A stretch of DNA of 35,730 nt from a virus. Positions 1 to 35,730 of this stretch are shown here, piece by piece (within the stretch, counting starts at the first letter, position 1; every line of letters begins with the position of its first letter). The position numbers and the translations under genes were made by a program. Under the pieces are notes generated by a model. That model did no database searches. It was given only the letters and a program-made list of their open reading frames with translations, and was not told the origin of the DNA. The DNA lies in IMG/VR virus record IMGVR_UViG_3300032291_003450, positions 1 through 35,730 of that record, one strand, 5' to 3'.

Positions 1-396
1 CCGGAGGTCAGGTTCTACAAGGAGCCAAATCTTGGAGACTGGGGTCACGACAAGCGGGCCAAGGGGCTTGACCTGGCGTCATCTGACTACACGGGCTGGT
101 TCAACCATGACGACTCATATGACAAGACGTACATAGAAGTGATGATGTCTGAGGCAGAGTCTGGCCACGACGCAGTCTACTGCGGGTGGTCCAAGGACTC
201 AAACCCAAACTTTAGGTCCGGAAGTTCGACCTCTGGCAACTACATAGTTAGCACTACACTTGCCAGGGAGGCAGGGTACACTGACCGTCACTACGAGGCT
301 GACGGAACGTTCATCGAAAAGATAGCCTCAAGGTCTAAATCATTGAAGTTCGTGCCGAAGGTACTGTACTTCCACAACGAGGTGAGGAATGGCTAG
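1..396 (+). CDS. Glycosyltransferase, GT-A/family 2-like (5' end cut by window)
   Basis: The frame is open from base 1 to the stop at 394-396, so only the C-terminal 131 residues are present. The segment reads as the second half of a GT-A fold glycosyltransferase. A run ending in W-F-N-H-D-D-S resembles the DxD metal and nucleotide-sugar site and the strand after it. Later come a tyrosine-rich acceptor region and an E-A-D-G-T-F-I-E stretch typical of family 2 enzymes. It would transfer a sugar from a nucleotide donor, but the acceptor cannot be read from sequence. The next gene starts inside its last codons (ATG at 389). A second glycosyltransferase and sugar-nucleotide enzymes lie further along, which supports a sugar-transfer role. 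Confidence 0.7.
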   Translation, partial: PEVRFYKEPNLGDWGHDKRAKGLDLASSDYTGWFNHDDSYDKTYIEVMMSEAESGHDAVYCGWSKDSNPNFRSGSSTSGNYIVSTTLAREAGYTDRHYEADGTFIEKIASRSKSLKFVPKVLYFHNEVRNG

Positions 397-709
397 AACG
401 GCAGCATGGCAGCGAAAAGAAGGAAAGAACCCTAAGGGTGGCCTAAACGCCAAGGGCAGAGCTTCCTACAAGGCGGAGACCGGGGGCACTTTGAAGGCGC
501 CAGTCAAGAAGGGGGACAACCCCAGAAGGGCATCGTTCCTGGCCCGAATGGGCGGCATGCCCGGTCCGGAGAAGGACGAGAAAGGCAAGCCTACAAGACT
601 GCTACTTAGCCTCCAGGCATGGGGCGCCAGCAGCAAGTCAGACGCTAAGTCCAAGGCGCGTGCCATGAGCGAGCGCCTTAAGAATAAGAAGAAGAAGAAG
701 GGATCTTGA
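389..709 (+). CDS. Small Lys/Arg-rich phage protein, DUF6321-like
   Basis: This 106-residue protein is strongly basic and ends in a run of lysines. Its N-terminal W-Q-R-K-E-G-K-N-P-K-G-G-L-N pattern and the F-L-A-R-M-G-G-M-P-G-P segment match what I remember of DUF6321, a family of small proteins in environmental phages. No function is known for it. A strong Shine-Dalgarno (GAGGTGAGG, about 379-387) lies just before the ATG. The gene overlaps the upstream glycosyltransferase by 8 nt and ends on the start codon of the terminase. Its position and charge would suit a DNA- or virion-associated role, but that is inference. It is one of five short basic proteins in this window. Confidence 0.75.
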   Translation: MARTAAWQRKEGKNPKGGLNAKGRASYKAETGGTLKAPVKKGDNPRRASFLARMGGMPGPEKDEKGKPTRLLLSLQAWGASSKSDAKSKARAMSERLKNKKKKKGS

Positions 710-2205
710 ATTCTGTCCAAGGACAAGCCGCTCTCGATCTGGCTCGCGGTCGCAGTGACGTCGAGCTCTTTGCTTCTCGCTGGCTCGGTATCAAGGGCAA
801 CCCAGGTCAGGTCAGATGGTGGAAGGCCTGTGCAGACCGTGCAGATGACGGATTCCGGCCAAGGTACCTCACAACCGTCGTTTCCGCTGGTAATCGTGCC
901 GGCAAAACGCTCGCGATGGCGGTTGTCTGTCTTCATCATGCCCTCTACAAACTCGGGGTTAGACCTCCCGCCGGAGGAGATCAAACGGATGCGATCAGGT
1001 GGATCAATGACCCGTACGAGTGGTACCACGTTGGCATCCAGCAAGAGACCGCAGAACTTGTTCACCGCGAAATTGCAATGATACTGCAGGGCGTGCATCC
1101 GGCCCAGGGGGGCCGAGGGTGCCCCCTAACAAAAGAGCTCGGCAAGGTTGCCGACTTTGAGAAGAAGTACCGAGGGGAGTACCTGTGGATAAAGTTCAAC
1201 CCAATTCTGGGCGGGGCCAGCATCCACTTCCGAACGACCCAGGACAAGGCGAAGGCGCTCCTGGGCAAGGACATGCAGGGGATATCATTCGACGAGGCAG
1301 CTTTCGAGCCTCACTTGATAACAATCTACCAAGAGGTTCTAAACTTGCGCCGCCTGTCTACCGGTGGGCCGCTCCACTTCATCGGGACACCAACCGAAGG
1401 CTACAACGACTACTCGGATCTCTGGGAGATGGGAAACCCGGAGAACCCAACCAGGGACGACCAGTTCATATCGTTCCGATTGTCCACGAGGGACAATATC
1501 GGATACGGACTACGTCAGGAAGATTTCGACGCGGTCGTTAGACAGCAAGCTGAGTACCTAATCCCTCAGAACGTAGACGGATACTTCATCGAGTCCCGTA
1601 AAGCGTTCTTCTCGTCTCAAGGAGTCGAGGCCTGCTTCGATAGCACATTGGAGGTCGAGGATGCGCCAAAGTCGGCTCACCGTTACGTCCAGGGCTGTGA
1701 CCCTGGTATTTCGTCCGACGCAACATGGGCGCTCACAATCGACATCACAAAGCGTGTCGCAATGCAAGGAGTCAGGGCGCGAAAGCGTTCTGGAAAGCAG
1801 ACGATCACAGCGGTCGTCAACATGGTCCGGGAAGGGCATTTGCTTTACAGTTCAAGCGCGCAGTGCACAACGGTAGTCGACTCTACCGGGATGGGCGGAA
1901 AGCTCTTCCGCGAAGAGTTCTCGATCATAAAGCCACTTAGAGACTTCGACTTCGGTGGCACTAAATCAAAGAAGCTCGAGCTACTAAACGACCTAAAGAC
2001 AATCATCGACAAGGGCCAGATCAAGTTCCCAAGAGGGGGCATCTGGGAAGATTTACGGAGGCAGCTCTTGGCATACAAACTAGATGACAAGAAGATTGAG
2101 CAGGACGCCGTAATGGCACTTGCAATCGCCGTCCGCTATGCAATAAGGAATCCCGAGAAGGCCGCGGCGAACGTGGCCTTTTCCTATTTTGGAGCTGCTG
2201 AATAA
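706..2205 (+). CDS. terL: Terminase large subunit
   Basis: TerL is the ATP-driven motor and nuclease that cuts concatemeric DNA and packages it through the portal. The Walker A motif is S-A-G-N-R-A-G-K-T (residues about 60-68). The Walker B motif G-I-S-F-D-E lies near residues 192-197. A C-terminal RNase H-like nuclease domain begins at G-C-D-P-G-I-S-S-D near residue 331. The length of 499 aa is normal for the family. The start is a TTG at 706 that overlaps the upstream TGA, with the purine-rich AAGAAGAAGGG in front. Its stop shares a base with the portal start, so the pair is translationally coupled. No small terminase subunit is visible beside it, and it may lie outside the window. Confidence 0.95.
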   Translation: MNSVQGQAALDLARGRSDVELFASRWLGIKGNPGQVRWWKACADRADDGFRPRYLTTVVSAGNRAGKTLAMAVVCLHHALYKLGVRPPAGGDQTDAIRWINDPYEWYHVGIQQETAELVHREIAMILQGVHPAQGGRGCPLTKELGKVADFEKKYRGEYLWIKFNPILGGASIHFRTTQDKAKALLGKDMQGISFDEAAFEPHLITIYQEVLNLRRLSTGGPLHFIGTPTEGYNDYSDLWEMGNPENPTRDDQFISFRLSTRDNIGYGLRQEDFDAVVRQQAEYLIPQNVDGYFIESRKAFFSSQGVEACFDSTLEVEDAPKSAHRYVQGCDPGISSDATWALTIDITKRVAMQGVRARKRSGKQTITAVVNMVREGHLLYSSSAQCTTVVDSTGMGGKLFREEFSIIKPLRDFDFGGTKSKKLELLNDLKTIIDKGQIKFPRGGIWEDLRRQLLAYKLDDKKIEQDAVMALAIAVRYAIRNPEKAAANVAFSYFGAAE

Positions 2206-4499
2206 TGGCTAAGGTAAGAGGCGTACCGCGTTCTTTCGTAGATGGCAAGGGAGTACCGGGGCAGTACACAACTGACCCGGCGGTAGCACCTGCCTCCCAG
2301 GTTGCAGAAATTGGAAAGTCTATCGACAAGGCAAAGAGACTTTCTCGAGGACAGGTAGAGCCTGGAAGAATGCCGCAAGCTGGCATTGCCGTAAAGAATG
2401 TTGCGTCAGCTGCTAAGGTTCGTGGGGAGTCGAGGACGCCAGCTCCATCCTCTGTTCTCAACTCCGGAATTGCTGGCGGATCCCCTATATCGACTTCACC
2501 TACAAAGGTCAACTCATCGTCCGGCGGCCGCGGAACTCCAATAAAGAAGAACTACACCCCTCTTCAAATGGACAAGCTTACAGAGTCCCAGTCAAATTCT
2601 GTAACAATGTTCAAGAAGTCTCTGGAGATGCAGAACGTCAATCCGGAAGAGCACGAAGAGTTCAAGCTGTACGGAGAGATACTTACACGAAAGCAGCAGC
2701 TGGAGCCGGAGCAGAACCGACTCCGCAGCATCTTCCGTCGCTTCGACAGGATGTACCATCCAGATACTATCACGCTAGGAGGCGCTGACCATTGGGCTGA
2801 AGACCCGAGCGCCCGCCTGGCAGGCCGCGCCCACGTGTCGGTAAACGTGCATGCAGCATACGTAAACATCCCGTCTTCCCTACAGGCTGTAGTCCCGGTT
2901 ATCCACTATGTACCAGAGGCGCCGGACGAGGAGTCCCGGGCAAACGCGTCGAACCGAGAGCGGCTATTCTTTGCCTGGTGGCACGAACAGAACATGGACC
3001 TTAAGCTGGAGACCGCAGCCCTTACCAAGAGCCTGTATGGATATACTGCGGCCAAGGTGTATTGGGACGCAAATCTGAAGATGCCTTCAGTAAACATCAT
3101 AGAGCAGCCAGAAAACCTATACATGGGGTTCGGCAACTCAGACTACACCCGCCTAGACTGGGCCCTGTACTGCTATGGCCTATCTCCTCAAGCTGTAAAA
3201 GAGGACTTTGACATCGACATTGTCCCAGTTAAGCAGGGTGAGAAGTGGTACGGATATTCACACGCCGGAACTCACGATGACCCGCTTGGGACCGTATACC
3301 AGAATCAGTTCGAGAGAAACCCTCTCCGCCGGGAGACTGTCTACGAACAGCTCCAGGTTGAGGTGTACGACTATTGGTACAAGGTTCCAACGTCTGCCGG
3401 AAAGCCGCCGATGGTATGGAATGCAATATACGTTGGAAACACCCTAGTAAGCCACACGCGGCACCCAGAATACGCCGGCACAATCCCTTACATCATGGTC
3501 CAGAACGGCAAGGTTCCTGGCAGCCCATACGGTAAGCCTGAGCTATACGATGTGGAGCAGCTGCTCCGTGAAAAGGATGAGAGAATTACAAACCAGGCCC
3601 AGATGATCCAGTCTGTGGTCGGCGGGCAGATGTGGCAGCTCATCGGTGCCGAGGCGCCGGACGAGGTTCCGCCTAATGCTCTGCCAAAGCCTAACAAGGT
3701 TGCGGCCCCAGGACCGGGAAACGAGCTACGAGCACTGCAGCCGTTCATCCCACAGTTCCAGATTGAGGACTACAACAAGCGTATCGACCGGGAAATCGCA
3801 GTGGTAACCGGACTCAATGACTTGCTCCTTGGCCTTGCGCCGACAAGCGTACTTGGTTCATCGAAGGCCATTGCGTCTCTCATTGCAAACTATGAGTCAC
3901 GAATTGCTCCAAAGCGCAAGCTGTTCTACCAGTGGATTAAAGACGTTTGGATGCTATGCGGGCGAGTATGGTCTACCAAAGACAAGGCGATGGCCGCTAT
4001 TTTTGACAGCCAGTACCGAATCGACGTAATTCCGCCTGAGCTTACGCCTCGAGACACACTCGAGCTTGCTCAGACTGCAATCAACCTGGTACAGAACCGC
4101 ATCTGGAGCGCAGAACGCGCAATGGATAGAGTTGGAGTTGAGGACCCAGAGGGCGAGCTAGAGATTATTCGCGACGAGCAGACTGACGCAACTGTCAACC
4201 CTGCCGCAGTGCTAACAATGGCAAACCTTCTTCAGACGTTCCAGGCCCTACAGGCCCAGGGCGTACAGCTTCAACAGCTACAGGGGCAGCAACAGCAGGC
4301 TCAGGAGCAAATCCAGGCCCAGCAGCAGTCCCTTAACGCATCTAGGACACTTAACCCACCCCTCACAGCTGCTCCAGGAATGACCAGCTTTGAGAACGCG
4401 GCTAACGCTCCTCAGGAGTCCATGCCGGAAAACGCGGAGGCTGGAGTTCAGCTTCCTATGGACCTAGAAGCACCTCTAGAGAATGGGAGTGAGCAATAA
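2205..4499 (+). CDS. Portal protein
   Basis: The portal forms the ring at one capsid vertex through which DNA enters and leaves. The 764-residue protein directly follows TerL with a one-base stop/start overlap (TAATG). Its middle part has the usual portal pattern: an N-terminal arm, an F-R-R-F-D-R-M-Y-H-P segment, then a conserved V-N-V-H-A-A-Y-V-N-I-P-S stretch and long helices near G-L-N-D-L-L-L-G-L-A-P-T. The last 100 residues are very rich in glutamine and alanine and are probably a disordered or coiled tail inside the capsid. The N-terminal 120 residues are rich in Ser/Pro/Gly. It is longer than most siphovirus portals and nearer the size seen in short-tailed phages. Confidence 0.9.
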   Translation: MAKVRGVPRSFVDGKGVPGQYTTDPAVAPASQVAEIGKSIDKAKRLSRGQVEPGRMPQAGIAVKNVASAAKVRGESRTPAPSSVLNSGIAGGSPISTSPTKVNSSSGGRGTPIKKNYTPLQMDKLTESQSNSVTMFKKSLEMQNVNPEEHEEFKLYGEILTRKQQLEPEQNRLRSIFRRFDRMYHPDTITLGGADHWAEDPSARLAGRAHVSVNVHAAYVNIPSSLQAVVPVIHYVPEAPDEESRANASNRERLFFAWWHEQNMDLKLETAALTKSLYGYTAAKVYWDANLKMPSVNIIEQPENLYMGFGNSDYTRLDWALYCYGLSPQAVKEDFDIDIVPVKQGEKWYGYSHAGTHDDPLGTVYQNQFERNPLRRETVYEQLQVEVYDYWYKVPTSAGKPPMVWNAIYVGNTLVSHTRHPEYAGTIPYIMVQNGKVPGSPYGKPELYDVEQLLREKDERITNQAQMIQSVVGGQMWQLIGAEAPDEVPPNALPKPNKVAAPGPGNELRALQPFIPQFQIEDYNKRIDREIAVVTGLNDLLLGLAPTSVLGSSKAIASLIANYESRIAPKRKLFYQWIKDVWMLCGRVWSTKDKAMAAIFDSQYRIDVIPPELTPRDTLELAQTAINLVQNRIWSAERAMDRVGVEDPEGELEIIRDEQTDATVNPAAVLTMANLLQTFQALQAQGVQLQQLQGQQQQAQEQIQAQQQSLNASRTLNPPLTAAPGMTSFENAANAPQESMPENAEAGVQLPMDLEAPLENGSEQ

Positions 4500-7147
4500 T
4501 GGCTATCAGGACTAAGCGACGAGCTCGTTTTCGACGGGCCACATCAGGGACGCAGAACCTAACCCTGCTCATTTACAACATTCTCAAGGAGCAGCAGGCC
4601 GCACAAAAAAGCGCACTACTTTCTGCCTTCGACGCAAACATGGCCAGCGCCTCGTACGACTCCACGTATGGGGGCCAGCCGGTAGACAGGGCGTCTGTAG
4701 AGGCATGGTACGCCCAGGCAATCGCCGCGTACCCAGAGGGCACTACCGAACGAGACAGGCTATCCGCCGAGCTGGCAGAGTTTAGAACCAGGGCAGTGGC
4801 TAAAGAGATGGACGTTTACGGCAAAGCGTATCAGGATGGAACTTACGCATTCGGAGAAAAGGTTGACTTCCAGTCATACATGTCCTTCCTTAGAGACGCC
4901 AGAAACGGTACGGACGACCCAGAGCTTAAGCAAAAGTACTTGACAGAAGAGTTTATTGTAAACTTCAACGACATCAATGACGACATGCTTGCGAAGGGCG
5001 CAAGCTCGTCATCTCTTCTTTCATTCTACAGGCGACAGCTAAACATTGCCAAGGAGCAGGGAATTGGAAATGAGAACGTTAGAAAAATAGAACGATACAT
5101 AACACAGGCCGCAAAGCAGGCCGCTGCAGATGGAAAGCGTGAGGCCCAGGAAAAGGCAGGCAAGATACTGTCCAAGAGGACTGGTGAAGTTGCTAATGCA
5201 ATTGCTAGCGCAATCGACGCATCTGCCAACGCCGGGAATATCAGCGGACAGGCAGCATACGAGCTTAAGGCACTCACTCCGATGAAGCTAGTAAACGCCT
5301 TCCTAAAGATGGATCCATCTATGAAAGCGTCTATTCTTCGATCCGGAACCCTTGCTGGGGTAGAATTGAACGGAGAGAACATTAGCGGACAGGGCATCTT
5401 TGACTACGTCAATGACACCCGAGATGAGCTTAAGACCTATTCCAATGCGGACTGGGTTGACATCGACACCAGGACCTACCTTCGCGGTATCCTGTCCGAG
5501 TTCGACCGAACAATTTTGGCCGGAACAGACCTTCTAACCAAAACGGAAATGGCTGCGGACGCAGGTGACGCGGCAAGGTTTAACAGCGCCAAGGGCCTGG
5601 GGAACCCTGTTGTAAATGTCGAGTCCTATAAAAACCTAGCTCAGTCCCTTAGTGATCCTTCGCTTGGTGACGCAGTAGGCGCTGGGTCAGTTGCACTTCT
5701 AAATGGGCTTGTGCCAAATCCAGATCAATTTGATGGGAAAAAGTACCTGTCAGAGCTCACGCCGATAGAGGCTGAACAGCTGGCCGGAACATTCTCTGGA
5801 GAGCTTTTTATTTCTGGCAACCGCCAGGCCGTAGTAATGGGAATCATTTCTGACTACTCCGGGGTGAATAAGATTCAGACAGGGGGGTCCTACCTTGAGC
5901 TGACAATCGACCCGAACAGCGGCCAGCCAATTGTCCAGGTTACCGACCAAAAGAAGCCTGGCAGAATGGTGTATCTGTATTCTACCGAACTAGAGGGTGG
6001 TGGAAGGGTTACCTCGGCTGTTCAGCAAGTACCATCAAATATCGTTGACGGAAACGGAACTACCGTAGGACAGGTTGTCCTGGAAATCGATAGACAGGGT
6101 AATATAAACCGCTCTGTCATAACCGATGACCAATACAAGATCGACTACGACGACTACGAAATATTCCTAGATTCACAGGGTATTAATCCTCAGCAAGATG
6201 CAGACGGCAATTTTGTCTTTGCAAACACATCTGGAATATACAGCGGCGAGGCTATGAAGGTTGACCCGAGATTTACAAAGTATGTCCCAGAGTCCAAATG
6301 GAATGGTGTTCTGCTTGGGGCAAACTCAAAGGAAGCAGAGGAGGATATCATAAACGATATCTCCTCTCTCGCTTACACAACCCCGGGAGGCCCTGCAGCA
6401 ATTTCATTCGAAATTGACGATCAGGGTAATAACGTTGCTAGGGTTAACGACCCAGTTCTTGTAGCTGCAAGACTTGGACTTACTGAGTCAGACCTTAATC
6501 AGATAATGAAAGCAACTTCAGCGGGAGGTCAAGGGTCATTTGGCAGCAAGGTTACCGCGGCGGCCGGAGTCAAGTTCTTTAGGTCTATGGAGGCAAACCA
6601 GAATCGAGTTGGAAGCAACAAGCCGCTTGATCAATCAGAACTGGAGCAGCTCAGAGCACGGGGACAAATGGCCGTTGCGCAGTATGAGCAGAACAAGGCA
6701 AAGGCAGAACAGGACAAGTATCTGGACCCACTTCGAACTGCTGCTAACTTCGTCTTTCCCCCCGCGAGTTTTGCAATAGACGCTGCACAGTCAGCGTACA
6801 ACTTTGTGACTCAAACTCCGGCTGAGGAAAAAGCATTCAAGTCTGCAGTCAGCCTTGGCGCTTTCTCTGGTCCAAAGTATGCTCAGTCAGCAACAACAGG
6901 AAGCACCGCCTCTGACCCGTCAGAGTATTTCTTCCGGTACACGCAGACGTTGCCAACAGCTACGCCTACTACCGGAACTGGGCTTTCTACGTACATGAGC
7001 ACTCTTGCGGAGCCAAAGAAGGTAACCACAACGACACCTCGTCAAACGTTCACCCCTTCTGAGATACAGCAATCATTCAATCAGTACCGAGCAGACGAGC
7101 GTAAGCCTCTTAATATATCAACAAGCACATCGACTGTGAGGAAGTAA
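4499..7147 (+). CDS. Large virion protein of unknown function (882 aa)
   Basis: I do not recognise the family. The protein has a very basic start (R-T-K-R-R-A-R-F-R-R), a helical, alanine-rich first half without membrane segments, and a beta-rich middle (about residues 420-600) with many Asp/Gly turns. A short hydrophobic stretch lies near residue 750 (A-A-N-F-V-F-P-P-A-S-F). The C-terminal 100 residues are rich in Thr and Ser. It starts on the last base of the portal stop and ends on the first base of the next large gene, so all three are coupled. The place between portal and scaffold suggests a virion component, possibly internal or ejected with the DNA. Confidence 0.75.
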   Translation: MAIRTKRRARFRRATSGTQNLTLLIYNILKEQQAAQKSALLSAFDANMASASYDSTYGGQPVDRASVEAWYAQAIAAYPEGTTERDRLSAELAEFRTRAVAKEMDVYGKAYQDGTYAFGEKVDFQSYMSFLRDARNGTDDPELKQKYLTEEFIVNFNDINDDMLAKGASSSSLLSFYRRQLNIAKEQGIGNENVRKIERYITQAAKQAAADGKREAQEKAGKILSKRTGEVANAIASAIDASANAGNISGQAAYELKALTPMKLVNAFLKMDPSMKASILRSGTLAGVELNGENISGQGIFDYVNDTRDELKTYSNADWVDIDTRTYLRGILSEFDRTILAGTDLLTKTEMAADAGDAARFNSAKGLGNPVVNVESYKNLAQSLSDPSLGDAVGAGSVALLNGLVPNPDQFDGKKYLSELTPIEAEQLAGTFSGELFISGNRQAVVMGIISDYSGVNKIQTGGSYLELTIDPNSGQPIVQVTDQKKPGRMVYLYSTELEGGGRVTSAVQQVPSNIVDGNGTTVGQVVLEIDRQGNINRSVITDDQYKIDYDDYEIFLDSQGINPQQDADGNFVFANTSGIYSGEAMKVDPRFTKYVPESKWNGVLLGANSKEAEEDIINDISSLAYTTPGGPAAISFEIDDQGNNVARVNDPVLVAARLGLTESDLNQIMKATSAGGQGSFGSKVTAAAGVKFFRSMEANQNRVGSNKPLDQSELEQLRARGQMAVAQYEQNKAKAEQDKYLDPLRTAANFVFPPASFAIDAAQSAYNFVTQTPAEEKAFKSAVSLGAFSGPKYAQSATTGSTASDPSEYFFRYTQTLPTATPTTGTGLSTYMSTLAEPKKVTTTTPRQTFTPSEIQQSFNQYRADERKPLNISTSTSTVRK

Positions 7148-10100
7148 TGGGATACATAGGATCTTCTGGCGGATCAGGCGGGTACACGCCCAGGCCTTCC
7201 GTCAGCCTACCAAGGCAGAAGGCTCCTGAGCCTGAGCGAATAGAAGCCAACCTAGACCCGTCCACCCCGGTGGACACAGTATTTGGTGGAATTGGCAGTC
7301 TATTCACAGGAGTTGTCGGGGCGGGAGTTGGCGTGGCCAAGGCCCTATCCGGAGTTCCTGTTATCGGTGATGTAGGCAAGGCAGTCGCTGGCGGACTCGG
7401 GGCGTTTGGGGAAGTTGGGGCCCAGGGTATACTTCAGGTAAAGGACGTCGCAAAGGCAGGTCTAGACCTAATAAGTATTCCTGGAAAGGCAGTTCAGGCG
7501 GGCGGTGCCGCCTTGAGAGTTTCTGGAGTTTTTGGGGAACAGCCGTCAGACGTAAAGGCAATGCTAAGCAACGGAAAGTCCTTTACAGACGTTGTCGGAA
7601 GCCTAGTCGAGCAAAACCGAGGCTTCAGCGATAATCAGATGGCAAACCTCGGGTGGTCACTGGTTACTGACCCACTAAACTACGTTAACATTTTTGGACC
7701 GGTAGCCAAGGCTGCGTCGGCAGCTAAGCTCGCAAACGTAGAGCGCCAGGCCATCTCTAAGGCGGACGACATATTGGCCGCAACCAAAAGGGGGGCACAG
7801 GTTGCCCCAGAGTACGCTTCCATGGTGGGCAAGCGTCCAGGAGACATCCGTTCGGAGATGCTAGGTAGGTTCATGAATGCAGATGAGGCGGCATTCCTTA
7901 ACCGGTGGAGGGTGGCAGGAAGCCTGTACGACGCAACTCTAGGCAAGGCCGGAAAGGGATTCTCTGCGCTTGTGGATGCAGCACGAGGCCCTGTCCTTGC
8001 AAGTGTTGCCAGATCATTCCAGCAGGCACCAAAGATTGTTTTTGAGGGTCTTGAAAACGCCAACCAGGCCGAACTCGCAACAGCATACGGCCAGTCATTT
8101 GGCCGCGGACTTGTACAGGCTACGGTGTTTTCCGTTTCCAGGATTTTCTCACGTGGAGAAACAAACCTTGGAAGACTGAGGGCAAATGCAGTTATACAGC
8201 GAGTTACTGCCGGCAGGGATAACGGCATCTCCGACGACATTATTGCAAAAGAACTTACCGAAGCCGGACTTGTTTCGGGAGATCAGGCAGGACTTGACAT
8301 AGTCAAGAGAGTGTCCTCTATGGACGACTCCGGACGTAGGCAGTATGTTCGCCAGGTTGCAGACGAGTACTCAGCATCCGCTGTCAAGACTGCCGGCGCA
8401 GCTGCTGGGGGAGATTACAAAAAGCTAATGGAGATAGGCGGGATACGCATCCAGGACACCGTTGACGAGACAACATCGTTCTTGTCCGAGGGATCACGTC
8501 GCTACGCTACACTACCTGTTGAGGCTCAACTTGCCATTTTCCTGGACAAGTCCCGGGCGGCAGTTAGCCCTTACGGGCGAGACGCAGTCCGGCGCATGAT
8601 TGGCGGTGAGGTAGTTAGCTCTGGAAGAAACGTTGACGGGATCTTAAGCGAAATTTTCATGAAGGCAAGCCCAGAAGATCAGGCAAGGATGGTGCACATT
8701 GCAGAGATTGCTGCATACGGCGCTCAGGCAACAAGCACAGCCACGATTAGGAACGCACTAAAGGCAGCATCTCTTTCTGACAAGGCCAAGCTAGAGGAAA
8801 TTATTGGTAAGCCGATAACAATAGATGCGTTTAACAAGCTTAAGGCCTTGCTTGGCACAGATGCCGGCAAGAAACTTCTTAGACTTAACCTTGTGCGAGC
8901 CAACACGCTTACAGAAGACAGGATTACTGCGCTACTAGACGTAGCGGACGGACTTCGAAACGGAGAGAAATTCAAGCGTACGGCTTTGGCCGCATTCCCC
9001 GATGACATGAGGGACGAACTAGCTAAGGCAACCTCTCTTGATGGTCTTGCCCAGGTTGTGATTAAGTTCTTCCCAGATATTAGCGTAACAATGGGCAAGT
9101 CTGCTCAGGGCGAATGGTCCTCCATAGGGTCAGCACTGACAGATATTCTAGATAGCGGAAACTTCGTTAGGACTGCATCTGCTGAAGAGCTTGCCTCACT
9201 TAAGTCCGCGCTGGATGCAATTTCGCCGGGGGCCGGTGCTGCGGCTATAAAGTCAATTGAGGCCGGCAGGTATTCATTCGGATTTTCACCTGAGGGCGGG
9301 GTAGTTCGACGTGCTGTTGCAAGAGGAACTGACGACGGGTTTGAGGTTGTTAACGAGCCAATTAGCCCGTTTGTAGACAACATCGACGATTTTGTTGAGG
9401 GCATCGACGAGTCAGCTGACGCTTTCCGACTTTCTGGATTGCGTAGGCTGTCGAACCGATGGCTTCGTCCAATCACGTCCGGCCAGGTTCAGCAACAGCA
9501 AATCGATAATACGATTAAAGTCGTCCTGGATGGAGGAGGCTCAATCCTCCAGGCGAAAAAGCTATACACCACAATCAACGAGATTGCACTTAGGAGAAAG
9601 ATTTCCCCACGTGCCCTTATATCAGACGAGAACGCGCTTCGCAAGGCAATGCAAGACTCCCTGGGGGACAAGTTTGACGATGTGATATCAAAGTCAGACC
9701 CCCGATTCAAGAGGCCCGGAGTTGTTCTTATGAAGATGTTTGCCGGAAGCTCGGACGTTGTGGGGTCTGCCCAGGCTTTAACGGGAAAGCTAAAGACCAA
9801 GCTTCCCCAGCTAGCAATAATTACAGATAACTGGTACCCGCAAATCAAATTCAAGCTCAACCCTTTGTTTTACATACAAGAGGCCATCGAGTCTCCGTTC
9901 TTCAATTACCTACGAGGAATTCAGCGACAGATAAACGGCGGAGAGTACGTCGTTACCCATGGGTGGGCAAAGTATTTGCCATTTGCTAGAACACCGCTTG
10001 GTGGGCGACTAGGCCTATCTAGGGCCATAGGGCCAGAAGTAAAGCCTGAGCTTGCGGCACTAAGCCTAGGAGCTGGTGACTCTGCCCTACGGGCAGACCT

Positions 10101-11613
10101 TGACATTGCCGAGGCTGTCATTTTCCTTCAGGGCAAAGAGGCCGGAGCAATCATGGCAACCGAGTATGGTCGAACCATGGCCGGGGCCATTCGTGAATCT
10201 CTAAACCGCGGTTCGAACAACTTCATTAAAACAGTCATGAACCCGTACCCAATGAAGAACATGAAGAAGCTGGAAATGACATACGCCATTGCAGCTGAGG
10301 AGTTTGGAAACAGGCTACGATATTCAATGCCAGAGCAATGGGTTGCAATGACAAAGACATACCAAACTTCAAACCCACGAATGGTAATGGCGTACTTCAT
10401 GCAAGACGTTACAAGGGGATGGGTAAACCCAACCAAGGTTGTGGACTCGGCCCGGCCCATAGGGTTTGCGTTTGCAGGCAAGGGATCTATAGATCTTTCC
10501 AGCAAGCTTGACTCAGAGATTTCCAGGATAGCTGCAATGCCACGAGGAACTGTCGAGCAAATGTCCGCTGTCCGAGTAGCTCTCATGGAGGTCCGGGGTG
10601 GCCTCTTGGCAGATTCGGCGGCCGTAGGAAACGAGGTCACAGCAGTAGAAAAAGCCCTTGTGAAGCTCATAAACGCCGACGAATCTGCAGATATCGACAA
10701 GCTAATAGAGTCCCTGTCCGGAGCGTCCTCGACAGCCTCAAGGGTGGCGCAGGAGTCTGTGAACGACTTCAACCTTCTTGACGGGGCCATGCAAAAGCTC
10801 ATTGCTGGAGGGAAGAGCGAAAGGCTGGCCGCCCTGGGGGGTTTCCCCCGCGAGAAGATTGCGGCATCTCTGGCCAAACACCGATCATACGGGACGGACT
10901 TCCCTGGGATGGAATCGGTTATGGCGAAGTTGCGCTCTGGTAAAGACCTTGACACATTGGACGTACGTGCGCTAGAATTGGGCCTAAATACCCTGCTAGA
11001 CGCCCACGGTCCGGAAGAGATGCTGCTGCATGCCTTCCGTCAGTCCCTGAGGGACGCGAACAACGCGGCCAACAGGATACACTTCTACAACCCAAACCGA
11101 AGCGCTTTCGAGCGTTCCCTAAATCACCCGTACCTGGCTTTTTACCCACTATCATACATGGTTGGCAAGGTGATTCCGGAATTCTCTCGGGCCATGTTCT
11201 TCAAGTTCCCGTTTACTAACGTTACCCGGCCATTTGCCGGATACGAAATTGTACACGAGGTTTCAGACTTCATAGCTATGAAGGTTGAAGAGGATCCAAA
11301 GTTTGCGGATGTTCTTCTAAAGTCTGACTTCCTCTTTATTCTTAAGCAGCTATTTCCTGGTGTCCCAGGGGATATCTCTGTGTCAGCCCCGCGATGGGTA
11401 AACCGATCATACGCCCAAATCCAGCGCTCTCAGCGCCCGGCACAGGGCGGACGTGATCAGGCTTCTTACGACCCAGGATATTCCATTAGAGCCATTGCTG
11501 ATCAGGCAAAGGATCAGGGTCTCTTCGGAAATGTTGAGTTATTCGGCGGAGCTGTCACTGAAGCATGGGACTTCCTTGGCGGAGCTGTCGATTTTAATGA
11601 GTCTGGCAAATAG
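7147..11613 (+). CDS. Giant virion protein, candidate internal/ejection protein (1488 aa)
   Basis: This is the longest gene in the window. Near the N-terminus (about residues 40-120) there are several Gly/Ala/Val-rich amphipathic stretches such as G-I-G-S-L-F-T-G-V-V-G-A-G-V that could insert in membranes. A T-D-P-L-N-Y-V-N-I-F-G-P segment follows near residue 175, a pattern I associate with large polyvalent phage proteins. Most of the rest is alpha-helical. The last 200 residues hold an aromatic block (N-H-P-Y-L-A-F-Y-P-L-S-Y-M-V-G-K). No enzyme motif was found. Being before the capsid gene, it is unlikely to be a tape measure in the usual place. A role in DNA ejection is inference. Confidence 0.7.
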   Translation: MGYIGSSGGSGGYTPRPSVSLPRQKAPEPERIEANLDPSTPVDTVFGGIGSLFTGVVGAGVGVAKALSGVPVIGDVGKAVAGGLGAFGEVGAQGILQVKDVAKAGLDLISIPGKAVQAGGAALRVSGVFGEQPSDVKAMLSNGKSFTDVVGSLVEQNRGFSDNQMANLGWSLVTDPLNYVNIFGPVAKAASAAKLANVERQAISKADDILAATKRGAQVAPEYASMVGKRPGDIRSEMLGRFMNADEAAFLNRWRVAGSLYDATLGKAGKGFSALVDAARGPVLASVARSFQQAPKIVFEGLENANQAELATAYGQSFGRGLVQATVFSVSRIFSRGETNLGRLRANAVIQRVTAGRDNGISDDIIAKELTEAGLVSGDQAGLDIVKRVSSMDDSGRRQYVRQVADEYSASAVKTAGAAAGGDYKKLMEIGGIRIQDTVDETTSFLSEGSRRYATLPVEAQLAIFLDKSRAAVSPYGRDAVRRMIGGEVVSSGRNVDGILSEIFMKASPEDQARMVHIAEIAAYGAQATSTATIRNALKAASLSDKAKLEEIIGKPITIDAFNKLKALLGTDAGKKLLRLNLVRANTLTEDRITALLDVADGLRNGEKFKRTALAAFPDDMRDELAKATSLDGLAQVVIKFFPDISVTMGKSAQGEWSSIGSALTDILDSGNFVRTASAEELASLKSALDAISPGAGAAAIKSIEAGRYSFGFSPEGGVVRRAVARGTDDGFEVVNEPISPFVDNIDDFVEGIDESADAFRLSGLRRLSNRWLRPITSGQVQQQQIDNTIKVVLDGGGSILQAKKLYTTINEIALRRKISPRALISDENALRKAMQDSLGDKFDDVISKSDPRFKRPGVVLMKMFAGSSDVVGSAQALTGKLKTKLPQLAIITDNWYPQIKFKLNPLFYIQEAIESPFFNYLRGIQRQINGGEYVVTHGWAKYLPFARTPLGGRLGLSRAIGPEVKPELAALSLGAGDSALRADLDIAEAVIFLQGKEAGAIMATEYGRTMAGAIRESLNRGSNNFIKTVMNPYPMKNMKKLEMTYAIAAEEFGNRLRYSMPEQWVAMTKTYQTSNPRMVMAYFMQDVTRGWVNPTKVVDSARPIGFAFAGKGSIDLSSKLDSEISRIAAMPRGTVEQMSAVRVALMEVRGGLLADSAAVGNEVTAVEKALVKLINADESADIDKLIESLSGASSTASRVAQESVNDFNLLDGAMQKLIAGGKSERLAALGGFPREKIAASLAKHRSYGTDFPGMESVMAKLRSGKDLDTLDVRALELGLNTLLDAHGPEEMLLHAFRQSLRDANNAANRIHFYNPNRSAFERSLNHPYLAFYPLSYMVGKVIPEFSRAMFFKFPFTNVTRPFAGYEIVHEVSDFIAMKVEEDPKFADVLLKSDFLFILKQLFPGVPGDISVSAPRWVNRSYAQIQRSQRPAQGGRDQASYDPGYSIRAIADQAKDQGLFGNVELFGGAVTEAWDFLGGAVDFNESGK
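10949..10978 (+). promoter_or_regulatory. Possible sigma-A type promoter inside the giant gene
   Basis: TTGACA (10949-10954) is followed after 18 bases by TAGAAT (10973-10978). It lies in the coding sequence about 650 bases before the scaffold and capsid genes and could raise their expression. A chance match in a gene this long is possible. Confidence 0.3.
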
Positions 11614-11633
11614 CCAGAGATAGGAGAAAACGC

Positions 11634-12194
11634 ATGACGGACGAAGTCGTGACACCAGTCGTCACAGAGTCGGTCAACCTTGACGTGCAGGAAAATTTGC
11701 CTGCGGCCGAGGAACCCACTCAGGGCGCTGAGGACGTTACCACTTGGAAGAAGCGTCTTGCTGGTAAGGACCAGGCGCTGACGGCTACCAAGAAAGAGCT
11801 TGACGATGCCAAGCGCCAACTGGAGGATCTAGCAAAGTTCAAGGCCCAGATCGAGGAACAGAGCATGTCGGAATACGACAAGGCCCAGAACCGGATCAAG
11901 GCCCTGGAAGGCGAGATAACATCCAGTCGGGAACAGGCAAAGAGGGAAAGGCTCGCACGAGAATATCCTCTCTACAATCAGCTTTTGCAGGACACTGCCG
12001 GATTAGACGAAGACTCGAGGGCTGCTGCTTTCGAGAGATTCATTGCCGATGCGCGTACTGTAAGCGGTGAGGAGACGACATCTCTGGTTGACCCTAACAA
12101 CCCACGAAGATCTGAACCCAAAGTTAATACCAAGCGCGATGCATCGGCGATTGCCGATGAGCTTAAATCGCTTGGCAATCCATTCTTTGAGTAA
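11634..12194 (+). CDS. Scaffolding-like protein
   Basis: The protein is short (186 aa), highly charged and predicted almost wholly helical. A long coiled coil covers roughly residues 35-115 (K-E-L-D-D-A-K-R-Q-L-E-D-L-A-K and following heptads). It sits immediately before the major capsid gene, the standard place for scaffold proteins, which guide capsid assembly and are then lost. The acidic N-terminus and short C-terminal basic/hydrophobic tail (E-L-K-S-L-G-N-P-F-F-E) fit capsid-binding scaffolds. GGAG lies 7 bases before the ATG. No protease motif is visible, so it is not an obvious prohead protease. Confidence 0.8.
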   Translation: MTDEVVTPVVTESVNLDVQENLPAAEEPTQGAEDVTTWKKRLAGKDQALTATKKELDDAKRQLEDLAKFKAQIEEQSMSEYDKAQNRIKALEGEITSSREQAKRERLAREYPLYNQLLQDTAGLDEDSRAAAFERFIADARTVSGEETTSLVDPNNPRRSEPKVNTKRDASAIADELKSLGNPFFE

Positions 12195-12210
12195 AGATTG
12201 AGGTAAGAAA

Positions 12211-13182
12211 GTGGCTACAACTAGTACCGCTACTACGAACTTCTCTGATCTCGTAACGCAACTTGTTGCGGCGCGAGCTCTTGAGGAGCTGCGTGCACGT
12301 GCAGTGCATGCGATGCCAGGGATGTACGTCCCTGCGCGTTTCGTGAAGGGAACGAACACCCTTCGCTACGCACGATACGCTGACCTTGGCGTCGTTACGT
12401 CGACGCTTTCGGAAGGTGTCGCACCAACTGACCAGGCTCTGACGATCTCAAGCGAGTTCTTCACGGCTGATCAGTACGGTTCGACCGTCGCAGTGACGGA
12501 CCTTGCTCAGATCGACAACCCACACGATCTCATTGGGATCGCTGCGGAGCGCATCGCCTATCAGGCGACTCGCTCGATGGATGTCATGGTCCGAGATAAG
12601 ATCCACAGCACGGCTCTGACCAGCGCAATCTTCGGCGCAACCGGCGCAACGACCCTGACCTCGAACACGGCCAACAGCGCAGTTGCTGCTGCGGGCGTGC
12701 TCACCGGTGCATTCGTTAAGCAAATGGTTGCTCGCCTAAAGGGCGCAAACGTTCCGCAGTTCGCTGACGGCACGTATCGCTGCATCATCCACCCAGCGCA
12801 GGAGTATGACCTCGTGTCAGACACCAGCGTCAACGGCTGGATCGAGGCACACAAGTACGTCAACAACACCCCGCTTCTCACGAATGAGATTGGGCAGTTT
12901 GCTGGCGTGCGCTTCATCGTGTCATCCGACGCCAAGGTTTACGCAACAGCTGGCGCTTCGTCAGGGAACGTTTATAACGCTCTCTTCCTGAGCCCAGACG
13001 CGTACACCATCGGTGACTCGCAGACCCTCCAGAGCTACTTTGTGGCTCCTGGTGGCGATCACTCCGACCCACTCGCACAGAAGGCGTTGGTCGGTTACAA
13101 GATGCGCTTCGGCTCGCTCCTCCTCGATGAGGCAGGCGCCCGCTATCGCATCCTGAAGACACAGGCTACGGTCTCTGTCTAA
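12211..13182 (+). CDS. Major capsid protein, N4-gp56 family
   Basis: The protein forms the phage shell. At 323 aa it has the family's usual pattern: a short helical N-arm, then L-R-Y-A-R-Y-A-D-L-G-V-V-T-S-T-L-S-E-G-V, then Q-Y-G-S-T-V-A-V-T-D-L-A and a long helix with R-S-M-D-V-M-V-R. The start is a GTG at 12211 with GAGGTAA before it. Codon choice differs from the neighbours: isoleucine is ATC or ATT throughout, and I found no in-frame ATA, whereas ATA is common in the flanking virion genes. This fits a very highly expressed gene. Two stem-loops follow the stop codon. Confidence 0.92.
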   Translation: MATTSTATTNFSDLVTQLVAARALEELRARAVHAMPGMYVPARFVKGTNTLRYARYADLGVVTSTLSEGVAPTDQALTISSEFFTADQYGSTVAVTDLAQIDNPHDLIGIAAERIAYQATRSMDVMVRDKIHSTALTSAIFGATGATTLTSNTANSAVAAAGVLTGAFVKQMVARLKGANVPQFADGTYRCIIHPAQEYDLVSDTSVNGWIEAHKYVNNTPLLTNEIGQFAGVRFIVSSDAKVYATAGASSGNVYNALFLSPDAYTIGDSQTLQSYFVAPGGDHSDPLAQKALVGYKMRFGSLLLDEAGARYRILKTQATVSV

Positions 13183-13183
13183 T

Positions 13184-13202
13184 CTCAGCATAGTTAGCTG
13201 AG
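13184..13202 (+). other. Stem-loop directly after capsid stop
   Basis: CTCAGC (13184-13189) pairs perfectly with GCTGAG (13197-13202) around a 7-base loop. It begins 2 bases after the capsid stop and is followed by a second stem-loop, so the pair may protect the capsid mRNA end or help termination. Confidence 0.6.
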
Positions 13203-13203
13203 T

Positions 13204-13245
13204 GGGGCTCCGGCGGTTGTACCGCAAGTTGGCCGTCGGAGCCCC
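13204..13245 (+). terminator. Hairpin after the capsid gene, no U tract
   Basis: GGGGCTCCG (13204-13212) pairs with CGGAGCCCC (13237-13245). Inside the loop a smaller hairpin forms, GCGGT with ACCGC (13213-13225). No T run follows, so it may be a partial terminator or an RNA-stability element that lowers expression of the genes after the capsid. Confidence 0.6.
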
Positions 13246-13275
13246 TCTACACCCAGCCATGGAAGGATAACCTAT

Positions 13276-14535
13276 ATGGCTGATACTGTCAAGGTCCTGA
13301 TCTGGGGGACTGCCGAGCAGGGTCCCTGCGCATATTTCCGCGGCCACATGTTCGATGAGGAGCTTAAGAGGCTCGGGATCGAGATGCGGCATATCGACAA
13401 GGTCGAATTCGTTTCTCACCCCCTGGCGGCGGGCATGAGCCAGGACGAGGCGATGACTAAGGGGCTTCTCAAGATCGACACAAAGGATATCGACTGGGCG
13501 GACGTGATTATGTTCCGCCGATACTATAACTGCTCTGCCAAATGCACTACGTGCGGACTGGCAAGTAAAGACGGTGAGGTCATAAGGTCCCACCCACACA
13601 AGATGGATCTTCGAGACGGTATCACGGAGATGACCTGGCCTGCTTTTGAGAGCCGAGCCCACAACAAGGGAATCATATACGAAACAGACGACAATCACTT
13701 CTTCATAAAACCGTGGAATGGCTACTTCCCGGACGTGGTCCAGGAGTGGCCGCTTATCGAGAGAATGGCGAAGCGTGCAGACGTCATAACTACAAGCACA
13801 AAGCCGATAGCAGATTACTATGGCAAATTCAATGACAGCGTTAGGATAATAAGAAATGCAATTGATCCGTCGATTTATACTACTGAGCATAGCCGTCCTG
13901 ACATCAGTGGCGATCTTCCGCGTGTGGTCTACTATGGAAGCACGGTGCGAATGCGAGACTACGGCGGAGAATACGACCACGGAAAAAAGAGGTTTGTAGG
14001 GGGGTACTGCGGCAAAGCCATAGAGGAGTTGCGCAGACCTGTCAAGAAGCTTTGGAATGTGTTTATTGGGGTCAACCCTGGCACGGAACACGTGATCGCT
14101 CCGTTCTTTGACGAAGCATACCACTACGTTGAGAACATCCGGGGCTTTGCGGAAACCCTCACAAGAAGCTACCCAGACATAGGGATAGCACCGTTGGTCG
14201 GCGACGATTTTGACAGGAACAAGTCTGAGCTTCACTGGCTTGAGTACACAATGGTCGGGGCGGCGTTCGTTGGGCAGAAGTTCAAGTACGGGGAGTCCCC
14301 TTACAGCATGGTTCGACATGGCGTGGACGGAATGCTGGCATCGACCAGATCAGAATGGTACAGCGCAATGAAGTCTCTGGTGGAAAGCAAGGACTTAAGG
14401 GAGCAGCTTGCCGGAGCAGCCAAGGAGCGCATTTTGAAGGAGTACGACTACAAGGAAAGGGCCCAAGAGTGGGCCGAAGTGTTCCGCTGGGCCGCTGAGC
14501 ACCCGAACTATGGCCTACGAAAGAAGGAAGATTGA
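13276..14535 (+). CDS. Glycosyltransferase, GT-B/family 4-like
   Basis: The 419-residue protein looks like a GT-B fold enzyme. The N-terminal half starts with an alternating strand V-K-V-L-I-W-G-T and later I-T-T-S-T-K-P-I-A-D-Y-Y plus R-N-A-I-D-P, the usual linker into the second domain. The C-terminal half has E-Y-T-M-V-G-A-A-F-V-G, then H-G-V-D-G-M-L-A, the family 4 nucleotide-sugar region, and a final helix. A Cys-x3-Cys-x2-Cys cluster near residues 82-91 is unusual. GGAAGGA precedes the ATG by 8 bases. It sits between capsid and adaptor genes, so it may glycosylate a virion protein, though the acceptor is unknown. Confidence 0.75.
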   Translation: MADTVKVLIWGTAEQGPCAYFRGHMFDEELKRLGIEMRHIDKVEFVSHPLAAGMSQDEAMTKGLLKIDTKDIDWADVIMFRRYYNCSAKCTTCGLASKDGEVIRSHPHKMDLRDGITEMTWPAFESRAHNKGIIYETDDNHFFIKPWNGYFPDVVQEWPLIERMAKRADVITTSTKPIADYYGKFNDSVRIIRNAIDPSIYTTEHSRPDISGDLPRVVYYGSTVRMRDYGGEYDHGKKRFVGGYCGKAIEELRRPVKKLWNVFIGVNPGTEHVIAPFFDEAYHYVENIRGFAETLTRSYPDIGIAPLVGDDFDRNKSELHWLEYTMVGAAFVGQKFKYGESPYSMVRHGVDGMLASTRSEWYSAMKSLVESKDLREQLAGAAKERILKEYDYKERAQEWAEVFRWAAEHPNYGLRKKED

Positions 14536-15221
14536 TGGCGACATTCCAAAATCTCATAGACGATATCCAATCGGATCTCCGCGACCCGAACGCCCTGACA
14601 TGGTCAGAGGCGGAGATCAAGTCCCTGATCAACCTTGGGGTTCAGCACATAGAGGGAGTGTACCCCAAGGAGATTGTCAAGGAGTACAACTACACTTCTC
14701 CTTCGATCTCAAATGGACTGAAGACGGTAGATATATCGACTACGACGAACACTGCCGGTGGCGACAGGTTCTTGACAATATTCCGAATAGACGTCTTCGG
14801 AGGCTCAATCGGAAGCCGCACTGGGTACCTAGAAAGCATCGTCACGTCAAGTGGTGAGGGAGCTAACTCCGGATGGGAGATCCATGGAGGGGTGCTGTAC
14901 TTCCCGCCTGGGTACACAATAGCCTCCCCCTCAGTTCTTCGAGTCTACGGATATGGAACATACAACATCTGCGCTTCAGGCGTGTCTGCATCTGCTGTTA
15001 CAGTAGACCTAGACGCCTCGGCGGAGAATGCCGTAAAGGTATTCGTCCAGTCGGAGGCTCTATACCGACTCGTTGGCGACCGAGCTTCATTCCAGCAGTG
15101 GCAGGTATCCTCTGGCGCAACTGACGTAACCCCAATCGGCATGAACCAGCTTGCCTTTAGCGCCAGGCAGCGATGGAAGGACGAACTACGCCGAATCCGA
15201 CGCATGCGCCGGGTGGCATAA
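14535..15221 (+). CDS. Head-tail adaptor/connector protein
   Basis: The N-terminus (F-Q-N-L-I-D-D-I-Q-S-D-L-R-D-P-N) followed by W-S-E-A-E-I-K-S-L-I-N-L-G-V-Q is typical of phage adaptor proteins that dock on the portal ring. A beta-rich centre and a helical basic C-terminus (R-R-I-R-R-M-R-R) follow. I chose the ATG at 14535, which shares a base with the upstream TGA and has GAAGGAAG before it. A TTG at 14532 is possible and adds one residue. The gene is in the expected place after the capsid, interrupted only by the glycosyltransferase. The length is 228 aa. Confidence 0.7.
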   Translation: MATFQNLIDDIQSDLRDPNALTWSEAEIKSLINLGVQHIEGVYPKEIVKEYNYTSPSISNGLKTVDISTTTNTAGGDRFLTIFRIDVFGGSIGSRTGYLESIVTSSGEGANSGWEIHGGVLYFPPGYTIASPSVLRVYGYGTYNICASGVSASAVTVDLDASAENAVKVFVQSEALYRLVGDRASFQQWQVSSGATDVTPIGMNQLAFSARQRWKDELRRIRRMRRVA

Positions 15222-16076
15222 ATGGATTTTAACCAGCCCATCAGCCTGCAGACTGCATCTGCTACGTTCCTGGAAATCAATACGATTACCTCGGCCCTTG
15301 GCCCTGCAACCCCGCTATCCGGTTACGCCGTTGACGGCGCGAACATTGGGGCGTCCGGTGTCCGGGGATACACAGTGGAAGAAGCGCAAAGGGACGGGAT
15401 TAGAGGCGCAGAAGCCTTTCTTGGCCCGAGAAACGTCACGCTGGTTGTATCCGTTTACGGAAGCACTATTGGAAATTTTTGGGACAAGATAGACACTCTC
15501 AGCGGATCTATGGACCCGTACCCGGACTCATTTGTAACGGATGACGGGTTTAGACAGCTAAGGTTCTATTCCCCGACTGGAGCTACCACTAAGCAGGTAT
15601 ACATGTTGGTCAGGCCGACTGCTACTCCTGCCATAGGGGTTACCAAGAATCAGTCCATTGGCACGTCTGCCAAGGGGTTTGCAACCAACACGCAACTTCC
15701 CTTCATTTCCAAGGACCCGAGAAAGATTTCTGTTTCGGAGTCTACCGTTTCAATATCGGTAGGGACGACAACCGTTCCGTACACCGGGAACTATAAGTAT
15801 TACCCTACGGTAATTGTTACAGCATCAGGTACCAGCGCCTCCTACACCCTTGGTGGCAAGACAGTTTCTCTTATCGGCCTTTCATCGGGAACTAGCTACT
15901 ACATCGACCACGGCCGGGCAACCCTCAGAATAGGTTCGGCGACCGGGACCATATCGCAGGGAAAATTCAATGAGGTTCTCATGACTGGCTTTGGAGCCAT
16001 ATATTCGGGCTCAAGCGTTGTCCTGAGTGGAAGCGCGTCTGGCGGGTCTATAATCTACCGAGAGGCCTGGCTGTGA
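15222..16076 (+). CDS. Tail protein, distal-tail (Dit)-like
   Basis: The protein (284 aa) is almost entirely beta-strand. The segment F-L-G-P-R-N-V-T-L-V-V-S-V-Y-G followed by W-D-K-I-D-T-L-S-G-S resembles the N-terminal half of siphovirus distal tail proteins, which form the ring joining tube and baseplate. The C-terminal half has a second beta domain with many Gly, Ser and Thr. It starts directly after the adaptor stop and overlaps the next tail gene by GTGA. The neighbour is a hub-like protein, as expected for a Dit. No tail-tube gene precedes it, so it may instead form part of a short tail. Confidence 0.6.
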   Translation: MDFNQPISLQTASATFLEINTITSALGPATPLSGYAVDGANIGASGVRGYTVEEAQRDGIRGAEAFLGPRNVTLVVSVYGSTIGNFWDKIDTLSGSMDPYPDSFVTDDGFRQLRFYSPTGATTKQVYMLVRPTATPAIGVTKNQSIGTSAKGFATNTQLPFISKDPRKISVSESTVSISVGTTTVPYTGNYKYYPTVIVTASGTSASYTLGGKTVSLIGLSSGTSYYIDHGRATLRIGSATGTISQGKFNEVLMTGFGAIYSGSSVVLSGSASGGSIIYREAWL

Positions 16077-17908
16077 GCCTTGCTACCGGCAAGTTCCGGA
16101 TCATCCTGTACAGCCTCGACACCTCCACGGGGTGGCGGGGCTCTGTTGCCTCTGCTATATACGATCCTATCGAGGTTGGCGTATCAGAGAGGGCCAATGA
16201 GGTAGGGGAGGCGTACTGGGTTCTCCCGAACAACCACCCTCTTATTTTGGACTGCGTTCCCCTTCTTCGGCACTACGAGATCCATAGGTATGACGTCGAG
16301 GGAAACGACTATAAGTGGGTTGGTGCAGGGATACTAGATGACGCCGAGGTGGGTGAAAACGAGACTACGTTCCGAGGCATAGACTACATGGCGGTATTCA
16401 ATCAATACTACACGCCAACGGTTGCCCTAACTTTTACGTCCACAAACTACATTTCTCCAGACATTTCTCCGTCCACTGCAACCGATGATTTCCTGAAAAC
16501 AATCTTCGGGTTTTCGGACGGGGCCTCACTGAGCGGGACCGACGGGGATGACGACCCTTCCGGGGAGACCGCTCCTGGGTCCCAGGTGTGGTTCTCCAAC
16601 AAGGAGAACTTTAGAATCGAACAAGTTGACGTGTCCTCAAAGGTGAGCGACACCCTGGTGATAAATGGTTCTACCGCGACCACCCCAAGCTCTACAATAC
16701 TTTGGAATGCAGTTTGGGCAGGGACAATTACCTCACATTTTGAATCAACTAAAACATGGAGATTCCGTTTAGACGTAACCCCTCCATCGCCAGAGTCCCC
16801 TAACGTTCCGGCGACTACGGGAGGAGTGTACGAGGCCACCTTTACCGGGGACGCAACGTTTGCCATCAACGATTGCGCTGTTACCCTGTACCCCTATGAG
16901 ACAAAGGCGGCCATGAGGGCAATAATGATATCCAACGGTAGCACTACTGCCGCTGCAGACTCTGCCCTCGAGGCAAACAAGGGGAAGTTCGCCCTGAGAA
17001 AGGGGGTTACGTACAGCGCCCACATACACGGTGCCATATATCGAACAAACTCCGGAAAAACATACGCGCATTGGATGCGGACAAAAAACCCAGGGAAAAC
17101 AGATAAGTTTACGTTGGGAACAGGTTACGAAACCTTTACCGACATATTTGACCGGGTGTTCAACGCCGCAAAGACAACCTTCCCGCTTAGCCGGATTAGG
17201 TATGCCTCCAGGTCAGTATCTGGGTCTCCATTCACAACACTCCTCACATTCAGTGCCGGAGAACCACCTGTAACATATCTTGCCAACACCGCACGACTTG
17301 AGATGGCATCAAGAACGGACGGCGAAAAGACTATATTTGGCATATCCCACCCTACGTCTACCGGTAGCTACAACGGAGACTTCCGGATTAGGTACAACGT
17401 ATCCTCCTCAAACATTGACACGATCAGGCTGTCTTACCCTGAGACCATCAGGGCCTACTCGTACAGCCCTGGAACATCGAGCGTCAAGACCCATATCCGC
17501 GTCATCCCCTCCACTCCGTTCCTTGCCGGTACGTCCAGCGGTGGTGCGGTGGGTATTTCAATTGACGGGTCTACGGCCACCACCGGAGAGGCATCCATCT
17601 ACGGTGAGATCCCTCTCCTGGAGACCAGGGCAGGGCTTGTCGATGACATAGCCGCAGAGCTAGAGGCGCTTAGAATTGCGGACTCCTCTAAAACGGATAA
17701 CACCAAGACCGTAAACATCGTGGTCAAGGAGGAGGCACTAAAGCCATGGGATGGTTTCGACCTGGGTGACGCCGTGGCAGTACACGTGGTCCACGGCAAC
17801 GTCAACCTGCCCAACGAGTCCCTAAACATAGCCGGAATGGACTGGGTAGGCTTCTCAGACGGACATGAGGAGCTCACCCTTGAGCTCATTAACGGCACCA
17901 ATTTCTAG
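16073..17908 (+). CDS. Tail hub / ReqiPepy6 Gp37-like protein
   Basis: The N-terminal 130 residues (G-V-S-E-R-A-N-E-V-G-E-A-Y-W-V-L-P) and the following R-G-I-D-Y-M-A-V-F-N resemble the Tal/gp27-like baseplate hub family known from actinobacterial phages as ReqiPepy6 Gp37-like. A variable beta insert lies in the middle (about residues 140-330). The C-terminus (L-K-P-W-D-G-F-D-L-G-D-A-V) returns to the hub pattern. Its role would be to cap the tail and attach receptor-binding parts. The start is a GTG overlapping the upstream TGA. The length of 611 aa is in the usual range. No peptidase motif was seen. Confidence 0.7.
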   Translation: MSLATGKFRIILYSLDTSTGWRGSVASAIYDPIEVGVSERANEVGEAYWVLPNNHPLILDCVPLLRHYEIHRYDVEGNDYKWVGAGILDDAEVGENETTFRGIDYMAVFNQYYTPTVALTFTSTNYISPDISPSTATDDFLKTIFGFSDGASLSGTDGDDDPSGETAPGSQVWFSNKENFRIEQVDVSSKVSDTLVINGSTATTPSSTILWNAVWAGTITSHFESTKTWRFRLDVTPPSPESPNVPATTGGVYEATFTGDATFAINDCAVTLYPYETKAAMRAIMISNGSTTAAADSALEANKGKFALRKGVTYSAHIHGAIYRTNSGKTYAHWMRTKNPGKTDKFTLGTGYETFTDIFDRVFNAAKTTFPLSRIRYASRSVSGSPFTTLLTFSAGEPPVTYLANTARLEMASRTDGEKTIFGISHPTSTGSYNGDFRIRYNVSSSNIDTIRLSYPETIRAYSYSPGTSSVKTHIRVIPSTPFLAGTSSGGAVGISIDGSTATTGEASIYGEIPLLETRAGLVDDIAAELEALRIADSSKTDNTKTVNIVVKEEALKPWDGFDLGDAVAVHVVHGNVNLPNESLNIAGMDWVGFSDGHEELTLELINGTNF

Positions 17909-18156
17909 TGTCATACGCTCAGTTTCAGGCCCTAATGGCCGCGATCAACAGCGTACGGGATGACCTGACCGAGCGCCTGGACCGTATAGAGATGCGCCTC
18001 AGGGAGGTAGAAAACTTTCAGACCAAGTCAGAGGCATTGGACGAGGCTGGACGGGACCGGTCAATTGCGCTACGATGGCGGGTGGGGATCGCTATTAGCG
18101 CCCTAGGGGCAGTCATGTCCTTCATACTGCAGGCGATAAAGCTTGGGGGAAACTAA
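17908..18156 (+). CDS. Small coiled-coil plus membrane protein, holin-like
   Basis: This 82-residue protein has an N-terminal coiled coil (D-L-T-E-R-L-D-R-I-E-M-R-L-R-E-V-E-N) and one C-terminal membrane span (V-G-I-A-I-S-A-L-G-A-V-M-S-F-I-L-Q-A-I). That layout is like XhlA-type lysis accessory proteins. It lies after the tail genes, a common place for lysis genes. The GTG start shares a base with the upstream TAG. No endolysin is adjacent, so a holin function is a guess from layout alone. Confidence 0.6.
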   Translation: MSYAQFQALMAAINSVRDDLTERLDRIEMRLREVENFQTKSEALDEAGRDRSIALRWRVGIAISALGAVMSFILQAIKLGGN

Positions 18157-18947
18157 TGTCTCAGGAGATACGGATCATCAAGATGCTGAAAGATCAGGGT
18201 CTGTCATTCTCTCAGATAGGCGAGAAAATCGGCCTAACCAAGGACCAGGTCCAGAAGAAGCTTAAGGCCTATGGGTCAGACGTTGACGAAGGCACATCAG
18301 AACTGTATAATAGTACAGAAGGACTGGACAAAAAGAATACTCGAAAAGCTAATAAGAAGCTAAACAGAACTGTTAATAGTTCAGGAGTTCTGTATACGCC
18401 CGGCGGAGATGACTACATCGGAGTCAACGTCGGGTTCTTTGATATTGAAAGCACTTACTCCAGCTGGCGCCGGATGCTTGTCGGATCGATTGCCGACCAG
18501 TTCGGAAACGTCGAGACGTACACGCTGGACACCCATCCCGGAAAGAATTGGCTTGACGACTCAAAGCTAGTCGAGGCTTACGCCCGCCGTCTCGAGGAGT
18601 TCGACGTGCTCTATTCCTGGAACGGAAAGTTGTTCGACATTCCTGTCATCAACTCGCGACTATTGAAGAACGATCTCAAGCCGTGCGAGCCACAGATGCA
18701 TGTGGACCTTATGTATAAGGCCACCGGATCTGCCCTGGCGATTGGCCGAAAGTCCCTAGAGAACGTGTCCAAGTACTTTGAGGTCAACAACTCCAAGACT
18801 CCGCTTGACGTGCGTATCTGGGATCGTGCTGACCACGGGGACAAGGATGCGTACGAATTGATTATCGAACATTGCGAAGCAGACGTATTGGTCCTTAGGG
18901 ACGTGTTCGGAAAGCTAAAGAAGCTCGTTCACGTAATGCACCGATGA
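18156..18947 (+). CDS. 3'-5' exonuclease, RNase H-like (DnaQ/YprB type) with N-terminal HTH
   Basis: The N-terminal 37 residues form a helix-turn-helix (G-L-S-F-S-Q-I-G-E-K-I-G-L-T). A polar linker follows to about residue 85. The rest is an RNase H-like exonuclease: F-F-D-I-E-S-T (Asp96 and Glu98) is Exo I, Y-S-W-N-G-K-L-F-D-I-P is Exo II, and H-C-E-A-D-V-L-V-L is Exo III. It would degrade or proofread nucleic acid using two metals. The ATG shares a base with the upstream stop. The DNA encoding the linker is markedly AT-rich and holds a promoter-like site and repeated palindromes, described separately. The C-terminus overlaps the RmlD-like gene by ATGA. Confidence 0.8.
   Translation: MSQEIRIIKMLKDQGLSFSQIGEKIGLTKDQVQKKLKAYGSDVDEGTSELYNSTEGLDKKNTRKANKKLNRTVNSSGVLYTPGGDDYIGVNVGFFDIESTYSSWRRMLVGSIADQFGNVETYTLDTHPGKNWLDDSKLVEAYARRLEEFDVLYSWNGKLFDIPVINSRLLKNDLKPCEPQMHVDLMYKATGSALAIGRKSLENVSKYFEVNNSKTPLDVRIWDRADHGDKDAYELIIEHCEADVLVLRDVFGKLKKLVHVMHR
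18283..18311 (+). promoter_or_regulatory. Near-consensus promoter inside the exonuclease gene
   Basis: TTGACG (18283-18288) and a perfect TATAAT (18306-18311) are separated by exactly 17 bases. It points towards the sugar-nucleotide genes. It lies in the linker-coding part of the exonuclease gene, and a palindrome covers its -10 box. Confidence 0.55.
18303..18318. repeat. Operator-like palindrome over the -10 box, copy 1
   Basis: CTGTATAATAGTACAG has 5-base arms around TAATAG and covers the TATAAT box at 18306-18311. The surrounding bases (from 18299) match a second copy near 18365. Confidence 0.45.
18365..18384. repeat. Operator-like palindrome, copy 2
   Basis: CAGAACTGTTAATAGTTCAG repeats the sequence around copy 1 with one base missing and one changed. 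GAACT (18367-18371) pairs with AGTTC (18378-18382). The reading frame before the missing base differs between copies, so the similarity is at DNA rather than protein level. Confidence 0.4.
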
Positions 18948-19801
18948 GAGTGGGCGTGGTCGGCAGCGGCCAAGTCGCCCAACATCTCGTTGCCGAAGCT
19001 AAAGAAACTGGGCTTGACGTCGTACTCATTGGCCGTGCCGATGGGCCTACGGTTTCCAACCGTGCATTTGATCCCAACCGGACGTGGGTAGACGAGGAGG
19101 ACTTGATCCTTGCCGTCGCCGACTGCGACGTTGTGATCAACACGGCTGCCTTCCGCGATCTAAACGCGTGCGAAAAAAACTCAGAGCTCGCCCGTAAAAT
19201 AAATATTGACCTGCCCAGGCTCCTATCTCAGAAGGGGCCTAGGCAGGTCTTTTTGTCTACGGATTACGTCTTCCGCGGCTTGCATGATAGTAAGCGAAAA
19301 GAAGACGACCCTACCGACGCCATGTGCGTCTACGGGGCTACCAAGGCAGCTGGCGAGCGGGAGGTCCTAGCATTGGGTGGGGCGGTCGTAAGGATCGCCT
19401 CGCCCTGGGGCATATACCCAAGCCCGGAGCGGCCGCACTTTGTGGACACTATTGTCCCCAAGGGAATTTCTGCTGGCGGTCTGGACATGCCAACAGATCA
19501 ACATTTCTCACCAACGTACCTTCCTGACGTGGCCAGTATTATCCTAGACGTGGCTGCGGAGCCAGGGATGTCTGGGATATTCCATGCGGTCAATAGCGGG
19601 TCAACTAATTGGAAGGACTTTACGGCGTATATCTTTGAGGTTCTAAGGGCAAAAGTAAAAGTAACCGGATCTGTAAGGAGCGATATACTTCGCCCTAAGT
19701 TCGGCGCTCTTTCAAACACCAAGCTACCCCGTCCTAGACACTGGGCACTTGCTTTGGAAGAGTACCTGAAGGGGACGGTTCGAGCAGAGGACAGACGATG
19801 A
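18944..19801 (+). CDS. dTDP-4-dehydrorhamnose reductase-like (RmlD-like) short-chain dehydrogenase
   Basis: The enzyme family reduces dTDP-4-keto-6-deoxysugars to dTDP-6-deoxysugars such as dTDP-L-rhamnose. The N-terminus has a nucleotide-binding V-G-V-V-G-S-G-Q-V-A-Q loop. V-I-N-T-A-A-F-R-D, then F-L-S-T-D-Y-V-F-R-G and the catalytic Y-G-A-T-K (Tyr130, Lys134) follow in RmlD order. At 285 aa it has the family length. It overlaps the exonuclease by ATGA and the next epimerase by ATGA, so the two sugar genes are coupled. The substrate could be another nucleotide-sugar. No RmlA or RmlB is present in the window. Confidence 0.8.
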   Translation: MRVGVVGSGQVAQHLVAEAKETGLDVVLIGRADGPTVSNRAFDPNRTWVDEEDLILAVADCDVVINTAAFRDLNACEKNSELARKINIDLPRLLSQKGPRQVFLSTDYVFRGLHDSKRKEDDPTDAMCVYGATKAAGEREVLALGGAVVRIASPWGIYPSPERPHFVDTIVPKGISAGGLDMPTDQHFSPTYLPDVASIILDVAAEPGMSGIFHAVNSGSTNWKDFTAYIFEVLRAKVKVTGSVRSDILRPKFGALSNTKLPRPRHWALALEEYLKGTVRAEDRR

Positions 19802-20742
19802 ATATCTTAATCACAGGTAACCTGGGGTATCTAGGGTCAGTGCTAACAAACATGGCCAAGATGCATGGTCACAACGTTCACGGTATTGACAATGGGATGC
19901 AGGTTGCCACACTAATTAAAGAGGACATGGTCTACGATGTGGACGCACAGTACGCATCGATCAAGGACATGGGCGACACCAGGTACGACGTTGTTTACCA
20001 CCTGGCGGCCATATCCAACGATCCAATGGGAGATGCATACAAAGACCTAACTCATGCGACTAATGTTGTTCTGGTTGAGGCGCTATGCGCTAAGTACCCG
20101 AACGCACGCCACGTGCTTGCCTCCTCGGCATCTGTCTACGGGGCGATCCCGTCGACGGACATTGCCGATGAGAGGTACCCGTTCAACCCGCTTACCGCGT
20201 ATGCAGTGAGCAAGGTTGAAGCGGAGAAGGTGGTGAGGAGTCACTGGGATTACTCCATATTGCGCATGGGCACACTGTGGGGCGGGTCACCCAATTTCCG
20301 TAGGGACATCGTAGTAAACGCGTTTATGCACGAAGGCATTCACTCTGGGATCATCCGGCCCAAGGCTCAGGCCAGGCGGCCAATGCTCCACGTAGCTGAT
20401 GCTGCGCGGACAATGATGCTGGCCGGCAGATCTGGCCTTTGGACGAATCGGGTGGTGAACGTTGGGGCAGAGAACACTACGGTCAGCGATATTGCCAAGG
20501 CCGTTTCATTCTACCTTTCTATCGACGTTGACTGGTCAGAATCTAAAGAGCCGGACAAGCGTGACTACGCTATGGACTGCTCAAGGTATAACAGCATCTC
20601 AGCCGAGCTGGCGCCCCTCCTCAGGGTAGGAGACATTGGGGCGATGGCAGGCGTTCGGTCTTCTGTGCTGGCTTACGGTAAGCCGTACCCGACCAGGCTA
20701 GAGCAATTGCGGACGTGGTTTGACAACTACAAAAATCCGTGA
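19798..20742 (+). CDS. NAD-dependent nucleotide-sugar epimerase/dehydratase
   Basis: This is an extended short-chain dehydrogenase of the GalE type. The NAD-binding loop is G-N-L-G-Y-L-G (residues 7-13), D-V-V-Y-H-L-A-A-I-S-N-D marks the next conserved strand, S-S-A-S-V-Y-G-A holds the catalytic serine region, and Y-A-V-S-K (Tyr135, Lys139) is the catalytic pair. It would epimerise or dehydrate a nucleotide-sugar. At 314 aa it has the family length. It is coupled to the RmlD-like gene. The sequence is not specific enough to tell UDP- from dTDP- or GDP-sugars. A strong hairpin pair after its stop marks the end of this gene group. Confidence 0.8.
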   Translation: MNILITGNLGYLGSVLTNMAKMHGHNVHGIDNGMQVATLIKEDMVYDVDAQYASIKDMGDTRYDVVYHLAAISNDPMGDAYKDLTHATNVVLVEALCAKYPNARHVLASSASVYGAIPSTDIADERYPFNPLTAYAVSKVEAEKVVRSHWDYSILRMGTLWGGSPNFRRDIVVNAFMHEGIHSGIIRPKAQARRPMLHVADAARTMMLAGRSGLWTNRVVNVGAENTTVSDIAKAVSFYLSIDVDWSESKEPDKRDYAMDCSRYNSISAELAPLLRVGDIGAMAGVRSSVLAYGKPYPTRLEQLRTWFDNYKNP

Positions 20743-20752
20743 GAGAATAGGG

Positions 20753-20774
20753 TCGTAGAGACCAATTTCTACGA
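20753..20774 (+). other. Stem-loop after the epimerase gene
   Basis: TCGTAGA (20753-20759) pairs with TCTACGA (20768-20774) around an 8-base loop. Loop bases GACC (20760-20763) complement GGTC in the loop of the next hairpin, so the two could kiss. Confidence 0.5.
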
Positions 20775-20806
20775 GGGCTCCTGCGTAGGTCTCCGCAGGA
20801 GCCCTC
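20773..20806 (+). terminator. Strong hairpin before the nuclease-ERF genes
   Basis: GAGGGCTCCTGCG (20773-20785) pairs perfectly with CGCAGGAGCCCTC (20794-20806) around an 8-base loop. No T run follows. It probably ends or weakens transcription from the sugar genes before the recombination genes. Confidence 0.7.
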
Positions 20807-20830
20807 AACTATCTGAGACTAGGTGGCGAT

Positions 20831-21487
20831 ATGTACGTTAAGGACAAGATCGACCAGGTCCTAAGGGACCGTAACGAAGTCGGTAGACCGTCTAAGAGAA
20901 AGTGGCGCGGCAGCCTTCTTGGTGGATGCGTCCGGGCGCACTGGTACTCAGCCAACGGCGTGCCTGCTTCGGAGCCATTTACCGATGACACCCTGCGAGT
21001 ATTCGCAATGGGTAATGCGGTTGGTGACTTCCTGGAGAAGGCACTGCGCGAGGCGTACGGAGACAGGATCAGATTCGAGGTTCCGGTTATATCAGACGAG
21101 TTCGACTTTGCCGGAAACATTGACGCCTTGATCCAACTAGAGAGCGGCAAGGTAATCGTTCTAGAATTTAAAAGCATCAAGCACCAAGGGTTCATCAGAC
21201 TCAAGGACCCCAAGCCAGAGCATGCCATACAGGTGGCATCTTATGCCAGGCTGATCGGGGCTCAGGACATCGAGGCCTGGGTGGTATACGTCGACAAAGA
21301 GAACTACAACATCCTGGAGTTCCAGGTGGACATACCCTCTTGGGCCGACCGAGCCAGGAGAATCCTAAATGTGCTAGACTACTATGGCGACCGAAAACCG
21401 CCACGGTTGCCAGAGGCCGACACACGGAAGTGGCCGTGTGGATGGTGTAATTGGCGGACAGAATGTCTAGGAGGTACAAATGGCTGA
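20831..21487 (+). CDS. Cas4/RecB-like PD-(D/E)XK nuclease with Fe-S cysteines
   Basis: The core is Asp98 in G-N-I-D-A-L-I, then E-F-K (Glu112, Lys114) and a helix with Q-V-A-S-Y-A-R-L (Gln134), the order of RecB-family nucleases. One cysteine near the N-terminus (Cys33) and three at the end (Cys203, Cys206, Cys212) match the four ligands of the 4Fe-4S cluster in Cas4 and AddB nucleases. It would resect DNA ends to give single strands for the ERF protein encoded next. No CRISPR array or other Cas gene is present, so a phage recombination role is more likely. AGGTGG precedes the ATG. The length is 218 aa. Confidence 0.85.
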   Translation: MYVKDKIDQVLRDRNEVGRPSKRKWRGSLLGGCVRAHWYSANGVPASEPFTDDTLRVFAMGNAVGDFLEKALREAYGDRIRFEVPVISDEFDFAGNIDALIQLESGKVIVLEFKSIKHQGFIRLKDPKPEHAIQVASYARLIGAQDIEAWVVYVDKENYNILEFQVDIPSWADRARRILNVLDYYGDRKPPRLPEADTRKWPCGWCNWRTECLGGTNG

Positions 21488-22001
21488 GGCCAAGAAGAAC
21501 CTAGCTGCCAAGCTCGTGGACATCATGCGGGCAGTTGGATACATCCGTAAGTCTGGTACTAACCAGGCCCAGGGATACAAGTACGTAATGGCTACCGATG
21601 TGGCGGACGCGGTCCGCGAGGAGATGGCCAAGAACAACGTGTCGATGGTCCCATCGTCGGTCGATGTGGTTGCGGAGGGGCTTACGCCTAGCGGAAAGCA
21701 GACTCTTCTTACGCTTCGATTCACGTGGACGCTTACAGATGGAGATACTGGCGAGACGATTTCGTTCCAGTCCATTGGCACAGGATCGGATAGCAGCGAC
21801 AAGGCTGCGTACAAGGCGGCCACCGGTGCGCTTAAGTACGCACTCCTGACCGCTTTCCTTATCCCTACAGGCGACGACCCGGAGAATGACAGCGGCGACA
21901 AGACAATTGCCGACGCAGCTGCTAGAATCTTCGAGGCTAAGCCAGCGGCAAAGGCGCCCGCCAAGACAGCGTCTGCAGACTTTGAAGGGGTGGACTTCTA
22001 A
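21480..22001 (+). CDS. erf: ERF-family single-strand annealing protein
   Basis: ERF proteins anneal complementary single strands during phage recombination. The signature G-T-G-S-D-S-S-D-K-A-A-Y-K-A followed by K-Y-A-L-L-T-A-F-L-I-P-T-G-D-D-P-E is clear. The N-terminal helix and the Q-G-Y-K-Y-V strand also fit. The C-terminal 30 residues are rich in Ala, Lys and Asp and end in an acidic D-F-E-G-V-D-F tip like the protein-binding tail of SSB-type proteins. It overlaps the Cas4-like gene by 8 nt, with AGGAGG in front, so resection and annealing enzymes are made together. The length is 173 aa. Confidence 0.9.
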   Translation: MAEAKKNLAAKLVDIMRAVGYIRKSGTNQAQGYKYVMATDVADAVREEMAKNNVSMVPSSVDVVAEGLTPSGKQTLLTLRFTWTLTDGDTGETISFQSIGTGSDSSDKAAYKAATGALKYALLTAFLIPTGDDPENDSGDKTIADAAARIFEAKPAAKAPAKTASADFEGVDF

Positions 22002-22393
22002 TGGAACGACTTGATCTTTGGTTTGGCAAGGAGGCTCCGGTGCGCAAGCGCATCGAGAAGCTTGGGGTAAACGCCCTGACCTTCCGAGGGCAGGCTCAGA
22101 CAGCTGAGTACGATTCGTGGGTGGCCAACAAGAAGCAGGGCCCAGAGCCAACTGTACGGTACCTGAACGCATCAGTTACCGTGTTTGACGAGGGGCTATG
22201 TGAGCACGTCGAGAAGATTTACGCTTCGTACTCCAAGAAGTTGGAGTCAGACAGCCGCGATCCTCGGCCTCATATTCACGTCATTGGCCGATACAGCGGA
22301 GAGAAGAAGCTATCCGATGACGGCAAGAGGTACTTCGTCGACTTCAATGTTGTCGAAGCTAGCCCACTAATCTTTGGGCCACTTCGCAAGTGA
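22001..22393 (+). CDS. Unknown protein, possibly OB-fold ssDNA-binding
   Basis: I do not recognise the family with certainty. The second half (I-H-V-I-G-R-Y-S-G-E-K-K-L, then D-G-K-R-Y-F-V-D-F-N-V-V-E-A) alternates strands in the way of OB-fold single-strand binding proteins. The gene is coupled to ERF by a one-base stop/start overlap. Those two points make an SSB-like role plausible. There is no acidic tail. A second SSB-like candidate lies at 31587-31925 on the minus strand. The length is 130 aa. Confidence 0.6.
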   Translation: MERLDLWFGKEAPVRKRIEKLGVNALTFRGQAQTAEYDSWVANKKQGPEPTVRYLNASVTVFDEGLCEHVEKIYASYSKKLESDSRDPRPHIHVIGRYSGEKKLSDDGKRYFVDFNVVEASPLIFGPLRK

Positions 22394-22599
22394 CCGTAGA
22401 GTTCAGCGGTGCCAGGGCAGTAATCGAGGCATCTCGATGCGCCCTGGACCGCGAGTACTCTAAGCGTGACCATGCAGAGTGCGAGTGGTGTGCGCATCTT
22501 CCGGCAGACGTTGTAAAAAGCGTCTGGATGTGGATGCGTAACCCCAGCAATTCGGCTGAGATCTCTAAGGAAGATCGAGGCGAGGAGCAGCTTTGGTAG
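22390..22599 (+). CDS. Small unknown protein with a Cys pair
   Basis: The 69-residue product has a C-E-W-C pair near residues 31-34 and a tryptophan-rich centre (V-W-M-W-M). The GTG start overlaps the upstream TGA (GTGA) and the stop overlaps the next start. The Shine-Dalgarno is weak, so translation probably depends on coupling. Two cysteines are not enough for a zinc site on their own. No function can be given. Confidence 0.55.
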   Translation: MTVEFSGARAVIEASRCALDREYSKRDHAECEWCAHLPADVVKSVWMWMRNPSNSAEISKEDRGEEQLW

Positions 22600-23003
22600 C
22601 AGTGTTCTTGGCTGCAGTAATTGCGATCTGCGGCCACGGACTAGATGAAAAGGAAAAGGGGTGGGCATCTTGGTATTCCTCCCCTCTGGCATCGAGCAGC
22701 AATTACAATAACCCTTGGTACACACGCGGTAAGAACAAGACTCTTAATTTCGCAGCGGTAAAATCATTCCGCTGGGGCGACACTCCGTACAACATTCAGT
22801 TGTGTGCGGTTAAGACCGGCAAATGCGTTATAGCTAGAGTGGTCGATCATTGTAGCGGCTGCACCGGCAAACGACTAGTCGATCTAAGCCCGATACTTTT
22901 CACAGCGCTTGGCATCCCGCTCCACCATGGAGTGGCCAAGGTGTTTCTTAGGAGGTTGGATGGCGATCAAAGGTCCTCTTACTGCAGCCCAACGGCGCGG
23001 TAG
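22593..23003 (+). CDS. RlpA-like double-psi beta-barrel protein with hydrophobic N-terminus
   Basis: The protein has a hydrophobic start (V-F-L-A-A-V-I-A-I) that could be a signal or anchor. Next come G-W-A-S-W-Y, then V-V-D-H-C-S-G-C and R-L-V-D-L-S-P-I-L-F-T-A-L-G, the core of the RlpA/expansin-like double-psi barrel. Such proteins bind or cleave peptidoglycan outside the cytoplasm. The conserved Asp of V-V-D-H is present. It starts at a TTG with GAGGAG six bases before it and lies among replication and recombination genes, far from the tail genes. It could aid lysis or wall penetration. The length is 136 aa. Confidence 0.7.
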   Translation: MVAVFLAAVIAICGHGLDEKEKGWASWYSSPLASSSNYNNPWYTRGKNKTLNFAAVKSFRWGDTPYNIQLCAVKTGKCVIARVVDHCSGCTGKRLVDLSPILFTALGIPLHHGVAKVFLRRLDGDQRSSYCSPTAR

Positions 23004-23334
23004 GAATAATAGAAAGAGGGGGAACTCAATTGAGCTCTGGGCCTGTAAGGAACTTGGCATTTCTCGTACGGGAATGTTTGGAGGGAAGGCTGATGGGGGC
23101 AGACACGATGAGTGGCTGGTCATTCAAGTCAAGTCTGGCCCGTCCAATTTCTCGGAAAAGGTTTGGGGGCTCCTTGAGTCGCTTAAGCCAAATGCTTCGC
23201 AGCTCAAGGCGGTAGTCTTTGCTAGCGCTGACGGACCAGGGGTCAAGCGCCGGGCTTATGTTGTAACTGCCCTGGATGATTTCAAAGAGTGGTTTGGAGG
23301 TAGGTATGGATCAGACACCGAAGATACTGAGTAA
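22960..23334 (+). CDS. Holliday-junction-resolvase-like PD-(D/E)XK nuclease
   Basis: I chose the ATG at 22960 because GGAGG lies five bases before it. A longer frame to 22909 has no such site. The 124-residue product has a basic N-terminus, Glu25 in R-G-N-S-I-E, then G-G-R-H-D (Asp50) and V-I-Q-V-K-S (Gln56, Lys58). This is the motif order of small resolvases of the Hjc/VRR-NUC kind, with Gln in the usual Glu position. It would cut branched DNA. It overlaps the RlpA-like gene by 44 nt and the RmlC-like gene by 29 nt. Confidence 0.65.
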   Translation: MAIKGPLTAAQRRGRNNRKRGNSIELWACKELGISRTGMFGGKADGGRHDEWLVIQVKSGPSNFSEKVWGLLESLKPNASQLKAVVFASADGPGVKRRAYVVTALDDFKEWFGGRYGSDTEDTE

Positions 23335-23821
23335 GGGAATTTTCCTGGATGAGCGAGGGTTCTTTCAAGAGGTCTCCAAGGAGGGAGACGACGTGATGAA
23401 CTCCTTGGGTACCATCCGTCAGATCAATATGAGCAAAAGTAAAAAGGGAACAATCCGTGGCATCCACGCCCAGACCGGAATGTCTAAAGCTATGTGGGTT
23501 CCTTACGGCAGCGCTCAGATTGTAGCTGTGAACCTTGATGTCACTTCCGGTGACTTCGGGAAAGTAGTTACGCACCACATGGGGGCAGGAGACGGCAAGG
23601 TATTCTGGGCTCCAGATAACTGGGGCCGAGGGTTCCTAGCCCTGGAAGAAGGCACAATCGTCTCGTACGCGTGCTCTGACGTCTACCGGCCCGGGTCAGA
23701 GCTTGGCGTTAACCCAATGACTTGTGGAGTCTCATGGGATCTAAACAGGATATCTGACGTTGAGATCCTGGTCAGCGATAAGGATCGAGGAGCACAGAAT
23801 ATTGAGGACTTGAAGAAATGA
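23306..23821 (+). CDS. dTDP-sugar 3,5-epimerase-like (RmlC-like) cupin
   Basis: The RmlC family epimerises dTDP-4-keto-6-deoxyglucose. T-I-R-G-I-H-A-Q places the catalytic His at residue 54, and the cupin strands Q-I-V-A-V-N-L-D follow. The C-terminal V-S-D-K-D-R-G-A matches the family's end. The usual A-H-G-F segment reads G-R-G-F (Arg108 for His), so activity may be altered. ATG 23306 has GGAGGTAGG just before it. At 171 aa it is close to normal. It lies about 2.6 kb from the RmlD-like and epimerase genes, separated by recombination genes. Confidence 0.75.
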   Translation: MDQTPKILSKGIFLDERGFFQEVSKEGDDVMNSLGTIRQINMSKSKKGTIRGIHAQTGMSKAMWVPYGSAQIVAVNLDVTSGDFGKVVTHHMGAGDGKVFWAPDNWGRGFLALEEGTIVSYACSDVYRPGSELGVNPMTCGVSWDLNRISDVEILVSDKDRGAQNIEDLKK

Positions 23822-24024
23822 TACCCAAAAAGGCAAAGAGCAAGCCGTCCATCGACCAGGCGTTGATGGAGTGGCGTGTGGTATTCGCCGGAGTGCTGCA
23901 GACGATTTACGATTCACAGGAAGTCGACTCAGAGTACGGCGAGCGAAATGACACAGCAGTCGAAGTTGCAGCCCAGGTTGCAGCTGAAATCTGGAAGGGA
24001 GTTGACCATGGCGACGACGCCTGA
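23818..24024 (+). CDS. Small unknown protein (68 aa)
   Basis: The product has a basic start, then a helix with W-R-V-V-F-A-G-V-L-Q-T-I-Y and an acidic second half. The ATG overlaps the upstream TGA (ATGA), and the end overlaps the next gene by 17 nt. This tight packing and a continuous frame support a real gene. No motif was recognised. Confidence 0.55.
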   Translation: MIPKKAKSKPSIDQALMEWRVVFAGVLQTIYDSQEVDSEYGERNDTAVEVAAQVAAEIWKGVDHGDDA

Positions 24025-24214
24025 GGAAGTACAGCAACAGCCCAAGTTCGCACAACGAGTGATGGAAAGGATTACGGCCCCGGTCAGCGACCAGGCCGGC
24101 AAGCAGCGCATCGTTCTGGCCGTGGCAGCGGCCGCAGCTAGCACGGCCCCGCAGCCATTTGCTGCCGTGCTTGGAGTGCTCCTTGTCGCTCTGGCGTACG
24201 ACCGTAAGCGATGA
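24008..24214 (+). CDS. Small membrane protein, possible holin
   Basis: The start at ATG 24008 has GGGAG about nine bases upstream. After a polar 30-residue start, the protein has a hydrophobic hairpin (I-V-L-A-V-A-A-A-A-A-S-T-A, a Pro break, then A-A-V-L-G-V-L-L-V-A-L-A-Y) and a basic C-terminus (D-R-K-R). Two short spans with a basic tail suit a small holin, but many phage membrane proteins look alike. The product has 68 residues. It overlaps the genes on both sides. Confidence 0.55.
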   Translation: MATTPEEVQQQPKFAQRVMERITAPVSDQAGKQRIVLAVAAAAASTAPQPFAAVLGVLLVALAYDRKR

Positions 24215-24420
24215 TCCACTTCACTTGCCCTCAGTGTGATAGTGAGGCAGTATCGCCGCACCGAAAGAGGGCAAAGAAGTTCCTAGTTTATGGAGCCAGG
24301 CAATACGTTGCGAGGATGTACGTGTGTGGCAATTGCCGGCACAGGTTCATCGTGGTATCATTTATAGCTCGCGGCAAGGCAGCTGCCGCAATAGAAGAGA
24401 GGTTGGAAAATGAGCATTGA
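24211..24420 (+). CDS. Small zinc-ribbon protein
   Basis: Two Cys pairs, C-P-Q-C near the start and C-G-N-C about 30 residues later, form a classic zinc ribbon. The space between them is basic. The ATG overlaps the upstream TGA, and the end overlaps the MazG-like gene by 11 nt. It may bind nucleic acid or a host protein. The length is 69 aa. Confidence 0.7.
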   Translation: MIHFTCPQCDSEAVSPHRKRAKKFLVYGARQYVARMYVCGNCRHRFIVVSFIARGKAAAAIEERLENEH

Positions 24421-24751
24421 CTTCAATAAGTACCAGAAAGATTCTTCCGCCACATCCGGCGCGTTCCAAGACCTTTACAGCGACCAGGCCAGGCTTGCCA
24501 TCGCTGGTCTTGGTCTGGCCGGTGAGGCTGGCGAAGTTGTGGACTACCTTAAGAAAGTTGTTGGACATGGCCACAAGCTCGACAAGGACAAGTTGGTGAA
24601 AGAGCTGGGCGACGTGTTGTGGTATGTAGCAGAGATCTGCAGCGCAATCAACGCGGATATGTCAGACGTGGCGCAGCAGAATATAGACAAGCTCAAGGCC
24701 AGATACCCTGATGGGTTCAGCAGCGAGCGGAGCATCAACCGTGCGGTATGA
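24410..24751 (+). CDS. MazG-like nucleotide pyrophosphohydrolase
   Basis: MazG-type enzymes remove pyrophosphate from nucleoside triphosphates. The helix L-A-G-E-A-G-E-V-V-D-Y and the later K-E-L-G-D-V-L-W-Y form the metal-binding E-x2-E and E-x2-D motifs of the all-alpha NTP pyrophosphatase fold. The length (113 aa) fits a single-domain enzyme. GAGAGG lies before the ATG. Phage copies are linked to control of the nucleotide pool or of host alarmone levels. It is followed by a second gene of nucleotide-pool type. Confidence 0.8.
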   Translation: MSIDFNKYQKDSSATSGAFQDLYSDQARLAIAGLGLAGEAGEVVDYLKKVVGHGHKLDKDKLVKELGDVLWYVAEICSAINADMSDVAQQNIDKLKARYPDGFSSERSINRAV

Positions 24752-25085
24752 CGTGCCCCAATCGTTCCAAGATTATTTCTACAATCTCTACGGGGATTGC
24801 TGGGAGATCCTTGTTTCCAGGCAGCGTGGCTACGGACCTACCAACATCGAGGCCCTTGGCCCCCATGGTGTGTTCTCTCGCCTGGCGTCAGACAAGTGCG
24901 CCAGGGTTTGGAACTCAATGAACGGCAGCATCGAGGGCGGCAAGATCAACCTAAACGAGGACTGGTACGGACCGGAAGTCCGAGACGCACTGGTCGACAT
25001 TGCTAACTATGCCATGATCATGATCTCGTTGGGTGAGCAGAAGTGGTCGACTCTTGCGAGGGATAACGATGGCGAGCAGGGTTGA
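24741..25085 (+). CDS. Nmad1/DUF1599-like protein (MazG-like fold)
   Basis: The motifs Y-G-P-T-N-I, then F-S-R-L-A-S-D-K-C-A-R-V-W-N and A-L-V-D-I-A-N-Y-A-M-I resemble the nucleotide-modification-associated domain 1 (DUF1599) family, helical proteins near MazG. I prefer GTG 24741, which has GGAG eight bases before it and overlaps the MazG-like gene by 11 nt. ATG 24711 is possible but lacks a ribosome site. The family is often found with modified-base pathways, though none is complete here. Confidence 0.6.
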   Translation: MRYDVPQSFQDYFYNLYGDCWEILVSRQRGYGPTNIEALGPHGVFSRLASDKCARVWNSMNGSIEGGKINLNEDWYGPEVRDALVDIANYAMIMISLGEQKWSTLARDNDGEQG

Positions 25086-25266
25086 GTTGGAGCTGGAGCG
25101 TCTTATCTCCGGCAGAAAGTTTACGGCAGAGCAGATAGAGGCCATACGATCTTCGATTGTTCGCGGCGACGTCGACACCATTGCACACGCCGCTGCCGGG
25201 GGAGTAGCCCTGGCCATAGAGATCATTAGGAAGTATGAGCAAGAAACCCAAAGACGAAGCGGCTGA
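25069..25266 (+). CDS. Small helical protein of unknown function (65 aa)
   Basis: The start ATG 25069 lies inside the end of the previous gene with GAGGG about eight bases upstream. The protein is helical with E-L-E-L-E-R-L-I and A-E-Q-I-E-A-I-R-S-S-I, and a small hydrophobic patch near A-A-G-G-V-A-L-A-I-E-I-I. No motif was recognised. Confidence 0.5.
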   Translation: MASRVELELERLISGRKFTAEQIEAIRSSIVRGDVDTIAHAAAGGVALAIEIIRKYEQETQRRSG

Positions 25267-25399
25267 GTTCTTCCGGCGCGACGCCATAAAGCAGGGTATG
25301 TCCCTAAAGGACTACTGCGACAAGTATGGCATCGACTACTGGCATCTAGTCGGGAAGACGCGCCCAGAGATTCCTATAAGCCAGACCAGGGTAACTTGA
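25235..25399 (+). CDS. Very small basic/aromatic protein (54 aa)
   Basis: AGGAAG lies immediately before the ATG at 25235, and the frame runs to TGA 25397-25399. The product begins M-S-K-K-P-K-D-E-A-A-E and has M-S-L-K-D-Y-C-D-K-Y-G-I, which looks like a small helix-turn-helix or ribbon domain. Its stop codon lies in the loop of a palindrome that also holds the -35 of the next promoter. It overlaps the previous gene by 32 nt. Confidence 0.55.
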   Translation: MSKKPKDEAAEFFRRDAIKQGMSLKDYCDKYGIDYWHLVGKTRPEIPISQTRVT

Positions 25400-25413
25400 C
25401 CGTTCCCTGGTCT
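25383..25413. repeat. Palindrome with the -35 box as its loop
   Basis: AGACCAGGG (25383-25391) pairs with CCCTGGTCT (25405-25413), and AAC (25393-25395) with GTT (25402-25404), leaving TTGACC as the six-base loop. In RNA from upstream it would form a terminator-like hairpin. In DNA it could be an operator. Confidence 0.65.
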
Positions 25414-25424
25414 TCTGCTAGGAT
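25396..25424 (+). promoter_or_regulatory. Sigma-A type promoter for the helicase gene group
   Basis: TTGACC (25396-25401) and TAGGAT (25419-25424) are exactly 17 bases apart. TAGGAT fits the TANNNT form common in actinobacteria. The start of transcription would be near 25431, just at the ribosome site AGGAAGGAGG of the next gene. Confidence 0.65.
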
Positions 25425-25446
25425 GCCCATAGGAAGGAGGCCATCT

Positions 25447-25719
25447 ATGGACATGGCATACACTAAGGATCAATTTAAGGGGCGCTACTACAGGGGTAAC
25501 TGGGACGTCCCAATGGTTCACAAGATGCTGGACTGGGCTGTCGAGAGAGCTGTCAGGAATGGTCACACGTTCTTGAGGCTTGTGGTTGACGACCCCAAGG
25601 TTTATGCCCTAAACTGCATGTATTGCGAGTCTTGGGCTTGCATCTCATCCCATGGTGACGACTTCGGAATCTGGGGTGGAGTGGTATATCGAGAGTGCAA
25701 CGGAGGCCAAAATGAATGA
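25447..25719 (+). CDS. Unknown small protein, first gene after a promoter (90 aa)
   Basis: The ATG at 25447 has a near-perfect AGGAAGGAGG six bases upstream, right after the promoter at 25396-25424, so this gene should be well expressed. The product is rich in aromatic residues (F-K-G-R-Y-Y-R-G-N-W-D-V) and has a C-M-Y-C-E-S-W-A-C group. No family was recognised. A longer frame to 25396 is excluded because it would start at the -35 box. Confidence 0.65.
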   Translation: MDMAYTKDQFKGRYYRGNWDVPMVHKMLDWAVERAVRNGHTFLRLVVDDPKVYALNCMYCESWACISSHGDDFGIWGGVVYRECNGGQNE

Positions 25720-25852
25720 GGTAAAGGATTTCTGGGTTTACTGCCCATCCGAAGGGAAGAAGCATGGGCTGCTCGATCTTATGAAGAACGAGTCCGGCGG
25801 CCTTCTTCTCTATTGCAGAAAGTGCTACAAGCCACGAAAGAAGAAGGCTTAG
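25712..25852 (+). CDS. Very small Cys-pair protein (46 aa)
   Basis: CGGAGG (25701-25706) precedes ATG 25712. The product has a first cysteine in Y-C-P-S and a second group Y-C-R-K-C, three ligands of a zinc site, and ends in a lysine-rich tail. It overlaps the previous gene by 8 nt and ends just before the helicase start. Function is unknown. Confidence 0.55.
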   Translation: MNEVKDFWVYCPSEGKKHGLLDLMKNESGGLLLYCRKCYKPRKKKA

Positions 25853-25853
25853 T

Positions 25854-27143
25854 ATGCATCTAGCACCGCATGACCAGATAGCAGAGCAGGCGCTGGTAGG
25901 TAGCGTCCTTATTGATCCGTCCATCTTCAGCCAGCTTTCTGAGCTGATTAAGAGGGACGACATTTACAACGTAGGTCTACAAGAAGTTTGGGGCGCCTTC
26001 GAGCGTCTTGACTCAAGGGGCGAGCCCATCGACCAGGTCACAGTTTATGAGGAGTCCAAGGCATACCCGGGTATTGCCAACATCATCACAGAGACCATGA
26101 CATCTACTCCGTACGCCGGTAATCCGCAGGCGTATGCGAAGATCGTTGCGGACAACGCGGTCTACCGCAGGCTGATTGAAGCAGCTCGCAAGATCGCAGA
26201 GCTGGGGTACAGCTCGCCAGATTCGACTGAGTCAGCCCTGGACAGGGCCGAGTCGATCCTTTTCTCCGCCAGCCGAAGCCAGCGCAGCGGTAGGTTCTGG
26301 ACAGCACCAGAGATGGTGGGCCGTGCCTACGACCGCATCGCTCGCATCGCGGCGGGGGAAAGCAGGGCTGGTGTACCTACCGGCATAGCTAGCATCGACC
26401 GAGTCACAGGCGGATGGCAGAAGTCTGACCTGATCATCATTGCCGCACGCCCTAGCGTCGGTAAGACAGCCCTGGCTACGACGATGGCTATGAATGCAGC
26501 AGCCGTTGGCAAGAAGATTGCTATCTTCTCCATCGAGATGAGCTCTGAGCAGATTGGTGCCCGCATGCTTTCCTCTTCTAGCGGTGTGCCTCTACAGAAT
26601 ATCCGTCAGGGAGTTCAGAATGGAATGGACCTTGCTCGCATTGCTGCGGGCGTCTATGAGGTTGAGAGGGCTGACATAAGCGTAGACGACACGCCATCTG
26701 CAACCCCAGGAGAGCTGCGATCAAAGTGCCGACGTCTTCTTGCTGACAAGGGAGTTGATCTGATCATCGTTGATTACCTTCAGCTCATGAGCCCTGATCG
26801 CGTATCCAAGGACGGCAACCGCGTAAGCGACGTGAGTGACATTAGCAGGGGCCTGAAGATGCTGGCACGCGAGCTGAACGTTCCGGTCATTGCCCTGTCG
26901 CAGCTCTCGCGCTCGTCTGAGTACCGTGAGTCTGGTGAGCCTCGCCTGTCTGACCTTAGGGACAGCGGAGCCATCGAGCAGGATGCCGACGTGGTTCTCA
27001 TGCTCTGGAAGAAGGGCGACGTTGCGTTTGACGACATCGACGAGACCGTGTATGCTAAGATTGCCAAGCACAGGAATGGGCCGACCGGCTTGGCTGAGCT
27101 ACAGTTCCATCGACCCACTGCAAAGTTTAGTGAGGTGAGATAA
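25854..27143 (+). CDS. dnaB: Replicative DNA helicase, DnaB family
   Basis: DnaB helicases form a hexameric ring that unwinds the replication fork. The N-terminal domain begins H-D-Q-I-A-E-Q-A-L-V-G-S-V-L, as in bacterial DnaB. The RecA-like domain has Walker A A-R-P-S-V-G-K-T (about residues 198-205), then S-I-E-M-S-S-E-Q, Walker B L-I-I-V-D-Y-L-Q-L-M, and the arginine-containing end A-K-H-R-N-G-P-T-G. At 429 aa it is slightly shorter than host enzymes. ATG 25854 follows the previous stop by one base. No primase or helicase loader is seen in the window. Confidence 0.95.
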   Translation: MHLAPHDQIAEQALVGSVLIDPSIFSQLSELIKRDDIYNVGLQEVWGAFERLDSRGEPIDQVTVYEESKAYPGIANIITETMTSTPYAGNPQAYAKIVADNAVYRRLIEAARKIAELGYSSPDSTESALDRAESILFSASRSQRSGRFWTAPEMVGRAYDRIARIAAGESRAGVPTGIASIDRVTGGWQKSDLIIIAARPSVGKTALATTMAMNAAAVGKKIAIFSIEMSSEQIGARMLSSSSGVPLQNIRQGVQNGMDLARIAAGVYEVERADISVDDTPSATPGELRSKCRRLLADKGVDLIIVDYLQLMSPDRVSKDGNRVSDVSDISRGLKMLARELNVPVIALSQLSRSSEYRESGEPRLSDLRDSGAIEQDADVVLMLWKKGDVAFDDIDETVYAKIAKHRNGPTGLAELQFHRPTAKFSEVR

Positions 27144-27433
27144 TGATCAATATCGAGGTTGATGCTTGTGAGCATGGTTTGTGCAGGTGCATGGCCAACA
27201 AGATTGAGAAGGAAATTATGCCTGAAGCACACGCAGTCGGATTCCGCGAAGGCTATGAGGCCGTGTTGGAAAACATGGAGATGATCACCGACGCTGTTGC
27301 TAAACTCTCCAAAGCCGGCAAGGATCACAGGCCGATGGTAGAGACTCTTCTTCGCCGTCTTTATGCCTTTACGGAGGTAAAGCCGGACGGGAAGGTAGAA
27401 GTCAATAAAGAGGCATTTAAGCTCGCAAACTAG
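27143..27433 (+). CDS. Unknown small protein (96 aa)
   Basis: The ATG shares a base with the helicase stop. An N-terminal C-E-H-G-L-C-R-C group gives possible metal ligands. The rest is helical, with a basic segment H-R-P-M-V-E-T-L-L-R-R-L. No family was recognised. It is probably co-transcribed with the helicase gene. Confidence 0.6.
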   Translation: MINIEVDACEHGLCRCMANKIEKEIMPEAHAVGFREGYEAVLENMEMITDAVAKLSKAGKDHRPMVETLLRRLYAFTEVKPDGKVEVNKEAFKLAN

Positions 27434-27507
27434 AGGGTGGTTGCCTCGCCACAGGGAGAGCTTTTCCGGGCTTCCTGGGGCTTCTGAGACCGGAATACGG
27501 AGGTTTT

Positions 27508-27795
27508 ATGAGTGACTTGGAGACACCTGAATGGGCCGATGGGGCCATTTTATATGACGGGTTCGATGATTGCCTAATAGGGTTCGGGACGCAGTTCAAT
27601 CGGCCGGTGGCGATCTACGACTACAACAAGTGCCTCGCCAAGCTTGACTTGCAGTTCCGCGCCGAATGCGAGTACGAAAGCGCATGCGAGTGCGATCACG
27701 ATTTAGAAGCTCAGGAGTGGATGGATTTCAACGTCACCGGTGGTTGGGTTGGTAACCACACTCCAATATTTTTGATCAGCAGCGAGGGCCCGTAG
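27508..27795 (+). CDS. Conserved phage protein of unknown function; stop lies in the tRNA
   Basis: CGGAGG precedes ATG 27508. The product (95 aa) has Y-D-G-F-D-D-C-L-I-G-F-G, then I-Y-D-Y-N-K-C-L-A-K-L and F-N-V-T-G-G-W-V-G-N-H-T-P-I-F. I recall this combination from a small protein that is widespread in phages, without known function. The TAG stop (27793-27795) is the bases at positions 8-10 of the downstream tRNA, so the last ten bases of the gene are shared with the tRNA. Confidence 0.75.
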   Translation: MSDLETPEWADGAILYDGFDDCLIGFGTQFNRPVAIYDYNKCLAKLDLQFRAECEYESACECDHDLEAQEWMDFNVTGGWVGNHTPIFLISSEGP

Positions 27796-27861
27796 CTCAA
27801 CGGTTAGAGCACCGAGCTTATATCTCGGCGGTCCCAGGTTCGAATCCTGGCGGGCCTACCA
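27786..27861 (+). tRNA. tRNA-Ile: tRNA-Ile, anticodon UAU
   Basis: The 76-base cloverleaf is complete. The acceptor stem pairs GGGCCCG (27786-27792) with CGGGCCT (27851-27857), with a G-U pair at the top. The D arm GCTC/GAGC, the anticodon arm CCGAG/CTCGG and the T arm CCAGG/CCTGG with loop TTCGAAT all pair. The anticodon loop CTTATAT gives UAU, which reads AUA isoleucine codons. CCA is encoded (27859-27861). A run of six T follows at 27865-27870 and may end the transcript. Confidence 0.93.
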
Positions 27862-27882
27862 ATCTTTTTTATCCTCGCCTCC

Positions 27883-27891
27883 GTGATAGTA
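27883..27891 (-). promoter_or_regulatory. GTGATAGTA motif copy (minus TACTATCAC)
   Basis: This copy lies between the tRNA and the convergent terminator. The other three copies lie before minus-strand genes. This one points into the antisense of the tRNA and leads to no clear gene. Confidence 0.35.
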
Positions 27892-27915
27892 AGCGTGCCG
27901 ACCTTAATTAGGGGC

Positions 27916-27954
27916 AAAAAAATAGCCGACGCCGCGTGAGCGGCGCCGGCTATT
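27916..27954 (-). terminator. Terminator ending the minus-strand block
   Basis: Arms 27921-27935 and 27940-27954 pair at 14 of 15 positions around GTGA, with an A.C mismatch at 27929/27946. On the minus strand the hairpin is followed by seven U (A run 27916-27922). It starts three bases after the stop of the last minus-strand gene. Confidence 0.85.
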
Positions 27955-27956
27955 CG

Positions 27957-28103
27957 TTACCGTTTTGTGAGTTGTGCTCCGAATACTGCTAAGAAGAATA
28001 CTACTGCAACGATGATACGGAAGGTAATATCTTTATCTCTCCGATACTTCATTTGCGGATCTTCTTCTTTGTTTTGCCAGTATTCGTTCCAATCACTCGG
28101 CAT
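27957..28103 (-). CDS. Small membrane protein, last gene of the minus block (48 aa)
   Basis: The minus-strand ATG is at 28101-28103 with AGGAGA just before it and TAA at 27957-27959. The product begins M-P-S-D-W-N-E-Y-W-Q, then a charged segment, then one membrane span (I-I-V-A-V-V-F-F-L-A-V-F-G-A) and a basic end. It lies 11 bases after the previous gene and just before the terminator. Function is unknown. Confidence 0.7.
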   Translation of the reverse strand: MPSDWNEYWQNKEEDPQMKYRRDKDITFRIIVAVVFFLAVFGAQLTKR

Positions 28104-28114
28104 TGTCTCCTGTT

Positions 28115-28738
28115 CTAATCATCTGATTTCCTTTCTGTGCTTGTTGCATGTACTTGCTGGCTGAAGTGGTCAACCCAGTAGTTGACCTGTGGGTAGACGG
28201 TGTCTTTAAGGAATTCGTCCATTCCTCCCCAGCCTGAAAGTACATATCCCCAGCACGAATCTAGGTGTTCTTCGCATTTCTGATTGCATGTCGTGCAGTC
28301 CCATGACTTGCTGATTACATATCCTACGACATTGCCATTGATGACGCTGTCGAATGTTTTTACTGCGTTCTTGAGAATTGATTCGAGTTCTTCTTTGTCT
28401 GTTACCCCTAGTGCTTCTGATTCTGTAAGCGCAGCAAAGCCGCACTGGCCGCTGTCCCACGGATCGTTGAACGATCCTGTGCTTAGACGCACGACTCCGT
28501 GCGCTAGCATGTATAGCGGCAGCGAGATGACATACTTACCTGAGTCGAGTTCTGCCTGGAACTCGTCCATCGAGTCGCATGTCACATCTGGCTTGATGTA
28601 CTTACCTGTACCTCTACTTCCTATGATAGTGAATGCTTTGTGATTTTCGGCATCTACATCTAGATCTTGGTACACTGCCCATTCGATACCGTGCGCATCG
28701 TTGCGTCCGGACTCTAGGGGCTTATCTGAGAATGCCAT
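28115..28738 (-). CDS. Conserved phage/plasmid protein with PWDSGQ signature (207 aa)
   Basis: ATG 28736-28738 has GGAGGT in front on the minus strand. A longer frame to 28786 lacks a ribosome site. The product has L-S-T-G-S-F-N-D-P-W-D-S-G-Q-C-G-F and later D-S-C-W-G-Y-V. I remember this pair of motifs from a protein found in many phages and mobile elements with no firm function. A C-T-T-C-N-Q-K-C-E-E-H group could bind metal. Its place in a block of small early-type genes suggests an accessory or host-directed role, which is inference. Confidence 0.75.
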   Translation of the reverse strand: MAFSDKPLESGRNDAHGIEWAVYQDLDVDAENHKAFTIIGSRGTGKYIKPDVTCDSMDEFQAELDSGKYVISLPLYMLAHGVVRLSTGSFNDPWDSGQCGFAALTESEALGVTDKEELESILKNAVKTFDSVINGNVVGYVISKSWDCTTCNQKCEEHLDSCWGYVLSGWGGMDEFLKDTVYPQVNYWVDHFSQQVHATSTERKSDD

Positions 28739-28746
28739 GGTACCTC

Positions 28747-28863
28747 CTATCTGAATACTGATTTGATTATGTTTCCTGCAATCCACACTGCTGCACTGAA
28801 TAGCAGCACATTGATTGCTAGTATTGCTGTGAACATTATTCCGTATTTTAATAGGTCAATCAT
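28747..28863 (-). CDS. Very small membrane protein (38 aa)
   Basis: The minus-strand ATG 28861-28863 is preceded by GGAGGT five bases upstream, and the stop TAG is at 28747-28749. The product begins M-I-D-L-L-K-Y-G-I-M and is one membrane span (F-T-A-I-L-A-I-N-V-L-L-F-S-A-A-V) with a basic end. It overlaps the upstream gene by 8 nt, and its stop lies by the ribosome site of the next gene, which is good evidence for a real gene. Confidence 0.7.
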   Translation of the reverse strand: MIDLLKYGIMFTAILAINVLLFSAAVWIAGNIIKSVFR

Positions 28864-29245
28864 TTGCTACCTCCAATTCTTTTCCTTCACTTTTTTGTTC
28901 ATAGATCCAATCTTCTACTAGGTGTTTCGCGATTTCTGTCCAGTCGATTAGGCCCCAGGCGGCTTTTGTGATGTCGCCTATTGGCCCATACGAATGGTTG
29001 AAGTCGCATGATTCGAATGGCTCCATGAACATTTGGTGCGCCCAGTCTTGCAGCCACATTTGTGTTTTGTAGACTAGATCGTCTTTGTCGATCTTTATAG
29101 GTTGATCTTCTGAGTCCGAATAGTCATCGCTGACGATTACATTGATTGCGTCGTTTGCTACTTCATAGAACGATGAATCATTGGTAAGCCATAGATTCAT
29201 GTCCCATGTTTCGTAGTTAGACCAGCCATTGTATTCGTTACACAT
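28856..29245 (-). CDS. YNGWSNYETW-type phage protein, DUF7249-like (129 aa)
   Basis: The N-terminal Y-N-G-W-S-N-Y-E-T-W-D-M-N-L-W-L is a signature I recall from a family of small proteins in phages and plasmids (DUF7249 or a relative). An acidic middle and a helical end with W-L-Q-D-W-A-H-Q-M-F follow. AGGAG lies before the ATG on the minus strand. A very stable UUCG hairpin and a GTGATAGT motif lie just upstream, suggesting that this gene begins its own transcript. Function is unknown. Overall charge is strongly negative, as in some DNA-mimic proteins. Confidence 0.75.
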   Translation of the reverse strand: MCNEYNGWSNYETWDMNLWLTNDSSFYEVANDAINVIVSDDYSDSEDQPIKIDKDDLVYKTQMWLQDWAHQMFMEPFESCDFNHSYGPIGDITKAAWGLIDWTEIAKHLVEDWIYEQKSEGKELEVAND

Positions 29246-29260
29246 ATTATTTCTCCTTTT

Positions 29261-29284
29261 GGGGAGGAGCCGAAGCCCCTCCCC
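29261..29284 (-). other. Very stable UUCG-capped hairpin
   Basis: On the minus strand a 10-base-pair stem (one G-U pair, arms 29275-29284 and 29261-29270) is closed by UUCG. No U tract follows. The ribosome site of the next gene begins four bases later. It could end the upstream transcript in part or protect the 5' end of the next one. Confidence 0.65.
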
Positions 29285-29286
29285 AT

Positions 29287-29295
29287 GTGATAGTT
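29287..29295 (-). promoter_or_regulatory. GTGATAGTT motif (minus AACTATCAC), variant copy
   Basis: The motif overlaps the stop codon of the upstream minus gene (29294-29296) and lies just before the UUCG hairpin. It differs from the other three copies at the last base. Confidence 0.4.
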
Positions 29296-29725
29296 ACTTT
29301 ACTCCCAACTTCTTGAGTGTTGCAGCCGGCTTCGCTGCACGCTGGTATGCGACAGCGAATGTGACTGTGCTCTCTAGATAGAGATCACCGAAGTCAACAT
29401 TGCGCTCGTCGCAATTGATTGACTGCCAGTAATCGCTAGAGTATCCAAGTGCTGCTGCGATTGTTGATCGTGCTCCGAAGTTGTCATACTTCTGCAGATC
29501 TTTGATTGACTCGTGTAGATCGCTCGCGAACTTTACAGCTGCCATAACTCCTGGCCTGTGATAGGAATTCTTACCCAATTGCCTGCCAAGTTCTGTGACT
29601 GCTGCTTCCATTACATCCGAGATTATGCTTAGCGACACTCCTGCGCTGATGTCAATGTTAAGATCCTTGACATCTGCCAGACGCGGTGGAACTGACTTTA
29701 ACTTCTTCTTGATTACCTTAGCCAT
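29294..29725 (-). CDS. Unknown helical protein (143 aa)
   Basis: ATG 29723-29725 has GGAGG before it on the minus strand. The longer frame to 29857 is not supported. The product starts with a basic stretch (V-I-K-K-K-L-K-S-V) and is then helical with V-T-E-L-G-R-Q-L-G and F-A-S-D-L-H-E-S-I. It ends in a basic tail. No family was recognised. It overlaps the previous minus gene by 8 nt. Confidence 0.65.
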   Translation of the reverse strand: MAKVIKKKLKSVPPRLADVKDLNIDISAGVSLSIISDVMEAAVTELGRQLGKNSYHRPGVMAAVKFASDLHESIKDLQKYDNFGARSTIAAALGYSSDYWQSINCDERNVDFGDLYLESTVTFAVAYQRAAKPAATLKKLGVK

Positions 29726-30164
29726 TGTTTTCCTCCTTCTTGCGCGATACAATGTATGCGCCTGTTCCGAAGTCATACTCAATATGGTATGATTCATCGA
29801 ATCCCTTATACTCACTATATGTGTCGTTGTATTCGAAGACTCTTTGTAGCATGGCATTCAAGAATGACCATCTCTTGTCTTCTTCTACTCCGTCACCATC
29901 GATGATCCTGTCCATTTCTTTACCCGCTAGTGTTGCTCCTCTGATCAAGTTCATCTGAACTTTACGCAGGTCACGCAGCACTTCTGGGTTGAAACCCACA
30001 AGTTCATCAAGTCGGTCAACGATGCTGTCGAGTTCCTCGTATACATTATTGCCTTGTGCTTCCGCATCGTTTGCATAAGAACTTGCGCTCTCTGCCGCGT
30101 TGCTTGCGTCGTATGCGCTACTCCTCGCTGAGTCGAGAAGATCTTTTAATGTTTGAATATTCAC
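29718..30164 (-). CDS. Unknown protein with N-terminal coiled coil (148 aa)
   Basis: The start is a GTG at 30162-30164 on the minus strand with AGGAGA upstream. The first 50 residues are rich in Ala, Ser, Asp and Asn and could form a coiled coil. The end has E-Y-D-F-G-T-G-A-Y-I-V and a charged tail. It overlaps the previous small gene by 47 nt, which is long but fits the tight packing here. No function is known. Confidence 0.65.
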   Translation of the reverse strand: MNIQTLKDLLDSARSSAYDASNAAESASSYANDAEAQGNNVYEELDSIVDRLDELVGFNPEVLRDLRKVQMNLIRGATLAGKEMDRIIDGDGVEEDKRWSFLNAMLQRVFEYNDTYSEYKGFDESYHIEYDFGTGAYIVSRKKEENNG

Positions 30165-30339
30165 TGGTCTCTCCTATTCTGTCCAGGTTGAAGTCCTGAA
30201 CGCTACTTATTGCTCTTGCTTGTTCTGATTCGCATTGGTCACATAAACCATATCCGAACCCTTCTGAATAGAACCCTGTTTCCACTGGATCGAACCGGAT
30301 CTCACAATCCGCGCACTGAACCAGTTTCTTCTTTGCCAT
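30118..30339 (-). CDS. Small zinc-ribbon protein (73 aa)
   Basis: C-A-D-C near the start and C-D-Q-C about 25 residues later form a zinc ribbon, with G-F-G-Y-G-L before the second pair. I chose ATG 30337-30339 because AAGGGGGTGA lies five bases before it. A GTG three codons earlier overlaps that site. It may bind nucleic acid or a host regulator, but this is not shown. Confidence 0.7.
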   Translation of the reverse strand: MAKKKLVQCADCEIRFDPVETGFYSEGFGYGLCDQCESEQARAISSVQDFNLDRIGETSEYSNIKRSSRLSEE

Positions 30340-30610
30340 TCTTATCACCCCCTTCCCTTAGTAATTCTAGAAGTTGCCATGTAATTACGCATTCTGTATC
30401 ATTGCATTCGTATACATAGCAATTTAGTGCTGATGGCTTGCCAGGCCATTTGAACACTGCAAGGAATGGCTCGCTCCATACGCGCATTGTAAAGTCTTCT
30501 CCTTCTAGAAGTGACTTTAGTTCTTCTACTGCACCGCGTGCTGTTACGAACGCTTCGTGATAATCTGGCATGCATCCTGGTAGGCTGATCTCGCTATGAT
30601 AGTGGTTCAC
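30302..30610 (-). CDS. Unknown phage protein, start uncertain (102 aa)
   Basis: The product contains H-Y-H-S-E-I-S-L-P-G-C-M-P-D, a pattern I recall near the N-terminus of a small actinophage protein, which favours GTG 30608-30610. The ribosome site there is weak. ATG 30668-30670 has AGGAG ten bases before it and would add 20 residues but overlap the upstream gene by 77 nt. The rest has E-E-L-K-S-L-L-E-G and W-S-E-P-F-L-A-V-F-K-W. Function is unknown. Confidence 0.55.
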   Translation of the reverse strand: MNHYHSEISLPGCMPDYHEAFVTARGAVEELKSLLEGEDFTMRVWSEPFLAVFKWPGKPSALNCYVYECNDTECVITWQLLELLREGGDKNGKEETGSVRGL

Positions 30611-30866
30611 TGCAGGACTCAACTGTTTCCCATCCCAGTTCTTCGTGTTCCCAATCGTACTTGTGTCCATTTTCGTCAATCTCCTTTGCTGCTAGACTAT
30701 TGCTTAGCGCATACACTATTGTGCTGCGGTATACATCCTGGTGCTGTACTACTCTGATTCGCTTTTCGTATGTCGGATGGCAGGCTTCGCATGGCCCTGG
30801 GCATCCGTGCTTTTCTGTCTCTGCTTCAAATTTTGTTAGATTGAATTCCTTCGGCTGATGATACAT
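30594..30866 (-). CDS. Small Cys-cluster protein (90 aa)
   Basis: The segment H-G-C-P-G-P-C-E-A-C-H gives three cysteines and two histidines near residues 20-29 that could bind zinc. The second half is acidic, with Y-D-W-E-H-E-E-L-G-W-E. GGAG precedes the ATG on the minus strand. It overlaps the genes on both sides. No family was recognised. Confidence 0.65.
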   Translation of the reverse strand: MYHQPKEFNLTKFEAETEKHGCPGPCEACHPTYEKRIRVVQHQDVYRSTIVYALSNSLAAKEIDENGHKYDWEHEELGWETVESCSEPLS

Positions 30867-31083
30867 ATTGCAACTCCTTTCTTACTGATTTGATTATATC
30901 GTCTACTAGTGCTAGGCATCCTTCTCTGTCGTTCTGGGTCATTACCCACATTGACATGCAGATCTCCCAGCACATTTGGCAGTAGCTGCCTTTTACTGCT
31001 CCCCAGTACCCATGCCATAGTACCATTTTGCTTGTCTTGAAGTTGTCCTGGCATCTGTTGCATTTGCTTCTGATTTCTACCAT
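30826..31083 (-). CDS. Small zinc-finger protein (85 aa)
   Basis: C-N-R-C near the start and C-Q-M-C about 27 residues later suggest a treble-clef or ribbon zinc site, with W-H-G-Y-W-G between. I chose ATG 31081-31083, which overlaps the upstream stop in the order ATGGTAG and so is probably coupled. A GTG at 31120-31122 has AAGGA eight bases before it and is the main alternative. Function is unknown. Confidence 0.6.
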   Translation of the reverse strand: MVEIRSKCNRCQDNFKTSKMVLWHGYWGAVKGSYCQMCWEICMSMWVMTQNDREGCLALVDDIIKSVRKELQYVSSAEGIQSNKI

Positions 31084-31229
31084 AGGATTGGCTGGCCGTT
31101 GGCCGCTGCGTGCTTCTTGCACATGTGCAGTCCTTTCTTTGTGTTGAAGTCATGCGTGTAAACTACTACATATCCCAGCGCCCTGCATGACTTGTAAACG
31201 CATAGGTATGTCTTGTACTTGCTACTCAT
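31077..31229 (-). CDS. Very small Cys-rich protein (50 aa)
   Basis: The minus-strand ATG 31227-31229 has a perfect GGAGG five bases upstream. The frame extends to 31451, but the extra part is the hairpin-rich spacer, so it is not coding. The product has C-V-Y-K-S-C and a later M-C-K-K-H, giving three cysteines and a histidine for a zinc site. A GTGATAGTA motif lies about 12 bases before the ribosome site. Confidence 0.65.
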   Translation of the reverse strand: MSSKYKTYLCVYKSCRALGYVVVYTHDFNTKKGLHMCKKHAAANGQPILW

Positions 31230-31246
31230 GAATCCTCCTTGCCCTT

Positions 31247-31255
31247 GTGATAGTA
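31247..31255 (-). promoter_or_regulatory. GTGATAGTA motif (minus TACTATCAC)
   Basis: On the minus strand TACTAT would be a TANNNT -10 box whose transcript would start next to the ribosome site of the 50-residue gene. No -35 match is present 16-18 bases upstream. The extended form GTGATAGTAGAGCG is nearly the same as the copy at 32068. Confidence 0.5.
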
Positions 31256-31278
31256 GAGCGTCGCCGCTCCGTTTTTTA

Positions 31279-31303
31279 CCGCTGCCGCGATTAGCGGCAG
31301 CGG
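31279..31303. other. Hairpin in the spacer between minus-strand gene groups
   Basis: CCGCTGCCGC (31279-31288) pairs with GCGGCAGCGG (31294-31303) around GATTA. A T run lies on its plus-strand 5' side, so it does not form a standard terminator on either strand. Confidence 0.5.
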
Positions 31304-31310
31304 CTCTTGC

Positions 31311-31333
31311 GAGCAGTTGCGCAGCAACTGTTC
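31311..31333. other. Second hairpin in the spacer
   Basis: GAGCAGTTGC (31311-31320) pairs with GCAACTGTTC (31324-31333) around GCA, with one G-U pair. It lies between the terminator at 31354 and the hairpin at 31279. Confidence 0.5.
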
Positions 31334-31342
31334 CTTTGGGTG

Positions 31343-31381
31343 GAAAAACAAACCCGCCCAGCCGCGTGAGCGGCTGGGCGG
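31343..31381 (-). terminator. Terminator after the SSB-like and membrane genes
   Basis: CCGCCCAGCCGC (31354-31365) pairs perfectly with the arm 31370-31381 around GTGA. On the minus strand the hairpin is followed by a U-rich tract (GUUUGUUUUU, 31344-31353). It ends the first minus-strand transcript. Its core and GTGA loop resemble the terminator at 27921-27954. Confidence 0.8.
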
Positions 31382-31401
31382 TTGTTGCTAGACCTGCCGG
31401 C

Positions 31402-31590
31402 CTAGATGCGTCGGTAGTGATTGCGTAGTCGGTCATTGATCTCATCTCCAATCCATAGGGATAAGCCCAATGCGCCGATTCCTGCTAGCACTCCGAATAC
31501 ACCGCCGAGTACGGAGCCGAATGCTCCGTACCCAGCGGCTGCGCCTAGCATGATAGACGCTAGTGTTAGGATCTTGTCTCCTGCGTTCAT
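31402..31590 (-). CDS. Small glycine-rich membrane protein (62 aa)
   Basis: GGAGG lies before ATG 31588-31590 on the minus strand, and the start overlaps the SSB-like stop by 4 nt. Two glycine-rich membrane stretches (A-S-I-M-L-G-A-A-A-G-Y-G-A and G-V-F-G-V-L-A-G-I-G-A-L-G-L) are followed by a charged end with R-L-R-N-H-Y-R-R. The layout suits a small membrane-disturbing or holin-like protein. Its link to an SSB-like gene is unexplained. Confidence 0.7.
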   Translation of the reverse strand: MNAGDKILTLASIMLGAAAGYGAFGSVLGGVFGVLAGIGALGLSLWIGDEINDRLRNHYRRI

Positions 31591-31925
31591 GCCTGATCCT
31601 CCTCACTTACGCCGTCTACAACGATGTTGGTATAGTACACTGGCTTACCACCTGCGACATCTTTCTTCTTGATGTCAATGTGTCCAGTGAAGTCTACCAC
31701 TTTGCCAGCCTTCGCCTGCAGCGCCTCGGCGACCGTGCCGTTTGCGATGCAGCGGATGTAGCGCACCTTGGTATCTTCACCTTCGCCGCTGGTGGCAGCA
31801 ACTGTGAAGGTTAGGCGTGCTGTACCGTACTGCGACTGTTCCTTGCTGACATACTGGTACGATGGTGTCGCACCGTCTGCTCGGAACTGCTGGAACTTAC
31901 CCGAGAGCCTAACCGTGTTAGCCAT
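31587..31925 (-). CDS. SSB-like OB-fold protein (112 aa)
   Basis: ATG 31923-31925 has AAGGAG before it. The product begins V-R-L-S-G-K-F and has T-A-R-L-T-F-T-V-A-A-T, then V-R-Y-I-R-C-I-A-N-G-T-V-A-E and V-V-D-F-T-G-H-I-D, then Y-Y-T-N-I-V-V-D-G-V. This is the strand order of bacterial SSB proteins. It ends in an acidic S-E-E-D-Q-A tail but lacks the usual D-D-I-P-F. It would bind single-stranded DNA. It is the first gene of the minus-strand block, after the long non-coding region. Confidence 0.7.
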   Translation of the reverse strand: MANTVRLSGKFQQFRADGATPSYQYVSKEQSQYGTARLTFTVAATSGEGEDTKVRYIRCIANGTVAEALQAKAGKVVDFTGHIDIKKKDVAGGKPVYYTNIVVDGVSEEDQA

Positions 31926-31950
31926 TTCTGCTAACTCCTTTTGTTGTGTC

Positions 31951-31960
31951 CAGGTACCTG
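31951..31960. repeat. CAGGTACCTG palindrome upstream of the SSB-like gene
   Basis: A perfect 10-base palindrome lies 25 bases before the SSB-like start. Related palindromes with AGGT/ACCT arms lie at 32648 and 32674 on the other side of the divergent region. Confidence 0.45.
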
Positions 31961-32067
31961 CTAGGAAGTCCCTTGCGGGGGCTGGACAACGAGAGTATCC
32001 ATCGGTTGTCAAGGGCGCCGCCCGCCAGGGCGGAGCCGCGTTTGTACGAGGAGCTGTGAAGCGACGA

Positions 32068-32076
32068 GTGATAGTA
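32068..32076 (-). promoter_or_regulatory. GTGATAGTA motif upstream of the SSB-like gene
   Basis: The extended form GTGATAGTAGAGTG matches the copy at 31247 in 13 of 14 bases. It lies about 140 bases upstream of the SSB-like start. Confidence 0.5.
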
Positions 32077-32114
32077 GAGTGCTCCGGCTTGTCCGGCGGG
32101 AGCGTGAGCGACTA

Positions 32115-32155
32115 GCGGGCTGCGCAGCGCTTATAAATAAATAAGCGCAGCCCGC
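32115..32155. other. Hairpin with AT-rich loop and an alternative fold
   Basis: GCGGGCTGCGC (32115-32125) pairs perfectly with GCGCAGCCCGC (32145-32155). Alternatively GCGCTTAT (32127-32134) pairs with ATAAGCGC (32141-32148). The two folds share bases 32145-32148 and exclude each other. Confidence 0.55.
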
Positions 32156-32647
32156 GTCACCCTTTACTCCGATGGTACTCTTGGAAGACCAGCCCCCAGA
32201 CCTTATTCCGCCCATGACGCAGAGCCCATGCCGCAGCATGGACGGCGCCCTTGGCGCCGCTGCTCTGCTAGTGGGCGTGGTGGTCTTGTGCTTATCTTGC
32301 AGTGTGTTGTTTGACTAAGTTGGCTTATCAACTGTTGAGCGTGAGTGAAGGGTGATACACACACTCTCAACCATACCCCCCTGCACTTCACACATGACAA
32401 TGCCCCTGTACAGCGAATAGGTTTGCTTTCCGGCAGCGTGCGATTTCCAATGAGGGGGCTCCCCGGGGGTGATTTGATAAAATTTCCGCACGCGTAGGTA
32501 CACCCTGGCTCCGCCCTTGGACACCCCCAGTGAAAATGAGCCTCCTCCCTTCATAAAGGAACTGTATATATTTTTTAAAGAAACCTTAATCTGTACAATT
32601 TTCTGCAAAAAGTGCCAAAAACCTGTCTTATATATAGAGGACTATTA

Positions 32648-32659
32648 CAGGTGTACCTG
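32648..32659. repeat. CAGGTGTACCTG palindrome
   Basis: Five-base arms CAGGT/ACCTG flank GT. It lies about 60 bases before the first plus-strand gene, just after the AT-rich block. Confidence 0.45.
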
Positions 32660-32673
32660 AATCTTAAACAAAG

Positions 32674-32689
32674 AAGGTACATATACCTT
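32674..32689. repeat. AAGGTACATATACCTT palindrome
   Basis: Six-base arms AAGGTA/TACCTT flank CATA. With the palindrome at 32648 it forms a close pair, as repressor sites often do. Confidence 0.45.
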
Positions 32690-32720
32690 TAGGGGGCAGT
32701 CTGCCCTGGGAGATGTAACA

Positions 32721-33080
32721 ATGGCTAAGGGCAGAATCATGGCTGGAGTCGACGATAAGCCGGACTGGAGCGAGGGCCGCAAGGCAGCGAAGGCCGCACG
32801 TGGTTACGCCCCATCCCCAAGAGGGGGTTCTAAGCCCGTGAACCTAGACACTAAGCTGAAGGCAGCAGGCATAAAGCCAAAGTGGACACCGAACGCTGGG
32901 TGGAAGCCGGCACGATTCCAGAACCCATCCGCCCGAGCAGCCATTTCTGGCGCTAGGTCGATGGCCGATAGCGTTGGGAGCGCTTTCCGTGAAGCTCTCC
33001 GAGCCACTGCAAGGGGCTCCATGAACCCACTGGCCGGCGGTGGTGGTGGCGGGGGAAAAACCGGCAACAAGACTAAGTAA
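32721..33080 (+). CDS. Small basic glycine-rich protein (119 aa)
   Basis: GGGAG lies before the ATG. The product is basic, with K-A-A-K-A-A-R-G-Y near the start, a W-T-P-N-A-G-W-K-P-A-R-F centre, a short helix (A-F-R-E-A-L-R-A-T-A) and a C-terminal run of seven glycines with lysines. No family was recognised. It is the first gene after the divergent control region and shares a base with the start of the next gene. Confidence 0.65.
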   Translation: MAKGRIMAGVDDKPDWSEGRKAAKAARGYAPSPRGGSKPVNLDTKLKAAGIKPKWTPNAGWKPARFQNPSARAAISGARSMADSVGSAFREALRATARGSMNPLAGGGGGGGKTGNKTK

Positions 33081-33484
33081 TGGCGCCGCGCACACGTTTG
33101 CAGCGGGCCCAGGCATACGTCGATGAGGCCAAGGACCTTCTCAACCTCTCCCAGTGGGAGATAAAGGTCCAGGACTACCCATCAGCGGAAGACGCTTATG
33201 CGGACATCGAGCCCCACGACTACCTCTGGCACGCCAAGCTCCGACTCTCAGAGGACTTCTGGAAGGAAAAGCCGGAGGATCAGGCCAAGATCGTGGCACA
33301 CGAGCTGCTCCACCTGCATTATGCCGGTGTCGAGCGAATAATCAATAACCTTGAGTCAAGCCTTGGCAATGGCGCCCACGAGCTTCTCTCAAAGTTTTGG
33401 GATATAGAGATCGAACGAGCTGCGGACGCTTTGTCCGGCCCTGTCGGGGGGCTACTGCCGACACCAGATTTCGGGGGGAAGTAA
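33080..33484 (+). CDS. HExxH metallopeptidase-like protein (134 aa)
   Basis: The motif V-A-H-E-L-L-H-L-H-Y holds the zinc-binding H-E-L-L-H (His74, Glu75, His78), with a further His80. Small phage HExxH proteins of this size are known, and related folds include SprT- and ImmA-type peptidases. Downstream W-D-I-E-I-E-R-A-A-D could give the third ligand. It would cut a protein target, perhaps during assembly or against a host factor. The ATG shares a base with the upstream stop. Confidence 0.7.
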   Translation: MAPRTRLQRAQAYVDEAKDLLNLSQWEIKVQDYPSAEDAYADIEPHDYLWHAKLRLSEDFWKEKPEDQAKIVAHELLHLHYAGVERIINNLESSLGNGAHELLSKFWDIEIERAADALSGPVGGLLPTPDFGGK

Positions 33485-33487
33485 CAA

Positions 33488-33613
33488 ATGCCTAAGGTCG
33501 CTGGCAAGGAATTCGGTTACGACAAGGCCGGTATGAAGGCTGCTGCAGAGTACGCCAAGAAGACCGGTAAGCCTATGAAGAAGGCAAAGCCAAAGGTTAA
33601 GAAGAAGAAGTAA
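33488..33613 (+). CDS. Very small lysine-rich protein (41 aa)
   Basis: ATG 33488 follows the upstream stop by three bases, and the stop shares a base with the next start. The product begins M-P-K-V-A-G-K-E-F-G-Y and ends in a long lysine-rich tail. Similar short proteins (K-F-x-Y-x-x-x-G-x-x-A-A near the start) are common in environmental phages, as I remember. It could bind DNA. Function is unknown. Confidence 0.7.
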   Translation: MPKVAGKEFGYDKAGMKAAAEYAKKTGKPMKKAKPKVKKKK

Positions 33614-34008
33614 TGGCCTACACCAAGCCAGCACTTCGCGAGTCCATCAAGGACCGCGTCATGGCCAGCAGCAAGGGCGGTAAGCCCGGCCAGTGGTCAG
33701 CCCGCAAGGCCCAGCTCCTAGCTCAGGCGTACGAAAAGGCCGGGGGCGGTTACTCCGGAGAGAAGACGAAGTCCCAGAAGTCACTTTCCAAGTGGACAGG
33801 AGAGAAATGGGGAACAAAGTCCGGCAAGCCAAGCACGCAGGGGCCAAAGGCCACCGGCGAGCGGTATCTTCCGAAAAAGGCCCGAGAGGCCCTCTCAAAG
33901 AAAGAGTACTCGGCAACTTCCGCCAAAAAGAGAGCGGATACGAAGAAGGGGAAGCAATTCTCCAAGCAGCCGAGCAAGATTGCCAATAAAACTTCTAAGT
34001 ACAGGTAA
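33613..34008 (+). CDS. DUF5872-like basic protein (131 aa)
   Basis: The order I-K-D-R-V-M-A-S-S-K-G-G-K-P-G-Q-W-S-A-R-K, then Q-K-S-L-S-K-W-T-G-E-K-W-G-T-K and T-G-E-R-Y-L-P-K-K-A-R-E-A-L is a close match to what I recall of DUF5872, a family in phages and large DNA viruses with no known function. It is strongly basic. The ATG is coupled to the upstream stop. Together with the DUF6321-like protein it suggests a phage of an aquatic or environmental group, which is inference. Confidence 0.8.
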   Translation: MAYTKPALRESIKDRVMASSKGGKPGQWSARKAQLLAQAYEKAGGGYSGEKTKSQKSLSKWTGEKWGTKSGKPSTQGPKATGERYLPKKAREALSKKEYSATSAKKRADTKKGKQFSKQPSKIANKTSKYR

Positions 34009-34027
34009 ATCGGAGTAACAAAATTTC

Positions 34028-34042
34028 GCCCGCTTCGCGGGC
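34028..34042 (+). other. GCCCGC/GCGGGC hairpin before a start
   Basis: A perfect 6-base-pair stem with a TTC loop lies just before the GGAGG of the next gene. It may set the 5' end or translation of that gene. Confidence 0.5.
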
Positions 34043-34058
34043 TATGGAGGATACAAGG

Positions 34059-34820
34059 ATGGCACCAAAGGGATTCAAGCTGGCCGGTCGAGGCCGAAGG
34101 CAGATCAAGGGCTCAATCGGTGGCGGCGGTGGCGTACGAGTGCGTTCTAAGGGACGCTCCGTCGGCGACGGTGGCGGTAAGACAGGCGGTACGCCAACCC
34201 CTCCAGGCGGAACCCCTCCAGGGGGCAATACTCCGCCAACAGTTCCAGACTTCACAAAGAATCCGCTAACCCCGTGGGACAGCAACACCCCGATTGGACA
34301 GCTTTTCAACCAGGGACTTTACAAGCTACCAAGCCTTGATCCAGTCACAAATCTACTAGACCCACGACTCCAAGGAGTAAGTGGAGATAGCATGTTGGAA
34401 CGGCGAGATACTTACAACCGTATCGCAGCTGCTCAGCGTCCTGCTACCAGCCCAAGCGACCCTCGTATCCTAAAAACTGGTGTTGGCGGGGACAGCATGC
34501 GGGAGCGAATGGGTAGTTATAACAGAATTTCCTCTGGTCGATCCAAACTGCAGCGTCCTGCACAGCTTGCCCGAATGGGCGGAACCCAGCGCGGATCAGC
34601 AGTTGCTCGGGCTGGATCTGCATCACTTCGTGCAGGAGCTGCCCAAGCCAGAGCTGCAGCCCCTGCCAGAACTTCCTCCGCAGGATCTGCCCCACGTGCA
34701 GCCGCACCAAGGGCAGCCTCCCCAAGCGGGTCCTCACAGCCTTCTTCTAGGGCATCGGTAGCCTCCAAGGCTCCGGCCCCGGTAAAGAGGAAGTCAACCA
34801 CAGCACGAAAGGCAATGTAG
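34059..34820 (+). CDS. Low-complexity basic protein with an internal repeat (253 aa)
   Basis: ATG 34059 has GGAGG eight bases before it. ATG 34044 has no ribosome site. A Gly/Pro-rich first part (P-P-G-G-T-P-P-G-G-N-T-P) is followed by a duplicated unit: G-D-S-M-L-E-R-R-D-T-Y-N-R-I and G-D-S-M-R-E-R-M-G-S-Y-N-R-I, each after a D-P-R segment. The last 100 residues are Ala, Ser, Arg, Pro and Lys, like a histone H1 tail. It could bind DNA or link virion parts. No family was recognised. Confidence 0.65.
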   Translation: MAPKGFKLAGRGRRQIKGSIGGGGGVRVRSKGRSVGDGGGKTGGTPTPPGGTPPGGNTPPTVPDFTKNPLTPWDSNTPIGQLFNQGLYKLPSLDPVTNLLDPRLQGVSGDSMLERRDTYNRIAAAQRPATSPSDPRILKTGVGGDSMRERMGSYNRISSGRSKLQRPAQLARMGGTQRGSAVARAGSASLRAGAAQARAAAPARTSSAGSAPRAAAPRAASPSGSSQPSSRASVASKAPAPVKRKSTTARKAM

Positions 34821-34839
34821 GCTGGATCCACGACCAGCC
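34820..34839 (+). other. Stem-loop at the stop codon
   Basis: GGCTGG (34820-34825) pairs with CCAGCC (34834-34839). It begins at the last base of the stop codon and is followed by a second hairpin. Confidence 0.45.
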
Positions 34840-34844
34840 CTTCC

Positions 34845-34876
34845 TGGGGGTGGGCTCGCTGCTGGGCCTACCCCCA
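34845..34876 (+). terminator. Hairpin before the HNH gene, no U tract
   Basis: TGGGGGT (34845-34851) pairs with ACCCCCA (34870-34876) around an 18-base loop. With the previous stem-loop it forms a third tandem pair like those after the capsid and epimerase genes. Confidence 0.5.
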
Positions 34877-34893
34877 CCAACTTGAGGTATTGA

Positions 34894-35121
34894 ATGAACA
34901 AACCGCGGGATTACCGTAAGGAGTACGATACGTACCATGGTAAGACCGAGCAGGTCGAAAACCGTTCCTCGCGCAACAAGGCACGTCGAAAGGTAAAGGC
35001 TGCAGTCGGAAAAGACAAGATCCGCGGTAAAGACGTCGACCACAAGAACGGTAATCCAAAGGACAACCGCAAGTCTAACCTCAGGGTTATGAGCAAGTCC
35101 AAGAATCGGAGTAAGAAGTAG
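34894..35121 (+). CDS. Small HNH endonuclease-like protein (75 aa)
   Basis: The C-terminal V-D-H-K-N-G-N-P-K-D-N-R-K-S-N-L-R-V carries the H...N...N signature of the HNH nuclease fold. The N-terminal half is very basic (R-S-S-R-N-K-A-R-R-K-V-K). Small phage proteins of this type often accompany the packaging genes and may assist DNA cutting. GAGGTATTGA precedes the ATG. It could also be a homing-type nuclease, but its size and basic start favour the packaging type. Confidence 0.75.
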   Translation: MNKPRDYRKEYDTYHGKTEQVENRSSRNKARRKVKAAVGKDKIRGKDVDHKNGNPKDNRKSNLRVMSKSKNRSKK

Positions 35122-35730
35122 ATGGCAACATTTAGGTTTGTCGGCAGGGACATAAACATTCACTGGAACGGCTACGACATTGTCGGTACGGCCGGTACGG
35201 TGTTCTCCATCCCTGATCAGCTTTACGAAGAGTTTGAGTCCGACCTTCGTGGGGCAGAACCGTCCCTGGAGTGGATCGATACCAATGAGTTCCTAACTCT
35301 CACGAACAGCGTTTCCGCGTCCGCTATATCCGGCACGTTTCCGATTTCAGCAACTTCAACAACCTCCGGTAAAACCATCTCAATCGTATCCACGTCAGCT
35401 TCAGACGGGTACGTATTAACGGCGAATGGGTCTGGCGGAGTTGCGTGGGAGGCTCTTCCTGGGGACGCTACTGGGATCACCAACATCATCGGGACCTCCC
35501 CGATCAGTGCCGCAGTTGTTGGCACGACGGCAACAATCTCCCTCAATGCCAACTACCAGACCGCAGGAAGCTACCAGCCAGCTGGTACCTACGTCACTGG
35601 CGTCGTTGGTACGTCTCCAATCTCGGCAAGCGGGACAACCGCCATTACGGTCACCATTGACCAAGCCGCGATTACCGCTGGAAACGCCTCATCAGCACAG
35701 GCAACAGTGTACCTGGTACGAAACAACACC
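35122..35730 (+). CDS. Tail fibre/receptor-binding protein, N-terminal part (cut by window)
   Basis: The frame is open to the window end, giving 203 residues. The first 45 residues form a small domain (F-R-F-V-G-R-D-I-N-I-H-W-N-G-Y) that could join the tail. The rest is beta-rich with repeated units: G-T-F-P-I-S-A-T, G-T-S-P-I-S-A-A and G-T-S-P-I-S-A-S, each followed by a T-I-S-I type strand. Such repeats are typical of phage tail fibres. It would contact the host surface. Its ATG directly follows the HNH stop. Confidence 0.75.
   Translation, partial: MATFRFVGRDINIHWNGYDIVGTAGTVFSIPDQLYEEFESDLRGAEPSLEWIDTNEFLTLTNSVSASAISGTFPISATSTTSGKTISIVSTSASDGYVLTANGSGGVAWEALPGDATGITNIIGTSPISAAVVGTTATISLNANYQTAGSYQPAGTYVTGVVGTSPISASGTTAITVTIDQAAITAGNASSAQATVYLVRNNT

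Follow-up and report, generated by a model that had tools for sequence, protein, structure and literature searches.

A short strand-specific repeat in the leftward gene block of an uncultured phage is probably a regulatory recognition site and not an ordinary promoter box

What is the role of a short sequence that recurs, base for base, in the gaps of a single block of minus-strand genes? The question is raised by IMG/VR virus record IMGVR_UViG_3300032291_003450, of which a stretch of 35,730 nucleotides (positions 1 to 35,730; here called the window) was analysed. The initial annotation had described four copies of a motif, at 27883, 29287, 31247 and 32068, and had considered TACTAT on the minus strand either as a -10 box or as part of an operator or a site for a phage factor. 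All four were found at these positions as exact copies, reading GTGATAGT on the plus strand and ACTATCAC on the minus strand, and those at 31247 and 32068 agree in 13 of 14 bases (GTGATAGTAGAGCG and GTGATAGTAGAGTG). The analysis indicates that ACTATCAC probably serves the leftward block as a regulatory recognition site, rather than as an ordinary promoter box.

The motif is confined to the leftward gene block (27957-31925, minus strand), with one copy just beyond the end of the block. The first gene of the block is SSB-like (31587-31925, minus strand), as judged from weak matches to SSB families (Pfam, E = 2.6e-5; PHROG 44, E = 1e-4), and the leader upstream of it contains the copy at 32068-32075 (minus strand), about 140 nt from the start codon. 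The copy at 31247-31254 (minus strand) is located within a 170-nt gap, after an internal leftward terminator (31354-31381; a 12-bp stem with a T-rich tail) and immediately before GGGCAAGGAGG, the ribosome binding site (RBS) of the minus-strand gene 31077-31229; it is the only copy that adjoins an RBS. The copy at 29287-29294 (minus strand) overlaps the TAA stop codon of gene 29294-29725 by a single base, is followed by a UUCG-capped hairpin and lies about 40 nt from a start codon. The other three copies are noncoding, so that the description of all four as lying between genes or on a stop codon was accurate. Each gap of at least 40 nt within the block holds one copy. The block ends with a small gene, which terminates at 27957, and a terminator (27916-27953, minus strand) that is conserved in relatives and consists, as read from the sequence, of a hairpin (27953-27922) followed by seven T. 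The fourth copy (27883-27890, minus strand) is found between this terminator and a gene for tRNA-Ile with the anticodon TAT (27786-27861, plus strand; ARAGORN), and on the plus strand it is part of the 3' trailer of the tRNA. In searches for known RNA families, the tRNA alone reached its cut-off. It is correct, as had been stated, that three copies precede minus-strand gene groups; no gene follows the fourth, for which neither a promoter nor an operator in front of a gene offers an explanation.

The frequency of the motif exceeds expectation by a wide margin. The window contains six exact copies on both strands, compared with 0.72 expected, a number that was reached in none of 100 shuffled sequences. 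Four of the six are located in noncoding DNA, which makes up 4.3% of the window when the hand-curated gene list is used, and ACTATCAC is the only 8-mer with four copies there and hence the commonest (binomial P = 4.9e-5). A crude automatic gene caller placed just two of the four copies in noncoding DNA because spurious open reading frames (ORFs) cover the gaps, and therefore the figure for noncoding enrichment depends on the curated genes. The two additional exact copies, at 2766 (minus strand) and 24236 (plus strand), had not been noted before and lie within genes; as further sites they were rejected, being coding coincidences that are both broken by synonymous codons in the relative G004. 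The 4.2-kb leftward block carries ACTATCAC four times on its minus strand, with 0.15 copies expected, and not at all on the opposite strand, while the shorter ACTATCA is found six times on its minus strand (0.77 expected). Two copies of the variant ACTATCAT, also absent from the initial annotation, lie in minus-strand genes of the block, one at 28623-28630 (minus strand) inside gene 28115-28738 and the other at 30596-30603 (minus strand) at the start of a gene, where it forms H-Y-H codons.

Relatives were gathered by scans with DnaB, SSB, DUF7249, a small gene of the leftward block and the gene that precedes the tRNA. Six contigs of the same lineage include DNA of the leftward block (G006, G001, G007, G005, L179 and L181), and another, L214, covers the tRNA side only. 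The contig ends of G006 abut within ...CACTAT/ATCATTGG..., so that it probably represents a complete circular genome of 42.4 kb. The condition for refutation set in the initial annotation, equal numbers of the motif inside genes across the full genome, was examined on G006: all four gap copies are present and three further copies lie in genes, although genes occupy about 95% of the DNA. Each of the seven leftward blocks carries 3 to 6 copies of ACTATCAC in the leftward direction, with 0.1-0.2 expected, and none in the opposite one, and the frequency of the motif in the plus-strand block is at about chance level. Among the 24 possible single-base variants, clear enrichment is seen for ACTATCAT alone (12 copies versus 1.15 expected, as a total over non-independent genomes), and this tolerance of a single variant is a sign of sharp specificity.

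The core is retained irrespective of its flanks. The copy at 27883 is invariant in eight genomes including the window, and the end of a ninth contig, G004, falls within it and reads GTGAT; in a trailer alignment of the eight genomes no other 8-base block is invariant between tRNA-Ile and the terminator region, and the tRNA itself is present in the tested relatives whose DNA covers its position. Counting the window, the copy at 29287 is found in seven genomes (as ACTATCAT in G005), that at 31247 in five, with diverged upstream sequence, and that at 32068 in four, and the in-gene copy at 30596 reads ACTATCAY in seven of seven genomes. At the 31247 locus of G007 and G005 the upstream sequence is largely different, yet TACTATCAC followed closely by GGCAAGGAGG is retained. 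Gap copies in the relatives are unchanged ACTATCAC except for one C-to-T substitution. L179 and L181 have neither a gap nor a terminator before the homologue of the gene that begins at 31229, and no copy is present there either, so that the copies are coupled to breaks in leftward transcription. Outside the lineage, the motif was absent from more distant phages with the same gene layout (DnaB about 50% identical), which also offered no clear analogue. When 2.9 million viral contigs were scanned for the extended form, there were, besides the known members, isolated matches and no further group with repeated copies. No terminase match was obtained among 50,697 phage records, and DnaB does not pin down the host, its matches in bacterial genomes being at most 46% identical and spread across many phyla.

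Are these sites promoters? The proposal that TACTAT serves as a -10 box is unsupported, because its first T varies (all four bases occur there in conserved copies) while the downstream CAC, which a -10 box does not need, is fixed; conservation is thus not centred on positions 1, 2 and 6 of a -10 hexamer. The absence of a -35 match had been recognised correctly: -35 and -10 hexamers at a spacing of 16-18 bp are found at no copy, so that no sigma-70-type promoter was recognised, and the bases upstream of the copies at 27883 and 31247 are not conserved. The other part of the proposal, an operator or a site for a phage factor, fits all of the findings. A T7-like promoter was also considered, as CACTATAGGGAGA resembles CTCACTATCAC..GG, and was set aside, since no single-subunit RNA polymerase was found among the proteins scanned (the ORFs of the tail region of G006 were read by eye only); two large ORFs of 882 and 1488 aa matched neither Pfam nor PHROG families, and a pattern search found no polymerase motif B in them.

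The sharpness of the core, its bias to one strand, its confinement to a single transcription unit and its coupling to breaks in transcription argue for a site at which a trans-acting factor affects leftward transcription. Sites of this kind are experimentally known in phages: in Cluster A mycobacteriophages the L5 repressor binds orientation-dependent road-block sites called stoperators (PMC9283540), and for this reason we favour, at a probability of about 0.4, the explanation that ACTATCAY is an orientation-dependent protein site on the DNA, of the operator or road-block type. One trans-acting regulator would act on the leftward unit, which is presumably early, through short, asymmetric, lineage-specific sites at each gap of the block plus one just beyond its end. 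Occupation of the sites would shut down leftward transcription, or would prevent polymerases from running head-on into the operon of tRNA and DnaB. Three points of this model are inferred: a protein as the reader, DNA as the molecule on which it acts, and the direction of its effect. The invariance of the core amid diverging flanks supports such a site, as does the location of the copy at 27883 just beyond the final terminator, facing convergent genes. A rigid DNA site is argued against by a conserved GGCRAGG-like part (GGSRAGG), which follows the core at variable distance. Among the proteins scanned, which were a part of the ORFs, none was recognised as a repressor or as another regulator that binds DNA; this is a weak counter-argument, because many leftward genes have no recognised function, but it keeps our preference for the operator type tentative. 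Zinc-ribbon-like ORFs of the leftward block would be the first candidates for the reader.

The same findings can be read in other ways. A non-standard promoter, recognised by host RNA polymerase together with a phage factor and with ACTATCAC as its sole element, would account for the copy at 31247, which stands after terminators and right before an RBS, a position that calls for a new start. In principle a single 8-bp element is enough: the T4 late promoter, TATAAATA, is a whole site of this size. The repeat studied here differs from it in not being AT-rich and in having copies with no gene after them, and no sigma-like factor was found. The core is moderately GC-rich, copies are situated inside genes, and a leftward start at 27883 would be antisense into the tRNA, all of which, together with the pattern of conservation and the polymerase searches described above, disfavours the -10 box and makes a promoter of any kind unlikely. 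The strand specificity and the presence of copies in genes as well as in gaps would suit an element of the leftward mRNA that acts in cis, either as a cleavage site of a sequence-specific endoribonuclease (candidate ACUAUCAC) or as the target of an RNA-binding regulator. Copies adjoin hairpins, and in three genomes the in-gene copies are modestly more frequent than expected from codon shuffling (P = 0.004-0.015), a test in which one copy of the window was counted twice owing to a gene overlap, so that its true number is 2 and not 3. However, the copy at 27883 stands behind a strong terminator and would seldom be transcribed leftward, and no candidate nuclease was identified, and therefore we regard an mRNA element as quite improbable. 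It should be noted that the relatives are not independent of each other and that short matches may be retained through kinship, as is the case for the two exact in-gene copies (2766 and 24236). As an account of the whole pattern, chance or simple descent is contradicted by the enrichment and by the invariance within diverged flanks, and it is very improbable.

A further alternative takes the copy at 27883 as its starting point and places the activity in an RNA. The 3' trailer of tRNA-Ile (27862-27915, plus strand, extending to the terminator) combines a C-rich CCTCGCC box with GTGATAGT and is, by hypothesis, a candidate antisense RNA that would silence leftward mRNAs by means of the seed GUGAUAGU and its C-rich boxes. 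After being cut from the tRNA, the trailer would pair with ACUAUCAY in leftward mRNAs, a duplex that at 31247 would span the RBS, and switching on the DnaB replication operon would thereby switch off the leftward genes. The trailer holds the invariant core in every genome that covers it, CCTYGCC boxes usually adjoin the core (CCCCTCCCCC in G005), the other conserved copies of the block are in the sense of the leftward mRNA, and the one tolerated variant, ACTATCAT, is compatible with G-U pairing. In addition, the most similar pair of copies includes that at 27883 in seven of seven genomes, and in five of the seven it ranks first as a hub by identity. That it tends to resemble the others more than they resemble each other is expected of one RNA with many targets and is not predicted by equal binding sites. 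The predicted duplex with the trailer's own 31247 target has an energy of -43.7 kcal/mol in the window, and that with the 29287 target reaches -54.3 kcal/mol in G005. In a flank-shuffle test the best-of-sites P was 0.04 in the window and in G006 and 0.0075 in G005, but 0.4-0.5 in G007, L179 and L181, so the test is only marginal overall, and the genomes are related. Energies of own and cross duplexes differ clearly at the 31247 site only, wobble-aware scoring did not improve the hub signal, the GGCRAGG part contains an A.C mismatch, and several target copies are distant from any start codon. Several of the predicted trailer folds have the seed base-paired, and no conserved fold was found that exposes it consistently. 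The support for the copy at 27883 as the seed of an antisense RNA is suggestive only, and we consider this explanation possible, albeit rather unlikely. The 3' external transcribed spacer of the E. coli leuZ tRNA reportedly sponges small RNAs, and it is likewise a tRNA trailer with the potential to act through base pairing; here, by contrast, pairing is predicted with mRNAs of the phage itself.

Which known phage repeats does the motif resemble? It shares with the Cluster A stoperators (PMC9283540) that it is a short asymmetric repeat, that its orientation is tied to the direction of transcription and that it lies in short intergenic spaces. It differs in sequence and in length, with an 8-base core instead of a 13-mer, and about four to eight sites in one block stand against more than 20 sites genome-wide; the stoperators are bound by the immunity repressor, while no repressor-like match was found here among the scanned proteins. 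A second comparison is offered by the start-associated sequences (SAS) of Cluster K phages, the function of which was unknown when they were described (PMC3203893). They are also asymmetric, in one orientation, confined to non-structural genes and placed before genes with wide upstream gaps, and sometimes extend over the upstream stop codon. The SAS, GGGATAGGAGCCC, includes the RBS and stands at a distance of 3-7 bp from the start codon (PMC3203893), whereas the present motif is composed of ACTATCAC and a loosely placed GGSRAGG, only one copy adjoins an RBS and one precedes no gene. Because both the sequence and the tight link to the start codon differ, it is not a member of the Cluster K SAS; its layout is comparable to that of both groups, and it belongs to neither.

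A few groups of cultured actinophages are known to carry asymmetric repeats in the gaps of their genomes. The motif belongs with these asymmetric regulatory repeats as a new example, sharply defined and conserved in uncultured phages, with four sites in one operon. If, in addition, the tRNA trailer should pair with the opposing mRNAs, the tRNA gene of a phage would gain a second, regulatory use.

Between the internal leftward terminator and the motif copy at 31247 lie two hairpins (31270-31340), whose pairing, in an alignment read by eye, is apparently retained in the related phage contig G007 via compensatory changes, for example CGCTGCCGC/GCGGCAGCG against AATTACCGC/GCGGTAATT, and which may form a structured RNA. 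A small hairpin, CCGG-NCAAG-CCGG, is located at 32084-32096 within the leader of the SSB-like gene; read leftward, it precedes the 32068 copy by 9 bases, and its pairing is retained in the alignment with contig G001 as CGGG/CCCG. Another, UUCG-capped hairpin (GGGGAGGGGCTTCGGCTCCTCCCC, 29256-29285), located before an RBS and devoid of a T tail, is conserved in seven genomes and is perhaps an mRNA stabiliser.

A second noncoding 8-mer, CGCTCACG, recurs on the minus strand of the window, in the loop regions of two leftward terminators (27934-27941 and 31364-31371) and in the SSB leader (32102-32109). The related contig G004, which lacks the leftward block, ends (L093:1-10) exactly within the 27883 motif copy, at GTGAT; the position of this end is possibly a coincidence.

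The genes of the portal and capsid regions flank two large ORFs of 882 and 1488 amino acids (4499-11613), for which no matches were found in Pfam or PHROG, and a search of 50,697 phage records revealed no relative of the terminase. These comparisons place the phage in a group for which that collection contains no cultured relative.
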